DNA of 53,429 nucleotides from a bacterium (GTDB taxonomy: Bacteria > Margulisbacteria > Marinamargulisbacteria > JAHFDA01): the NCBI GenBank assembly GCA_023249225.1, contig JAHFDA010000014.1, forward strand, positions 1-53,429. Reading direction: 5' to 3'. Positions 1 through 53,429 of the stretch are shown one piece after another. Both the position numbers and the translations under genes were made by a program. Each line of letters begins with the position of its first letter. Positions within the stretch are counted from its first letter, which is position 1. The notes beneath the pieces are model-generated. The model saw only the letters and a list, made by a program, of their open reading frames with translations, had not been told where the DNA came from and ran no database searches.

Positions 1-8
1 AAGCTGAC

Positions 9-17
9 TTATCCACA
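9..17 (+). promoter_or_regulatory. consensus DnaA box
   Basis: TTATCCACA matches the bacterial DnaA box consensus TTATNCACA exactly. A degenerate copy, CTGTCCACA, follows at 27-35, then an A/G-rich tract to about 88. This could be part of a replication origin or a DnaA-controlled promoter for the gene at 173; the window edge prevents deciding. The match is seen directly; the function is inference. Confidence 0.4.
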
Positions 18-172
18 TGATCACAGCTGTCCACAAAGAAAGAAAAAAAGAACCAAAAAAAGAAAGAAAGGCGGCGGCTACGGCCTTCTCTTCAGGCTCA
101 TTCTAGGATTGGAATACACTAGATTGAAATTGGCCTTTTTTAGGGCCGAAAACTAGCTTGAGAAGAAATGTT

Positions 173-913
173 ATGCTAAGGGCGCCTGTGACCGATTCTG
201 AGAAAAAGATCATCACGGTAGATTTTAAAAGTTCGATAGAAGTCGAAGATATTTTTAATCGTCTGCTGCAAACCCATCCTCATGGTGCAGCATTTACAAA
301 TTATCGGAAAATGTATTTTGACCACCCGCAACTTGTATCTGATTTAAAACGACGCTTGACCCATGTTCGGGTAGAAACCATCGATCTTGCATGTCACTTG
401 GTAGAGGAAGCCAACTTAAAGAGCGTCAATCAGCGGGTGGCAGGTTTGGCTTTTCAGTCTGACTCTTGGGCGCGGTTCAGGATTAATCAAACTTTACGCT
501 GGTTGGGTTTAAGTCAGGAACACATTTCCCCCGTGGGATGGCTAAAAAACGATGACGTCAAAAGAATTCAATTTTGCATGGATATGCTTGCCCAAGCGGA
601 TGCTTCTCCAACAGGTTTTACGGATCAATGGAACATCTTGCGTAAAGCTCAAGGGCAAATTCAAATGCAAATTATTGGCTTCTTGGGACGTTGCCCTGAT
701 CCACGGGCGGTTGCATTTTTAAAAGCTTATGCACAGTTGCCTGATGCTGAGCTTGCCCCCCAGGCTTGCATGGAACTTGGGCGCAGATCCTCTGCTGAAA
801 TAACCCATTTTATGGAACATCTTTGGAAACACCATTTTCAGGATCCCCGCTGGCAAGCCCCGTTACTGGTAGCCTTGCGCCGCTTGTATTTGCGTCCTTT
901 GGTACAGGTTTAA
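173..913 (+). CDS. hypothetical helical-repeat protein
   Basis: A 246-residue cytoplasmic protein with no signal peptide or membrane segment. I do not recognise the family. The C-terminal half (about residues 150-246) reads as amphipathic helices of HEAT-like character, for example a stretch beginning LGRCPDPRAVAFLKAY followed by QACMELGRRS, the 'damage-tally' pattern of HEAT repeats. The ATG at 173 was chosen over an in-frame TTG at 158; a purine-rich AGAAGA lies just upstream. The next gene starts 5 nt after its stop, so the two are probably co-transcribed. No catalytic motif is visible; a scaffold role is only a guess. Confidence 0.6.
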   Translation: MLRAPVTDSEKKIITVDFKSSIEVEDIFNRLLQTHPHGAAFTNYRKMYFDHPQLVSDLKRRLTHVRVETIDLACHLVEEANLKSVNQRVAGLAFQSDSWARFRINQTLRWLGLSQEHISPVGWLKNDDVKRIQFCMDMLAQADASPTGFTDQWNILRKAQGQIQMQIIGFLGRCPDPRAVAFLKAYAQLPDAELAPQACMELGRRSSAEITHFMEHLWKHHFQDPRWQAPLLVALRRLYLRPLVQV

Positions 914-918
914 GGTTC

Positions 919-1404
919 ATGAAAGGCGGGAAAATGCATCAGGTCATGTCATTCCCTAATACTTTGATCAGGCACAGGCATCGTTTAGCCCTGCAACACA
1001 AGGTGATGTCTCAACGCAATAAAGAAGGCGGAATCCTTCAGAAAGTACTTATATTCATTCATGAACTGCAAATTGGAGACACGGTTTCTGGGATTATTTT
1101 TAAACTTTTTCGCAGTCGGCGATTTCAAGGCCAAATCAGCGGTGCATTGGTGAAAATTGGCGACCGGGTTTCGGACGTGGGTTTTATTCCGGGCCGGTAT
1201 CTGCAAGATTGGCCACCGGAAGAAGAGCCTCGGAAAAAATCAAAAAATAAATTTGCTAAGAAAAAAAACCAATCGGGTGTACAAGTGGGTGATGTGTTGG
1301 TTGCAGAAGTCATTGCCATCAATCCACAGGTGGAATCATATGAGGCAGAAATTATTCTTAGACCGCTTCCCCCATTGACAGATCATGCTGACTCAAAGAC
1401 CTGA
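919..1404 (+). CDS. hypothetical protein with S1/OB-like segments
   Basis: A 161-residue basic protein. Two short segments, starting IGDTVSGIIFKLF and VQVGDVLVAEVIAI, have the 'x-V-G-D-x-V-x-x-x-V' opening of S1/OB-type beta barrels, separated by a lysine-rich linker (KKSKNKFAKKK). An RNA- or nucleic-acid-binding role is plausible from this pattern but not proven. The ATG at 919 is 5 nt after the upstream stop; an ATG at 931, preceded by AAAGGCGGG, is an alternative start. The frame stays open upstream into the previous gene, but that part is not protein-like. It ends 6 nt from the convergent PPIase gene. Confidence 0.55.
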   Translation: MKGGKMHQVMSFPNTLIRHRHRLALQHKVMSQRNKEGGILQKVLIFIHELQIGDTVSGIIFKLFRSRRFQGQISGALVKIGDRVSDVGFIPGRYLQDWPPEEEPRKKSKNKFAKKKNQSGVQVGDVLVAEVIAINPQVESYEAEIILRPLPPLTDHADSKT

Positions 1405-1410
1405 CTCGGA

Positions 1411-2844
1411 TTATTTAGCCGGTCCCCCTTTGAGTTTAACCACCAGCCCTTTTGCTTTTTCTGAACGATCTTTGGCTTTGGTTGCAAGGTATTTGTCGAC
1501 CAATTGTTCCTGGATATCCAAGCGATCCTGCGCCTTGTCAAAAGCATTATCGTAAGCCTCGTTGGCACTGGGAAAAAGATTAAGCATTTTATAGACATCG
1601 CCGCGTGCAATCCAGATTTCGGGAAAAACCCAATTTTCCTTACTTAATCCTTGCTTGAGTTCGGCCTTTTTTATTTGATCGAGAGCCTCGGTATACTTGC
1701 CATTCTGCTGCATAAGCCGCGCCATAAAATAATGTGGCACCGGGCTATAACTGACTTGTGCTTCTAGAAGCCGGTATTCGTTTAACGCTTCATCAAATTT
1801 TCCAAAGGTTTTGGCACGTGCCGCTTTGACCCAGTGATCAGAAATTTCGAGCGCCCGGTTTTGGTAGGGCTGCATGATTTCATTTATTTTTTCTTGTTGG
1901 TACTGTGCCACAAGCTGGTCGCGGATTTGTTCATCAGTCACGCCAGGAGGACGTCCCCCCGTACGTCGGTCTTCAAGCAGGATCAGATGTAAACCTTGTT
2001 CAGTTCTCACCACTGGACTGATCTCTCCGGGCACCAATACAAAGGCAACTTTTTGGAAAGATTCATTCATAGCACCCCGACCACGCCACCCCAGGTCACC
2101 GCCGGTTTTAGCAGTAGCTATATCCTGACTGTGCAATTGGGCTGCCTGCGCAAACGAGAGCTGGCCGACTTCAATCTGCTGCTTAATCCGCCCAAGCTCC
2201 TCGCGCAAACGCGTTTCTTCGGCTTGGGCTACTTCGGGAACCGAAAATTTACTAGGGTCAAAATTTTTCAGAATGTGGCGTACTTTGACTTCGGTATAGA
2301 ACTCGTCGATCTCTTTTTGGTTGACACGGATGCTGTCATAAACGCCTTGTTGAAGCTTGCCGACCATGATGTCCTGATCAACAGTCTCAAGAAAAGTGGC
2401 CCAAGGGATACCTTGCTGTTCGACTGCATTACGCACCTCGCGTTGGTTTGGCAAGCCAGCGCTTGTGGCCAATGAATCCAGGTACTGCTTACGGTCTTTA
2501 CGACGCACCCGTATTTTACGGGCCTGGGCTTCTTCGAGCATCAGGGTAAAATGAACTGTCTTGTTAAAAGCATCAAGGCGCAGACTTTCGAGCAGTTCGG
2601 GAGAACGTTGGTTTGCAATACTGCCAAGCGACCGGGTATAGCGTTGATAAAAGCGTAATGAAGAAACCTTAATCGCCCCTCCGATAGTGGCCACGTTCTG
2701 ATCGGACTGGGTTTGTTCTTTTTTACGTTCAATTAAATTTCGGTAACTTGAAAGACCTAGTCCCGCACCCAAAGTCAGCACGAAACAAGCAATCATGGTG
2801 AATACAATCACGCGCATATATCTACGGAAGAGTTTCAGTATCAT
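1411..2844 (-). CDS. membrane-anchored SurA/PpiD-like peptidyl-prolyl isomerase with C-terminal TPRs
   Basis: A 477-residue envelope chaperone candidate. An N-terminal membrane segment (about residues 10-30, VIVFTMIACFVLTLGAG) is followed by a SurA/PpiD-type helical N-domain, then one parvulin domain recognisable from VKVRHIL, SFAQAAQLHSQD, GGDLGW and GEISPVV. The last 120 residues hold TPR-like helices (FGKFDEALNEYRLL, GKYTEALDQIKKAE). The family isomerises prolyl bonds and helps outer-membrane proteins fold in the periplasm. The ATG at 2844 was chosen because the membrane anchor starts there; the frame is open further upstream but overlaps ftsX. It is the last gene of the lpxC-to-ftsX operon, 5 nt after ftsX, which fits an envelope-assembly job. 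Confidence 0.85.
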   Translation of the reverse strand: MILKLFRRYMRVIVFTMIACFVLTLGAGLGLSSYRNLIERKKEQTQSDQNVATIGGAIKVSSLRFYQRYTRSLGSIANQRSPELLESLRLDAFNKTVHFTLMLEEAQARKIRVRRKDRKQYLDSLATSAGLPNQREVRNAVEQQGIPWATFLETVDQDIMVGKLQQGVYDSIRVNQKEIDEFYTEVKVRHILKNFDPSKFSVPEVAQAEETRLREELGRIKQQIEVGQLSFAQAAQLHSQDIATAKTGGDLGWRGRGAMNESFQKVAFVLVPGEISPVVRTEQGLHLILLEDRRTGGRPPGVTDEQIRDQLVAQYQQEKINEIMQPYQNRALEISDHWVKAARAKTFGKFDEALNEYRLLEAQVSYSPVPHYFMARLMQQNGKYTEALDQIKKAELKQGLSKENWVFPEIWIARGDVYKMLNLFPSANEAYDNAFDKAQDRLDIQEQLVDKYLATKAKDRSEKAKGLVVKLKGGPAK

Positions 2845-2849
2845 AAAAC

Positions 2850-3725
2850 CTAATTTAATGAACGCGTGACCGAAAAATACCCGCCCAGCATGCCTACTCC
2901 CACACCTGCCAGTATAAGCACAGCCCAGATCCAATGGAAATAGCCGAGTTCGAGAAAAACCGGAACAAAAATAAAGGAGGCCTGGATTTTTCCGAGAAAC
3001 AAGCGATAGGCACCCCACAAAACAGCAATCGCCATGAGTGAAGCCATAAAACCCATCAAGACACCTTCGAATATAAACGGCCAGCGTATAAAGCTTGAGG
3101 TGGCTCCCACAAGTTGCATGATTTCGATTTCGTCTTTTCGGGCGAGTACCGTTAAACGAATGGTATTCATTACGATAAACAGTGTAGCGACCCCCAGAAA
3201 ACCACTAAAGGATAATCCCACAAAACGCAGCATCTCGGAAAATTTGCGGATACGATCCACCAAGTCTCCTCCATAAACCACACGGTCGACTTCGGGATAA
3301 GCTTGAATAATTTCCGCAAGGCTGGGAATCACCTGGATATCGTAAACACCTACTCGAACAGCATGTGGCAGTGGATTATCCTCGATGCCCGCAAAAGGCA
3401 TGGCCAACACAAAATCGCGTTTAAAGGTCTGCCAAGCCTCGTTGCGATGTTTAAAGCTTAATTGCTTGATCTGCGGCAAGCGTGAGAGATCCTGTATCAG
3501 TTCCTGTGTCTGACTTTCGGTGATTTCCATCTTAACGTAGACCATCATTTCTAAACGGCCAGTAATGGTTTTGAGAATACGGTTGGTATTGATCAAGCCG
3601 ATCAGTACCAAACCCACCACGCAAAGGCAGATGGTCATGGTTAAAAACGCGATAAATGCCATCACCCCGTTACGGCGGATACCCAGCCAGGCTTCTTTAA
3701 TGAAAAAATCGAGATTAACAACCAT
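2850..3725 (-). CDS. ftsX: cell division protein FtsX
   Basis: A 291-residue membrane component of the FtsEX complex, which couples cytoplasmic ATP hydrolysis to periplasmic peptidoglycan hydrolases at the septum. Topology fits the family: one membrane helix near residues 20-45, a periplasmic domain of about 120 residues, then three helices with the conserved stretch starting IVMNTIRLTVLARKDEIEIM and QLVGATSSFIRWPF. Its ATG overlaps the ftsE stop by one base (TAATG), so translation is coupled. It sits between ftsE and the PPIase in the envelope operon. Length is normal. Confidence 0.93.
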   Translation of the reverse strand: MVVNLDFFIKEAWLGIRRNGVMAFIAFLTMTICLCVVGLVLIGLINTNRILKTITGRLEMMVYVKMEITESQTQELIQDLSRLPQIKQLSFKHRNEAWQTFKRDFVLAMPFAGIEDNPLPHAVRVGVYDIQVIPSLAEIIQAYPEVDRVVYGGDLVDRIRKFSEMLRFVGLSFSGFLGVATLFIVMNTIRLTVLARKDEIEIMQLVGATSSFIRWPFIFEGVLMGFMASLMAIAVLWGAYRLFLGKIQASFIFVPVFLELGYFHWIWAVLILAGVGVGMLGGYFSVTRSLN

Positions 3726-4420
3726 TATTTGGGTAATTGAACATAGTGGTAGGCTCCGAGCTGCTGATCACGCACCACTTTTCCAGACTCGAGCGCCACA
3801 ACGCGTTTGCGGAATTCATCGACAACTTCTTTGTGGTGGGTGGCCACAATGACCGTGGTGCGGCGCTGGTTGATTTTATGCAGGAGCTGAAAAATCTCCC
3901 AAGATGTTTCGGGATCAAGGTTGCCGGTGGGTTCGTCGGCCAGCAGAATGGGTGGATTATTGACAATGGCCCGCGCAATGCAAATGCGCTGCTGCTCGCC
4001 CCCCGAAAGCTCGGCAGGCAAATGCTTGGCTTTAGAGACTAAATTGACCAGTTCGAGCACCTGCGTTACGCGCCGACGGATAAAATGGCGTGGGCTGCCC
4101 ACCACCCTTAAAGCGAAGGCAATATTTTCATAGACCGTGCGGCGCGGGAGCAATTTGTAATCTTGAAAGACGATGCCGATATTGCGCCGCAGATAAGGAA
4201 TCTGACCGCTGTTAAGTTTTCCGACATTAAACCGGTGAATATGCACCTCACCCCCCGTGGCCTGATCGGCGCGATAGAGCAATTTCAGTAATGTGGATTT
4301 GCCTGCCCCGGATGAACCCACGACAAAGACAAACTCCTGTTCATCGATCTGCAGGGTCACATCATCCAGGGCCTTAACACCATTAGGAAATATTTTTGTG
4401 ACATGCTGCAACCGAATCAT
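3725..4420 (-). CDS. ftsE: cell division ATP-binding protein FtsE
   Basis: A 231-residue ABC ATPase that powers FtsX. It shows Walker A (GSSGAGKST), Q-loop region ([18 protein letters not shown]), signature LSGGEQQR, Walker B ([12 protein letters not shown]) and the switch histidine ([10 protein letters not shown]). The ATG at 4420 gives the normal family start, [14 protein letters not shown]; the frame stays open upstream but that part overlaps rseP and has no homologous look. It starts 7 nt after rseP and overlaps ftsX by one base. Confidence 0.95.
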
Positions 4421-4427
4421 GCGGAAC

Positions 4428-5534
4428 TTACGGTTGCCCAGTGGCCTCTGGTTGTTTTTCGCTACTCCCTTGACGCAGTTCCTTGAAAAATTTCTTGCGA
4501 TGGCCCCATTGGCTGACATCGTTAAAAAGCACAAAGGCCATGAGCGCCATGAGCATCGCCATCCCAAAGGTATTGATCACGGTTTCCATGCGCTTTGAAA
4601 GCACTCGTCCACGTATGCGTTCGATCACCAGCAAAAGGATATGACCTCCATCTAACGCCGGAAAAGGAAATAAATTTAATATGCCAATATTCACAGTAAT
4701 AATGCCCATTAAATTAAGAAAATAGACCACAGCACGCTGCAACTGATAGTCCACCACCTGCACAATACCCACGGGCCCGAGCATCTGGTCCACACTCACT
4801 TTACCCGTGATTAACTTTGAAATAGCTGCAAGCGTCTGGGCAGTTTGATAAACCGTTTCTTTTAATCCCAGTCCTAACGCATGGAGCGGATTCACATGCC
4901 TGACCACGGCCTTGAGCTGAATACCAATCAAACCCTGTCCAGATTTAGCGTCGAGCTGCGGCTCCACCACCATGGATTTTTCGCCTTGGGCACCAGACCA
5001 GCGCACTGTAATAGGTTTTCCGGCATGTGAATGAATGTAATTCACCGCTGCTTTAATGTCTTTTTGGGCATCCACCTGGTCAACCGCAATCAGGGCATCG
5101 CTGGCCACTATACCGATACGTGCTGCCACCGAATTGGGATAAACTCCCTCGATGACAGGAGACACTTCAGAAATGCCTAACAGGGAATACACCACCACAA
5201 ACAGCACAAAACCGGAAAGCACGTTCATCGCGCTTCCCGCCACAAGCACCAATAGCCGCTGCCAGAAACCTTTATGATAGAAATTACGTTCAGGCGGCAC
5301 CGGCTCGGTTTGTTCTTTATCATCGTCCATGCCTGCCAAGCGCACGTAACCGCCCAGCGGCAACAGGCGCAGGCTATAGGTGGTTTCGCCCCACTTGCGG
5401 CTTAAGAGCTGCGGTCCAAAACCAATGGAAAATTCGTAGGCTAAAATACCGACCCATTTGGCTGCCAGCAGATGCCCCAGCTCATGCACCAGAATGATTA
5501 GGCCAATGCCTACGACAGTCAGTAGCACATTCAT
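4428..5534 (-). CDS. rseP: RseP-type site-2 intramembrane zinc metalloprotease
   Basis: A 368-residue membrane protease of the S2P family, which cuts anti-sigma factors and other membrane segments. The catalytic HELGH (H17, E18, H21) lies in the first membrane helix, a PDZ domain covers about residues 115-200 (GVYPNSVAARIGI, DALIAV), and the third metal ligand is in the LDGG motif near residue 300. Only one PDZ domain is visible, unlike E. coli RseP, which has two. It overlaps lpxB by 4 nt and precedes ftsE by 7 nt. An anti-sigma factor with a membrane helix is encoded at 40706-41299, a possible but unproven substrate. Confidence 0.92.
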   Translation of the reverse strand: MNVLLTVVGIGLIILVHELGHLLAAKWVGILAYEFSIGFGPQLLSRKWGETTYSLRLLPLGGYVRLAGMDDDKEQTEPVPPERNFYHKGFWQRLLVLVAGSAMNVLSGFVLFVVVYSLLGISEVSPVIEGVYPNSVAARIGIVASDALIAVDQVDAQKDIKAAVNYIHSHAGKPITVRWSGAQGEKSMVVEPQLDAKSGQGLIGIQLKAVVRHVNPLHALGLGLKETVYQTAQTLAAISKLITGKVSVDQMLGPVGIVQVVDYQLQRAVVYFLNLMGIITVNIGILNLFPFPALDGGHILLLVIERIRGRVLSKRMETVINTFGMAMLMALMAFVLFNDVSQWGHRKKFFKELRQGSSEKQPEATGQP

Positions 5535-6721
5535 GATCTTAAGAAAGTGTAGATACTTCGGGCGGCCTTATCAATAGCGCCTGGTTCACCCAACTTGCGC
5601 TTGACCGTGCGTAGATTACTGCGCATGCGTTCGCAACGCGTTGGATTCTGCAAAAGATCCTGTAATTCCTGGGCAAGTTTCTCGGGCGTGGCCTGCTGCT
5701 GCACGAATTCGGGCACAATTTGCATGTTGGCTACAATATTTGGCAAACCCACATGGCGTACCTTGATTTTCATTAAAGACCTGGCAATCCAATAGGAAAG
5801 CGGTGAGATGGCATAAGTAATGACCATGGGAACTTCTAATATTGAAAGTTCCAGTGTCACGGTACCCGAAATGGCCATGGCGGCCTGGCTACGGGCCATT
5901 AAGTCATAACGTTGCTCAAAAGGAAGCAGTTCGGCCTTAAGGTCAAATTGCTCCAGAGCCATTTTGATAGCCTCGCGGTAGCCCGTTGTCACGGGCACAA
6001 AAAAACGGACTCCCGGCGTTTTTTGCGACACGATTTTTGCAGCCTTAAAAATAAGCGGCATCAGTCGGGTGATTTCCTGGCGCCGGGAGCCTGGGAAAAG
6101 CCCCACCACCCGTTCACCGGCCTGAATGCGGTAATCGCGGGTAAAGGCCGGCACGTCCACTGGTTTGACGATGTCTAGAAGCGGGTGTCCGATAAATTCC
6201 ACATGGTTGCAAAGACCCTTGTAGAATTCATCCTCGTCTTTAAAAATGGTAAAAATACGATCGGTATTGGCCACCACCCTTAAGCCACCTTCGTGTGTCC
6301 CCCACATCCATTCCTGGGGCGCAATATAATAAAAAACCGGAATTTTGTTCTGCTTGAGCAGCTTGGCCACATGCATGTTAAATCCCTGATAATCCACCAG
6401 CACCACCAGATCAGGTTTAAGATCGAGTAATGTGCGTTTGAGTCGTAGAAAAGTGCGGTAAATAGGCAGAAAATGCTGCAACACTTCGGCAAATCCAATG
6501 GTACTGCGGGCCGTTAAATCAAAAGCAACCTTGGCTCCCATCTGTCTTAAACAAACCCCTCCCATGGCGCGCAATTCAACATCGGGCAGATAATGTTTAA
6601 TGCGTTCCGCCAGTTGCGCGGCATGCATGTCACCGCTGACCTCACCCGCCACCAGAAATACACAGGGCTTTTTTTTTAAAGTTTCAACGCCGGGGGCTAC
6701 CTGCACAGGGCGAGCAAGCAT
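5531..6721 (-). CDS. lpxB: lipid-A-disaccharide synthase
   Basis: A 396-residue GT19 glycosyltransferase that joins UDP-diacylglucosamine and lipid X to form the lipid A disaccharide at the inner membrane. Motifs in order: VAGEVSGDMHA near residue 25, DYQGFNMHVAK, YYIAPQEWMWG, LFPGSRRQEI and ISGTVTLELSI, all typical of LpxB. The ATG at 6721 overlaps the stop of the fabZ-lpxA fusion by one base, and its own 3' end overlaps rseP by 4 nt. The first 15 residues are an extra tail before the conserved domain, with a later start possible. Confidence 0.95.
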   Translation of the reverse strand: MLARPVQVAPGVETLKKKPCVFLVAGEVSGDMHAAQLAERIKHYLPDVELRAMGGVCLRQMGAKVAFDLTARSTIGFAEVLQHFLPIYRTFLRLKRTLLDLKPDLVVLVDYQGFNMHVAKLLKQNKIPVFYYIAPQEWMWGTHEGGLRVVANTDRIFTIFKDEDEFYKGLCNHVEFIGHPLLDIVKPVDVPAFTRDYRIQAGERVVGLFPGSRRQEITRLMPLIFKAAKIVSQKTPGVRFFVPVTTGYREAIKMALEQFDLKAELLPFEQRYDLMARSQAAMAISGTVTLELSILEVPMVITYAISPLSYWIARSLMKIKVRHVGLPNIVANMQIVPEFVQQQATPEKLAQELQDLLQNPTRCERMRSNLRTVKRKLGEPGAIDKAARSIYTFLRS

Positions 6722-7968
6722 TAGTCGTCAGCGTCCTCGGGGCTTTCATCTTGTACCCGTCGGACCACGCCCACCTTACTGGGCGCCTGCACAAATGCTG
6801 TAAAACAATACACCTCGTCGGAGCTGGGCAGACTCTCGGAAATTTTTGCCAGAGCCTGCGAAAGATTAAGGTCGGAACGGAACACCAGGCGATAGGCACG
6901 TTTAATGTCGCGAATGCGATCGGGCATCAAACCCTTGCGCTGCATGCCTACCACGTTAACCGTACGCACCAAAGCTGGATTTCCCTCGCAAAGCAGGTAA
7001 GGAGGAATGTCTTGATTGACCTTGCTGTAGCCCCCCACCATGACCATTGCGCCAATGCGGACAAACTGATTGATCCCCACCATGCCTCCGAGCACAGCCC
7101 CGTCATCGATGGACACATGGCCGGCAATTTGCGTGCCGTTAGAAATAATGATGTCGTTGCCCAGCTGGCAATCGTGCCCAATATGCACATAAGCAAGCAG
7201 AAGATTGTTATCTCCAATGACCGTGGCATCACCTTCGGCTGTGGCACGGTTGATAGAAACATACTCGCGGAATTGATTATTATCACCAATTTTGACGTAA
7301 CTTTTCACGCCCATGTGTTTTTTATCCTGGCTGGCTGACCCAATGATGGCGGCATAGTGGATCTGGCAGTTTTTACCGATTTCGGTCCATTTTTCGATCA
7401 CCGCGTGGGCCTCGATACGGGTGCCATCGCCAATTTTGACCCCCTCGCCTACCGTGGCATACGGACCGATATAAACATCCTTGCCGATTTCGGCCGATGG
7501 ATGCACAAAGGCGGTGGCCTCAATTTGTTTTTTGGTAGGCGGATCTACGAGCGAAAAGGTTTGTTCGGCCTCGACCACCAAGGTGCCGTCGACAAAACCC
7601 TTGGCCGAGACTTTTCCGACCGGACCCTTCATTTTAAGCACTTCGATTTCCATACGGAGCTGATCCCCAGGAAGCACTGGCCTGCGGAAACGAACATCGT
7701 TCATGGCCGCAAAGAGCGCTGTTTTACCTTTTAAACCAGTCCCATAAATCAGCAACAAGCCGGCTGCCTGGGCCATGGCCTCGAGCATGATGACTCCGGG
7801 AGTGATGGGATTGCCTGGAAAATGTCCGTCGTAGAAAGCCTCATTGCGGGTAAAGTTTTTAATGGCCACCAGACGTTTTTGTGGCTCAATTTCAAGCACC
7901 CGATCCACCAGTAGCATCGGGTAACGGTGTGGCAGGATTTCCTGGATATCGATGGATTCGAGTTTCAT
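6721..7968 (-). CDS. FabZ-LpxA fusion: 3-hydroxyacyl-ACP dehydratase joined to UDP-GlcNAc acyltransferase
   Basis: A 415-residue two-domain protein. Residues 1 to about 143 are FabZ: HRYPMLLVDR, catalytic H49 in YDGHFPGNP and E63 in MLEAMAQ. From about residue 148 (ATAFVHPSAEIG) the chain is LpxA: hexapeptide repeats, catalytic H265 in VHIGHD (E. coli H125), the GG of MVMVGG that includes the E. coli acyl-chain ruler glycine G173, and the C-terminal helical domain. FabZ dehydrates 3-hydroxyacyl-ACP for fatty acid synthesis; LpxA uses 3-hydroxyacyl-ACP for lipid A. The two activities that compete for the same substrate are thus on one chain with almost no linker. The frame is continuous, with no internal stop. 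It starts 37 nt after lpxC. Confidence 0.93.
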   Translation of the reverse strand: MKLESIDIQEILPHRYPMLLVDRVLEIEPQKRLVAIKNFTRNEAFYDGHFPGNPITPGVIMLEAMAQAAGLLLIYGTGLKGKTALFAAMNDVRFRRPVLPGDQLRMEIEVLKMKGPVGKVSAKGFVDGTLVVEAEQTFSLVDPPTKKQIEATAFVHPSAEIGKDVYIGPYATVGEGVKIGDGTRIEAHAVIEKWTEIGKNCQIHYAAIIGSASQDKKHMGVKSYVKIGDNNQFREYVSINRATAEGDATVIGDNNLLLAYVHIGHDCQLGNDIIISNGTQIAGHVSIDDGAVLGGMVGINQFVRIGAMVMVGGYSKVNQDIPPYLLCEGNPALVRTVNVVGMQRKGLMPDRIRDIKRAYRLVFRSDLNLSQALAKISESLPSSDEVYCFTAFVQAPSKVGVVRRVQDESPEDADD

Positions 7969-8005
7969 ACGTTATACCTTGGGCACAGCGCGAGTGTATT
8001 TTACC

Positions 8006-8818
8006 CTATGTCTGGTTTTTCAGCGTCTCGGCCAGCTTCTTCGCAAACGCAATGTTCAGCCGATGACTGGTCTTGACTGCCACGATTTCCGCCTGCAGCG
8101 GCCGACCTAAAATGGCCAAATCGCCAATGAGGTCGAGAATTTTGTGGCGCACGGGCTCGTCCGGAAAGCGTAGCGGCAAGCTAGGGCCATCCGGGGAGAA
8201 TACGATGCCGCAGTCTGGTGTGGCGCCTTTGATAAGGCCTGCTTTACGCTGGATATCAATTTCATAATCCATGCAGAATGTGCGGGCTGGCGCAATGTCA
8301 CGTAAATACGATTCTGCAGTACCGTCGAAATCGTAGTAGAGGTCGCCGGTGTGGGGGTAACTGGCGTAGTAGCGGATGCGGGAAAGTTGACTGGGAGACT
8401 GGGAGACGGGGAGACGGGGGGTTTGAACAGGCAACGCCACGATGAACGAATCTTTTTCTTGCACTGCCACCGGAAACTTAAGCACAAACGGCTCGACCGA
8501 GTTCTTTGGAATGCCCGCAAGTAAATCAACAAAAGGCAAAGCACTGCCGTCCATGATAGGCGGCTCGCAGGCAGACATTTTGATGGTCACGTTCCAGTGC
8601 CCGGTGCCTGCGCAGGCCGAGAGGACATGTTCGACCGTGGTCAGGTCACCGTTGGGAGAATGGATAACGGTGCCCTTGGGTTGACCTTCGGCAAGCTCGG
8701 GTTTAAGACAAAATACCGGGTGGGACTTGATCACAAAGCACAGTCCCTCTGTCTTTGCGGATGCAAGCGTCAGGGTGCATTGTTCGCCGGTATGCAGGCC
8801 GAGGCCACTGAAAAGCAT
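8006..8818 (-). CDS. lpxC: UDP-3-O-acyl-GlcNAc deacetylase, shortened N-terminus
   Basis: A 270-residue zinc deacetylase, the committed step of lipid A synthesis. Seen: GLGLHTG at residues 5-11, TTVEHVLSA with zinc ligand H64, MDGSALPF, HKILDLIGD with ligands H225 and D229, and H252 of the catalytic region. E. coli LpxC has 305 residues. About 10 N-terminal residues of the first strand are missing: an in-frame stop (8825-8827) lies two codons before the ATG. The frame just upstream (TTG near 8848) reads PADKLKVS, which resembles the missing start. A TAAACT box 9 nt before the ATG may be a promoter. A short tandem repeat encodes residues about 134-142. First gene of the envelope operon. Confidence 0.88.
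   Translation of the reverse strand: MLFSGLGLHTGEQCTLTLASAKTEGLCFVIKSHPVFCLKPELAEGQPKGTVIHSPNGDLTTVEHVLSACAGTGHWNVTIKMSACEPPIMDGSALPFVDLLAGIPKNSVEPFVLKFPVAVQEKDSFIVALPVQTPRLPVSQSPSQLSRIRYYASYPHTGDLYYDFDGTAESYLRDIAPARTFCMDYEIDIQRKAGLIKGATPDCGIVFSPDGPSLPLRFPDEPVRHKILDLIGDLAILGRPLQAEIVAVKTSHRLNIAFAKKLAETLKNQT
8393..8415 (-). repeat. 8-bp tandem repeat inside lpxC
   Basis: GGGAGAC (plus-strand reading) occurs three times with period 8, at 8393-8399, 8401-8407 and 8409-8415, followed by a G run to about 8421. It is in frame with lpxC and encodes a Pro/Ser/Gln-rich loop. It looks like a replication-slippage tract or the trace of a dispersed repeat. Confidence 0.75.
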
Positions 8819-8928
8819 GAGACTTTAAGTTTATCAGCAGGGGAAATCAATTTTTTCTATGTAAATAATTTTTATACATGAATCATTAAATCTTTCATGG
8901 CATCTTAATAATCACATGGAGGTTAACG

Positions 8929-9162
8929 ATGGCCAATAGCATTTTAGGAAAAAGCGGGCAAACAGCGGTTCCGTCGGTGATACGCAAGGAATTTCACCTG
9001 GAGGCCGGGAGTAAATTACATTGGGAGACCGATGGTAGTCGCATCATCGTATACCCTCTGGCCAAGGATCCCATTAAAGCCCTGATTGGTGTGCTCAAAG
9101 GACACGGCAGCGTAGAAGACTTACTCATTGAAAGACAGAAAGACAAGAAACGTGGCTCTTAA
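8929..9162 (+). CDS. AbrB/MazE-type antitoxin
   Basis: A 77-residue DNA-binding antitoxin of the SpoVT/AbrB swapped-hairpin type. Residues 8-45 fit the fold (GQTAVPSVIRKEFHLEAGSK, then WETDGSRIIVYPL). The C-terminal tail, rich in charged residues, would bind and block the toxin. A strong ribosome site, GGAGG, lies 7 nt before the ATG. The PIN toxin gene overlaps its 3' end, the usual order for vapBC with an AbrB-class antitoxin. Upstream, ATGTA and TACAT around 8859-8879 form a short inverted repeat that could be the self-regulating operator. Confidence 0.88.
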   Translation: MANSILGKSGQTAVPSVIRKEFHLEAGSKLHWETDGSRIIVYPLAKDPIKALIGVLKGHGSVEDLLIERQKDKKRGS

Positions 9163-9580
9163 AAACCCAGGCATTTATGTGCTCGATACCTCCGCACTGT
9201 TAACGCTGGCTTTTGAAGAGGCCGGATATAAAGAAGTAGAAACTCTGCTGTCGGAAGCCGGTTCCGGAAGACTTCGAGTTTTGGGTAGTTTTATCAGCCG
9301 CATGGAATATCTTTATGTCCACCTCCAGCGGTTATCTGCTGCCCAGGCTAATGAGTGCTACGAAAATCTAATGCATACCCCCATTGAATGGATTGAAAAC
9401 GAAGACCCTGTTTTAAGACTTGCGGCGGAATATAAGGCCCGGTATTCCTTATCGCTGGCAGATGCATGGATTGCCGCCACCGCCAGGCTTTACAACGCTA
9501 TTTTAGTTCACCGTGATAAGGAGTTTGACGTATTGGAAAAAGAAATTGAATTGCAGAAACTAGCAAAGAAATATCAGTAA
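9152..9580 (+). CDS. VapC-type PIN-domain ribonuclease toxin
   Basis: A 142-residue PIN ribonuclease; VapC toxins cut tRNA or rRNA when free of antitoxin. Acidic residues typical of the active site are in VLDTSALL (start), SRMEYLY (middle) and LADAWIAATA with HRDKEFD (end). GTG at 9152 is favoured because the PIN fold begins a few residues later; a TTG at 9128 would add eight residues. The start overlaps the antitoxin end by 11 nt, so the pair is translationally coupled. Confidence 0.88.
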   Translation: MALKNPGIYVLDTSALLTLAFEEAGYKEVETLLSEAGSGRLRVLGSFISRMEYLYVHLQRLSAAQANECYENLMHTPIEWIENEDPVLRLAAEYKARYSLSLADAWIAATARLYNAILVHRDKEFDVLEKEIELQKLAKKYQ

Positions 9581-9591
9581 GTACAACCTCC

Positions 9592-9914
9592 TTAAAGATC
9601 CTGCCAGGGGATGGCTGTAATATTATCTGCAATTTTTTCGGGGCGGTTCAGATTTGCGATCACGTAACCATGATCGGCCAGGCTGGCGTAATCCTGTAAA
9701 AAAATTTTGAGGCCTCGAATATCCATTTCAAGACGAATTTGCGGGTTTTGCAGGGCATACTCCATAAGATGGGGTAATTTGGACAACGCCATTTGAACCA
9801 GGGTGGTTTTTCCGGTCTGCCTTGGCCAAAGATAAAACAAGACTGTTTTTTGAATACCAGATCGTCTACTGCGCGGTGTAAATTTCTAATGTATACCTTA
9901 TTTTTACCTGACAT
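9592..9914 (-). pseudogene. decayed ATPase of the AAA/DUF4143 kind
   Basis: Remnant of a P-loop ATPase of the large AAA + DUF4143 family. Two frames together give the original: KVYIRNLHRAVDDLV then, after a one-base shift near 9835, GPRQTGKTTL-like P-loop (PRQTGKTTLV), SKLPHLMEYAL, and abruptly the family's C-terminal ending (GYVIANLNRPEKIADN, IPWQDL). The middle of about 250 residues expected for the family is missing. So the gene has both a frameshift and a large internal deletion. Convergent with the vapC gene. The ATG at 9914 sits in the loop of a perfect inverted repeat. Confidence 0.75.
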
Positions 9915-9931
9915 AAGTAAGGTATACATTA
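9887..9931. repeat. perfect 14-bp inverted repeat around the ATPase-remnant start
   Basis: TAATGTATACCTTA (9887-9900) is mirrored exactly by TAAGGTATACATTA (9918-9931), with a 17-nt spacer holding the ATG at 9914. Each arm contains the palindrome GTATAC, so it could be two repressor sites or an RNA hairpin displaying the start codon. The arms are seen directly; function is inference. Confidence 0.75.
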
Positions 9932-9974
9932 TTTATAATGATCGCTCCAGCTTGGGTTGACCGGATGTTTTGTT

Positions 9975-10247
9975 CTACCTCCGCCGCCGCCGTTCGAGGC
10001 GTGCGAAGAATTCTGCGAGGGTGAGGCCAAGGCCGTCGCATAAATCGCGTAACAAGGCGGCCGAGGGATTAGAAAGGCGATTGGCGTTGCCTTCCAGCAC
10101 ACCAACGTATTTAGTGGACACATTGGCTTGTTCGGCCAGCTGACTTTGGCTCAAACCCTTTTCAAGGCGTATTTCGCGCACGGTTTTGCCAAGTTTGACG
10201 AGAAAATCTTTCGTTTTTTCCGCATCTTCCCGCCGCAGATAGACCAT
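9975..10247 (-). CDS. XRE-family HTH transcription regulator
   Basis: A 90-residue Cro/CI-type regulator. The helix-turn-helix covers about residues 18-75: VREIRLEKGLSQSQLAEQAN, VSTKYVGVLEGN, then LRDLCDGLGLTLAEFF. It ends in an arginine run (RLERRRRR). ATG at 10247 is favoured; an in-frame TTG at 10271 would add eight residues but lies inside the first of three CTATC-N4-GATAG sites. Divergent from the GIY-YIG gene; the sites between them are probably its own operators, so it likely represses itself and the nuclease-lipoprotein pair. Confidence 0.88.
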   Translation of the reverse strand: MVYLRREDAEKTKDFLVKLGKTVREIRLEKGLSQSQLAEQANVSTKYVGVLEGNANRLSNPSAALLRDLCDGLGLTLAEFFARLERRRRR

Positions 10248-10264
10248 GCGGCCATTGTGCCGGT

Positions 10265-10359
10265 CTATCAAAAGATGGATAACTATCGCGTGATAGATAG
10301 TCCAATGTTTAAAAATAGGGTTTGGTGGGTATAAATATCAATAATCTATCAATAGATAG
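10265..10359. promoter_or_regulatory. three CTATC-N4-GATAG operator sites
   Basis: Palindromic sites at 10265-10278 (CTATC aaaa GATGG, one mismatch), 10283-10296 (CTATC gcgt GATAG) and 10346-10359 (CTATC aata GATAG). Start-to-start spacings are 18 bp and 63 bp; 63 bp is six helical turns, which would suit looping. An extra half site GATAG follows at 10359-10363. Located between the divergent XRE and GIY-YIG genes, they are the expected target of the regulator. Confidence 0.65.
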
Positions 10360-10398
10360 ATAGATGTATGGATTAAAAATGAGAGGGGCTTAACAAAC

Positions 10399-10905
10399 AT
10401 GAAAAATAAAGTACTCGGCAAGAAGCTAATACATGAAAGAATTTGGCGTAGTAAAAATTTTGTAGTTGCGTATGGAGAATTAAAGCGTCGCGGTAAGGGC
10501 AATGTAAGTAAGGCCATGTTGTGTAAAGTCATTGGTGAAAAAATCCCCTATGAGGCGCTTGGAAAAATAAAGAAACATTGCACAAAACATAAATCTAATA
10601 CCCATGGTGTTTATGTTGCACACGACTCCATGGGGTGTGCTCGCTATGTTGGCCGTGGAGATGTTTTTGGGAGGCTTGGCGAGTGTCAAAAAAAACATAA
10701 ATACGAATTGGTTTATTTTTCTTTTTATATTGTTGAGAACAGGCAGTCTGCACGGGAGATTGAAACCTTGCTCATTCACACCGCAGGTCCCTTGCTTGAA
10801 TTTAATGATAAAAAAAAGAGATCCGGAATGACACCTGGTAATGTTTACGATCATGAGGTGGGCACGTTTTTTTATGAGCGCCAAAATAAAAAAGGCCCCT
10901 CATAA
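10399..10905 (+). CDS. GIY-YIG-like nuclease-superfamily protein
   Basis: A 168-residue protein. The first 65 residues are basic and of unknown type. Residues about 69-145 resemble the GIY-YIG nuclease fold: GVYVAHDSMGCARYVGRG supplies the two-part motif (GVY and YVG), REIETLLIHTAGP carries the conserved glutamate, and LEFNDKKKRSG the conserved asparagine region. The second motif is YVG rather than YIG, which is common. GAGAGGGG precedes the ATG by about 10 nt. The lipoprotein gene starts directly after its stop (TAAATG). Divergent from an XRE repressor. Whether it cuts DNA is not known. Confidence 0.7.
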   Translation: MKNKVLGKKLIHERIWRSKNFVVAYGELKRRGKGNVSKAMLCKVIGEKIPYEALGKIKKHCTKHKSNTHGVYVAHDSMGCARYVGRGDVFGRLGECQKKHKYELVYFSFYIVENRQSAREIETLLIHTAGPLLEFNDKKKRSGMTPGNVYDHEVGTFFYERQNKKGPS

Positions 10906-11664
10906 ATGTCAAAAATCACAAAAAAAACACTGCTAGGATTAGTCGCAGTTTTGTGTCTATGCACCGGATGTGGTGCCCTTTCAAAGGCATTGTCAGATGC
11001 GGTGGCATCTAGTACGAGTCAGTATTTGACCACTATTTCTGGAACAATTACTCTTGGAGGAGCATCTTCTCACGAAGGTATAACAGTATCTCTTTATAAA
11101 CAAACCTCATCTACTTCTTCTCTTGAATCTTCTTCTTTGTCAGCACTATCATCTTCTCCAGTTGCTACCACTTCAACTTCTACCGATGGATCTTTTTCAA
11201 TAAGTGGATCTATGATTTCTACTTCTGGTCTGAAATCAGAAAGTGTTGAGTTGTCAACGGGTTACTATACGGCGGTTTATACTAAGGATGGTTATATTTC
11301 AACCAGTCAGAATAATGTTTTGTTGACCGTAGGGAGTGGTTCGTATATTTTGAATACATCTACACTAAAACCTAAAATTGAATTAACTTATTCTTCTAAT
11401 TCAGTAGACACTTCTTATAATTACTTAAAAGTTATTTATTCCCCTAGCAGTTCTATATCATATTATTCTGGAACTTATATTATGTACTATTCTTATGATG
11501 GTATAAGTTACACCTACTGGGGTACAGGCTACAGTAATGGCACAAGTGGTAAGTATTTGTATGGAGCTATTCCAAACTATGATTCTACTAAAAAAACAAC
11601 CTACTATTTTCGTTGGTATAATGATGCTGATTTAGTAGCAGAAGCATCTTTTACTAAATCTTGA
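10906..11664 (+). CDS. Ser/Thr/Tyr-rich lipoprotein
   Basis: A 252-residue secreted lipoprotein: a lipoprotein signal peptide with lipobox LCTGC, cysteine at residue 22. The rest is about one-third Ser, Thr and Tyr. Residues about 42-125 look like a carboxypeptidase-regulatory/CNA-B-like beta domain (SGTITLGG, GITVSLYK, TDGSFSISG, YYTAVYTKDGY); the remainder is tyrosine-rich beta material. Its DNA is clearly more AT-rich than its neighbours, which suggests recent transfer. Start codon follows the GIY-YIG stop without a gap, so the two are coupled. Function unknown; a surface or adhesive role is possible. Confidence 0.78.
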   Translation: MSKITKKTLLGLVAVLCLCTGCGALSKALSDAVASSTSQYLTTISGTITLGGASSHEGITVSLYKQTSSTSSLESSSLSALSSSPVATTSTSTDGSFSISGSMISTSGLKSESVELSTGYYTAVYTKDGYISTSQNNVLLTVGSGSYILNTSTLKPKIELTYSSNSVDTSYNYLKVIYSPSSSISYYSGTYIMYYSYDGISYTYWGTGYSNGTSGKYLYGAIPNYDSTKKTTYYFRWYNDADLVAEASFTKS

Positions 11665-11708
11665 GAGTGTAAGGGTAGTGTCTGCATCAAAAAAATTTGG
11701 CTTCAAGT

Positions 11709-11943
11709 TTAAGACCGCCGCGCTTTAGTTTCTCGCACCCGTTCCGCCTTGAACTCAAAACCAGTGCGGCAGCCACCAAAATTTTTTAACAGAACGTGGT
11801 GAACGCTCGATCAACTGGCGCGCCTCGTTGCGAAAGCCTACGTGCGTGGCGGCCACGTAAAACACCTGGCGCTGACAGTATTTGTGCATGCGGCGCATGG
11901 TGGGGACGGCCTCACCGGGAAAAACACCTAACCCGACAACCAC
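11709..11943 (-). pseudogene. frameshifted gene remnant
   Basis: From GTG at 11943 the frame reads VVGLGVFPGEAVPTMRRMH and VFYVAATHVGFRNEARQLIE, stopping at 11755; a second frame then gives GFEFKAERVRETKARRS and stops at 11709, which looks like the true C-terminus. I do not recognise the family. The first 52 bp are duplicated at 12742-12793. The rest of 11665-12041, apart from the YefM operator, shows nothing further. Confidence 0.4.
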
Positions 11944-11958
11944 CGACCCCCCGCCACC
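11907..11958. repeat. 52-bp direct repeat, copy 1
   Basis: Matches 12742-12793 at 49 of 52 positions in the same orientation (offset 835 bp). Both copies can encode VVGLGVFPGEA on the minus strand. The two copies enclose the yefM-yoeB pair. Confidence 0.85.
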
Positions 11959-12003
11959 CCAAGTATTAACCCTTGTGTTTAAAACCCGCCTAAAACGGGA
12001 ATA

Positions 12004-12027
12004 ACTTGTACAATGATACGTACAAGT
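12004..12027. promoter_or_regulatory. YefM-type operator
   Basis: ACTTGTAC (12004-12011) and GTACAAGT (12020-12027) form a perfect 8-bp inverted repeat with an 8-nt spacer. Within it, TGTACA (12007-12012) and the variant CGTACA (12019-12024) are 12 bp apart, the motif and spacing described for YefM-YoeB operators. It ends 14 nt before the yefM start. Confidence 0.75.
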
Positions 12028-12041
12028 CTAAAGGAGGCGTC

Positions 12042-12308
12042 ATGTACCGGACCGTCAGCGCATCGGCGCTAAGGAATAACCAAAAAGAAGAGTTCGACAA
12101 AGTCTGCGACAACCATGAGGCGCTTATCGCCACCCGGCAAAATGGCGAAAACGTGGTCATTCTGTCCGAGACGGACTATCTGGCGCTCAACGAAACCGCC
12201 TACCTGCTCCGCTCGCAAAAAAACCGGACGCGCCTGATTGCTGCCCTTAAAAACAAGGGCCGTCGTTTTGATCGCATCCAGGATATGGAAAAATATCTGG
12301 GCATTTAA
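12042..12308 (+). CDS. yefM: YefM-type antitoxin
   Basis: An 88-residue Phd/YefM antitoxin that binds DNA through its N-terminal domain and covers the YoeB toxin with its C-terminal tail. Family signs: TVSASALRNN at the start, VCDNHEALIATRQNGENVVILSE-type core, and YLLRSQKNRTRLIAAL. A strong ribosome site, AAGGAGG, sits 5 nt before the ATG at 12042, which rules out the ATG-less upstream extension. yoeB starts 3 nt after the stop. Expected to repress its own promoter through the operator at 12004-12027. Confidence 0.92.
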   Translation: MYRTVSASALRNNQKEEFDKVCDNHEALIATRQNGENVVILSETDYLALNETAYLLRSQKNRTRLIAALKNKGRRFDRIQDMEKYLGI

Positions 12309-12311
12309 GCC

Positions 12312-12569
12312 ATGCGGGTTGAACTTAAAAAACAAGCCGAGCAGGATCTGCGGTATTTCAAAAAAAACGCCCCCGAAAAAATAGAGCGCATCAAAAAGCT
12401 TATTCGTGATATTGAACAAACGGCCTATTCCGGGCTGGGGAAACCCGAACCCTTAAAATTCGGTCTGGCGGGTTATTGGTCCCGGCGCATCGACCGGGAA
12501 CATCGGCTAGTCTACAAGGTGGAAGACCACACGTTAATCATTTTGCAATGCCGGTATCATTACGATTAA
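12312..12569 (+). CDS. yoeB: YoeB-type ribosome-dependent mRNase toxin
   Basis: An 85-residue RelE-fold toxin of the Txe/YoeB group, which binds the ribosome and cuts mRNA in the A site. The family signature is nearly complete: GLGKPEPLK (glutamate equal to E. coli E46), YWSRRID, EHRLVYKVED (arginine equal to R65) and CRYHY (histidine equal to H83), followed by one extra Asp. All catalytic residues are present, so it should be active. Start ATG 3 nt after yefM. Confidence 0.95.
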   Translation: MRVELKKQAEQDLRYFKKNAPEKIERIKKLIRDIEQTAYSGLGKPEPLKFGLAGYWSRRIDREHRLVYKVEDHTLIILQCRYHYD

Positions 12570-12741
12570 GCCTAAAATACTTTTTCTTCGCCAATAGCCG
12601 AACTTCAGTTTCCAGAGTTGGAATTTCCACTGCAGGCCGGGCATCCCACACTTGGCGGATAGCGTCGCAAATGGCCTTTGGGAAAACCGCTATCAAAACC
12701 AACCTACAAAAACTTGAAAACCATTTTGTGAAAGATGGGAG

Positions 12742-12793
12742 CGGCCTCGCCGGGAAAAACACCTAACCCGACAACCACCGATCCCCCGCCGCC
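12742..12793. repeat. 52-bp direct repeat, copy 2
   Basis: Second copy of 11907-11958. On the minus strand it begins a frame reading VVGLGVFPGEAAPIFHK that stops after about 23 residues. The adjoining 12570-12741 can encode ICDAIRQVWDARPAVEIP on the minus strand, probably a further decayed fragment; nothing else is seen in that stretch. Confidence 0.8.
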
Positions 12794-12833
12794 ATCTCAA
12801 CCGTAATCCTGCGTGGTAAAATAGTGCCTCCTC

Positions 12834-13301
12834 ATGAAGAAACTTAAAATCTATCTGGACACATCGGTGTGGAACTTTTTTTATGCCGATGATGCACCGG
12901 AAAAAAAGTCCATCACCGTCGATTTCTATGATCAGATCAATCGCTTTGATACCTACATCTCCAATACGGTTATCTCCGAAATAGAATTGGCCAACGAGTC
13001 TAAGAAATCTCTGCTTCTGGATTTAATTAAAAGGTATCCGCCGACAGTGCTGGCGCCCGATCCGGAAATTGAACGGTTGACAGTCTTGTATCTTGGCAGA
13101 GGGATAGTGCCCGTTAAAAAGACCGAAGATGCCCGTCATATTGCTTACAGCACATTTTATGAAATGGATGTTTTGTTAAGCTGGAATTATAAGCATCTGG
13201 CCAACGTATTTCGTAAAAAGCAGATCCAGATTGTTAACTTACAGGAAGGTTATCTGCGACCCTTGGATTTGATTACCCCCTTGGAGGTACTCGGTGAATA
13301 A
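12834..13301 (+). CDS. PIN-domain protein (probable toxin)
   Basis: A 155-residue PIN-fold protein, expected to be a ribonuclease. Acidic motifs: KIYLDTSVWNFF (D9), NTVISEIEL, KTEDARHIAYS and VLLSWNYKHLAN (the last replacing the usual D/N-x-D with an N/K-H block seen in this subgroup). No Shine-Dalgarno is visible at the ATG. A small partner gene overlaps its 3' end by 8 nt, giving a toxin-first pair. No kinship with the VapC at 9152 beyond the fold. Confidence 0.82.
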   Translation: MKKLKIYLDTSVWNFFYADDAPEKKSITVDFYDQINRFDTYISNTVISEIELANESKKSLLLDLIKRYPPTVLAPDPEIERLTVLYLGRGIVPVKKTEDARHIAYSTFYEMDVLLSWNYKHLANVFRKKQIQIVNLQEGYLRPLDLITPLEVLGE

Positions 13302-13479
13302 TACTTTAGATTCAAAGTCGTTGCTGGAAGTCTGGGAATGGAAACAAAGATTAGCTGACCTGGTTGAGGCTGCCGAAAATAAGGAGCAGGTTTATGAGAA
13401 TCTTTCTAAAAACACGATTCGCCGTTTGGGATTAAAAACGGTGCATAGACCGAGTTCGTCGAACGTTAAGGTGGCCTGA
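13294..13479 (+). CDS. small partner of the PIN toxin (candidate antitoxin)
   Basis: A 61-residue charged protein with no recognised domain. Residues about 8-45 should form helices (LEVWEWKQRLADLVEAAE, KEQVYENLSKNTIRRLG). GTG at 13294 is supported by GGAGG 6 nt upstream, inside the toxin gene. Size, overlap with the toxin and position support an antitoxin role; the helical part would bind the toxin. Similar small proteins accompany some PIN toxins, but no DNA-binding motif is seen. Confidence 0.65.
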   Translation: MNNTLDSKSLLEVWEWKQRLADLVEAAENKEQVYENLSKNTIRRLGLKTVHRPSSSNVKVA

Positions 13480-13586
13480 GTTTATTAACTTGGCGTAGCT
13501 TAAACATATTTTCGGGCTTTGTCGGCGTCAGTCACATCCAAATCGTTACAACCCGCGCTACTCACAAATGAATCGCAGGGGTTACA

Positions 13587-14342
13587 ATGCCTTTAAACAT
13601 GCCCTTGATCTGTGATTACACCGACACCGATTATAAACACAATTTTTGGGAGCAGTCTGACCGGGTTTATGAAGACAAGGCCGAACGCCAGGCCCTTAAA
13701 AAACTGTTGCCCGAACGTGGAAAAGCCATTTTAGATTTAGGGGCCGGTTATGGGCGCCTGACCGATGAATATGTTGATCACTTTGAAGAAGTGGTGCTGT
13801 TTGATTTTGCCGCCAATTTGCTTAAACAAGCCGAACAAGACTGGTGCGTACGCCAAAACAAGCAACATATCCGCTGTATTCAAGGCGATGCCCACGCCCT
13901 GCCTTTTACGGATAAATCTTTTGACACCGTCTTGTGCGTGCGGCTGATGCATCATGTGCTCGATATTGAAACCGTTTTTACCGAAATAAAGCGGGTGTTA
14001 AAACCCCAGGGCCATGCGGTGGTGGAATTTGCCAACAAACGTAATGCCAAGGAAATCATACGTTTTTTGTTTGGAAAAAGCGGGACCTCGCCTTTTAGCC
14101 TTGAACCCTACCAACGTGGCGAAGGGGTTTTTTACAATTTTCATCCCGATTATGTCCGCAACCTGCTGTGGCAGCAGGGTTTAAAGATCGAAAAACAGTT
14201 GAGTGTTTCAAACTTTCGAATGCACTTTTTAAAAAAACGGATTGCCCTGGAGAAACTCCTGGCCTGGGAGGATCGCATGCAGGAACCCCTGGCTGCGCTG
14301 TATTTTGGGCCTTCGCTGTTTTTAAAGATAAAACGGCTATAA
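13587..14342 (+). CDS. class I SAM-dependent methyltransferase
   Basis: A 251-residue methyltransferase of the Methyltransf_11 type. SAM-binding motif I is ILDLGAGYGRLT (about residues 47-58), then VVLFDFAANLL, IQGDAHALPFTDKSFD and the stretch VLCVRLMHHVLD, followed by FTEIKRVLKPQGHAVVEF. Substrate unknown. AGGGG precedes the ATG by 6 nt. It ends 60 nt before carB; a hairpin lies between them. It closes the accessory island. Confidence 0.85.
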   Translation: MPLNMPLICDYTDTDYKHNFWEQSDRVYEDKAERQALKKLLPERGKAILDLGAGYGRLTDEYVDHFEEVVLFDFAANLLKQAEQDWCVRQNKQHIRCIQGDAHALPFTDKSFDTVLCVRLMHHVLDIETVFTEIKRVLKPQGHAVVEFANKRNAKEIIRFLFGKSGTSPFSLEPYQRGEGVFYNFHPDYVRNLLWQQGLKIEKQLSVSNFRMHFLKKRIALEKLLAWEDRMQEPLAALYFGPSLFLKIKRL

Positions 14343-14351
14343 ATTGAGTGG

Positions 14352-14369
14352 GGCACGGCGCAACGTGCC
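14352..14369 (+). other. hairpin between methyltransferase and carB
   Basis: GGCACG (14352-14357) and CGTGCC (14364-14369) pair around a 6-nt loop. No T run follows, so it is a poor intrinsic terminator; it may be a weak terminator or leader structure for carB. Confidence 0.35.
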
Positions 14370-14402
14370 TGTACATCCATCCCATGCTAAACTTTCATTT
14401 TA

Positions 14403-17400
14403 GTGTCTAAGCGCGTAGACCTAAAAAGCATTCTCCTCATTGGTTCGGGTCCCATTGTGATCGGGCAAGCCTGCGAGTTTGACTATTCTGGTACCCAGGC
14501 TTGCAAAGCCCTTAAAAAAGAAGGCTACCGCATTATCCTGGTCAATTCCAATCCGGCTTCGATTATGACCGACCCGGAGTTTGCTGATAAAACGTACATC
14601 GAGCCCATCATTCCCGAGATACTCCGAAAAATTATCCAAAAAGAAAGGCCCGATGCCTTGCTTCCGACACTGGGCGGTCAGACAGCGCTCAATGCGGCAG
14701 TGGCGCTGTATGAAAATGGCACGCTGAAGGAATTTGGGGTCGAGCTGATTGGCGCAAGTTACGAGGCTATTAAAAAAGCCGAAGACCGTGACTTGTTTAA
14801 AAAGGCCATGCATAAGATTGGCCTTTCCATGCCCAGGAGCGGCATGGCTTACTCGGTGCAAGACGCCGAAGGCATCGCGGCAGAGATTGGTTTTCCGCTG
14901 ATTTTGCGTCCGGCCTTTACCCTGGGCGGTAGCGGTAGCGGCATCGTCTATAACCAATCTGAACTGCACGACAAGGTCAAATGGGGCCTCGATAACTCCC
15001 CCATTGGTCAGGTGCAGGTTGAACAATCGGTGCTGGGATGGAAAGAATTTGAACTTGAGGTGATGAAGGACAAGGCCGACAACTGCGTCATCATCTGCTC
15101 GATTGAAAATTTTGATCCCATGGGCGTGCATACCGGAGATTCCATTACCGTGGCTCCGGCGCAGACTCTGACCGACAAGGAATACCAGCGCCTTAGAAAC
15201 GATGCCTTTGCCGTCATACGCGAAATCGGTGTCGATACCGGCGGCTCCAACATCCAGTTTGCCATCAACCCAAAAAACGGCGATGTCATTGTCATCGAAA
15301 TGAACCCGCGCGTATCGCGTTCGTCGGCGCTGGCTTCTAAGGCCACCGGCTTTCCCATTGCTAAAATTGCCGCGCTATTGGCGGTGGGGTACACGCTCGA
15401 CGAAATTCCAAATGACATCACTCAAAAAACGCCGGCCAGTTTTGAGCCCTCCATCGATTACGTGGTCACCAAGGTGCCACGCTTTACTTTTGAAAAATTC
15501 CCTAACGCTGACAATCGCCTGGGAACGCAAATGAAATCGGTCGGCGAAACCATGGCCATTGGGCGCACGTTTAAGGAATCGCTGCAAAAGGCCTTGCGCT
15601 CGCTTGAGCGTGGCTATTCCGGCCTGGAGCCCCGCGGAGAAGAGCTCCCCGATGAGGAAATTAAACGCAAGATTATGATTCCGACGGCCCAACGCATCTT
15701 TTTTGTAGCCGAAGCCTTGCGGCGCGGAATGGCTATTGAAGAGATCTATAAGATCAGCGCGATTGATCCGTGGTTTCTTGAACAAATGAACGAAATCATT
15801 CAAATGCGGAATGCGGAATGTGGAACGCGGAATAGGTTGGAGGACTCGCCTACCCGCTTCGGCGAGGCAAGCGAGAAAAGTCACATCAAAAAATTAAAGC
15901 AGCTGGGTTTTTCGGATGTACAGTTGGCATCTTACTGGGGTTTAAACGAGGCGCAAGTCCGGCAATTGCGCCTGGCACAGGGCGTCAAACCGGTTTACAA
16001 GATGGTGGACACCTGCGCGGCGGAATTTGAATCTCAAACGCCTTACTATTACTCAACCTATGAATCCGAAGACGAGATTTTACCGACCACCAGAAAAAAA
16101 ATCATGATTCTCGGAGGCGGACCCAATCGTATTGGCCAGGGAATCGAGTTTGACTATTGCTGCGTGCACGCTTCGTTTGCATTGAGATCGCTGGGTTACG
16201 AAACCATCATGGTGAACTCAAACCCCGAAACCGTGTCCACAGACTATGACACCTCTGACCGCCTTTATTTTGAACCCCTCACTTTTGAAGACGTCATGAA
16301 CATTGTGGATGCCGAAAAACCAGACGGAGTGATCGTGCAGTTTGGCGGACAGACACCGCTTAAATTGGCGATGCCTCTCAAAAAAGCAGGCGTGCCCATC
16401 ATCGGTACTGATCCCGAGCAAATCGACGTGGCCGAAAACCGCTACTTGTTTGGTGCGCTGATCACGCGCCTTGGGATCCGCCAGCCTAAAAATGGCCTTG
16501 CGCACACGGTAGACGAGGCTCTGGGCATTGCGGCTGAAATTGGTTACCCGGTGATTGTGCGCCCGTCTTATGTGCTTGGTGGCCGGGCCATGGAAATTGT
16601 CTATGACGAAGCTGACCTTAGGCATTACATGAAGTACGCAGTAGAGGTTTCGCCCGAGCATCCAGTGCTGGTGGACGACTTTTTAGAATCTGCCATTGAA
16701 ATTGATGTGGATGCTATTTCAGATGGTCAGGATTGTGTCATTGCCGGCATTATGGAACACATCGAAGAAGCCGGTGTGCATTCTGGAGACAGCGCCTGTT
16801 TTCTGCCCACTGTCTCTATTCCCGAGGCCACGCTAGAGGACTTGCGTTGCCAGACGCGCTTGCTCGCGAAAGCACTCAAGGTGGTAGGCCTCATGAATAT
16901 TCAATATGCCCTCAAGGACGGGGACATCTATGTGCTTGAGGTCAATCCGCGTGCGTCACGCACAGTGCCCTTTGTCAGTAAAGCCACTGGGGTAGCTTGG
17001 GCCAAAATGGCAGTGCAAGTCATGGTTGGAAAAACCATTCGGGAGTTGGGGCTTAAAGAAATCATTCCCAGTTACCATTGTGTAAAAGAAGCGGTACTAC
17101 CCTTTGCCAAATTTCCGGGCACGGACCCTGTGCTGGGACCCGAGATGAAATCGACCGGAGAAACCATGGGCATTGACCCAGACCTTGGCGCAGCGTTGGC
17201 CAAGGCCGAACTGGCGGCAGGCGAGAGCATTCCTAAAACGGGTACAGCCTTTGTGAGTGTTACCGATCGCGACAAGGAATATGCGGTTGAGGTGGTCAAA
17301 CAACTGGTTGACCTGGGTTGGAAGGTAATAGCCACCGCAGGCACCTCGGAATTCTTAAAAACCCGGCAGATTCCGGTTGAAACTGTGCTTAAGGTGCACG

Positions 17401-17669
17401 AAGGCCGCCCCAATATCACCGATCACATTAATAATGGCCAGGTGCAACTGATCATCAATACGCCCGTTGGCAAGGGATCCAAAATTGACGATACCTACAT
17501 TCGCAAGGCCGCCTTAAAGAAAAAAGTATTCATGTTGACCACGCTGTCTGCCGCCCGTGCCATGGTGCGGGCCATCGAGGCGCTGCAAAAGTCTGAACTC
17601 AAGATCATGGCGCTTCAGGATCATTATGTAAGCCTTAGAGAGCCATGGATGAATGGCGTACGCACGTAA
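14403..17669 (+). CDS. carB: carbamoyl-phosphate synthase large subunit
   Basis: A 1,088-residue enzyme that makes carbamoyl phosphate for pyrimidine and arginine synthesis. It has two homologous ATP-grasp halves: the first from [21 protein letters not shown]-type start through [18 protein letters not shown], the second from [19 protein letters not shown] to [18 protein letters not shown], then a C-terminal MGS-like allosteric domain (HEGRPNI). GTG at 14403 gives the usual N-terminus. The linker between halves (residues about 468-491) is made of a 7-bp tandem repeat plus a palindromic segment rather than conserved sequence. No carA in the window. Confidence 0.97.
15804..15875 (+). repeat. repeat and palindrome embedded in carB
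   Basis: Four 7-bp units (ATGCGGA, ATGCGGA, ATGTGGA, ACGCGGA) occupy 15804-15831. They are followed by nested inverted repeats: CTCGCC (15845-15850) with GGCGAG (15861-15866), and CGCTT (15855-15859) with AAGCG (15869-15873). Both are in frame and translated as the CarB interdomain linker. Confidence 0.8.
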
Positions 17670-17688
17670 AGACGTGCACAATAAAGCT

Positions 17689-18345
17689 ATGACCGTACAC
17701 AAACGTGTGAGGGGTATGGTTTACACTTTGCTTTGCTTGCTCTGGGCAAGTCCCTTAGGGGCGTTTGGGGAATCACCGTTTGAAATGTGGAAAACCGATC
17801 CATCGACTTTGGCGGTGGAACAAGACCCGTTTATCGAAGAAATGCTGCTGCGGGATCGCTATTCTGTACGCGGTCACGTGGCTCCAGGCGACAAAGCGCT
17901 GCTTTTAGAAAGTTCTTATATGACCTGGTATACCGAGGCCCTGGCAAAAGCCTGGGCCGACAATCAGGCTCAAATTCAACATTGGTCAGATGAAAATCGC
18001 GAAAAAGTTCAGCGTCGCGACCTGGCCTTAAACAGCCGTTTTTTGATTTTTCATGCTTACTTAGAGGCCAACCCGCGTGTCTTTGGGCAAAGTTCTAAAA
18101 TCGAGCAACGTGTCACCGCCCAACTTTCGGATGAACTTGGCAACGTGTACGAAGCCGTTGAAGTCCGGGCAGGCGAAGACAGCGGAGGCTGGGGTATACG
18201 GGGGATCCCCACCCTCACCCTACTGTTTTATGCCCAGGACCCACGCACTGGCGAAAACCTGATTGCCACTCGCCGCTGGCTGAATGTGGCCCTGTTGATT
18301 GACGGCAGCCGATACTATTTTGATTTTCCGGTGCAGGGAGGCTAA
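17689..18345 (+). CDS. exported protein of unknown function
   Basis: A 218-residue protein with a signal peptide (basic MTVHKRVRG, hydrophobic VYTLLCLLWASPLGAF, probable cleavage after GAFG). The mature part has a helical half (residues 60-130) and a beta half (VTAQLSDELGNVYEAVEV, LTLLFYAQDP, YYFDFPV). I do not recognise the family. ATG at 17689 was preferred to an upstream codon at 17653 because it starts the signal peptide and clears the carB end by 19 nt. dnaE follows 22 nt downstream but has its own promoter-like box. Confidence 0.7.
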   Translation: MTVHKRVRGMVYTLLCLLWASPLGAFGESPFEMWKTDPSTLAVEQDPFIEEMLLRDRYSVRGHVAPGDKALLLESSYMTWYTEALAKAWADNQAQIQHWSDENREKVQRRDLALNSRFLIFHAYLEANPRVFGQSSKIEQRVTAQLSDELGNVYEAVEVRAGEDSGGWGIRGIPTLTLLFYAQDPRTGENLIATRRWLNVALLIDGSRYYFDFPVQGG

Positions 18346-18350
18346 ATCGG

Positions 18351-18361
18351 TATAATAAGAT
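18351..18361 (+). promoter_or_regulatory. -10 region of dnaE
   Basis: TATAAT at 18351-18356 and the overlapping TAAGAT at 18356-18361 lie 11 and 6 nt before the dnaE ATG. Transcription from either would give almost no 5' leader. No Shine-Dalgarno is visible in between. Confidence 0.45.
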
Positions 18362-18367
18362 CCCCGC

Positions 18368-21300
18368 ATGACCCTGCCTAAGGATTTCTGCCACTTGCAG
18401 GTGCATTCCGAGCGCTCGTTGCTCGACGCCACCGTACGTATCCCTGATTTATGTAAACAAAGCGCCGAACTCGGCATGACCGCAGTGGCGCTGACTGACA
18501 TGGGCAATTTTTATGGGGCGGTGGAATTTTACCGCGAAGCTAAAAAGGCGGGCGTTAAACCCATCTTTGGTTGCGAGGTCAATGTGGCCGCACGCACGCA
18601 TAAGGACAAGGAACCCTACCTGGACAAAAAAACCACGCGCCTGGTGTTACTGGCCCAGAATCAAAAGGGTTATCAAAACCTGATTAAATTAATCTCGCGC
18701 TCACATCTGGAGGGATTTTATTACCGGCCACGGGTGGATCTTGATCTGCTGGCGACATATTCCGAAGGTATTTTTTGTCTTTCGGGCGGTTTAAATGGAC
18801 ATATTCCTGCTGCCATCTTGCAACGGCAGCCCGATGAGTTGGTACTCCAAAAGGTTCAGGCGCTTAAAGATATTTATGGCAAGCACTTTTATCTGCAAAT
18901 TAACCACCATCAAATACCCGACCAGAATCTTTGGGTGGCCAAGGTCATTGAGCTTTCGAAAAAGTTGCGCCTGCCCCTGGTGCTCACCAACGATGTTTAT
19001 TACCTTAAGCAAGAAGATGCCGAGGCCTACGATGCCCTGGTATGCATTGGCGCAGGCAAACTGCTAAGCGATCCCATGCGTTTTCGGCTGATGAGCGATC
19101 AGTACTACCTTAAGTCTCCCGCTGAAATGGCCAAACTTTTTCCGGACCTGCCCGAGGCCTACGAGAATACACTCAAAATTTCTGACCATTGCGTGGTGGA
19201 TCTCAATCTTAACGTCACCTTGCTGCCCCGTTTTGAGGTTCCCAAAGGCGAAAACGAGGCGTCTTACCTTAATAAACTTGCAGCAGAGGGTCTGGGTCGG
19301 CGTTACAATCCGGTGACTCCGGCCTTGCAAGATCGGCTACATTACGAGTTGTCAGTGATCGAAAAAATGGGTTATGCCGCTTATTTTTTAATCGTGCATG
19401 ACTTTATTCAATGGGCCAAAGGCCGTGACATCCCCGTTGGCCCTGGCCGCGGCAGTGCCGCCGGCAGTCTGGTGGCTTATGCCTTAGGCATTACGGACAT
19501 TGACCCCCTGCGCTATCACTTGTTGTTTGAACGCTTTTTAAATCCGGATCGCGTCAGCATGCCCGATATTGATGTTGATTTTTGTATTCGTCGGCGCCAG
19601 GAAGTCCTTGATTACGTGGCAAAAAAATATGGCAGTGACCACGTGGCGCAAATTATTACCTTTGGCACCATGGCCTCGCGGGCAGCCATCCGCGATGTGG
19701 GTCGTGTGATGGATGTGCCGCTTGCGCTGGTGGATAAAGTGGCCAAGCTGATTCCGGTACACCAGGGCAAACCGATGGAGCTTGCAACAGCGCGACAGGA
19801 TGTTCCCGAGCTTAAAGAAATTTTGGCAGCTGATAAATCCATTGCAAAATTATTTGACCTGGCCGAAAAACTAGAGGGGCTTTCGCGCCATGCCGGAACA
19901 CATGCCGCTGGCGTGGTGATCTCCAAGGATCCGCTCGATGACATTGTTCCGCGATCGATTAGCCGTTCTGACAATGAACATCAAATTGTCACTCAATTTC
20001 CCATGGGTGACCTGGAAGCCATTGGACTTTTAAAAATGGACTTTCTGGGATTGCGCAATCTAACCATGATGGGCGAAACCCTGACATTGATTAAACGCAA
20101 CCACAATAAAGAAATCGATCTAACCCGGATTTTATTGGATGACGCCGAAACATACAAGCTGCTGCAATCGGGACGTTCGGTCGGCATATTTCAGCTTGAA
20201 TCGAGCGGTATGCAGCAACTGATGGTTGACCTTAAACCCGAAAATTTTGAAGATATCGTTGCCCTTTTGGCGCTTTATCGGCCTGGGCCGCTGGGTTCGG
20301 GCATGGTGTCGGAATTTATTTCAAACAAACACGGCCGTACGGCAGCCCATTATCTGTTGCCGGAACTGCAGCCCGTTCTAAAGGAAACCCATGGGCTGAT
20401 TTTGTATCAGGAACAGGTGATGCAGATTGCTTCAGTCATCGCCGGGTTTACTTTGGGTCAGGCCGACATGATGCGCCGCGCCATGGGAAAAAAGAAAAAA
20501 GAAGAAATGGCTAAACTTGAAAAGAATTTTATCGATGGCGCCATGTCCAAGGGATTCCAGGCCCAAAAAGCCAAGACCATCTTTGAACTGTGTGCCAAAT
20601 TTGCCGAGTATGGTTTTAATAAGTCGCACTCGGCGGCCTATGCCATGATTTCGTACCAGACTGCCTACCTAAAAACCAATTACCCACTGGAGTATATGGC
20701 GGCTTTGCTGACCTCGACGCTGGGTTCCATGGACCGCGTGACCACCTACATCAACGAATGCCGCGAACTTGATATTGATATCCTGTCGCCAGATATCAAC
20801 GAGTCCTGGGTAGACTTTAGCGTTGAAAACGGCAGCATTCGTTTTGGTCTGGGGGCCATTAAAAACGTGGGTCAGGCGGTCATCGAAACGATCTTGCGTG
20901 TCCGCAGCGAAAAGGGTGCTTTTCAGTCGCTCGCTGATTTTTGCCGCAAGGTCGACCTACGCGTGGTCAACAAACGCGTACTTGAAAGCCTGGTGAAAGC
21001 TGGATGTTTTGATGTCTTTGGGCGGCGGGCGCAACTGATGGCAGTGCTTGATGACACCGTAGAACACGCCGTACGCGATGCCAAAGAAAAAGCGACCGGG
21101 CAGGCCTCGCTCTTTGAACTCATGAGCGGTTCTGCGGCCCAAACCGAGCACTGGCACAACCAGCTATTGCCAGATGTGCCCGACTGGGATCTTAAACAAA
21201 AGCTCAAGTATGAAAAAGAGCTCCTGGGCCTGTATATCTCTGGCCATCCGCTTGAACACATCAAGGACATGCTTCAAAAACAGACCAATGCCACCACGCA

Positions 21301-21796
21301 AAGCCTTGAGAACCTAAACGACGGGGCCAAACTTGTGATTGGAGGCATCATTCAAAATACCCGCAAGGTGATTACCCGCAGCTCGCAAAAACCCATGTTG
21401 TTTGCAACGCTCGAAGACATGCAGGGCAGCGTGGAATTAGTGGTTTTTCCAGGAAAAGCCTACGATACTTGCAGCGACTTTATCCGCGATGACGGTTGCG
21501 TGATTGTCGAAGGCATCCTTAAAAAAGAAGCTGCCAACCCAAAAGTGTTGGTAGACGCCGTACGGATCTTTGACCTGCCTGGTCAAACCATCAACATTGA
21601 GCTTGGCAGTGAGGATGTCATCAGGCTCAACGACATCCATATACTGATGCTGGAGCACCGCGGACAAAATCCGGTGGTCTTTCACTACAACGGGCAAAAA
21701 ATTCAGTCCGGGCAGGCACATTGGGTCAGTTCTGATGAGATTTTTATTAGTAAATTAGAAGCACTCATTGGCCACGGCAAAGTTTGGGCGGCGTAA
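18368..21796 (+). CDS. dnaE: DNA polymerase III alpha subunit
   Basis: A 1,142-residue replicative polymerase of the DnaE1 type. Order: PHP domain (HLQVHSERSLLDA), polymerase core with GPGRGSAAGS, catalytic D400 and D402 in PDIDVDF and D558 in KMDFLGLR, then fingers and the tandem HhH region (FGLGAIKNVG), and a C-terminal OB fold (VIGGIIQNTRKV). Positions agree with E. coli D401, D403 and D555. Two PHP metal-ligand histidines are replaced (HLH to HLQ, TDH to TDM), so this domain is probably catalytically dead, as in E. coli, and proofreading would need a DnaQ-type exonuclease. Ends 15 nt from a convergent SGNH gene. Confidence 0.97.
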   Translation: MTLPKDFCHLQVHSERSLLDATVRIPDLCKQSAELGMTAVALTDMGNFYGAVEFYREAKKAGVKPIFGCEVNVAARTHKDKEPYLDKKTTRLVLLAQNQKGYQNLIKLISRSHLEGFYYRPRVDLDLLATYSEGIFCLSGGLNGHIPAAILQRQPDELVLQKVQALKDIYGKHFYLQINHHQIPDQNLWVAKVIELSKKLRLPLVLTNDVYYLKQEDAEAYDALVCIGAGKLLSDPMRFRLMSDQYYLKSPAEMAKLFPDLPEAYENTLKISDHCVVDLNLNVTLLPRFEVPKGENEASYLNKLAAEGLGRRYNPVTPALQDRLHYELSVIEKMGYAAYFLIVHDFIQWAKGRDIPVGPGRGSAAGSLVAYALGITDIDPLRYHLLFERFLNPDRVSMPDIDVDFCIRRRQEVLDYVAKKYGSDHVAQIITFGTMASRAAIRDVGRVMDVPLALVDKVAKLIPVHQGKPMELATARQDVPELKEILAADKSIAKLFDLAEKLEGLSRHAGTHAAGVVISKDPLDDIVPRSISRSDNEHQIVTQFPMGDLEAIGLLKMDFLGLRNLTMMGETLTLIKRNHNKEIDLTRILLDDAETYKLLQSGRSVGIFQLESSGMQQLMVDLKPENFEDIVALLALYRPGPLGSGMVSEFISNKHGRTAAHYLLPELQPVLKETHGLILYQEQVMQIASVIAGFTLGQADMMRRAMGKKKKEEMAKLEKNFIDGAMSKGFQAQKAKTIFELCAKFAEYGFNKSHSAAYAMISYQTAYLKTNYPLEYMAALLTSTLGSMDRVTTYINECRELDIDILSPDINESWVDFSVENGSIRFGLGAIKNVGQAVIETILRVRSEKGAFQSLADFCRKVDLRVVNKRVLESLVKAGCFDVFGRRAQLMAVLDDTVEHAVRDAKEKATGQASLFELMSGSAAQTEHWHNQLLPDVPDWDLKQKLKYEKELLGLYISGHPLEHIKDMLQKQTNATTQSLENLNDGAKLVIGGIIQNTRKVITRSSQKPMLFATLEDMQGSVELVVFPGKAYDTCSDFIRDDGCVIVEGILKKEAANPKVLVDAVRIFDLPGQTINIELGSEDVIRLNDIHILMLEHRGQNPVVFHYNGQKIQSGQAHWVSSDEIFISKLEALIGHGKVWAA

Positions 21797-21811
21797 TCCA
21801 GATTATTCGCG

Positions 21812-22897
21812 TCACATCAACTGGTAAAAGAAGCCCGGAACAATCACATAGTCTTTAGGCAGTATGGCCGGCAAAAATGGCGTGACACCGCTGTCCTTAA
21901 ATTGCAGGCTTTTTGCCAGCAGGGGTCCTAAAATTTCTGAAAAAGTTTCGGCACCCTGGGCATTGAGGTGTTCAAGGTCCTGGTAAAGAGCCTTTTGTTT
22001 AAAGACCGGATAAGTTTCGGGCCCCATTTCAATCAGCGGCACTTTTAAGAACCAGGCACATTCACGCAAGGCCGCTAAATGAAACGATTCATCCGGCCGC
22101 AGCCCGGGATCTTGACGCTGCTCACGGTAGCTTGGGCCGATGCAAAAGACCACCGCAATGTTTTTTTGGCGGGCTTGTTTTACAAAATCGATCAGTTGTT
22201 TGACAGTGTACAAGTCAAGTTCTGAACGCATCTGCCACTCTGCTTCGATAGGTTGGGAACCCAGGTTGCCACCCAGCGGAACAAATCCGGCTATGGCGGA
22301 ATCTGTCTCTGGAAGCAGTGTGGGCAGCTGTCCGTTGTAGCAAAACGTCTTGAACAAAGCCAGCCGGACAAGTTTTTTCCAATGCAGCTTCCACGTGTTT
22401 TTAAGGTGCGAACCCCATTCGATGCCATCCATAACATGCGGCGCGTATCCCGGCATGCGCAGGTATTCTCGCCAGCCATAAGTCAGCAGCATGTCTTGGA
22501 TGGCTGAACTTTCTGCCATGTAAGGCCTTAAGGCCGCCAGGCGAACATAGCGAAAATCTTTATCCATCAGGTCATTTAAATTTAAATTGACGACATAAAG
22601 TTTGGGTTGATCTATTTGTTCAAGCAAATTCGACAAGCCCCTTAAATACAGGATGCCCTGACCCTCTGCACCAGCATTAAAAAAAGTTAATCCACAGTGT
22701 TTTTTTAGGATGCCGGGGTGATAATGATGTTTGGCACGCGAGTCTCCAAAAATATAAGCATCGGCGTGGGCACGCCGGGCCAGGCTGATATCGTCATGAC
22801 TGACCCGAACGTATGAAAACGACAACCCCTGGCTTATGCCACGATCCAGGGCTAACAAACCTGTTAGAAAAGCCAGTGTCGCGATGAACCATCGCAC
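21812..22897 (-). CDS. SGNH/DUF1574-like membrane-anchored protein, paralogue 1
   Basis: A 361-residue protein with one N-terminal membrane helix (WFIATLAFLTGLLAL) and an SGNH-hydrolase-like domain. Block I is FGDSRAKHHY with the expected nucleophile Ser; the C-terminal block is DLEHLNAQGA, giving the D-x-x-H pair. NAGAEGQG and VVNLNLNDLM are shared with the paralogue at 24336. Such proteins often act with MBOAT transporters to put acyl groups on extracytoplasmic polymers, as AlgJ/AlgX or DltD do. It starts 11 nt after the MBOAT gene. The polymer is unknown. Confidence 0.78.
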   Translation of the reverse strand: MRWFIATLAFLTGLLALDRGISQGLSFSYVRVSHDDISLARRAHADAYIFGDSRAKHHYHPGILKKHCGLTFFNAGAEGQGILYLRGLSNLLEQIDQPKLYVVNLNLNDLMDKDFRYVRLAALRPYMAESSAIQDMLLTYGWREYLRMPGYAPHVMDGIEWGSHLKNTWKLHWKKLVRLALFKTFCYNGQLPTLLPETDSAIAGFVPLGGNLGSQPIEAEWQMRSELDLYTVKQLIDFVKQARQKNIAVVFCIGPSYREQRQDPGLRPDESFHLAALRECAWFLKVPLIEMGPETYPVFKQKALYQDLEHLNAQGAETFSEILGPLLAKSLQFKDSGVTPFLPAILPKDYVIVPGFFYQLM

Positions 22898-22908
22898 CGA
22901 AGATCGCC

Positions 22909-24300
22909 TTAAAATTGAAAGTAAATAAACTGGGCGCCTTTTTCAACGCCAAAAAGAATAATCAAAAATATAAACGCGTAGGCATAGGCGAATTTGGCGT
23001 AAATGGGGCTTTTTTTAAAGATGCCCGACACATCTAGTTTAAATTCCTGCAGAATCTCGACCAGTAAAAGAATGGCAAGCCCGATACCAAAATTAAAAAA
23101 GATCGACGGATTCATCTGAAAGGGTCCCTGGAAGGCAAGCAGTTTATGGATGGCTAATTTTAAGTCGGCCATATCCTTGACTCTAAAAATCAGCCAACTG
23201 AAAAGCACCAGATGAAAGGTGATCAAAATTCCGACCAGGCGCAGTCCGGGAATGCTTGGAATGTGTAAGCGTTCAAGAGCTGCTGTTTTAAGCTTAGAAA
23301 GCGCCAGCAACACCCCGTGATAAAAGCCCCAAAGAATAAAAGTCCAGTTGGCCCCATGCCACAGACCCCCCAACACCATCGTGATGAGCAGATTGACATA
23401 GGTTCTGACTTTTCCCTTGCGGTTTCCGCCCAGCGGGATATACAGGTAATCCTTGAGCCAGGTAGACAGCGAAATGTGCCAGCGCCGCCAAAATTCCACG
23501 ATGTTTTCGGCAAAATAAGGCCGGTTAAAATTAAGCATCAGGTCAAAACCAAGCATTTTGGCGCAACCACGCGCAATGTCACTATAGCCCGAAAAATCGC
23601 AGTAAATCTGAATCGCAAACAAATACATCCCCACCAAAATGGCCTGCCCCTCATACCCCGGAATATTGTTAAAAATCTGGTCCACGTACACAGCACAACG
23701 GTCCGCAATGACTACTTTTTTCATAAAACCCCACAGCATCAATTGAAAGCCGACCGCAAATTTTTCGGGGTTAAAGCGGCCCCCGGCCTTAAGTTGTGGT
23801 AACAGGTTTCCCGGACGCTCAATGGGGCCCGCCACAAGCTGCGGAAAGAAAGTAATAAAAAGCACAAAATAAAAAGGATTCTTTTCGGCGGGCACGGTTC
23901 CACGGTAAACATCAATCGTGTAAGACATGGCCTGGAAGACATAAAACGAGATGCCAATGGGCAGGACAAACTGATGCACCGGAGGCAGATGGCCAACCGA
24001 AGTAATAAAGAAGTTGGCGTACTTAAAGAAAGCCAGAATGCTTAGGTTGCTTAAAATGCTGATACCTACCAGGGTACGGCGCTGTGCTGCCGATTCTTTA
24101 AACGTGGCAATTCCGAGACAGCAACAATAATCGATCATGGTGGTAAACAAAAGCAAAAACAAGTACTGCCACTTCCAATATCCGTAAAAGAAAAGACTGG
24201 CTGGCAATAACAACGCCCAACGCCAGCGCAATGGAATGACCCAATGCAGCAGAAAGACCGCTGTAAAAAAGATTAGATAATCGATCGAATTAAAAACCAT
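22909..24300 (-). CDS. MBOAT-family O-acyltransferase (AlgI/DltB-like)
   Basis: A 463-residue integral membrane acyltransferase with about ten helices. Family signs: SFYVFQAMSYTIDVYRG, FFPQLVAGPIERP, CDFSGYSDIARGCA, FWRRWHISLSTWLKDYLY, IPLGGNRKG and the catalytic histidine in GGLWHGANW. AlgI-type enzymes pass acyl groups across the inner membrane to a periplasmic acyltransferase that decorates a polysaccharide or teichoic acid. It is flanked on both sides by genes for related SGNH proteins (11 and 35 nt away), which makes the three a likely transfer complex. Confidence 0.93.
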   Translation of the reverse strand: MVFNSIDYLIFFTAVFLLHWVIPLRWRWALLLPASLFFYGYWKWQYLFLLLFTTMIDYCCCLGIATFKESAAQRRTLVGISILSNLSILAFFKYANFFITSVGHLPPVHQFVLPIGISFYVFQAMSYTIDVYRGTVPAEKNPFYFVLFITFFPQLVAGPIERPGNLLPQLKAGGRFNPEKFAVGFQLMLWGFMKKVVIADRCAVYVDQIFNNIPGYEGQAILVGMYLFAIQIYCDFSGYSDIARGCAKMLGFDLMLNFNRPYFAENIVEFWRRWHISLSTWLKDYLYIPLGGNRKGKVRTYVNLLITMVLGGLWHGANWTFILWGFYHGVLLALSKLKTAALERLHIPSIPGLRLVGILITFHLVLFSWLIFRVKDMADLKLAIHKLLAFQGPFQMNPSIFFNFGIGLAILLLVEILQEFKLDVSGIFKKSPIYAKFAYAYAFIFLIILFGVEKGAQFIYFQF

Positions 24301-24335
24301 GGGTTCTCAAGTATCATAGAAATTTCTGCTTAAAT

Positions 24336-25463
24336 TCACAAGCCGGTCGTCAGGCCAGATTCAAAATATTCCATAGGAATCGTGTATTGCCTTGGCTCGA
24401 TCGGTGGCTTATACATGCTACCTTCAAGGGTGGGTAAACTTAAAGCGTAACGCAGGTGCTGGGCCAGTTTTTCAGAAAAAAACCGTGCGCCCGCTTCGTT
24501 TAAATGGTCAACGTCCTGGTAATAACGAGAATCTCTAAATTCGGAGTAGCCCGCTTCAGAAAGTTCAATATAGGGCAGTTCCATAAGCTGCGCAATCTGA
24601 CGCAAGCCAAACAAGAAAAACCATTCATCTTTGCGCAAGTTAAATTCGCTGCGATAGCGGTAATGAGGGCCCATACAGAGTACGACTTTGATGTGTTTGG
24701 CCTTGGCCTGCCTTAAAAAATGAATAAACTCCGACAAGGCAAAGGGGTCATATTGCTCAACAAGCAAAACCCACTTATGTTCGGGTGTGTCGTCTTTAAA
24801 AGGTTTATGTAGCGGCACATAGCCAAAACGGCCTTCGGTCTCCAGGTGCCCCAAACGTTGGCGCAGTATCGGTACAATGCAGTTGTTAAATCTGGGCGTA
24901 TGCAGCATGCCATATCGCAGACGGTATTCATGTCCGCGGCTGGGGTGCAGCAGAGTACCAGAAACCACGGCGCTGTCATCGATATACGGGGCAAATACGT
25001 CTATACGCAAGTATCGGTAGCCTATTTGCATTAAGTCAGTCAGGTTGACGTTGACCAGGTAAAGTTTTGGTTGTTGCTCTTTTTCGATGAGGTCGGCCAA
25101 AAGGCGGGTGTACAGCACGTCCTGACCTTCGGCTCCGGCGTTAAAAAACCGTAAGCCCGTGGTCTGGCTTAAAATCTCGCAATCATAGTGGTGCTTGGCC
25201 CGCGAATTGCCAAATACATAGGCCTCGGCCCTGGCGTGCAATGCTTGATTAATGCTGCCTCCGGCTTGCTCGTCAACGAGGGTCTGGCGGTGAAAAGGTT
25301 TTACCAGGGCGGTGGCGGAACGGTCCAACGCAAATAAACCGGCGACAAAAGAACCCACGCATAAAAGCGCAAATACAAGGTTTGAGGCAAGCACATTCCA
25401 ATCTAAACTGACTTCAGAACGATTGGGAGTAGGCGCTTTGAGTTTGTTTTTTTTCTTACTCAC
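24336..25463 (-). CDS. SGNH/DUF1574-like membrane-anchored protein, paralogue 2
   Basis: A 375-residue paralogue of the protein at 21812. A lysine-rich start ([10 protein letters not shown]) precedes a membrane helix near residues 28-48. Block I reads [10 protein letters not shown], so the Asp of GDS is Asn while the Ser is kept; the C-terminal block is [10 protein letters not shown]. Shared blocks NAGAEGQ and [10 protein letters not shown] confirm kinship. GTG at 25463 overlaps the hisI stop by 4 nt (GTGA). The D-to-N change may alter activity or mark a partner with a different acceptor. Confidence 0.78.
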
Positions 25464-25774
25464 AGAGACAAGGTGTTAAAAAAGCAACTCACCGCTCCGG
25501 TATGGCAGGCGGGCCCCCCTGGATTCACGAGCACAAGCAAGCTGTCGTTGTCGCAGTCATAACGGATTTCTTTGACTTTTTGAATATTTCCAGAGGTGGC
25601 ACCTTTGTGCCACAGGGCCTGGCGTGAACGCGACCAGAACCAGGTCTCTCCGCATTGGCGGGTCTTTTCGATGGACTCGGCATTCATCCAGGCCAGCATC
25701 AGCACCGCATGGCTGCGGACATCCTGCACAATGGCTGGAATCAAACCCTCGGAATTAAATTTAAGGTCGACCAC
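25460..25774 (-). CDS. hisI: phosphoribosyl-AMP cyclohydrolase
   Basis: A 104-residue enzyme of histidine synthesis that opens the adenine ring of PR-AMP. It shows the family zinc and magnesium motifs: DCDNDSLLV and [12 protein letters not shown], plus LMLAWMN and [14 protein letters not shown]. It is the stand-alone form; the partner HisE is encoded at 37765-38046, 12 kb away, and no other his gene is present. The GTG start gives VDLKFN; the 3' end overlaps the SGNH gene by 4 nt, so a histidine enzyme is coupled to an acyl-transfer locus. Confidence 0.93.
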
Positions 25775-25793
25775 GATCTATCCGTAGGTTAAT

Positions 25794-25880
25794 CGTAGAG
25801 ACGTTGCAATGCAACGTTTGACCCCCATAAAAAGTAAGACCTACCTTTAGAAATGAGGTAGGAGCCTCAAAAGGTAGGTC
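25794..25880. repeat. two palindromic elements upstream of hisI
   Basis: ACGTTGCA (25801-25808) and TGCAACGT (25810-25817) form a near-perfect palindrome within GTAGAGACGTTGCA. A second element pairs GACCTACCTTT (25838-25848) with AAAGGTAGGTC (25870-25880), 11 bp perfect, with a 21-nt loop that holds GAGG and CCTC. Neither has a T run. They look like dispersed palindromic repeats or leader structures. Confidence 0.7.
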
Positions 25881-25925
25881 GTCCGCCTAAATAAGAACCT
25901 TTATGTCTATTTAATCAAAGGCAGG

Positions 25926-26141
25926 CTACAAATTTCCCGCCAGGTAGTCTTGATCCTCCCAACGCCCACTATCAGTGGGTGTCAGATAGGGTTTGTTATT
26001 AGAGTCAAATTGCACCATCGCCTTTTGACCCTCGATAATGCCGATCTTTTCGAGTGTGTCGGGCAAAAAGCCTAAATCCAGGAGTTCGTCATAACTCCAT
26101 TCTCCGGTTTCTGATAAGCCTGGAAACATTAATCCTGCCAT
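25926..26141 (-). CDS. small acidic hypothetical protein
   Basis: A 71-residue acidic protein with no known domain: GLSETGEWSYDELLDLGFLP, a central beta-like stretch (GQKAMVQFDSNNKPYL) and a charged end (GRWEDQDYLAGNL). ATG at 26141, with AGGAT directly before it. It lies between a membrane-anchored unknown and hisI in the same orientation. Possibly a small regulatory or binding protein, but nothing in the sequence proves it is translated. Confidence 0.45.
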   Translation of the reverse strand: MAGLMFPGLSETGEWSYDELLDLGFLPDTLEKIGIIEGQKAMVQFDSNNKPYLTPTDSGRWEDQDYLAGNL

Positions 26142-26210
26142 ATCCTGTATGTTCCCAGTTTTTTTTCAATTTAAACGTGGGTTTTTAGTAGTGGGATAAG
26201 GCGGCTTATT

Positions 26211-27083
26211 TTATGAGGTTTGGGTAGCCCTTAAAATACCTCTTCTTAAGTTTTGCGCCCAGAATTCGGCCAGACCGTGGGGCGTGCTGTGGTTCACATA
26301 GGCATCGTTTTGGGATACAAAACACACCGTATCTGATCCCGCGACAATGACCGTTTCGCCATAAAGCTGGCCAACCTGTACCCGCGCAGGGTCGTAATTT
26401 TTTGGGTCTTGCAAGGCAATGTTAATTTCTTTTTGGATATTTTCAAAAGCCACGGCAGCGCGGTAAGAGGCATCCATGAGCCGCTTGGGTTCATGATGCA
26501 GGCGCATCACCAGTCGGCCACCCACGGTAATTTCGGCGGGCCTTGGCGAGCGGCTTAACTGCGTAAGCATATCGTCTGTGCGTAAAACTTTGAGATGCCG
26601 GGCTTCGAGGTAGGGTAAATAATCGACCACTTTTTTTAGGTCTTCCATCCAGCGTCGGGCAACTTCGTCCTGCGCCAGGCCGTAGATTCTAGCGGTGTCT
26701 GCGTTAACCGCCAGCAAGGGCATGCCATTAAAAAAAATGGTCGGAGTTCCAGAATCATTTTCACGCAAAGCCAATAAAGGCTTGTAACCCCCTTCGGTCA
26801 CCGCGTCGTAACCAATGGTTTTAATGAGCTCCACGTTGTCGGCGAGCACCTCGCGCGCCTGAAAAGCCCGAATCAGAGTCTGCAACTGATCGTCATTTTG
26901 AGCCAGGGTAAAGCGCACAATACCACCCACGTCCACCACCGCAATGCGGTCATTGGGGCCAAGATTCGGCAAATTAAAAAAGTACGAATAAAGCGGAGGC
27001 GCAAAACAAAACGCCGCAAACCCCAAGCCTAGGCCGCACCATACGGCCATGGCAGACTTTCCCTTATACAAATGATTCATCAT
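26211..27083 (-). CDS. membrane-anchored hypothetical protein
   Basis: A 290-residue protein with one N-terminal membrane helix (AVWCGLGLGFAAFCFAPPLY) and a large domain presumably outside the cytoplasm. Readable blocks: DRIAVVDVGGIVRFTL, FFNGMPLLAVNADTAR, VGQLYGETVIVAGSD and QNDAYVNHST. No enzyme motif that I recognise. The ATG at 27083 was chosen over a TTG at 27116. It follows the YycJ-like hydrolase gene by 57 nt and probably shares its transcript. Confidence 0.65.
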   Translation of the reverse strand: MMNHLYKGKSAMAVWCGLGLGFAAFCFAPPLYSYFFNLPNLGPNDRIAVVDVGGIVRFTLAQNDDQLQTLIRAFQAREVLADNVELIKTIGYDAVTEGGYKPLLALRENDSGTPTIFFNGMPLLAVNADTARIYGLAQDEVARRWMEDLKKVVDYLPYLEARHLKVLRTDDMLTQLSRSPRPAEITVGGRLVMRLHHEPKRLMDASYRAAVAFENIQKEINIALQDPKNYDPARVQVGQLYGETVIVAGSDTVCFVSQNDAYVNHSTPHGLAEFWAQNLRRGILRATQTS

Positions 27084-27140
27084 TTTTATTCTGACGGGTG
27101 CCGCCAGTGGCCGCAACTCGCCTGGGTTGGGACTACCTGT

Positions 27141-27905
27141 TTACAGATCCATGATCGGCAGTGGTTTGTCAGGCCTGGCAATGGCCATTTTCATCTGCGC
27201 GCGCGCAGATTTAAGCGGCAAAAAGGTATCTAGCACTTTGGCAGGCGTATTGTTTTTTTGGCTTAAATGTCCGAGCACAAGATATTTAAGTTTTAAGCGC
27301 GTATGCAGTTTGACTGTTTCAAGGGCAGCCGGATTGCTTAAATGGCCGGTTTTGCCCTCAATGCGCGTCTGCAGGTAGCGGGGATAAGGCCCATGCCGCA
27401 GCATCCAGGGGTCGTAGTTGCTTTCCAAGGTCAAGGCGTCGAGGCGTTCAAAATAGGGCGTAAGCATGTCGGGAACATACCCCAGGTCAGTAAAATGTCC
27501 GTAGAATTTTTGGCGCTGCTCAAATACAAAAGCCAGTGGTTCAACACAATCATGCGGCACGGGCAAGGCGTGTATTCCGATGTCATTCAGTGCCAGCTCC
27601 TCCCCCTTTATGACATTGACGGGATATCCTGGGCTGACCAGGCCCGCAATGGCCCCCAGAGTGCCTCTACTGGCCCAAAGCGGAATGCGGTACTTGGCGC
27701 AAATCTGGGGCAAGGCAGAGACATGATCATGGTGGGCATGGCTGATTAAGATGGCGTCGAGTGATTCCAGACTGGCCCCGTGCGCGTGCAAGGCGGCCTG
27801 TATTCTGCGGCTTGAAATGCCTGCATCAAGCAGTATGCGGGTTTGAGGGGTTTCAATATAAGTGCAGTTACCGGTGCTACCGCTGGCAATGACCAGAATC
27901 TTCAC
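27141..27905 (-). CDS. YycJ/WalJ-like metallo-beta-lactamase-fold hydrolase
   Basis: A 254-residue MBL-fold protein. It opens with ILVIASGSTGNCTYIE, the S-G-S-x-G-N start of YycJ-type proteins, and has the metal motif SHAHHDH near residue 60, a third ligand near PVPHDC, FTDLGYV and a final GHLSQKN. YycJ-type proteins are probable single-strand DNA exonucleases linked to mismatch repair in some bacteria. GTG at 27905 is favoured: TATACT lies exactly 7 nt upstream, with an ATG-less extension to 27938 as the alternative. Divergent from the rhodanese gene. Confidence 0.85.
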   Translation of the reverse strand: MKILVIASGSTGNCTYIETPQTRILLDAGISSRRIQAALHAHGASLESLDAILISHAHHDHVSALPQICAKYRIPLWASRGTLGAIAGLVSPGYPVNVIKGEELALNDIGIHALPVPHDCVEPLAFVFEQRQKFYGHFTDLGYVPDMLTPYFERLDALTLESNYDPWMLRHGPYPRYLQTRIEGKTGHLSNPAALETVKLHTRLKLKYLVLGHLSQKNNTPAKVLDTFLPLKSARAQMKMAIARPDKPLPIMDL

Positions 27906-27912
27906 TGATCCC

Positions 27913-27920
27913 AGTATAAT
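27913..27920. promoter_or_regulatory. shared divergent -10 element
   Basis: AGTATAAT serves both strands: TATAAT (plus, 27915-27920) is 6 nt before the rhodanese ATG, and TATACT (minus, 27918-27913) is 7 nt before the hydrolase GTG. Both transcripts would be leaderless. The boxes are seen; activity is inference. Confidence 0.6.
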
Positions 27921-27926
27921 GCCAAC

Positions 27927-28787
27927 ATGCTTTTGCACTTAATCTCCGCCAAAGAGTTACACGAGCGCATCTTACAAGCGCCCGAACACCTTCGTATCCT
28001 TGACTGCCGCCACCGCCTTAACGATGCCTATGAGGGATTTCGCTTGTATCAGTCGGGACATATTCCGACAGCTTCGCACGCCCACATGGATCGCGACTAT
28101 TGTGCCCCACCGGGTTTTGCGCCGGACGGACATCATTTGGGACGGCATCCCCTGCTTTTAGAAGAAGAGTTTTTGAGGCGTGTGGCTATGTGGGGCATTA
28201 GCCCAGCCACGCAAGTGGTGGTCTACGATGATGCGGGCGGAGCCTATGCTGCGCGACTATGGTGGCATTTGAGGGCTGTCGGACACCTGGCAGTCAGGGT
28301 TTTAGACGGCGGTTTTTCGGCTTGGCAGGCACAGGGCTTTCCGGTCGAAACAAAAGAGAATCCCTTGGAATGCGGTCAGGGAATTTATCCGGGAAAATTT
28401 GATCACAGTAGGGTTATTTCTTTTGATGAGGTCAAATTAATCGTTGAAAAAACACCACGCCATACGCCCATTTTAGACGCCCGTGGTGAGGGTCGCTTTC
28501 GTGGCGAGGCAGAAAACCTGGATATCCCCGGCGGACATATTCCGGGCGCGCATAATTTTCCGTATGCAAACAATCTCAAAGCGGATCAAACCTTTAAAAC
28601 ACCAGAAGCATTGCGGCAAATCTACGGGTCATTGCAGGGCGCAAAACCGATTGCATCATGCGGTTCGGGGGTAACTGCCTGCCACCTGATTCTGGCACTG
28701 GAAATAGCGGGCATCAAAGACGTCCGTTTGTTTGTTGAATCTTACAGTGGCTGGTGTCGTACACCCGGACTACCGATTAAAAAATAA
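27927..28787 (+). CDS. sseA: thiosulfate/3-mercaptopyruvate sulfurtransferase
   Basis: A 286-residue protein with two rhodanese domains. The C-terminal one holds the active cysteine in SCGSGVTACHL; CGSGVTA is typical of mercaptopyruvate sulfurtransferases, which move sulfur from mercaptopyruvate to cyanide or thiols. Other family blocks: LDCRHRLND, HMDRDYC, VVVYDDAGGAYAARLWW, LDGGFSAWQAQG and DARGEGRFRGE. The ATG has no Shine-Dalgarno and follows TATAAT by 6 nt, suggesting leaderless translation. Confidence 0.9.
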   Translation: MLLHLISAKELHERILQAPEHLRILDCRHRLNDAYEGFRLYQSGHIPTASHAHMDRDYCAPPGFAPDGHHLGRHPLLLEEEFLRRVAMWGISPATQVVVYDDAGGAYAARLWWHLRAVGHLAVRVLDGGFSAWQAQGFPVETKENPLECGQGIYPGKFDHSRVISFDEVKLIVEKTPRHTPILDARGEGRFRGEAENLDIPGGHIPGAHNFPYANNLKADQTFKTPEALRQIYGSLQGAKPIASCGSGVTACHLILALEIAGIKDVRLFVESYSGWCRTPGLPIKK

Positions 28788-28889
28788 TCCGGGATCATCA
28801 ATTTCCAAACGCTGCCCGGCGGTAATCTTAACTGCTAGCATGCTGTGCGTTTTGGCATTGATCCGGTTTGCTCATCTTCTTCGTAATAC

Positions 28890-31800
28890 TCAAGGTCTAG
28901 TGACTGGCATCCAACGAGCCAGCACACTCCTCCACCGCATCCAAAAGGCAGAATCCAAGGACATATTCGGATAGGTCTTTTCCACCATGATTTTAGTGAA
29001 TTGCGCAAGTTCAGGGTTTCCGGCAAACTTGGCAAACTTAAGCTGCGCATTTAAAAAATCAAAGAAATAGTTGTGGTTCATCTCTTCGTAAGAAAGAGAG
29101 GTCTCAATGCCTTCTCCCGAAACCATGCAGGTTAGAGCCACTGAAGTATGGACATGCTCAATGGCCATTTGAAAAAGAACCCGTCGTTGAGCCACAGACA
29201 TGCCCTGCGTCATGATTTCCAAGGCCTTCCAAAATTCGTATTCTTGATAATGGACTACCCCGTTTTTGCCAGTCAATTCACCCCTTGTCCATTGCGGCAA
29301 AAATGGTTTTTCAGTCGCCAGTGACAGCCTTTCTATTTCAGCTTCCAAAAGCGATGCATTGCTCTGCGAGTCCGGTCCACGATACTCGGCCACCAGTTGT
29401 TTTAAACATTTCCACCGAAAAGGCTGACTGGGCACAGACAAGACGCCATCGACGTACACGCGCGCAAGCGCGGGCAAATCAAGGAGTTTGTCGTGAAGCA
29501 AAGCAGCCAAATGATTTTTCACAAATTCCTTGTGGGCATCGTCAGACAGCTTGCCAGTTTCTTTAAGAGCGTTGAGCAGTTCAAGAAACCTTGGGTGTAT
29601 TTTATTTTCGACCGAAAATTGGGCCAAATACTTGAGAACCTTCACTTGTAAGGCGGAGTCGTTGCTGCGCCAGAGCAGTCCCCGCAGTATGCACCATTGC
29701 CGGTGTCGTTCCATGCCGTAAACATCACGCTTATCTTTATCGGCCATAACCCTGTCTACCAGCCTATTAAGATTCTCTTCGGATACGCGATTCAATAAAC
29801 CTATGTAAACGGGTGCAGTAAACGAAATAAAAATACACATCGGTCGATCAATGTAAAACGACACTTGATCCTGATAAGCCGCCACGATATCTAAAATCTG
29901 ATTTTGATCTTCTATCCGTTCCACGAGCCGTGGAATCAGCCTGGGTAAAGCAGCCTTGTCCGTGCCCGGAAATTCGCGGGCTGGCCAGCCACAGCCCTCC
30001 ACCAAGGTCTTTGCGATTGGGTAGGCTGTTTCACCCTTAATGGCAGGATCGCTCAGCCTTTGGCGCAGCATGTCCAGTAGTTTGTCCCACGATGCGGTAT
30101 CCAAATTCATAAATCCCATGGCATGGACAAGCTGCTTTATGCAGGTAAGAAAGCGGGCCGGACTGTAGATACCGGTGGCTTGCAAGGCGGTTAAATCCGA
30201 CGGTCTCAATGTGTAAGGCGGGCTCCAGCGGCGGACGGTCTTGACGAGGGTGGCTTGAAAAGCATTGACGATACCTCGGTCATGATGGAAACGATTTCCC
30301 AAGTCATTGAATAGTTGCCGTTTTTCAGCGCTCAATTCGATTCCCATGTTCGAACGAATATAAAAATGAGTCATGCAAACACTTTTGTTATCGTGAAAGT
30401 ACACGCTGAACGAACGAGTAAACCAATCGTTAAGGCATAGCGCAACAGCGTCTAAAACAGACCTGTCGATTTGGCTGTCGGCAAAGCGTAGAACCTGCTC
30501 AATAAAAAACAGCCGGTCTTCGACATCCAGATAACGCACGCAGGCGCGGATACGCGCAACACCTTGCGCCCGGGTGCTTGCGCTGGCGCTTTCCAGCTCC
30601 GCCAGCCCCTGCCGTGCCCGTTCAAGTGGGGTCAAAAACATCGTCAGTCCAAACAACGGTTTGAGGTAAACCATTTGCTTGTCATTGGTATGTAAAAATC
30701 CCGTACGCACAATAGTCTCGGGTTTGTACCACTCCTGCTTGTGGTTCTGGTGGAGGCGTTCAAGCACAGCGGTCCAAAAACACGATACTTCGGCGTTGGC
30801 AGTGAGCAGGCCGTTATAAAGCAACAATTTTCCCAGCGCACGCCGTGGGCCGGGATCAGACAACAATGAATCCAAAAAGGACAGCAGTGTGATGCTTTGT
30901 CCGCCGGGCAATGCCGCTTCGTCATCCAGCGCAAAATACGAAAAAATTCTCGACAGGCGGCTTCCCAGTTCAAAGTCGGTTTCGCCAAAAACCCGGACAA
31001 GTTCGGCCATATATTGCTCAAGTTCAGCCGGACGCATGTGCGCAAAAAGCCCTGCGGCTTCTGCGCAGCGCAGCCGCCGGATCAAGCGCGTCCAGCTTTG
31101 TTTGGCGGACAAGGTGCCCAAGGCAAGGTGTGTGGCAAGTTCATACTCGCCACCTTGCAGCAGATGGCGCAGACTACGAAAGTGCAGTTCCATAGGATCA
31201 CTAACAAAATCGTCTTGCTCCAACGGGGCGTCAGTGGCAGCCCAAAGTTCGCGCAGAAAAACTTCCAGGTCTTCGCGTTTGGCCTGCGAGCGTTGGCTCT
31301 GTTGGATCAGCGTTGCTTGGGTGGAAGCGGAAAGTGCGCCCAGAATCCGGGGATGCGCCAGTAGTTGTTGCACGGTGGCACTGGTTCCCCAAGACAAACG
31401 GCTGGCGCGAGCGGTATTGGATGCTGACTTGAGGGATAATGCATTTTTTTGAAAGACGGTCTTGCTGTTGGCGTGCAATTTTTCGGGATGCAAGTACACC
31501 TGGGGCTGCATCAGATGCAATGTTTCGAGGGCGCCGTAATAAGGCTGGGTTTCGCCATCCGCTTGATCAAGGCCATTGAATAGCAAGTGATTAAGCGTTG
31601 CGTGGCCATGATTCGATCTGGCCAACTGCAAGCACACCGCGGTCAAAAGCTCCCTGGCCTGCTGCATACCGATATTTTCATCGTCTGCCATGACGCGGAA
31701 ACTTTGCCCAAGGTCATGGCGCGCGTGTTTTAAAGCCAGCGCAAGAGTGCCGTGGCGTTGAAAGATTCCAGAAAAAAACAGGGCCAGCATGGCTGGAGGG

Positions 31801-32189
31801 GTTGCGGCCAAAATTTTGTGCAAGCTTCGGCTGACCGGAAGTTCGGCCAGAATCTGCAAACTTTGCTGCGGACTCTGCCCCGCAAAAAGCAGCAGGGCCA
31901 TTTTGGAGTAGTCTTTGGCCATCCATAAGGCCATCAGGCGCAACTTGAATTTTTCGCTGCGTTCAATGGTTTCACCGCGTTCAAGCTGCTCTAAGTTTTC
32001 AAGCAGGGGCGCGACCAGCTGGGCGACATGTCGGCGGGCATCGTTGGGCAGTCCCTGTGAGGCATCCAAGTTCGCCAAAACCCGCAAGGCCCGTTCAAAG
32101 TCCTTGTTTAGCCAGGGTTCACGGTAAGCGCCAAAGGGCATTAGCCCTTGCTCCGCGTGCAATGCAATATGATGTAAAAAGAGGTTCAT
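28890..32189 (-). CDS. giant helical orphan protein
   Basis: A 1,099-residue protein without signal peptide or membrane segments and with no motif I can name. It is almost wholly helical in appearance, with many Leu/Ala-rich amphipathic segments (for example LIPRLVERIEDQNQILDIV, LLNALKETGKLSDDAHKEF) as in HEAT or armadillo superhelices. The C-terminal part is more aromatic (YQEYEFWKALEIMTQG, YFFDFLNAQLKFAKFA). ATG at 32189 was preferred to TTG at 32198. It stands alone, 95 nt from the ATPase remnant and 102 nt from the rhodanese end. Scaffold role is only a guess. Confidence 0.7.
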   Translation of the reverse strand: MNLFLHHIALHAEQGLMPFGAYREPWLNKDFERALRVLANLDASQGLPNDARRHVAQLVAPLLENLEQLERGETIERSEKFKLRLMALWMAKDYSKMALLLFAGQSPQQSLQILAELPVSRSLHKILAATPPAMLALFFSGIFQRHGTLALALKHARHDLGQSFRVMADDENIGMQQARELLTAVCLQLARSNHGHATLNHLLFNGLDQADGETQPYYGALETLHLMQPQVYLHPEKLHANSKTVFQKNALSLKSASNTARASRLSWGTSATVQQLLAHPRILGALSASTQATLIQQSQRSQAKREDLEVFLRELWAATDAPLEQDDFVSDPMELHFRSLRHLLQGGEYELATHLALGTLSAKQSWTRLIRRLRCAEAAGLFAHMRPAELEQYMAELVRVFGETDFELGSRLSRIFSYFALDDEAALPGGQSITLLSFLDSLLSDPGPRRALGKLLLYNGLLTANAEVSCFWTAVLERLHQNHKQEWYKPETIVRTGFLHTNDKQMVYLKPLFGLTMFLTPLERARQGLAELESASASTRAQGVARIRACVRYLDVEDRLFFIEQVLRFADSQIDRSVLDAVALCLNDWFTRSFSVYFHDNKSVCMTHFYIRSNMGIELSAEKRQLFNDLGNRFHHDRGIVNAFQATLVKTVRRWSPPYTLRPSDLTALQATGIYSPARFLTCIKQLVHAMGFMNLDTASWDKLLDMLRQRLSDPAIKGETAYPIAKTLVEGCGWPAREFPGTDKAALPRLIPRLVERIEDQNQILDIVAAYQDQVSFYIDRPMCIFISFTAPVYIGLLNRVSEENLNRLVDRVMADKDKRDVYGMERHRQWCILRGLLWRSNDSALQVKVLKYLAQFSVENKIHPRFLELLNALKETGKLSDDAHKEFVKNHLAALLHDKLLDLPALARVYVDGVLSVPSQPFRWKCLKQLVAEYRGPDSQSNASLLEAEIERLSLATEKPFLPQWTRGELTGKNGVVHYQEYEFWKALEIMTQGMSVAQRRVLFQMAIEHVHTSVALTCMVSGEGIETSLSYEEMNHNYFFDFLNAQLKFAKFAGNPELAQFTKIMVEKTYPNMSLDSAFWMRWRSVLARWMPVTRP

Positions 32190-32284
32190 AAGGGCCAAAA
32201 ATAGGACTGATGATTATCGATGTAAATTTGCCAGTATTGCAGGTAGAATGTTGACGAGAAATGTTGACGAACGACGAGGCTTCT

Positions 32285-32854
32285 CTAAAGGTTTTTTGCC
32301 AAAAATAACTTAAACAAAGGATCCACCAGTTGATAGCCCCGTGGCCCTAAGTCAATCAAGCCATAATCATAAAAACGCTTAACCGCCGATTTGATACCAG
32401 ACGGACTAACGCCCGTAGCCTTGATGAAATCAGCAGACGTTACGTTTGCCAGAGCGTCACATTTGGCAATGCCAGCCAATATCTTTTTTTCCTTTTCGGT
32501 CATATTGACCAAGCGTTCAAGGTAACGGCTGCCCTTTAGATCGAGTATCTCTTCGATGCACACACGAATATCATTAGACATTATTTTTTTATGCGAACGG
32601 GTAAAGGCTAACATCTGACAGAGCTCCTGAATTGAGTTGGGGACCTCTTCCATTAACATCACCAGCTCCTGTACTTCGGGCAGGCCAATCGTTAAACCGC
32701 TCTCCTTAAAACGCTTACTCATGTAGGGGTGCCACTCCGAAATGGGAAGGGGGCCAAATTCCACTTCGGTGCCAAAGCCGTAAAAGGGTCGGCGCTCGTT
32801 ATGGATCATGTCTCCGAGCACATGGTGCTTGCTACCGGTTAGCTTTCCACCCAA
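32285..32854 (-). pseudogene. C-terminal remnant of an archaeal-type ATPase
   Basis: The 189 residues match the C-terminal half of AAA ATPases of the PF01637-like kind: LTGSKHHVLGDM, RRPFYGFG, GPLPISEWHPYMSKRF, and a winged-helix end (KILAGIAKC, SADFIKATGVSPSGIKSAVK, YQLVDPLFKLFL). The P-loop half is absent: there is no room upstream before tadA and no good start codon (TTG at 32854). It is thus a truncated relic, unless the residual winged-helix part is still translated. Confidence 0.72.
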
Positions 32855-32891
32855 GTCAACTAAAAAATAGTGTCTATAAAATAGTTAGCCC

Positions 32892-33359
32892 TTAAACCGA
32901 AGCGCGTTTGTTTTTAAAAAACTCCGACAACAAAGCCCCGCACTCCTCGGCCAGCACCCCGGCCACAATGTCTGGCTGGTGGTTGAACCCCTGGCCTTTG
33001 AGAATATCCGCCACCGACCCGTCCGCCCCGGCCTTGGGGTCTTTGGCACCATAGACCACGTTTGGAATTCGGGCTTGCAAGATCGCTCCGGCGCACATGG
33101 GACAGGGTTCAAGCGTCACGTACAAGGTACAACCTTCTAATCTCCAACTTTTGAGTTTTTGAGCCGCAATTTGAATGGCCCGCAGTTCGGCATGGCCGAG
33201 CGGGTCCTGGGTTTGTTCGCGGTCGTTGGCGGCTTGGGCAATGATTTTTTCGTCCTTAATGATCAGGCAGGCAATGGGAACTTCGTTGTGTTTTTGAGCG
33301 GCGGTCTGCGCAAGGATCAGACACTGGCGCATGCTGGCAATATGCTGGCGGGTGAACAC
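32892..33359 (-). CDS. tadA: tRNA-specific adenosine deaminase
   Basis: A 155-residue zinc deaminase that converts the wobble adenosine of tRNA-Arg to inosine. Motifs: PIACLIIKD, GHAELRAIQ with the zinc His and catalytic Glu, and EPCPMCAGAI with the two zinc cysteines, all in their normal order. GTG at 33359 gives the family N-terminus; TAAACT lies 6 nt before it, inside the tail of the gene upstream. ATG at 33332 is an alternative. Confidence 0.94.
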   Translation of the reverse strand: MFTRQHIASMRQCLILAQTAAQKHNEVPIACLIIKDEKIIAQAANDREQTQDPLGHAELRAIQIAAQKLKSWRLEGCTLYVTLEPCPMCAGAILQARIPNVVYGAKDPKAGADGSVADILKGQGFNHQPDIVAGVLAEECGALLSEFFKNKRASV

Positions 33360-33368
33360 CCTGATAGT

Positions 33369-34376
33369 TTACGGCAAGGTCTCGATGTATTCTTGTCCAA
33401 GGCCTAGATAGTTTAGCGGGTCGAGCAAAAAACCTGTGTCCCATAGCTGGCCCAGAGCATAAGACTCTTGTGAAAGTAGCGCGTTTAGGTGAGCCTGGTT
33501 TTCTGAAGCATCCTTTTGGAGCAGGCCCATGATATTTTCGTGAGCGCTGCCCATCAGGACTAAAAATGCCGGTTCGGCTTGGGTCTTTACGCGCAGGGTA
33601 GCCGCCAGTTGGCTTAATTTGGCAGCCATGATGGCATTACGCAAATGTATGTCCATAGTCCACTGCGCAGTGGCTCGAAATTCCTGCCGCCACATGGGTT
33701 CGTTTTTATTAGCCATGTATAAACCCAGTGATCCAGATAATCCCAACATCCATAGCAATGCCCGACGGCGTTCTACACGAGTGGCTTGAGCAGTGACTAA
33801 CGCGCTCATGCCAAGCATTCCAGCACCCAGCAATTCGGTTTTGCCGCGCGAGACCACAGCGCCTCCGCGGATCAGCGCTGATTTTTTTGCGTCATTCAGC
33901 GCATCAAATGTCACTCCCACAGATTGTGAAGAAAGGCTTTCGGGCAAGGCAGGGTCGGCAAAAAATAGTGGCACCGATTGTTCCCTGACCAGCTTTTGAC
34001 TTTGCCGATCTAGTAAAGGGTACCTGGGTAAGCGTTCTGCTGAAAACTGCTTGAGTAGGCGCCAAAATGATTGCTGTGCATTGCTACCAAGATCTTCGGG
34101 ACGGTAGCTTACTGCATATTCCAATACCAAAATTAAATTTGGATGCGCACGCAGAACTGTTTCTAATATTTCAACCGGCATCTCACCCCAGTGATCCACG
34201 TGGTCATCAAACCAGCCATAAACGATGCCATTGGAAGTGCTTAGGGGACCCTGCAAACCCCGTGCGGCACTTTGACCTGCGTGACTTGACGCTGTGGCCA
34301 GCGCCAGGATGCCCAAGCTGTCTAAAAAGAACGTACGACGACTGGATGCCGCAACCGAACGAACTTGAATCCCCAT
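33369..34376 (-). CDS. Tat-exported protein, TraB/ChaN-like
   Basis: A 335-residue protein. Its N-terminus has a twin-arginine signal: SRRTFFL followed by the hydrophobic LGILALATA. The mature part has GIVYGWFDDHVDHWGE, a central helix pair, two hydrophobic segments (LLGAGMLGMSALV, LLWMLGLSGSLGLYM) and RNAIMAAKLSQLA with LVLMGSAHENIMGLL; the last two resemble the ends of TraB/PrgY or ChaN-type folds, where R-N and G-x-x-H are conserved. Metal or haem-binding is possible. AATTATT GCG AATAATT, a perfect palindrome, lies 16 nt before the ATG. Function not assigned. Confidence 0.6.
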   Translation of the reverse strand: MGIQVRSVAASSRRTFFLDSLGILALATASSHAGQSAARGLQGPLSTSNGIVYGWFDDHVDHWGEMPVEILETVLRAHPNLILVLEYAVSYRPEDLGSNAQQSFWRLLKQFSAERLPRYPLLDRQSQKLVREQSVPLFFADPALPESLSSQSVGVTFDALNDAKKSALIRGGAVVSRGKTELLGAGMLGMSALVTAQATRVERRRALLWMLGLSGSLGLYMANKNEPMWRQEFRATAQWTMDIHLRNAIMAAKLSQLAATLRVKTQAEPAFLVLMGSAHENIMGLLQKDASENQAHLNALLSQESYALGQLWDTGFLLDPLNYLGLGQEYIETLP

Positions 34377-34391
34377 AATATCTATCGTTAA

Positions 34392-34408
34392 TTATTGCGA
34401 ATAATTTC
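34392..34408. promoter_or_regulatory. palindrome upstream of the Tat protein gene
   Basis: AATTATT (34392-34398) and AATAATT (34402-34408) flank GCG. Sited 16 nt before the start at 34376, it could be an operator. Confidence 0.35.
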
Positions 34409-34443
34409 AATACAACAAATTGTCGCAACAAAGAGCCTAAAAA

Positions 34444-35061
34444 CTAGGGTTTGTTTTCTGAATTTTCTGGAGTGTGATCCATCGCATCAGCTGCCTTTGA
34501 AAATGCGGAATCTTCTCCCGAGATTGGGTTCCCGACCCAGGAACCCACCAGATCGTTATAAATAATAGTTCCAGCCTTATATAAATCCTCTGCAGAAGTG
34601 GTCACCTCATCCACAGTTTCAGAAACTCTCTCACCCCAGGACTTATTCGCTTCGGCAGTTGCTTTAGCCTCGGCTTCTCTGGCAGCAGTTTCGGCGGCAC
34701 CGACATTGGCGGCTCTGATGGTACGAGCACCTTCAGTCCGAGAGTCATGTACAGCTAAAAGAGCTGATCGCACTTCGGTGTCTTGCTGATCCATAGGCTT
34801 ATTAAGATATTCTTTGACGGCGCTTTGAACACCGGGTGCATCCAGGTCACTCTTAATGGGCAGACCTAATTCCTGCCTGATATATCCAGCGCTGACCTTA
34901 CCCCCGCTAAACACGGCATCAAAAGTACCGCTGTTAATCTTTCCTCCATTGCCAGGCGACATGGCGTTGATCACCGATGAAGCCACCTGTTCGTTCTTTG
35001 ACGCCGTTGGCAGACTCCGCAACGGCACCGCACCTTGAGAAACTCCAGAAATCTCGCCCAT
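34444..35061 (-). CDS. alanine-rich hypothetical protein
   Basis: A 205-residue soluble protein, rich in Ala, Ser, Glu and Lys. No signal peptide. Its middle (NVGAAETAAREAEAKATAEA) should be a long helix, possibly coiled coil; the flanks are disordered-looking. AAGGAG about 6 nt before the ATG is one of the best ribosome sites in the window, so strong expression is likely. Gene stands between the Tat protein gene and gatA, each separated by 70-90 nt. Type III-like effector or structural protein is only a possibility. Confidence 0.65.
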   Translation of the reverse strand: MGEISGVSQGAVPLRSLPTASKNEQVASSVINAMSPGNGGKINSGTFDAVFSGGKVSAGYIRQELGLPIKSDLDAPGVQSAVKEYLNKPMDQQDTEVRSALLAVHDSRTEGARTIRAANVGAAETAAREAEAKATAEANKSWGERVSETVDEVTTSAEDLYKAGTIIYNDLVGSWVGNPISGEDSAFSKAADAMDHTPENSENKP

Positions 35062-35151
35062 AAAAACTCCTTTTACTAAAGTCTTTATGGAGTTTCATTC
35101 CCCCCAAAAGGTTCACATAAACATTTTTATCGAGCTGGTAAATTTTATGAA

Positions 35152-36624
35152 CTACTCTTCAGAAGCTGATACCGAAGGCACGTCTGGCTCCTTTTTATGG
35201 TATTCCGTGGCCTGTTCAAAAGCATAAGCAATCTTTAACAACGCGGCCTCCTCAAAGGCCTTTCCGGTAATCTGTAATCCAATCGGCAGGCCCGCCGAAA
35301 ACCCGCACGGAATGCTGATAGACGGCAGGCCAGCCATATTAACCGGGATGGTCATGATGTCCGAAAGATACATGGCAATCGGGTCGCTGCTTTTTTCGCC
35401 AATTTCAAAAGCAACCGTTGGAGCCGTAGGAGTAATGATGGCGTCAAAACGCTTAAAGGCCTCGTTATATTCACGCGTAATCAAAGTGCGCACCTGCTGG
35501 GCCTTTAGGTAATAGGCATCGTAGTAACCGGCGCTAAGTACAAAGACCCCCGTCAAAATACGGCGCTTAACTTCTTGGCCAAAACCCTTGCTGCGACTGT
35601 TGCAGATCATGGCTTTTAAAGTGTCGGCTGGCACGCGCAAGCCATAACGTACGCCATCGTAACGCTCGAGATTCGACGAAGCCTCGGCCGGAGCAATGAC
35701 GTAATAGGTTGAAAGTGCGTAATCGAACGATTTCATGGAGATAAATTCACAACTGGCTCCCAGAGCCTGATAAGTTTTCAAGGCTTCGTCAAAAGATTTT
35801 CGTACGGATTCCTCTACGCCCGGATTTTCGTAGAGCTCCTTGGGCACCGCCAGCTTGCAGCCACGGATGTCCTTATTTAGTCCTGCCGTGTAATCGGGCA
35901 CAGGCAGTGTGGAACAGGTAGAGTCTTTAGGATCATGACCAGCAATGACCCCCAGCACAATGGCGGCATCTTTAACGCTGCGCGTCAGCGGGCCAATTTG
36001 ATCAAGCGAACTGCCAAAAGCCACCAGGCCATATCGGCTAACACGGCCATACGTGGGCTTAAGACCTACGATGCCACAAAAACTGGCCGGTTGGCGGATG
36101 GAGCCCCCTGTGTCAGATCCCAAGGCAAACACAGCCTCTCCCGCCGCCACAGCCGCTGCCGAGCCGCCACTGGAGCCTCCGGGCACCCGTTCTAAATTCC
36201 ACGGATTGCGGGTGTTAAAAAAAGCGCTGTTTTCGGTAGAACTACCCATGGCAAATTCATCCATATTGGTTTTGCCCACAATAATGGCTCCGGCCGCTTC
36301 TAGCTTTTCAACCACGGTGGCGTTGTAGGGTGGCCGGTAGTTTTTAAGGATTTCTGACGAACAGGTCGTGGGCATTCCCTTGACGCAGATATTGTCTTTG
36401 ATGGCGATGGGAATGCCCGCCAGCGATCCAAGCGGCTCGCCTTTTTTACGCAGGTGATCCATGTGCTTGGCTTTGGGATAGGCCTCGCTAAAATGAGTGT
36501 TCACAAAGGCCCTTACCTTGCCTTCAATGTTATCGACCCGCGAGCGCATGGCACTTAAAAGCGCCTCGGCACTGGTATCGCCGCTTTGCAGGGCTTCTGA
36601 AAGGATTTCAAGCGGCAGGGTCAT
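35152..36624 (-). CDS. gatA: glutamyl-tRNA(Gln) amidotransferase subunit A
   Basis: A 490-residue amidase that frees ammonia from glutamine for converting Glu-tRNA(Gln) to Gln-tRNA(Gln). The Ser-cisSer-Lys triad is visible: Lys in [10 protein letters not shown], cis-Ser in [12 protein letters not shown] and the nucleophile region [23 protein letters not shown] and [13 protein letters not shown] are also typical. Its start overlaps the gatC stop by 4 nt. gatB is not in the window. Confidence 0.96.
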
Positions 36625-36908
36625 TTGTCCGCAAGAATTTTAGGCACGCGAAAGGCGTTGTTTTCAGCCAGCGGGGCGTTATCCATAATACCCGACAGGT
36701 TTTCAAACGGTACCAATATATCCGGACGCAATGGGGTGCCATGCGACTCCATCGTAAAGGTGGGTACAATGCCGTGCGTATCGACCTCGCTTAAATTTTC
36801 GACGTGTTTTAAGATCCGCCCAACCTGGTCCTGTAGCTTTTGCTTTTCGTTTTCATCTAATTTTAAATGCGCCAGACTTTGCAGGTGGTCAAAATCAAAT
36901 TCAACCAT
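36621..36908 (-). CDS. gatC: glutamyl-tRNA(Gln) amidotransferase subunit C
   Basis: A 95-residue stabilising subunit that holds GatA and GatB together. Family pattern: [30 protein letters not shown] and [14 protein letters not shown] at 36908 gives the usual N-terminus; GTG at 36917 is an alternative. Overlaps gatA by 4 nt and starts 12 nt after the exported protein gene. Confidence 0.93.
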
Positions 36909-36920
36909 ACAGGGCACATT

Positions 36921-37796
36921 TTACGGCAAGTAAAGCCGCCCGTATACTTCGGAACCGTCTAAAAGTTCAAAACGCAGGTCAAAACCCCTGGACATATTTT
37001 TTGCCGGTCCCGACGGCAGGTCAAACGTAAAAACGCCGTCCCCGGCCATGCGGTCGCCGTAAGTGCCATCGTCAAAAATCTCGAACACGGTGCTGACGCC
37101 TAGCGGGCTTAAGTTAAGCTCTAGTTCCATGGGTTTTTCGTCGGGTCTGCCCAACCAACGAAGTTCCACCACTGCATCCGACCCACGGTGGACAAGAAAG
37201 CACTTAAAGTAGACATCCAGTGTTGGCGGGGCAGGCGTAAGGATGTATCGCGCCACGTTGCGTGGCGGGTCTAACGTGAGCAGCTCTTGTAGCAGGCCGA
37301 CAAATTCCAGTGCCTCATAATAAGTGACCGGTGCGCTTAAATTGAAAGAAACTTCATCGGCCCATAGTTGCGGATTAAGGCCACTGCGAAAAAACCAGTC
37401 AACTGCTATTGCGTCCGGATGTTTTTCGGAAATATTCGCAAAACGTTTTTTGGATGTGCGTTGAAATAAGTGGTTCGGATAAACCGTTAAAGTGTTTTGC
37501 ATCAGCTCTTGCCGACTGATCGGACTTCTGTCTGCACTGGGTTCAAACAAGGCATAAAGCAAATCATGATTCTGGGTGCCCGACGAAGCCTGTACACGAT
37601 CCGCAAGCAGCATCAAAAAATGTTGGCGGGGCATCGGCTCTGCCTCCTGATAAAAAGCATTGAACCATTTGAGTTTAAGTGCGTCGCTGACCGGAATTTC
37701 CTGGGCTCCTTGCACCGGGGCGATGCAGCACACACCCATGAACAACACAGCCAAAAAACAGGCTTTAGCCACGGTGCCTTTTTTCGAGTTCAGCAT
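36921..37796 (-). CDS. exported protein with C-terminal beta domain
   Basis: A 291-residue protein with signal peptide (VAKACFLAVLFMGVCCIAP, cleavage probably after VQGA). The C-terminal 90 residues form a beta domain with DDGTYGDRMAGDGVFTFD, a D-G rich loop common in extracellular beta-sandwich proteins and possibly calcium binding. The middle is helical (ISRQELMQNTL). ATG at 37796 begins the signal peptide and overlaps hisE by 32 nt. It sits between hisE and gatC. Function unknown. Confidence 0.7.
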   Translation of the reverse strand: MLNSKKGTVAKACFLAVLFMGVCCIAPVQGAQEIPVSDALKLKWFNAFYQEAEPMPRQHFLMLLADRVQASSGTQNHDLLYALFEPSADRSPISRQELMQNTLTVYPNHLFQRTSKKRFANISEKHPDAIAVDWFFRSGLNPQLWADEVSFNLSAPVTYYEALEFVGLLQELLTLDPPRNVARYILTPAPPTLDVYFKCFLVHRGSDAVVELRWLGRPDEKPMELELNLSPLGVSTVFEIFDDGTYGDRMAGDGVFTFDLPSGPAKNMSRGFDLRFELLDGSEVYGRLYLP

Positions 37797-38046
37797 TGAC
37801 TTGTTCAAGGCGCAGACCACGTGCCTCCATAAGCACCAGTAAATGAAAATGCAGATCGGCAAGTTCCTCTACCATACGCTGGGCATCGGCGTTTTTGGCG
37901 GCAATAATGACCTCGCTGCTTTCTTCGCCCAGTTTCTTTAAAATTTTGTCGATCCCCTCGCGATGCAAATAAGAGGTGTAACTGTCTTCTTTGGGGTTGT
38001 TCCGGCGGTCTTGGATAATCTGGTAGATTTTTTCGAGCATCTGCAT
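37765..38046 (-). CDS. hisE: phosphoribosyl-ATP pyrophosphatase
   Basis: A 93-residue all-helical enzyme of histidine synthesis that hydrolyses PR-ATP to PR-AMP. Motifs: SYTSYLHREGIDKI, KLGEESSEVIIAAKN (metal-binding glutamates) and VEELADLHFHLLVLM. ATG at 38046 is preceded by TATAAT with only 6 nt between (38053-38058), so its mRNA may be leaderless. Separate from hisI at 25460. It starts the hisE > exported > gatC > gatA set. Confidence 0.93.
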   Translation of the reverse strand: MQMLEKIYQIIQDRRNNPKEDSYTSYLHREGIDKILKKLGEESSEVIIAAKNADAQRMVEELADLHFHLLVLMEARGLRLEQVNAELEKRHRG

Positions 38047-38052
38047 GGGCGC

Positions 38053-38058
38053 ATTATA
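38053..38058 (-). promoter_or_regulatory. -10 box of hisE
   Basis: A perfect TATAAT on the minus strand, 6 nt (38047-38052) before the hisE ATG. No -35 match is convincing. Confidence 0.6.
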
Positions 38059-38129
38059 GCCCTAAGCCTACGGGCAGAACAGTTACGGCATTTCCTTGGC
38101 GCACCTCTTAGCGGTAGAATTTGTTACAG

Positions 38130-39125
38130 ATGGCGATTCAAAAATCCAAAGCGATCATTGTCACTGGCGGAGCGGGGTTTATTGGCAGCGCCATGGTGTG
38201 GAAACTTAATCAGATCGGCTTTGACCGCATCATCGTCGTGGATGCGCTGGAACAGTCGGACAAATGGAAGAACCTGCGCCAACTGCGCTTTGATGATTTC
38301 ATTCACAAGGATAAGTTGTGGGAAAAACTGGATCAACGCGGCTTTGCAGCCTCGGTTCAGGCCGTGATTCACATGGGGGCCTGCTCCGCAACCACAGAAC
38401 GGAACGCAGATTATTTATATGAAAATAACTTTCGCTACAGTCAGCGCCTGGGGCAGTGGAGCCTGACACAGCGCAAACGGTTTATTTATGCCAGTTCGGG
38501 AGCTACTTACGGCAATGGCAGCCAGGGTTTTTCGGACAACGACAAAATCTCTCCCACCCTTTTACCTCTCAACATGTATGGGTATTCCAAACAACTTTTT
38601 GATCTGTGGGTACTGCGCCAAAACCTGCAAAAAAAGATGGCCGGCATCAAGTTTTTTAACGTCTATGGTCCCAACGAATACCACAAGGAAGACATGATGA
38701 GCGTGGTATGCAAGGCTTATGACCAGATCAAACGCACAGGCACGCTCAAACTTTTTAAGTCCTATAAGACCGAGTATGTCGACGGCGATCAAAAACGCGA
38801 CTTTGTATACGTCAAAGACACGGTGGCGGTCATGGCCTGGCTACTTGAGCATCCCAAAGTCAATGGTATTTTCAACCTGGGAACCGGTAAGGCCCGAACC
38901 TGGAACGACCTGGCCAGGGCAACTTTTAGCGCCCTGGATCAGCCACTGAACATTCAGTACATCCCCATGCCCGAAGATATCCGTGACCGCTACCAGTACT
39001 TTACCCAGGCCGAGACAGACAAGTTGCGGCGGGCGGGGTACAAAGCGGCGTTTACGTCGTTAGAAGACGGCGTGCGTGATTATGTTAAAAACTATTTGTC
39101 CAAAGAAGACAACCCGTACCTGTAG
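38130..39125 (+). CDS. hldD: ADP-L-glycero-D-manno-heptose 6-epimerase
   Basis: A 331-residue short-chain NAD(P)-dependent epimerase that makes the heptose of LPS core. Signs: nucleotide-binding GGAGFIGSAMV, HMGACSATTE, the catalytic YGYSK, NVYGPNEYHK and RDFVYVKDTVAV, close to HldD/RfaD. ATG at 38130 was chosen over TTG at 38121; TAGAAT lies 9 nt upstream. Divergent from hisE. Other LPS genes are at 5.5-8.8 kb. Confidence 0.9.
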   Translation: MAIQKSKAIIVTGGAGFIGSAMVWKLNQIGFDRIIVVDALEQSDKWKNLRQLRFDDFIHKDKLWEKLDQRGFAASVQAVIHMGACSATTERNADYLYENNFRYSQRLGQWSLTQRKRFIYASSGATYGNGSQGFSDNDKISPTLLPLNMYGYSKQLFDLWVLRQNLQKKMAGIKFFNVYGPNEYHKEDMMSVVCKAYDQIKRTGTLKLFKSYKTEYVDGDQKRDFVYVKDTVAVMAWLLEHPKVNGIFNLGTGKARTWNDLARATFSALDQPLNIQYIPMPEDIRDRYQYFTQAETDKLRRAGYKAAFTSLEDGVRDYVKNYLSKEDNPYL

Positions 39126-39153
39126 CAGTACCATAAGGATAGGACGCTGGTTT

Positions 39154-39435
39154 ATGTCAGAGTTTTCACCAGAATTTTCTTCTCAAATCCCCATCACGCC
39201 CATCAGCGCCTTTAAGCACCGCGAAGGCGGTAGCTGGAGTGGTTCGTCCGTAATCAAATGTGAAGAATGTCCTGCCGGAAAAGTATGCAAGCGCATCAGC
39301 AACTTTCGTGAAAGTTGCCCAGATGGCAAAAACGAAAAAATGAATAAAAATGGCTGGGATCGTCCGGAAAAATGTCTGGCCGGGGTGATTTTACTACTCG
39401 ATCGATTTTTAGAGCGAACCGAAGCGGCGATTTAG
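39154..39435 (+). CDS. small cysteine-rich protein
   Basis: A 93-residue protein with five cysteines in a tight block: KCEECPAGKVCKR, then ESCPDGK and EKCLAG. The C-x-x-C-x5-C pattern suggests a zinc ribbon or disulfide-rich module. The end is helical (VILLLDRFLERTEA). ATG at 39154 follows hldD by 28 nt. I do not recognise the family. Confidence 0.6.
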   Translation: MSEFSPEFSSQIPITPISAFKHREGGSWSGSSVIKCEECPAGKVCKRISNFRESCPDGKNEKMNKNGWDRPEKCLAGVILLLDRFLERTEAAI

Positions 39436-39469
39436 AGGCAGGGAATACTGAAAAATCTGAATAGTTACA

Positions 39470-40063
39470 CTAATTGAGCAAGGTCTTAATCAGTTTAAGA
39501 TCCACATCAGCTACAAAATTGAGCACATCATCGGCAGAACGCACATCAGTGCCCACCAAATTAAGCAATGTCTGGCCATCAATAAGCAAATTGACTTCAA
39601 TGGTCTTGCTTGATGCATCGTATTTTTGAATTCCAAGCAAACCTTCTTTTGTCTTAATCGATTTGACGCCATCACTCTGACTCGGTGCCTGTTTGATCAA
39701 TGTTTCGTACTGTTCAATGTCCGGATGATCAGCCAAGAGACTAACGCTCAAGGTTTGATCGGGAGTCTTGCCGTTATACATCAGGTTAAGCATGATGCCA
39801 GACGACTGCAACATAATTTCATCCTCAAACGGACTGGCCGGTGCCAAGGTCCACTGTCCAGAATTTTTAGGGAAGGCTTTTTTTAAGCTGTCGCTTACAA
39901 CAGCAACAACGCGCGCGCTTTCTTCTTTTAAAAAACTAAGCGCCGCCCGGTATTTTTTTTGTTGCAGATAGCTTTCGTACTGCTTTAGATCAGCGGCATA
40001 TACGCCTGATAAACCAATCACCGTCACGATAACAAAGCAAAAAGTTCCGTACCGTTTTACCAT
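39470..40063 (-). CDS. exported hypothetical protein
   Basis: A 197-residue periplasmic protein with signal peptide (KRYGTFCFVIVTVIGLSGVYA). The mature part begins with a helical hairpin (LKQYESYLQQKKYRAALSFL) and continues as an alpha/beta domain (GIMLNLMYNG, LSVSLLADHP, TIEVNLLIDGQTLLNLV). The 40057 and 39470 genes overlap by 7 nt. It ends a sigma-factor operon, which suggests an envelope-stress role. Not recognised. Confidence 0.7.
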   Translation of the reverse strand: MVKRYGTFCFVIVTVIGLSGVYAADLKQYESYLQQKKYRAALSFLKEESARVVAVVSDSLKKAFPKNSGQWTLAPASPFEDEIMLQSSGIMLNLMYNGKTPDQTLSVSLLADHPDIEQYETLIKQAPSQSDGVKSIKTKEGLLGIQKYDASSKTIEVNLLIDGQTLLNLVGTDVRSADDVLNFVADVDLKLIKTLLN

Positions 40064-40716
40064 GGACGGTTATTATCATAATTCATTTCGTCCCCGCCGT
40101 CCTGCTCGTCCGAAGCTGAACCTTCGTCGGGAGGCATGTCATTTTGTGGAGACTGTTGAAGCGGGCGATCCCCCTGCGGCTGGGGACGCTGCTGAAACTG
40201 GCGGTTTTCGCGGCGCTGACCACCCTGTCTAGAATCCTGATCCATGCCTTGTCCACCTCGTCTGCGGGCCATCTGTCGCAACATACGCGGAAACTCGGTC
40301 TGGAATTTAATGTAAAGGGCCTGTTGAGTGGGAGTCAGGATGCCAAATAAGTTGGCTTCAAGATCTTTTTTACGATCAAGATAATTTTCTTCTTGTTGCT
40401 TAAGTTCGCTAAGTGTTGCACCAAGGGATTGAGCATTTTCATTAGGCTGTCGGGTAAACTCGTCTAGTTTTTGCATCAACTTGTGCTTGGTGGCCATAAA
40501 GTCCTGGTTTAAGTTTTCAAGCTGGCTGAATACCGAAAAAAATTGCGGGCTTTGATCCTGGGTCAGCTTAAGCACACTGGTCAGTTTCCACATTTTGAAA
40601 TCCTGAATACGTTGATACTGCGATTCGTCCATGGCGCATATTGCCCTGGAAGGAGCCAGAAGCAAGAACCCACTTGCAAGCGCAAAACAAAACAGCATCC
40701 CTATTTTAGTACGCAT
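40057..40716 (-). CDS. periplasmic LTxxQ (Spy/CpxP-like) protein
   Basis: A 219-residue protein with signal peptide (TKIGMLFCFALASGFLLLAP). It carries two LTxxQ-type motifs, LKLTQDQSP and LTPTQQAL, in helical surroundings, as in Spy/CpxP/ZraP periplasmic chaperone-sensors. The C-terminal 70 residues are Gln/Arg/Pro/Asp-rich and disordered (RRRGGQGMDQDSRQGG). ATG at 40716 overlaps the anti-sigma stop by 11 nt. Expected to be part of the same envelope-stress response. Confidence 0.75.
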   Translation of the reverse strand: MRTKIGMLFCFALASGFLLLAPSRAICAMDESQYQRIQDFKMWKLTSVLKLTQDQSPQFFSVFSQLENLNQDFMATKHKLMQKLDEFTRQPNENAQSLGATLSELKQQEENYLDRKKDLEANLFGILTPTQQALYIKFQTEFPRMLRQMARRRGGQGMDQDSRQGGQRRENRQFQQRPQPQGDRPLQQSPQNDMPPDEGSASDEQDGGDEMNYDNNRPW

Positions 40717-41299
40717 CCAGACCACCTCCATTGGAATCAATCACAGTTACATCGTCATCAGAAAGATAACCATAATTTTCTAAATAGGCTGTAATGGCTT
40801 CGTCCGACACATCCTCTAAAGATATCGCCGACGGATACCTGATGACCGGGTTGTCGATTGGCCATTGCCCAGGCAACATTTCAAGCTGATTGGCCAGTTC
40901 TTCCCCAATGGTGAGTGTATTAAAATTTTGCGACACGTGTGGCAAAGGCGTGATCAACAAGGCCGGTAAAAAGAAAATCGCCGTGAGACAGGCCAAGGCC
41001 AGGCTGGGTTGCAGTCGCAAGTTAAATTCCAAAAACCAGGCGCGCAGCACTTTTAAGAATCCTTTGGGCGTACGTTGTTCCCATTTTTCCCAAAAACGGG
41101 CATCCAAACGTTGCCAGCCCAGTTCACTTAAATCAGGAACAGGCATGTTCTGGACGCGATTTAAAAGTTGCACATGCTGCCCCAGCATCTGCTGGCATTC
41201 GGCACACTGATCGCCATGCTGACGCACTTTGGCCGCTTGATCCGGATCAAGTTCGCCCAACGCCTCTAGCAATGTCAGTTCCTCCCATTTACACGGCAC
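40706..41299 (-). CDS. ZAS-type anti-sigma factor
   Basis: A 197-residue single-pass membrane protein. The N-terminal zinc-binding anti-sigma motif is H28-x3-C32-x2-C35 (HGDQCAEC). A membrane helix spans about residues 98-116 (LALACLTAIFFLPALLI), and the C-terminal domain would be periplasmic. GTG at 41299 overlaps the sigma gene end by 11 nt. It should hold the sigma factor inactive until an envelope signal; RseP is encoded elsewhere in the window. Confidence 0.85.
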   Translation of the reverse strand: MPCKWEELTLLEALGELDPDQAAKVRQHGDQCAECQQMLGQHVQLLNRVQNMPVPDLSELGWQRLDARFWEKWEQRTPKGFLKVLRAWFLEFNLRLQPSLALACLTAIFFLPALLITPLPHVSQNFNTLTIGEELANQLEMLPGQWPIDNPVIRYPSAISLEDVSDEAITAYLENYGYLSDDDVTVIDSNGGGLDAY

Positions 41300-41852
41300 G
41301 GTAGTCCTCCAAAAGAATTTTCAATTTGCGGACGGCATGAAAATAATTAGCCTTGGCGCCGCCTACCGAGCAACCCATGGCCTTGGCAACATCGACAAAC
41401 TTTAGATCATCACAGGCTTTGAGTATAAATGTTGCCCTTTGTTTTTCGGGCAGTTGCGTGAGGGCTTCTTGAAGATCCACGTCTAGTGTTGAAGCATCGG
41501 TGTAACCGCCATGCATCCGGTCAAGCGCCTGGTCATTGTCATAGAGCGATTCGCGTTTTTTATACCCCCGGCCCTGATGATTCAGACAGGCGTTAACTGC
41601 AATACGATATAACCACGTATAAAACGAAGAACTGCGGTTAAACTGTTCAATTTTTTCATATACTTTCATAAAAACATCCTGCAACAAATCTTCACTTTCG
41701 ATCCCGTTTTGCACAAAACGAAATATGAGCGCATAAATCCTTTTCTTATACTTATTAAAGATCGCCACAAATGCAGCTTCATCGCCTTTAAGCCATCGGT
41801 CAATCAGAGCAAAATCTTCATCTTGCGCTTGTTTTTCATCCGGCTCTGACAT
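41289..41852 (-). CDS. ECF (RpoE-like) sigma factor
   Basis: A 187-residue ECF sigma factor. Region 2: VAIFNKYKKRIYALIFRFV, DLLQDVFMKVYEKIEQF, FYTWLYRIAVNACL. Region 4: LTQLPEKQRATFILKACDDLKFVDVAKAMGCSVGGAKANYFHAVRKLK, only partly quoted as motif order. The ATG is preceded by GATAAT (5 nt) and TATAAT (11 nt), giving a very short leader. First gene of the sigma/anti-sigma/Spy-like/exported operon. Confidence 0.93.
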   Translation of the reverse strand: MSEPDEKQAQDEDFALIDRWLKGDEAAFVAIFNKYKKRIYALIFRFVQNGIESEDLLQDVFMKVYEKIEQFNRSSSFYTWLYRIAVNACLNHQGRGYKKRESLYDNDQALDRMHGGYTDASTLDVDLQEALTQLPEKQRATFILKACDDLKFVDVAKAMGCSVGGAKANYFHAVRKLKILLEDYRAV

Positions 41853-41857
41853 CAGGC

Positions 41858-41869
41858 ATTATCATTATA
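41858..41869 (-). promoter_or_regulatory. -10 region of the ECF sigma operon
   Basis: On the minus strand TATAAT (41869-41864) is followed directly by GATAAT (41863-41858); the ATG at 41852 is 5 nt after the second. Either gives almost no leader. Confidence 0.5.
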
Positions 41870-41923
41870 TAGTTGGACTATTGAGAGTGACGAAAAGGTT
41901 TAAAGGGTATACATTGGGTCAAA

Positions 41924-42544
41924 ATGAGCTTAAAACCGGTTCTGGTGGGGTTGTTGGCTACATTTTTATCTGTGACGGCTTATGCAGCCAATCTTGATTC
42001 TTATGATAACGAACGCTTTGATGTCCATTGGCAGGTACCTAAGGGTTGGATTAAAAATGATAAGTTAAGCAATGGCCTGGTCGGTTACTCCATGCCCGCA
42101 TCACAAGCCGAAGCAGCCCTTAAAGCTTTTGTCATGGATGAAGCCAGCCCAAGTATTAATGGACTGGTCGAAAGCATGGCAGTGGCTTTTTATGATGGCT
42201 GGGAGGTGGTGGCTACCCGCAGCGCCACCTCTAAAGAACTGGCCACTTCGGGTGCTGCAAGCCAATATCGTGTGCTCTACCGAAAAAAATTTTTAACAGA
42301 AGATTTTTCGGTAGAACGTCTACTGGTTTTGGAACATTATTTTTTATACAAACAAAATGCCTATATCCTGACGCTTGCGGTACCTCAAAAAGAATGGGCA
42401 AATCTGTCCAGCGATCTGCAGAGTTTATTGGATCATTTCTGCCTGGGTAACCGTAAAAATCAAAATCATTTTCAAAACGATCTAACGCCAGATGTCGGCC
42501 TTAAAAATGAAATGAGTCGCATGGATAAAAAATCAGAATACTAA
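41924..42544 (+). CDS. exported hypothetical protein
   Basis: A 206-residue periplasmic protein with signal peptide (LKPVLVGLLATFLSVTAYA, cleavage at AYA-A). The mature part starts ERFDVHWQVPKGWIK, a PsbP/Mog1-like opening, with later beta strands (VEHYFLYKQNAYILTLAVP). Divergent from the ECF sigma operon, so it may be controlled by it. TATACA lies 11 nt before the ATG. Not identified further. Confidence 0.7.
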   Translation: MSLKPVLVGLLATFLSVTAYAANLDSYDNERFDVHWQVPKGWIKNDKLSNGLVGYSMPASQAEAALKAFVMDEASPSINGLVESMAVAFYDGWEVVATRSATSKELATSGAASQYRVLYRKKFLTEDFSVERLLVLEHYFLYKQNAYILTLAVPQKEWANLSSDLQSLLDHFCLGNRKNQNHFQNDLTPDVGLKNEMSRMDKKSEY

Positions 42545-42584
42545 TTAACGTAAAAATATAAATTTAGTATTTAATTTTATAATA

Positions 42585-42613
42585 TTGACGTAAGTTTAAT
42601 TTTTTGATATCTT
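42585..42613 (+). promoter_or_regulatory. ssb promoter
   Basis: TTGACG (42585-42590) and TATCTT (42608-42613) are separated by 17 bp, a good sigma-70 promoter, about 45 nt before the ssb ATG. The preceding 42545-42584 is very AT-rich. Confidence 0.65.
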
Positions 42614-42659
42614 ATTCCTGCTGCAGCACAATTCCAAAAAAATAAGTGAGGAGATTTAT

Positions 42660-43043
42660 ATGCAAAGTTATCAATATTCTGTCGCGGTAGGTCGACTGAC
42701 AAAGGATCCCGAATCCAAAAGCCTTAAGGAGGTCAACAAGACCAGCTTTACCTTGGCAGTAAACCGTAGCTATCTTAAAGAAGATGGTGAAAGAGATGCA
42801 GATTTTTTTCAGGTGGTGGCCTGGGGTAAATTGGGTGAAATTTGCCAGCAATACCTTAAAAAAGGACGTTTGGTGCTCATCGAAGGCCGTTTTCAGACGC
42901 GTAGTTATGAAAAAGATGGTCGCCGCAACTATGTCACCGAGCTGATCGCCGAAAAAATGCTGATGCTTGAATCGGCTGAACGCAACAACAGCAAAGCAAT
43001 TTCGTCTGTAAAAGAAGAAATGCTTGAACTTCAAACCGCCTAG
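42660..43043 (+). CDS. ssb: single-stranded DNA-binding protein without acidic tail
   Basis: A 127-residue OB-fold protein: SVAVGRLTKDPESK, SFTLAVNRSY, FFQVVAWGKLGEICQQYLKKG and VLIEGRFQTRSYEKDG are the usual SSB order. It binds single-stranded DNA as a tetramer in the family. The chain ends KEEMLELQTA and lacks the acidic D-D-x-P-F tip that recruits repair proteins, and is shorter than the main SSB (about 170). It may be a second, specialised SSB. GAGGAG precedes the ATG by 7 nt. Confidence 0.92.
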   Translation: MQSYQYSVAVGRLTKDPESKSLKEVNKTSFTLAVNRSYLKEDGERDADFFQVVAWGKLGEICQQYLKKGRLVLIEGRFQTRSYEKDGRRNYVTELIAEKMLMLESAERNNSKAISSVKEEMLELQTA

Positions 43044-43066
43044 ATTGACATAAAGGCTGGGTCTCA

Positions 43067-43099
43067 CGGGGCCGCCATGATGGCGGCCCCGTTTTTCTT
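43067..43099 (+). terminator. intrinsic terminator after ssb
   Basis: CGGGGCCGCC (43067-43076) pairs perfectly with GGCGGCCCCG (43082-43091) around ATGAT, then a T-rich run (TTTTTCTTT) follows. A strong Rho-independent terminator, 23 nt after the ssb stop. Confidence 0.93.
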
Positions 43100-43136
43100 T
43101 CCACTTACGTTCATCCCCAAGCTAAGTAAAATTTGT

Positions 43137-43142
43137 CATAAT
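43137..43142 (+). promoter_or_regulatory. -10 box of the outer-membrane protein gene
   Basis: CATAAT, five of six consensus bases, sits 6 nt before the ATG at 43149; no Shine-Dalgarno. Leaderless start likely. Confidence 0.45.
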
Positions 43143-43148
43143 GGATTT

Positions 43149-44336
43149 ATGAAAAAAATAAACCTTCGGTTCCTTGCACTCCTTTTATTTGGATTGTTAT
43201 CAAAAGCCCAGGCGCTTGGCTTGTCTGACATGAACTCTTCGGCCATGGGCGGGGGCCTCGGCATGGTCTCTGCTTCAGATGGCTCGATGGTAGCCGTGGC
43301 AACCTTGCAGCCAGACCTCAAGCTGGGAGACTTTGGATTTGGTTTAAACGTCAATGTACTGCTTGACCCCACCAAAAAACCAAATAATTTTGAAGCGTTC
43401 AGCATGCGCTGGGTGGAATACGACAACGGCAGCATCGGGGGCCGTTATGGCCTGCTAAGCGATATCACCCTTGGATACGGTCTTTTAATGGATAGTTACA
43501 GCACCGCCAGGGCGGGTCAAAGTGTTTTTAGCGCTGAACAAGCCGGTATTCGTGCGTACACAAAATTGTTTGATCCACTGGGCGTTTACATACTTAGCAC
43601 CAATTCCAAACTGGTGGCCCTGCGGCTGACACAGACGCTTTCTAAAGATCTATTACTGGGTCGTCCACTGACACTCGGCGAGACCTATATCTATGACAGA
43701 GATGGGGTCTTGACCAGCTCCGGTACCATTGGCGGGGATCAAGGTGCAGGGGGTGTGGATATAGGTATGCCGATCATGGAAAATTTATGGGAGGTCTTTG
43801 CTGAATATGGTGTGCTTAATAACTATGGCGCGGGTACATCGCTCGGAACCAAATTTAAATTTGGCGGGGAGCTGCTTGACTTGCGCTTTGCCTATCAGAT
43901 GCTTAGCGGGCGTTTTGTGCCGGCCTACTTTAACAAGGTTTATGAAGACAGCCCGGTTAATCCGGCCACGGTGCCCAATGAAAACAAAAACGGCTGGTTC
44001 GGCACAGCGGGTATAGACTTGCTTGGTTTTGGACGCTTCGAGAGCACGTACCAGTCATTCACCACCTCCAGTGGAACCCAGTCCAATACGGTGCAAGCGG
44101 CCCTGGGAGTCAAGGAATTTCAGGGTATTTCATTTGTGGCCAATTACTTACAACCGAATTTTGCTGGCATTGGCTCGCTTTCAAGCAACAATGCCACTAT
44201 CCTGGTTGATTTCTCTTATCCGCTTAATCCGTTTACAAAGATGATCGGCCATTACACCAAGGTTTACACCACCTCCACGGCTTATACAGAGTCGTACTCG
44301 GCCGAACTGTCGTTTCAGTTGCCGATTTCTTTTTAA
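43149..44336 (+). CDS. outer-membrane beta-barrel protein candidate
   Basis: A 395-residue protein with signal peptide (KINLRFLALLLFGLLSKAQA) and a run of amphipathic beta strands rich in Gly, Tyr and Ser (GLGMVSASDGSMVAV, GFGLNVNVLLD, LDLRFAYQMLSG, SYSAELSFQLPISF). The last residue is Phe, the usual barrel end signal. The strand count I can see is compatible with a barrel of 12 or more. No known porin motif. It follows the ssb terminator and has its own -10 box. Confidence 0.72.
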   Translation: MKKINLRFLALLLFGLLSKAQALGLSDMNSSAMGGGLGMVSASDGSMVAVATLQPDLKLGDFGFGLNVNVLLDPTKKPNNFEAFSMRWVEYDNGSIGGRYGLLSDITLGYGLLMDSYSTARAGQSVFSAEQAGIRAYTKLFDPLGVYILSTNSKLVALRLTQTLSKDLLLGRPLTLGETYIYDRDGVLTSSGTIGGDQGAGGVDIGMPIMENLWEVFAEYGVLNNYGAGTSLGTKFKFGGELLDLRFAYQMLSGRFVPAYFNKVYEDSPVNPATVPNENKNGWFGTAGIDLLGFGRFESTYQSFTTSSGTQSNTVQAALGVKEFQGISFVANYLQPNFAGIGSLSSNNATILVDFSYPLNPFTKMIGHYTKVYTTSTAYTESYSAELSFQLPISF

Positions 44337-44378
44337 GGCCTGAAATATATTTAATCGGAACGCGATATAGCGACAGGC

Positions 44379-45125
44379 ATGTTTAAGTACCGTTCTGTCT
44401 CGTGGCGGCCCGACATCCGCATTGTGGAACCCTTTGCAAAGAATACAAAAATCGAAGGCTTGGCCGTGGCCATTGATGTGCTGCGAGCTTTTTCTACGGC
44501 AGTGTATTTGTTTGAGCGTGGCCTTAAAGAAATAATTGTGGCCCAAAATTTTGAGCATGCGCGCAAACTGAAGCCGTTTTTTCCGACTTCCCTTTTAATG
44601 GGCGAGCAGGATGGAGAAGTCCCAGCCGATTTTGATTTGGGCAATTCACCTTGGCAGGCGCAGTTTGCAGACGTCAAGGATAAGCAGGCGATCTTTTCAA
44701 CCACCGCAGGCACACGCGGCTTGCTAAAAGCCTTAGAACAGGGTGCCCGCCCGGTGCTCACGGGATCATTTGTAAACATGAGCGCCACCTTGAGGCACAT
44801 TCGTCAATTAAAGCCCGCAATCATTACGCTGGTGCCCTGTGGAAACGGAGGTTCGTTGCAGGCGTTAGAAGATGCTGAATACGCCGCTCACCTGCGCGAC
44901 ATGCTGCTGGGTGTTGAACGCACAGTTGAGCTGGCAGCCTGGTTGACAAAAGAACAATGTCGTCACGATGTTTTTTGCCAACGTTTTTTTAATCTGGATC
45001 AGCCGGAATACCCCGAAGAAGATTTTGAGCAATGCTTTCAAGACCGGGTGGCTTTGGTGGCCCAGGCCCGCACTGAAGTATTAAACGGAGTTTCTGTAAC
45101 TATGCTGCGCCCGCTTGTGGTCTGA
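44379..45125 (+). CDS. comB: ComB-like 2-phosphosulfolactate phosphatase
   Basis: A 248-residue protein of the ComB family: AIDVLRAFSTAVY, LMGEQDGEVPADFDLGNSP, FSTTAGTRGLLKAL, GSFVNMSATL and EDAEYAAHLRDM. The family hydrolyses 2-phosphosulfolactate in coenzyme M and sulfolactate metabolism, though many bacterial members have other, unknown substrates. The last 45 bp overlap the convergent sigma gene tail to tail. Confidence 0.82.
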   Translation: MFKYRSVSWRPDIRIVEPFAKNTKIEGLAVAIDVLRAFSTAVYLFERGLKEIIVAQNFEHARKLKPFFPTSLLMGEQDGEVPADFDLGNSPWQAQFADVKDKQAIFSTTAGTRGLLKALEQGARPVLTGSFVNMSATLRHIRQLKPAIITLVPCGNGGSLQALEDAEYAAHLRDMLLGVERTVELAAWLTKEQCRHDVFCQRFFNLDQPEYPEEDFEQCFQDRVALVAQARTEVLNGVSVTMLRPLVV

Positions 45126-47615
45126 AGGCGAGGTCACAATATCGGTGTAAAGCTCGTGGCCAGCGCGACAATGTCGAACCAGATTCGCAAATTTTTTGAT
45201 TGCCTTAATTTCAAGCTTACGCACAGATTCTCTTGTCAACGGTTGAGTGTTTATGCCAAGTTCTACCGCACGCTTTCCGATTTCTTCCAACGAAAGTGGT
45301 GCAGTGTAAAATCCCTGACGGTGTTTGAGTACGCGCGCGCCCACTGAATCCTGCTGTTCAAACTCTTCAAAAATCTTTCGGACGGTCTCATCGCGGTCGG
45401 CGTCGATTACAATCGTATCGGGGCGCAAGCTTTCGTCGGAAATAAACTGTCCAAGGGTGTTGCCTTCGTCGTTGATGGGAGTCTCAAGGGACACTTCGTT
45501 TGTGGCAAGCGAACGTTCCATCACCCCGGGCTTAAACAGATTTTTGATGGTCGTGATGCTGCGTTCAATTTTTTCTGCCATTTTTTCAAGACCCGCCTCG
45601 TCAAGTTGACGGGCGTCGTTAAGGGTTAAATTGTTTTCTTTTAAGTACTTCCAGATTCTGCGTATGGTCTGTAAGGCGCCAACTGAAATGCCACTTTGCT
45701 CGTCGAGATAGCGCTTGACACGGGCTGTCACCCACCAGCCAGCATAGGTGCTGAACTTGGTGCCACGATCCAGGCTAAAATCTTCTGTGGCGCGCCACAG
45801 ACCTGCTTGGCCAATGGGGTATAGCACTTCGATCAGTTCAAATGTGGCCGGATCCTTAAAATCGTGTTTGCGTTGTCCTAAAATGCGGCTGATACTTGAA
45901 CGGATCAGGCGCTCATGGCTGGCAATTAAAGTCTGTAACAAGGCCGGGTCGCTGCGTCCACCGGCAATGTATGTTTCCCACATTTGCTTTTCGTCCGCCC
46001 ATGCAAAATGCCGCTTGATATCCGGTATCGGTAGGGTAGCAACCCTTGGCAAGCGTGGGGATTTAGTGCGTGTTAATGCCGGTGTATTCTGGGTATCGAG
46101 GGGCAGGCGCAAGAGGTGGGCCGGGGGTTTTGGGAATCGAGTACTGGCCACAATCCGAAGTTCCAGAAACCGAAAGTCCACCTGGCCCTGTGCTTGGTAA
46201 AGGCCCTGGGGCAGACCGGTTGGATAATCTTTTTTGTCAAAGCGCAAGTTGCCATTGGCGTCGATAGCTATTAAATAGGGAGCCTGGATTTCGGCCACAT
46301 CGGATGAACATTGCAAAACTACCGATTGATCAGCCTCCTTGGCAGAATCAAAGCTGGAAAAATTGGGAATGTGTGCAAACAATGCCGCTATAAAATCCAC
46401 CTGTGAATCCATGATTAATCGGGGCGCTGTCAGAAACTGCTCGCCTTCACGCAAGACATAAGTTAAACGGCGTGCTTCTTCTTGATGGGCTTCGGACAAC
46501 AAACCTAGCGTCAGGCACCACTGTGCCGCCTGGTCAGGTTCAAGGCGGGCATGGCAGCGACCCAGCAATTTTTGTCCGCGCCAGGCTTCGGGCAAGCCGC
46601 TGACATAAAACTGTTGTTGCTGGATCTTGTCTTCACTTTTTACACGACGAGTGAGCACCATCAATCCCTTTTTAAGGGTAGGGCTTTTGGACTGCATCCG
46701 AAGTTCATCGAGAGTGGAAAGATAATATACACGCCCGATGTCGAGATCAGCAGGAGCCTTATCCGTCAGCCATGAAACTGCATAAGGCCCCCAGCCATAG
46801 GGATTGTCGTCTGCAAGCAAGCCATGCTTTAAAACTGCTTCTCCAGCTTGGACACCATGGGACAACAGTTTGCCGTCAACGCATAAAATGCGGTGTTCTT
46901 CTGGGGCGCTCACACCAGGCTCTAAAAGTTTCTTTTCAGGTTTCAAGCGTACTCCCCGTGCCCTGCGGCCATCGGTCAGGATACACTCAAATGGTTCTAC
47001 TTCCACGTCAGTCACCAAATCGTCAAAGGGACCAAAACGCCAACGTAGGCGTGGCTCACCCAGTTCGACCAGTGTCACGCAGCGGTCACTGGGATATAGA
47101 CCCATCGTTTTTGTATCCGGAGGCGTTGGTCTTAATCCGGTAACCCACTCATACAGCCACAAGCCCCAGCCCCAGGCATTGACCGGTCCGGCAATTTGCT
47201 TGGGGGTTGGCAAAATCTCTTGCCCTTTTCTTAAAAGAAAAACCATGCGGGGGGAAGTAGGGCGATCCCGGAGATCCCAGGGCACAAGGGACATGCACCA
47301 CAGACGGGTTTTACCTTTGATCTGGCAGAAAAAACGTGCCTCCAGAAAAATGTGCGTCCATTCTGCGGGAACCCCGCTGATCACCAGGTTATGCCGGTCA
47401 GAGTTGATCGGCACACCACCCATAACATACACGATGTTACATTGGGGGTGAGTTTTATAGCGGCGCGTGAGTGGGGGCAGTTCACCTGTGTCTGATAGAA
47501 GCCACTGAAAGGCAGATTTGTGCCAAACACGCATGGCCGCCGGGGAGTGATTTGTCACCTCTGCGTCTTTGGGAGACTTACTTGTTATGGCCACTGTCCG
47601 GTACGCCAAGTGCAT
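45081..47615 (-). CDS. sigma-70-family protein with a large repeat-built N-terminal extension
   Basis: An 844-residue protein. The last 300 residues form a sigma-70-family factor: MWETYIAGG at region 1.2, region 2 around VLYPIGQAGLWRATEDFSL and KFSTYAGWWVTARVKRY, region 3, and region 4 with LSLEEIGKRAVELG and TRESVRKLEIKAIKKF. The first 535 have no sigma match but contain two clear copies of a module: residues 76-141 (NLVISGVPAEW...WCMSL...LLRKGQEIL) and 335-401 (QFYVSGLPEAW...WCLTL...VLREGEQFL), plus N-x-x-GWG blocks at about 146 and 271. Such an extension is unlike any sigma factor I know. ATG at 47615 is favoured; TTG at 47690 and ATG at 47534 are alternatives. Confidence 0.85.
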   Translation of the reverse strand: MHLAYRTVAITSKSPKDAEVTNHSPAAMRVWHKSAFQWLLSDTGELPPLTRRYKTHPQCNIVYVMGGVPINSDRHNLVISGVPAEWTHIFLEARFFCQIKGKTRLWCMSLVPWDLRDRPTSPRMVFLLRKGQEILPTPKQIAGPVNAWGWGLWLYEWVTGLRPTPPDTKTMGLYPSDRCVTLVELGEPRLRWRFGPFDDLVTDVEVEPFECILTDGRRARGVRLKPEKKLLEPGVSAPEEHRILCVDGKLLSHGVQAGEAVLKHGLLADDNPYGWGPYAVSWLTDKAPADLDIGRVYYLSTLDELRMQSKSPTLKKGLMVLTRRVKSEDKIQQQQFYVSGLPEAWRGQKLLGRCHARLEPDQAAQWCLTLGLLSEAHQEEARRLTYVLREGEQFLTAPRLIMDSQVDFIAALFAHIPNFSSFDSAKEADQSVVLQCSSDVAEIQAPYLIAIDANGNLRFDKKDYPTGLPQGLYQAQGQVDFRFLELRIVASTRFPKPPAHLLRLPLDTQNTPALTRTKSPRLPRVATLPIPDIKRHFAWADEKQMWETYIAGGRSDPALLQTLIASHERLIRSSISRILGQRKHDFKDPATFELIEVLYPIGQAGLWRATEDFSLDRGTKFSTYAGWWVTARVKRYLDEQSGISVGALQTIRRIWKYLKENNLTLNDARQLDEAGLEKMAEKIERSITTIKNLFKPGVMERSLATNEVSLETPINDEGNTLGQFISDESLRPDTIVIDADRDETVRKIFEEFEQQDSVGARVLKHRQGFYTAPLSLEEIGKRAVELGINTQPLTRESVRKLEIKAIKKFANLVRHCRAGHELYTDIVTSPSDHKRAQHSYRNSV

Positions 47616-47678
47616 GGTTTTTATCGGCAAAACCGGGTAAGGATTGCAGAGAAATATTCGAGAACCCGTTTGAGCTAA

Positions 47679-47684
47679 TATGAT
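47679..47684 (+). promoter_or_regulatory. -10 box of queG
   Basis: TATGAT (five of six consensus bases) lies 5 nt before the queG ATG. No Shine-Dalgarno; leaderless start likely. Confidence 0.45.
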
Positions 47685-47689
47685 GAGCA

Positions 47690-48637
47690 ATGTCAGCTCA
47701 TCACAAGATCACACAAGTGCTCACCGGGCTCGGTTTCTCTAAAGTTGGTTTTACTCTGGCAGTAGTTCCGGAATCAGCCCAAAAAAATTTTGATGGCTGG
47801 CTTAAAAAACAATACCACGGAAGCATGGCCTGGATGGAGCGCGGGCGCGAAAAACGCGCAGACCTGCAACACGTGTTGCCGGGAGCCAAAACCGTGATCT
47901 GCACAGCCACCAACTATTACACTGCGGGCGATACGGCCGAGGTCATGCCCGCTGGCCGTGTCAGCCGCTATGCCTGGGGCGAGGATTATCACAAAGTCAT
48001 TGAAAAACGCCAAAACGAATTTGTGACCTGGTTTCAAAAAAATTTTCCACAGGAATCCATCAAAGCCTATGTGGATACGGGACCCTTGCTAGAAAAAGCG
48101 CTGGCCGAAGAAGCTGGCCTGGGCTGGCAGGGCAAGCATTCCAACCTGATCACCAAGGAATGGGGCAGCTGGGTTTTTCTGGCAGAGTTTGTCACCACGC
48201 TTGCGATTGAACCCGCTGTGCCCACAGAAGATTTTTGCGGTACTTGCACAGCTTGCATCGATGCCTGTCCCACCCAGGCCATTGTGGAACCTTACGTGGT
48301 TGATGCGCGTCAGTGTCTGTCGTATTTAACCATCGAACATCGTGGTGATTTCACCGCCGTCGATTCACCGACCCGCCCTCTTGGCGACGCGTGGATTTAC
48401 GGCTGCGACATCTGCCAGGACGTTTGTCCGTGGAATCGTTTTCAAACCGAAAGTCTGGAACCGGCATTTTTGCCGCGCCCGGCCTACCGCCAGCTGACGC
48501 GTGCCGCCATTGATGCCCTGACAGAAAATGAGTTTCAAACTGTCTTTTCGGGTTCGCCGATACGCCGAGCTAAATTGGATGGTTTAAAAAGAAATGTTTT
48601 TTCCATCACCAGCGCGTCTTCCTCGGGCTCACTGTAA
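47690..48637 (+). CDS. queG: epoxyqueuosine reductase
   Basis: A 315-residue cobalamin and iron-sulfur enzyme that makes queuosine in tRNA. Motifs: VDTGPLLEKALAEEAGLGWQGKHSNLI with the proposed catalytic Asp, and two [4Fe-4S] clusters in CGTCTACIDACPT and CDICQDVCPWN. It is a short form without C-terminal HEAT repeats. The last 103 bp, encoding SGSPIRRAKLDGLKRN and the Ser-rich end, overlap the convergent rimI gene. Confidence 0.95.
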   Translation: MSAHHKITQVLTGLGFSKVGFTLAVVPESAQKNFDGWLKKQYHGSMAWMERGREKRADLQHVLPGAKTVICTATNYYTAGDTAEVMPAGRVSRYAWGEDYHKVIEKRQNEFVTWFQKNFPQESIKAYVDTGPLLEKALAEEAGLGWQGKHSNLITKEWGSWVFLAEFVTTLAIEPAVPTEDFCGTCTACIDACPTQAIVEPYVVDARQCLSYLTIEHRGDFTAVDSPTRPLGDAWIYGCDICQDVCPWNRFQTESLEPAFLPRPAYRQLTRAAIDALTENEFQTVFSGSPIRRAKLDGLKRNVFSITSASSSGSL

Positions 48638-49032
48638 TACCGCTTGCGCGTGGAAATCACTTGAAAACCGTTTTTTTGGTAGAGCGCCAGGGCAGATGCG
48701 TTGCTGGCACGCACTTCCAAAAAAATCTTTTCTGCTCCTAGGCTGCAAGCCCGGGCCACAAGCTCGTGCAGCAGCGCCTGTCCCAAACCCTGCCGCTGCA
48801 CTTTTGGGCTGACCGCCATCTCTATCAAGGACGCTTCGGGCAGGGTTAGTTCAATCCATCCATACGCCACCAATTCAGATGAAACAGTTTCCATAATCAG
48901 AAACACATGATGGGCATTTGAAATTTCGTTCAAAAATGTCTGCGGCCAGTAATCGCCTCCCATCGTGTTTTTGCGAAGGGCGGCTACGGCTTGAAAATCC
49001 TGGGCAGTGGCCAGCCGCAACCGTGTATTCAT
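48535..49032 (-). CDS. rimI: ribosomal-protein-alanine acetyltransferase RimI-like
   Basis: A 165-residue GNAT acetyltransferase. Acetyl-CoA site: VSPKVQRQGLGQALLHELV; then KIFLEVRASNASALALYQKNGFQVI, and YYSEPEEDALVMEK, as in RimI. RimI acetylates the N-terminus of ribosomal protein S18. It follows tsaB with a 4-nt overlap, the common neighbourhood. The 15-20 residues after VMEK are encoded antisense to queG and are not conserved-looking. Confidence 0.88.
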   Translation of the reverse strand: MNTRLRLATAQDFQAVAALRKNTMGGDYWPQTFLNEISNAHHVFLIMETVSSELVAYGWIELTLPEASLIEMAVSPKVQRQGLGQALLHELVARACSLGAEKIFLEVRASNASALALYQKNGFQVISTRKRYYSEPEEDALVMEKTFLFKPSNLARRIGEPEKTV

Positions 49033-49757
49033 GCCGGGTTGCGCAGTTTTTCGTAATCGATGTTTTTAGAATAAATCACATTGGGCGGGTGCGAGTAGAT
49101 GGGTTTGACGTGCAGTGGATCTGCAAACTTTTTTTGTTTGGCAAGCACATAGGCACGTAGCGCTACACCTTGTGCCGTCAGCAACGCTTGCCCGCCCGAT
49201 ACAAGATAAATCAAGCCTGGTTTGTTGCGCTTACGGGCCAGCGGATAAATGAGGGCCGCACCGTCTCCGGTCACCGTCACGGGTCCCTGGGTTTGTGCCA
49301 GTATTTCCACCGCCTGGCTTTCATGAACCACCGCATTGGGGGTCAGTCGCCGAAGCGGATCCTGGGCTGAAAGGCTGTCAACGCCAAAAAGCGCCATGTT
49401 GTATTCATCGCGGCAAGCTTTTTGCAGCACCAGCACGGTTTGAACAGACGGGCCGGCCTGCATGGCCACGGCTTCTAAAGCGTCGACCGTCACCAGTTTT
49501 TTTTCAAGAGTCTGCGCCAGCGTTTTTGCAGTAACGAGTCCGATACGCAAACCCGTAAAAGCGCCCGGTCCGTGTACTGCGGCGATGATGTGAACTTTTT
49601 TGAGCGGGCAGGCAGCCTGAATGCACAGGGCTTGTATACGGCTCATTAATTCTTCTCCAGGGTGTGCTTGCAGGTATGCAGCCAACAGCGTCTGCTCGTG
49701 GTATAAGGCCACTGATGTTGGGGATACCGCCGTGCAAAGTGCAAGAATATTCATCAC
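49029..49757 (-). CDS. tsaB: tRNA threonylcarbamoyladenosine subunit TsaB
   Basis: A 242-residue ASKHA-fold protein, partner of TsaD in making t6A37 of ANN-decoding tRNAs. Signs: NILALCTAVSPTSVALY, HIIAAVHGPGAFTGLRIGL and VTVDALEAVAMQAG. The ATPase loop of TsaD is reduced, as usual for TsaB. Overlaps tsaE by 4 nt upstream and rimI by 4 nt downstream. Confidence 0.93.
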   Translation of the reverse strand: MMNILALCTAVSPTSVALYHEQTLLAAYLQAHPGEELMSRIQALCIQAACPLKKVHIIAAVHGPGAFTGLRIGLVTAKTLAQTLEKKLVTVDALEAVAMQAGPSVQTVLVLQKACRDEYNMALFGVDSLSAQDPLRRLTPNAVVHESQAVEILAQTQGPVTVTGDGAALIYPLARKRNKPGLIYLVSGGQALLTAQGVALRAYVLAKQKKFADPLHVKPIYSHPPNVIYSKNIDYEKLRNPA

Positions 49758-50182
49758 TCGGTTTTAAATGAACTCACCGTCCGCGTATCTTCGTCTTTGA
49801 TGGCAAGTTCAATGACCGTGGCATGTTTGGGGAGCAGCTGCGGAAATTTGTTGACCCACTCCACCAACGTAATACCATCGGCTGATGGCAGATAAGCATC
49901 CAAGCCAGCCTGCACAAAGGCTTCTATGGAGTTTAAACGGTAGCAATCTATATGATAAATGGGCCACTGGGCGCGGTAGCACTTTGAAAGTGTAAATGTG
50001 GGACTGCCCGTGTGTCCGGTGTATCCCAGGGCTTGCGCAAAAAAATGTGTAAAGGTCGTCTTGCCAGCTCCCAACTCTCCTACCAAACCAATGACCATGC
50101 CCGGCGCAGCATTTTTTGCCCAATGCTCGGCGTAACGCCGCATGGACTCAAGGCCTTTGAGTTCTTCAGTTTTCTTAGCCAT
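49754..50182 (-). CDS. tsaE: tRNA threonylcarbamoyladenosine ATPase TsaE
   Basis: A 142-residue P-loop protein needed with TsaB and TsaD for t6A. Walker A: GELGAGKTTFTHFF; SPTFTLSKCY, IDCYRLNS, GLDAYL and LVEWVNKF follow the family order. Starts 10 nt after folK and overlaps tsaB by 4 nt. Confidence 0.93.
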   Translation of the reverse strand: MAKKTEELKGLESMRRYAEHWAKNAAPGMVIGLVGELGAGKTTFTHFFAQALGYTGHTGSPTFTLSKCYRAQWPIYHIDCYRLNSIEAFVQAGLDAYLPSADGITLVEWVNKFPQLLPKHATVIELAIKDEDTRTVSSFKTE

Positions 50183-50192
50183 GGGCTGATCC

Positions 50193-50663
50193 TTAAGGTT
50201 CCTTTAACAGTTCCTCGAGCAATTGATTGACCGTCTTGCCGATAATGGGATGCATGACATCGGGAGCAATATCGGCAAGCGGCTCAAGCACAAAGGCACG
50301 TTCATGCATCAGCGGATGCGGAATGGTCAAATCGTCGTTGAGCACCACTTCATCTCCGTACAGCAGAATATCGATATCAATCGAACGTGGCGCACGATCT
50401 CCCTTGGTGGCACGGCCCAGCTTTTGTTCTACCTCCATCAACGTATATAAAAGTTCTTCTGGGGGCAGGGCGGTTTCGACACTGCAACACTGGTTTAAGT
50501 AAGCGGGTTCTGTTTCGTCGCCGCTTTCGGGTTCGGATTCGTACAACTGGCTCACCGCCAAAAGATCTACATAAGGCAAGCGGTTGATTTCGTTAATGGC
50601 GCTTTCTAAAAACAACTTGCGGTCTCCAAGGTTGGACCCCAAGCCCAAATACACCACGTTCAT
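50193..50663 (-). CDS. folK: 6-hydroxymethyl-dihydropterin pyrophosphokinase
   Basis: A 156-residue folate enzyme that adds pyrophosphate to hydroxymethyl-dihydropterin. Signs: YLGLGSNLGDR, SQLYESEP, LGRATKGDRAPRSIDIDIL (the D-x-D metal site) and IPHPLMHERAFVL. GTG-free ATG start overlaps folP end by 4 nt, so the product of FolK is passed to FolP from one transcript. Confidence 0.95.
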   Translation of the reverse strand: MNVVYLGLGSNLGDRKLFLESAINEINRLPYVDLLAVSQLYESEPESGDETEPAYLNQCCSVETALPPEELLYTLMEVEQKLGRATKGDRAPRSIDIDILLYGDEVVLNDDLTIPHPLMHERAFVLEPLADIAPDVMHPIIGKTVNQLLEELLKEP

Positions 50664-51502
50664 ACGGCCTTCATCATAGCATCCGTCATTAAAAGCGCGC
50701 GCTGTGCCGCACGCACCGCATGGACACGAAATAGATGCGCCCCCTGCATGCGCGAGAATACCAGGGTGGCCAGAGTGCCTTCTTCGCGTTCATGTGTTTC
50801 TACACCTAAAATTTTTCCGATAAATGCTTTACGCGAGGTACCCACCAGCACGGGCTTGCCCAGCCCCACAAGCGCTGACAAGTGTTTGAGCAGACTTAAG
50901 TTGTGTTCCAGCGCCTTGCCAAAACCAATGCCTGGGTCAAGGATCACGCGATCCGGATGGATTCCGGCATCGAGCGCCTGCGCCAGAGCCCGTGTCAAAT
51001 CTTGTATGACTTCAGCGCTTGCATTCTGATAGTGCGGATTGACTTGCATTATCTCCGGACGTCCGCGCGAGTGCATGAGCACCACTGGCACCGCCAGCCT
51101 TGCGGCCACAGCCCGCATGGCAGGATCATGGTTAAGCGCGCTGATGTCGTTAATCATGCTGGCTCCCGCCTCTACCGCCTGTGCAGCCACTGTGGCCTTG
51201 TCGGTATCAATGCTGATAGGTACTTGAGGAAATTGGCGGCCAAGTTCCCGAATGGTCGGAAGGACACGTTTGAGCTCTTCTTCTGCGGACACAGGCAAGG
51301 AACCGGGTCGGGTGGACTGGCCACCGACATCAACCATATCGGCCCCGGCAGAAATCATGTTTGCGGCCTGCTCAAGCGCGGCCTCAAGTTGCATGAATTT
51401 TCCACCGTCCGAAAATGAATCGGGCGTCACGTTCAGGATACCCATCAGCAGCGGGCGATCCCAATGAAAGGTTTGAGCACCCACCTGCAGAGGAACTGGC
51501 AT
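50660..51502 (-). CDS. folP: dihydropteroate synthase
   Basis: A 280-residue TIM-barrel enzyme that joins dihydropterin pyrophosphate and p-aminobenzoate. Signs: MGILNVTPDSFSDGG, DVGGQSTRPGS, ISIDTDKATVAAQAVEAGA, MINDISAL, ILDPGIGFGK and GTSRKAFIG. It begins right after the pgsA-like stop (TAAATG) and overlaps folK by 4 nt. Sulfonamide-binding loops look normal. Confidence 0.95.
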   Translation of the reverse strand: MPVPLQVGAQTFHWDRPLLMGILNVTPDSFSDGGKFMQLEAALEQAANMISAGADMVDVGGQSTRPGSLPVSAEEELKRVLPTIRELGRQFPQVPISIDTDKATVAAQAVEAGASMINDISALNHDPAMRAVAARLAVPVVLMHSRGRPEIMQVNPHYQNASAEVIQDLTRALAQALDAGIHPDRVILDPGIGFGKALEHNLSLLKHLSALVGLGKPVLVGTSRKAFIGKILGVETHEREEGTLATLVFSRMQGAHLFRVHAVRAAQRALLMTDAMMKAV

Positions 51503-52090
51503 TTATTTACGCGTAATCCGGTAAACGTGAAAGATGCGCTGAAAGGCCGTCACATGCGTGACCACCGCCAAAAAAGCCAGCGTCCAAAACAATTGATTAA
51601 AAAACAATCCCAGCACCAAAATAATCACTCGTTCGGGACGTGCAAACCAACCCACTTTGCATTGCAGACCCAGGCCTTCGGCGCGAGCACGGGTATAACT
51701 GACCAACTGTGATCCCACCATGGCCACCACCGTCATAAGCACATCTGGCCGAAAATTAGGTGTGCCATAGTGCTTCATGAGCCACCCCAGAAGCCCCAAA
51801 AAAATTAAAAACTCGGTATAACGGTCAACCGTACTGTCCCAAAACGCGCCAAAAGTGCTTCCCCCGCCCGAAACACGGGCCACAGCGCCATCAAACATAT
51901 CAAAAACACCCGAAACCAGAATCCAAATGGCACCCGTGACGCGTTCACCGATAAAAAGGTAATAGGCCGCCACAGCGCTAAGTAAAAATCCGATAAAAGT
52001 AAGTATGTTTGGCGTAATGCGCAGGGCCACAAGCAGTTTGGCGGGATATTCCATCACACGACGCACCAGCTTTTCAAGCTGTGGGAACAT
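51503..52090 (-). CDS. CDP-alcohol phosphatidyltransferase (PgsA-like)
   Basis: A 195-residue membrane enzyme of phospholipid synthesis. The family motif D-x2-D-G-x2-A-R-x8-G-x3-D-x3-D is complete: FDMFDGAVARVSG, then STFGAFWDSTVDRYTE. About five helices. Likely makes phosphatidylglycerophosphate or phosphatidylinositol phosphate; which cannot be told from sequence alone. TACAAT sits 6 nt before the ATG, another leaderless-type start, and this box probably drives the folP-folK-tsaE-tsaB-rimI genes too. Confidence 0.88.
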   Translation of the reverse strand: MFPQLEKLVRRVMEYPAKLLVALRITPNILTFIGFLLSAVAAYYLFIGERVTGAIWILVSGVFDMFDGAVARVSGGGSTFGAFWDSTVDRYTEFLIFLGLLGWLMKHYGTPNFRPDVLMTVVAMVGSQLVSYTRARAEGLGLQCKVGWFARPERVIILVLGLFFNQLFWTLAFLAVVTHVTAFQRIFHVYRITRK

Positions 52091-52096
52091 GCTGTT

Positions 52097-52102
52097 ATTG
52101 TA
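52097..52102 (-). promoter_or_regulatory. -10 box of the pgsA-like operon
   Basis: TACAAT on the minus strand, five of six consensus bases, 6 nt before the ATG at 52090. Confidence 0.5.
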
Positions 52103-52193
52103 GCGGATAAAGCATTTCTCATAAAAACCACATGCTCGGGTTTCAATTCAAGGTTAAAATCTCCATACCTTAACGCCATGGAAACCCCCATCA

Positions 52194-52964
52194 ATGATTT
52201 TGATTGACAGCCACTGCCACATTCACTTTCCACAATTCGATGATGACCGCGGACAAGTCATTCAAAATGCCCTGGATGCAGGCATCAAGAAGATGATCTT
52301 GATTGGAACCAATCGCGACACAAATTCACAGGTGCTCAAGCTTGCGCAGCAATATGAATTTATGGTGTGCAGTTTGGGTGTGCACCCGCATGATGCCAAC
52401 GCCTTTCGCGATGCAGATTTAAGCTGGATCGAAAAGCAGCTGAACCATCCCAAAGTGGTGGCTTTGGGCGAGTGTGGGCTTGACTACCACTATCAGGATC
52501 ACGACCCGCACAAACAACAAGAGTTGTTCCGCGCGCAGATTAAATTGGCGCTTAAAAAAAACCTCCCGCTCGTGATTCATAATCGGGATGCCCATGACGA
52601 CACGCTAAAGATTCTTGATGATTTAAAGCCCTCGGGCGGTTATCGTGGGCAATGGCATTGTTTTGACGGCAGCACAGCACATGCCCAACATGCCCTTGGG
52701 CTTGGGCTGCATCTTGGTTTTACCGGACCCGTCACTTACAAAGCCAATGAAGCGTTGCGCACAGTCATCGCCCAGATGCCGCTTGAACGCATCCTGATAG
52801 AAACCGACAGCCCTTATCTGCCCCCGGTCCCCTTTCGTGGCCAACGTAACGAACCCGCACGCTTGCCCTGGATTGCGCAAAAGATTGCTGACGTGCGCGG
52901 TTTGTCCTTAGAAAATCTGGCCCAGGCCGTATATCAAAACACCCTGGAACTGTATAAGATGTAA
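52194..52964 (+). CDS. tatD: TatD-family metal-dependent hydrolase
   Basis: A 256-residue TIM-barrel metal hydrolase; members are 3'-5' DNA exonucleases or deacylases. Signs: DSHCHIHFPQFDDDR (metal histidines), GECGLDYHY, VIHNRDAHDD, GFTGPVTYK and IETDSPYLPP. Divergent from the pgsA-like operon and followed 4 nt later by a gspF-like gene. Confidence 0.94.
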   Translation: MILIDSHCHIHFPQFDDDRGQVIQNALDAGIKKMILIGTNRDTNSQVLKLAQQYEFMVCSLGVHPHDANAFRDADLSWIEKQLNHPKVVALGECGLDYHYQDHDPHKQQELFRAQIKLALKKNLPLVIHNRDAHDDTLKILDDLKPSGGYRGQWHCFDGSTAHAQHALGLGLHLGFTGPVTYKANEALRTVIAQMPLERILIETDSPYLPPVPFRGQRNEPARLPWIAQKIADVRGLSLENLAQAVYQNTLELYKM

Positions 52965-52968
52965 ACAC

Positions 52969-53429
52969 ATGCGGTTTTATTACCAAGCCCGTCATCCGGA
53001 CGGAAAAAAAGTCCACAGTGAGTTGACTGCCCCCTCGCGGGCCGAGGCGCTAAGCGCATTAAAAACACAGGGCTTGCAGGTTTTTGAACTTACATTGCAG
53101 ATCAGCAAATATAAAATTTCAAGTGCCAAAAAAATATTCTTCCTTAAAAATCTATCAGGACTCCTGCGTGCGGGACTGGCTGCTGACAAGGCTCTTGAAC
53201 TGGCGCTTCCAAAGCAGCTTCTTTTGGCAGACCGTGAAAGCATCTTGTCTGATTTAAAGGCGGGGGTATTGCTTTCAGAAATTGTAGCCGTGCTGCTTGC
53301 CAGACATCCTGACTTATTGGCCATGCTGTCCGCCGGAGAAAAAAGTGGTAACCTGGCCCGCGCCACCGAGGAATGCGCCGCACTTTTGCAGGCTCAAGAA
53401 AAATTAAACGCGTTGTTACGCAAGGCCTT
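52969..53429 (+). CDS. GspF/PilC-family inner-membrane protein, 5' part
   Basis: The first 153 residues of a type II secretion or type IV pilus platform protein; the window ends inside it. It starts FYYQARHPDGKKVHSELTA, as GspF does, and then has FLKNLSGLLRAGLAADKALELAL and GEKSGNLARATEECAALL, which match the first repeat of the T2SSF domain. The membrane helices lie beyond the window. ATG at 52969, 4 nt after tatD. Confidence 0.82.
   Translation, partial: MRFYYQARHPDGKKVHSELTAPSRAEALSALKTQGLQVFELTLQISKYKISSAKKIFFLKNLSGLLRAGLAADKALELALPKQLLLADRESILSDLKAGVLLSEIVAVLLARHPDLLAMLSAGEKSGNLARATEECAALLQAQEKLNALLRKA

Follow-up and report, generated by a model that had tools for sequence, protein, structure and literature searches.

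Extended sigma factors and protein A

ECF sigma factors that carry N-terminal extensions have been described in Planctomycetes (former ECF87-89), and in ECF sigmas without a partner gene the extensions were reported to be regulatory, with no mechanistic information yet on N-terminal extensions of sigma factors (PMC8103513). Another precedent is MzaA (NF041931, PDLC02203), the sigma factor of the MZA anti-phage system. Here, we analysed a giant sigma-70-family protein of 844 residues, termed A, which is encoded in a 53,429-nucleotide stretch of DNA (the window, meaning the whole stretch that was analysed) from a member of the Marinamargulisbacteria. Because of these precedents, we regard A as a known architecture with a new module. 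The first-pass annotation knew of nothing comparable among sigma families; this holds for the module, but the architecture itself occurs in the Planctomycetes ECFs, in MzaA and in giant proteins from two further genomes of the phylum.

As in the Planctomycetes proteins, the extension of A lies before region 2 and there is no partner anti-sigma gene (PMC8103513). In contrast to them, A is RpoD-like, with regions 3.0-3.2 present and a module without a match in the libraries searched. MzaA resembles A in carrying its sigma part behind a long N-terminal portion (after about position 440 of a 726-position model). The sigma half of A matched this model at 6.8e-15 (54.9 bits against a cut-off of 800), but the match was confined to the sigma part (A residues 602-811; model positions 509-703; PADLOC 456-503), and A showed no MzaA-specific N-terminal match. 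With RpoD and RpoS of groups 1-2 (TIGR02393, TIGR02394), A shares regions 2-4 in order (RpoS model against A, 3.9e-21) and a recognisable finger 3.2 and -35 helix. Unlike them, it lacks region 1.1 and most of region 1.2, has diverged regions 2.1, 2.2, 2.4 and 3.0, and carries both the extension of about 534 residues and an insertion in the region 4 helix-turn-helix. Since ordinary RpoD-like sigmas are also encoded in the genome (L010, L011), A is an extra factor.

The sigma half retains melting, finger and -35 residues

The following features were assigned to A and its sigma half, with window positions first and residues of A after them.

45081..47615, minus strand: giant sigma-70-family protein A, 844 residues, a single open frame with sigma and paralogue matches
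45084..46013, minus strand: sigma domain, residues 535-844, regions 2 to 4, without region 1.1 and most of region 1.2 (sigma model and PDB matches)
45720..45776, minus strand: region 2.3, residues 614-632, with the melting aromatics F, T, Y and WW still present (identical in 9 of 13 conserved columns)
45417..45506, minus strand: region 3.2 finger, residues 704-733, SLETPINDEGNTLGQFISDE (10 of 16 conserved columns identical)
45174..45302, minus strand: region 4.2, residues 772-814, -35 helix TRESVRKLE kept (13 of 25 conserved columns identical, 19 similar)

The C-terminal part of about 310 residues matched Pfam Sigma70_r2 (2.4e-6), TIGR02393 RpoD_Cterm (2.7e-22 over residues 601-812) and RpoD chains in the PDB (1.4e-15). 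With significant matches and regions 2-4 in order, as the first-pass annotation had proposed from KFSTYAGWW, LSLEEIG and TRESVRKLE (which fall in regions 2.3 and 4.2), A belongs to the sigma-70 family by homology. It is not an RpoD equivalog (primary or group 2), scoring 79.5 bits against a cut-off of 354, nor an ECF sigma, a class with regions 2 and 4 only, for A has finger 3.2 and scored 31.7 bits with the sigma70-ECF model, below 42.9.

The roles of these regions in E. coli sigma-70, namely melting, -35 contact, -10 choice and core binding, served as our reading key, and conserved columns were counted against 31 RpoD-like proteins of the phylum. The melting residues of region 2.3, the 3.2 finger and most of the -35 helix of region 4.2 were retained in A. 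In region 2.2, 8 of 16 columns were kept, and the core-binding motif QEGN of the relatives reads PIGQ. Regions 2.1 (5/16), 2.4 (2/11) and 3.0 (2/11) were poorly kept, and about 8 extra residues lie inside the helix-turn-helix of region 4.2, as they do in the paralogue described below. Judged by these residues, A appears to have preserved promoter melting and contact with the -35 element; its choice of -10 element appears altered, and its binding to core polymerase is uncertain. Given the retained melting, finger and -35 residues, sigma activity of A is likely, and we put it no more firmly because of the divergence in regions 2.4 and 3.0 and in the QEGN motif.

A paralogue shares the fusion

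A paralogue with the same layout of extension and sigma half, termed B (681 residues), is encoded on another contig of the same genome (C36; L009:6091-8136, minus strand). A and B matched each other at E values of 8e-42 and 2e-38. Identity was 29.7% between the two extensions and 30.9% between the two sigma halves. Since these values are nearly equal, the extension appears to be under much the same constraint as the sigma half. A PemK/MazF-family toxin gene (L009:8211-8627, minus strand) lies directly upstream of B.

About 4 kb from B, the same contig encodes a third giant sigma-like protein, C (L009:12157-14493, plus strand, 778 residues). Its front half of about 455 residues differs from those of A and B and is without matches, and its region 4 is badly eroded, with 6 of 25 conserved columns kept in region 4.2. 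C matched A and B in the sigma part only (4e-9). Weak matches of its extension in three genomes (E about 0.006-0.009) were attributed to chance; the protein was examined in two of these genomes and looks like transcription terminator Rho in both. A HisE-like ORF in the window (37765-38061, minus strand) scored 36 bits against region 4 of B in a tiny search set; tblastn did not confirm it, and this was also taken as chance.

The tree grouped A with B (support 99/98). Its branches were very long, at 6.4 for A and at the cap, 10, for both B and C, and for this reason it neither placed C nor separated one from several origins of the giant proteins. The neighbourhood of A and that of B and C have no gene in common except the sigma genes, and therefore no common anti-sigma partner.

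The N-terminal extension contains a duplicated module

We divided the extension of A into the following segments, all on the minus strand.

47181..47531: extension unit 1, residues 29-145, Trp-rich helix and beta module (profile match 8e-50; alignment)
47193..47390: module core 1, residues 76-141, SGVPxxW ... WCMSL ... LLRKGQ (self-alignment 71 against about 26-30 for shuffles)
47163..47180: NAWGWG block, residues 146-151 (sequence; motif not kept in B)
46815..47180: middle segment, residues 146-267, conserved in B and no more than weakly repeat-like (shuffle tests)
46788..46805: NPYGWG block, residues 271-276 (sequence; motif not kept in B)
46410..46814: extension unit 3, residues 268-402 (profile match 2e-57; AF2 unit model)
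within 46410..46814 (unit 3): second module core, residues 335-401, SGLPxxWRG ... VLREGEQ
46014..46409: tail segment, residues 403-534, missing from B, repeat not detected (alignments; shuffle test)

Two copies of one module, at residues 76-141 and 335-401, had been noticed in the first reading, and the alignment supports them: the Smith-Waterman score was 71, against 29.9±5.0 or 26.3±4.3 in two shuffle runs. In profile form, the repeated unit spans about 120-135 residues and consists of a Trp-rich helix and about six strands. The module profile found exactly four real copies genome-wide, two in A and two in B; weak matches to a REP-transposase-like ORF (C78) and a large ATPase-like orphan (C16) were judged to be chance. 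The middle segment is conserved between A and B (score 88 against 26±4.5 for shuffles) and weakly repeat-like, since it scored 49 against unit 3 (P about 0.003) with no significant similarity to unit 1 in the shuffle test. No repeat was found in the tail by the same kind of test. The description of the extension as built from repeats thus fits the two module copies, but only weakly the middle segment and not the tail. The N-x2-GWG blocks are present (N146-G151 and N271-G276), but B keeps just a W/WL pattern at these places. The extension contains 14 Trp in 535 residues, and 9 of 13 aligned Trp positions are kept in B.

Searches of the extension against Pfam, NCBIfam, PHROGs, PADLOC and PDB sequences returned no match, including residues 1-522 against Pfam and the extension profile against the PDB at E 10. 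The Pfam and PDB results also set it apart from known N-terminal regions of sigma factors: it matched neither region 1.1 nor the sigma non-conserved region, the latter a match that the first-pass annotation had said would refute its reading. We found no relative by tblastn in phages and plasmids, none in 73 other genomes of the phylum (comparison genomes of the same class or phylum as the source, none from its order), and none in motif-based scans of GTDB and IMG/VR contigs, which detect close relatives only. Profile comparison of the A/B extension with C and D (a giant protein of another genome, see below) gave nothing.

The AF2 model of the extension unit, built from 4 sequences, was beta-rich (pLDDT 68, pTM 0.63), while that of full-length A (pLDDT 43.6, pTM 0.26) was left out of the fold search. 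Foldseek with the unit model gave a best PDB hit of E 1.7 and a best viral hit of E 0.42, with nothing below 0.001; because of the quality of the model, this is weak evidence.

A proposed self-contained sigma factor and its alternatives

We propose, at roughly even chances, that A is a self-contained alternative sigma factor regulated by its own N-terminal array. In this proposal, a stretch of about 534 residues would have taken the place of regions 1.1/1.2 in an RpoD-derived sigma. It would consist of private domains, rich in Trp and mostly beta, with the module in two clear copies, a middle related to it, and a tail. No membrane segment was found in A (19-residue hydropathy maximum 1.02), and the protein is most likely cytoplasmic. 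The array may bind a ligand, a protein or a nucleic acid, and binding might release the sigma domain fused to it or hold it back. That domain would open an alternative class of promoters, in which the -10 element is altered and the -35 element is near-canonical. Core polymerase binding, control by the extension and the promoter class are all inferred here from sequence comparison. In favour of the proposal, we count the duplicated module, the fusion common to the paralogue, the equal divergence of the two halves and the retained melting, finger and -35 residues; against it stand PIGQ in place of QEGN, the weak regions 2.1, 2.4 and 3.0, and paralogues that are few and confined to one genome. 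Also against it, sequence, profile and Foldseek searches gave no hint of a ligand, fold or function for the extension. The idea that a sensor is fused directly to the transcription switch is supported as far as an unfamiliar module region on a sigma-70 domain goes, and its sensor part stays conjectural.

It is possible, though doubtful, that A, B and C are instead former sigma factors, degenerating or repurposed so that the helical part serves DNA or protein binding, with A the least and C the most diverged. The core-binding and -10 residues have diverged in all three, region 4.2 of C is eroded, and the branches are very long, all of which speaks for this account. However, the long frames are still open, codon usage is host-like, the halves are equally diverged, and A retains the 2.3 aromatics and the 3.2 finger.

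We consider it unlikely that A works as a constitutive sigma and that its extension, instead of sensing a signal, serves as a structural or targeting arm that selects promoters by touching DNA, the core polymerase or an activator. Trp-rich beta modules with most aligned Trp kept in B would suit such an arm, but the extension resembled no DNA- or polymerase-binding domain by sequence, and none by PDB fold at E < 1.

The frame of A begins at an ATG at 47615, with a TTG at 47690 as an alternative start adding 25 residues, and 844 codons without a stop would arise by chance with P of about 3e-19 (stop density in the other sense frames). Both halves resemble other genes of the window in codon usage and GC3, and their composition is like that of host genes. 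That A is two neighbouring genes joined by assembly or annotation, as was considered in the first reading, is extremely improbable: neither a promoter-like site (consensus scan) nor an obvious ribosome-binding site was found upstream of the ATG, absences that are weak evidence in this lineage, but the frame runs without stop or break with host-like composition and codon usage, and an assembly join is excluded because the independent paralogue B shows the same fusion on another contig. The 3′ end of the gene overlaps a convergent 2-phosphosulfolactate-phosphatase-like gene (44379-45125, plus strand) by 45 bases (45081-45125).

Other giant sigma proteins and sigma genes

The RpoD search across the phylum gave, among the matches listed, at least two further giant frames in two other genomes, D (L035:3667-6504, minus strand, 945 residues) and E (L036:1864-4212, plus strand, 782 residues). 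Like A, both join a long uncharacterised N-terminal half to an RpoD-like C-terminal half; unlike A, D keeps the QEG core motif. Their front halves showed no similarity to those of A, B and C or to one another. By eye, a motif 'HFRTI-IPEI--T--GL' is repeated in the front half of E. Two adjacent orphan genes of another genome (L080:6423-7976 and 7973-9025, plus strand) were also noticed, the second of which, without a sigma part, resembles the first 80 or so residues of D (E 3.5e-4 in a genome search and 1.6e-6 when the search set was very small).

Giant proteins with unrelated front halves in at least three of 74 genomes suggest that sigma factors gain such parts more often than has been noticed. 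Tentatively, and with more doubt than confidence, lineages of this phylum may repeatedly fuse fast-evolving private arrays to RpoD-like sigmas, which would produce one-polypeptide sense-and-switch factors, each with its own promoter class. A is an RpoD-like, non-ECF case of an extended sigma. Its module is duplicated and undescribed and a natural paralogue exists, so that truncation and swapping in a laboratory strain could show what each part contributes.

Elsewhere in the window, a frame of 1102 residues (28890-32198, minus strand) had zero Pfam matches. An ECF-type sigma gene (41289-41852, minus strand) overlaps a downstream anti-sigma-like gene without a Pfam match (40706-41299), and this pair is followed by a third gene in a cluster at 40057-41852 on the minus strand.
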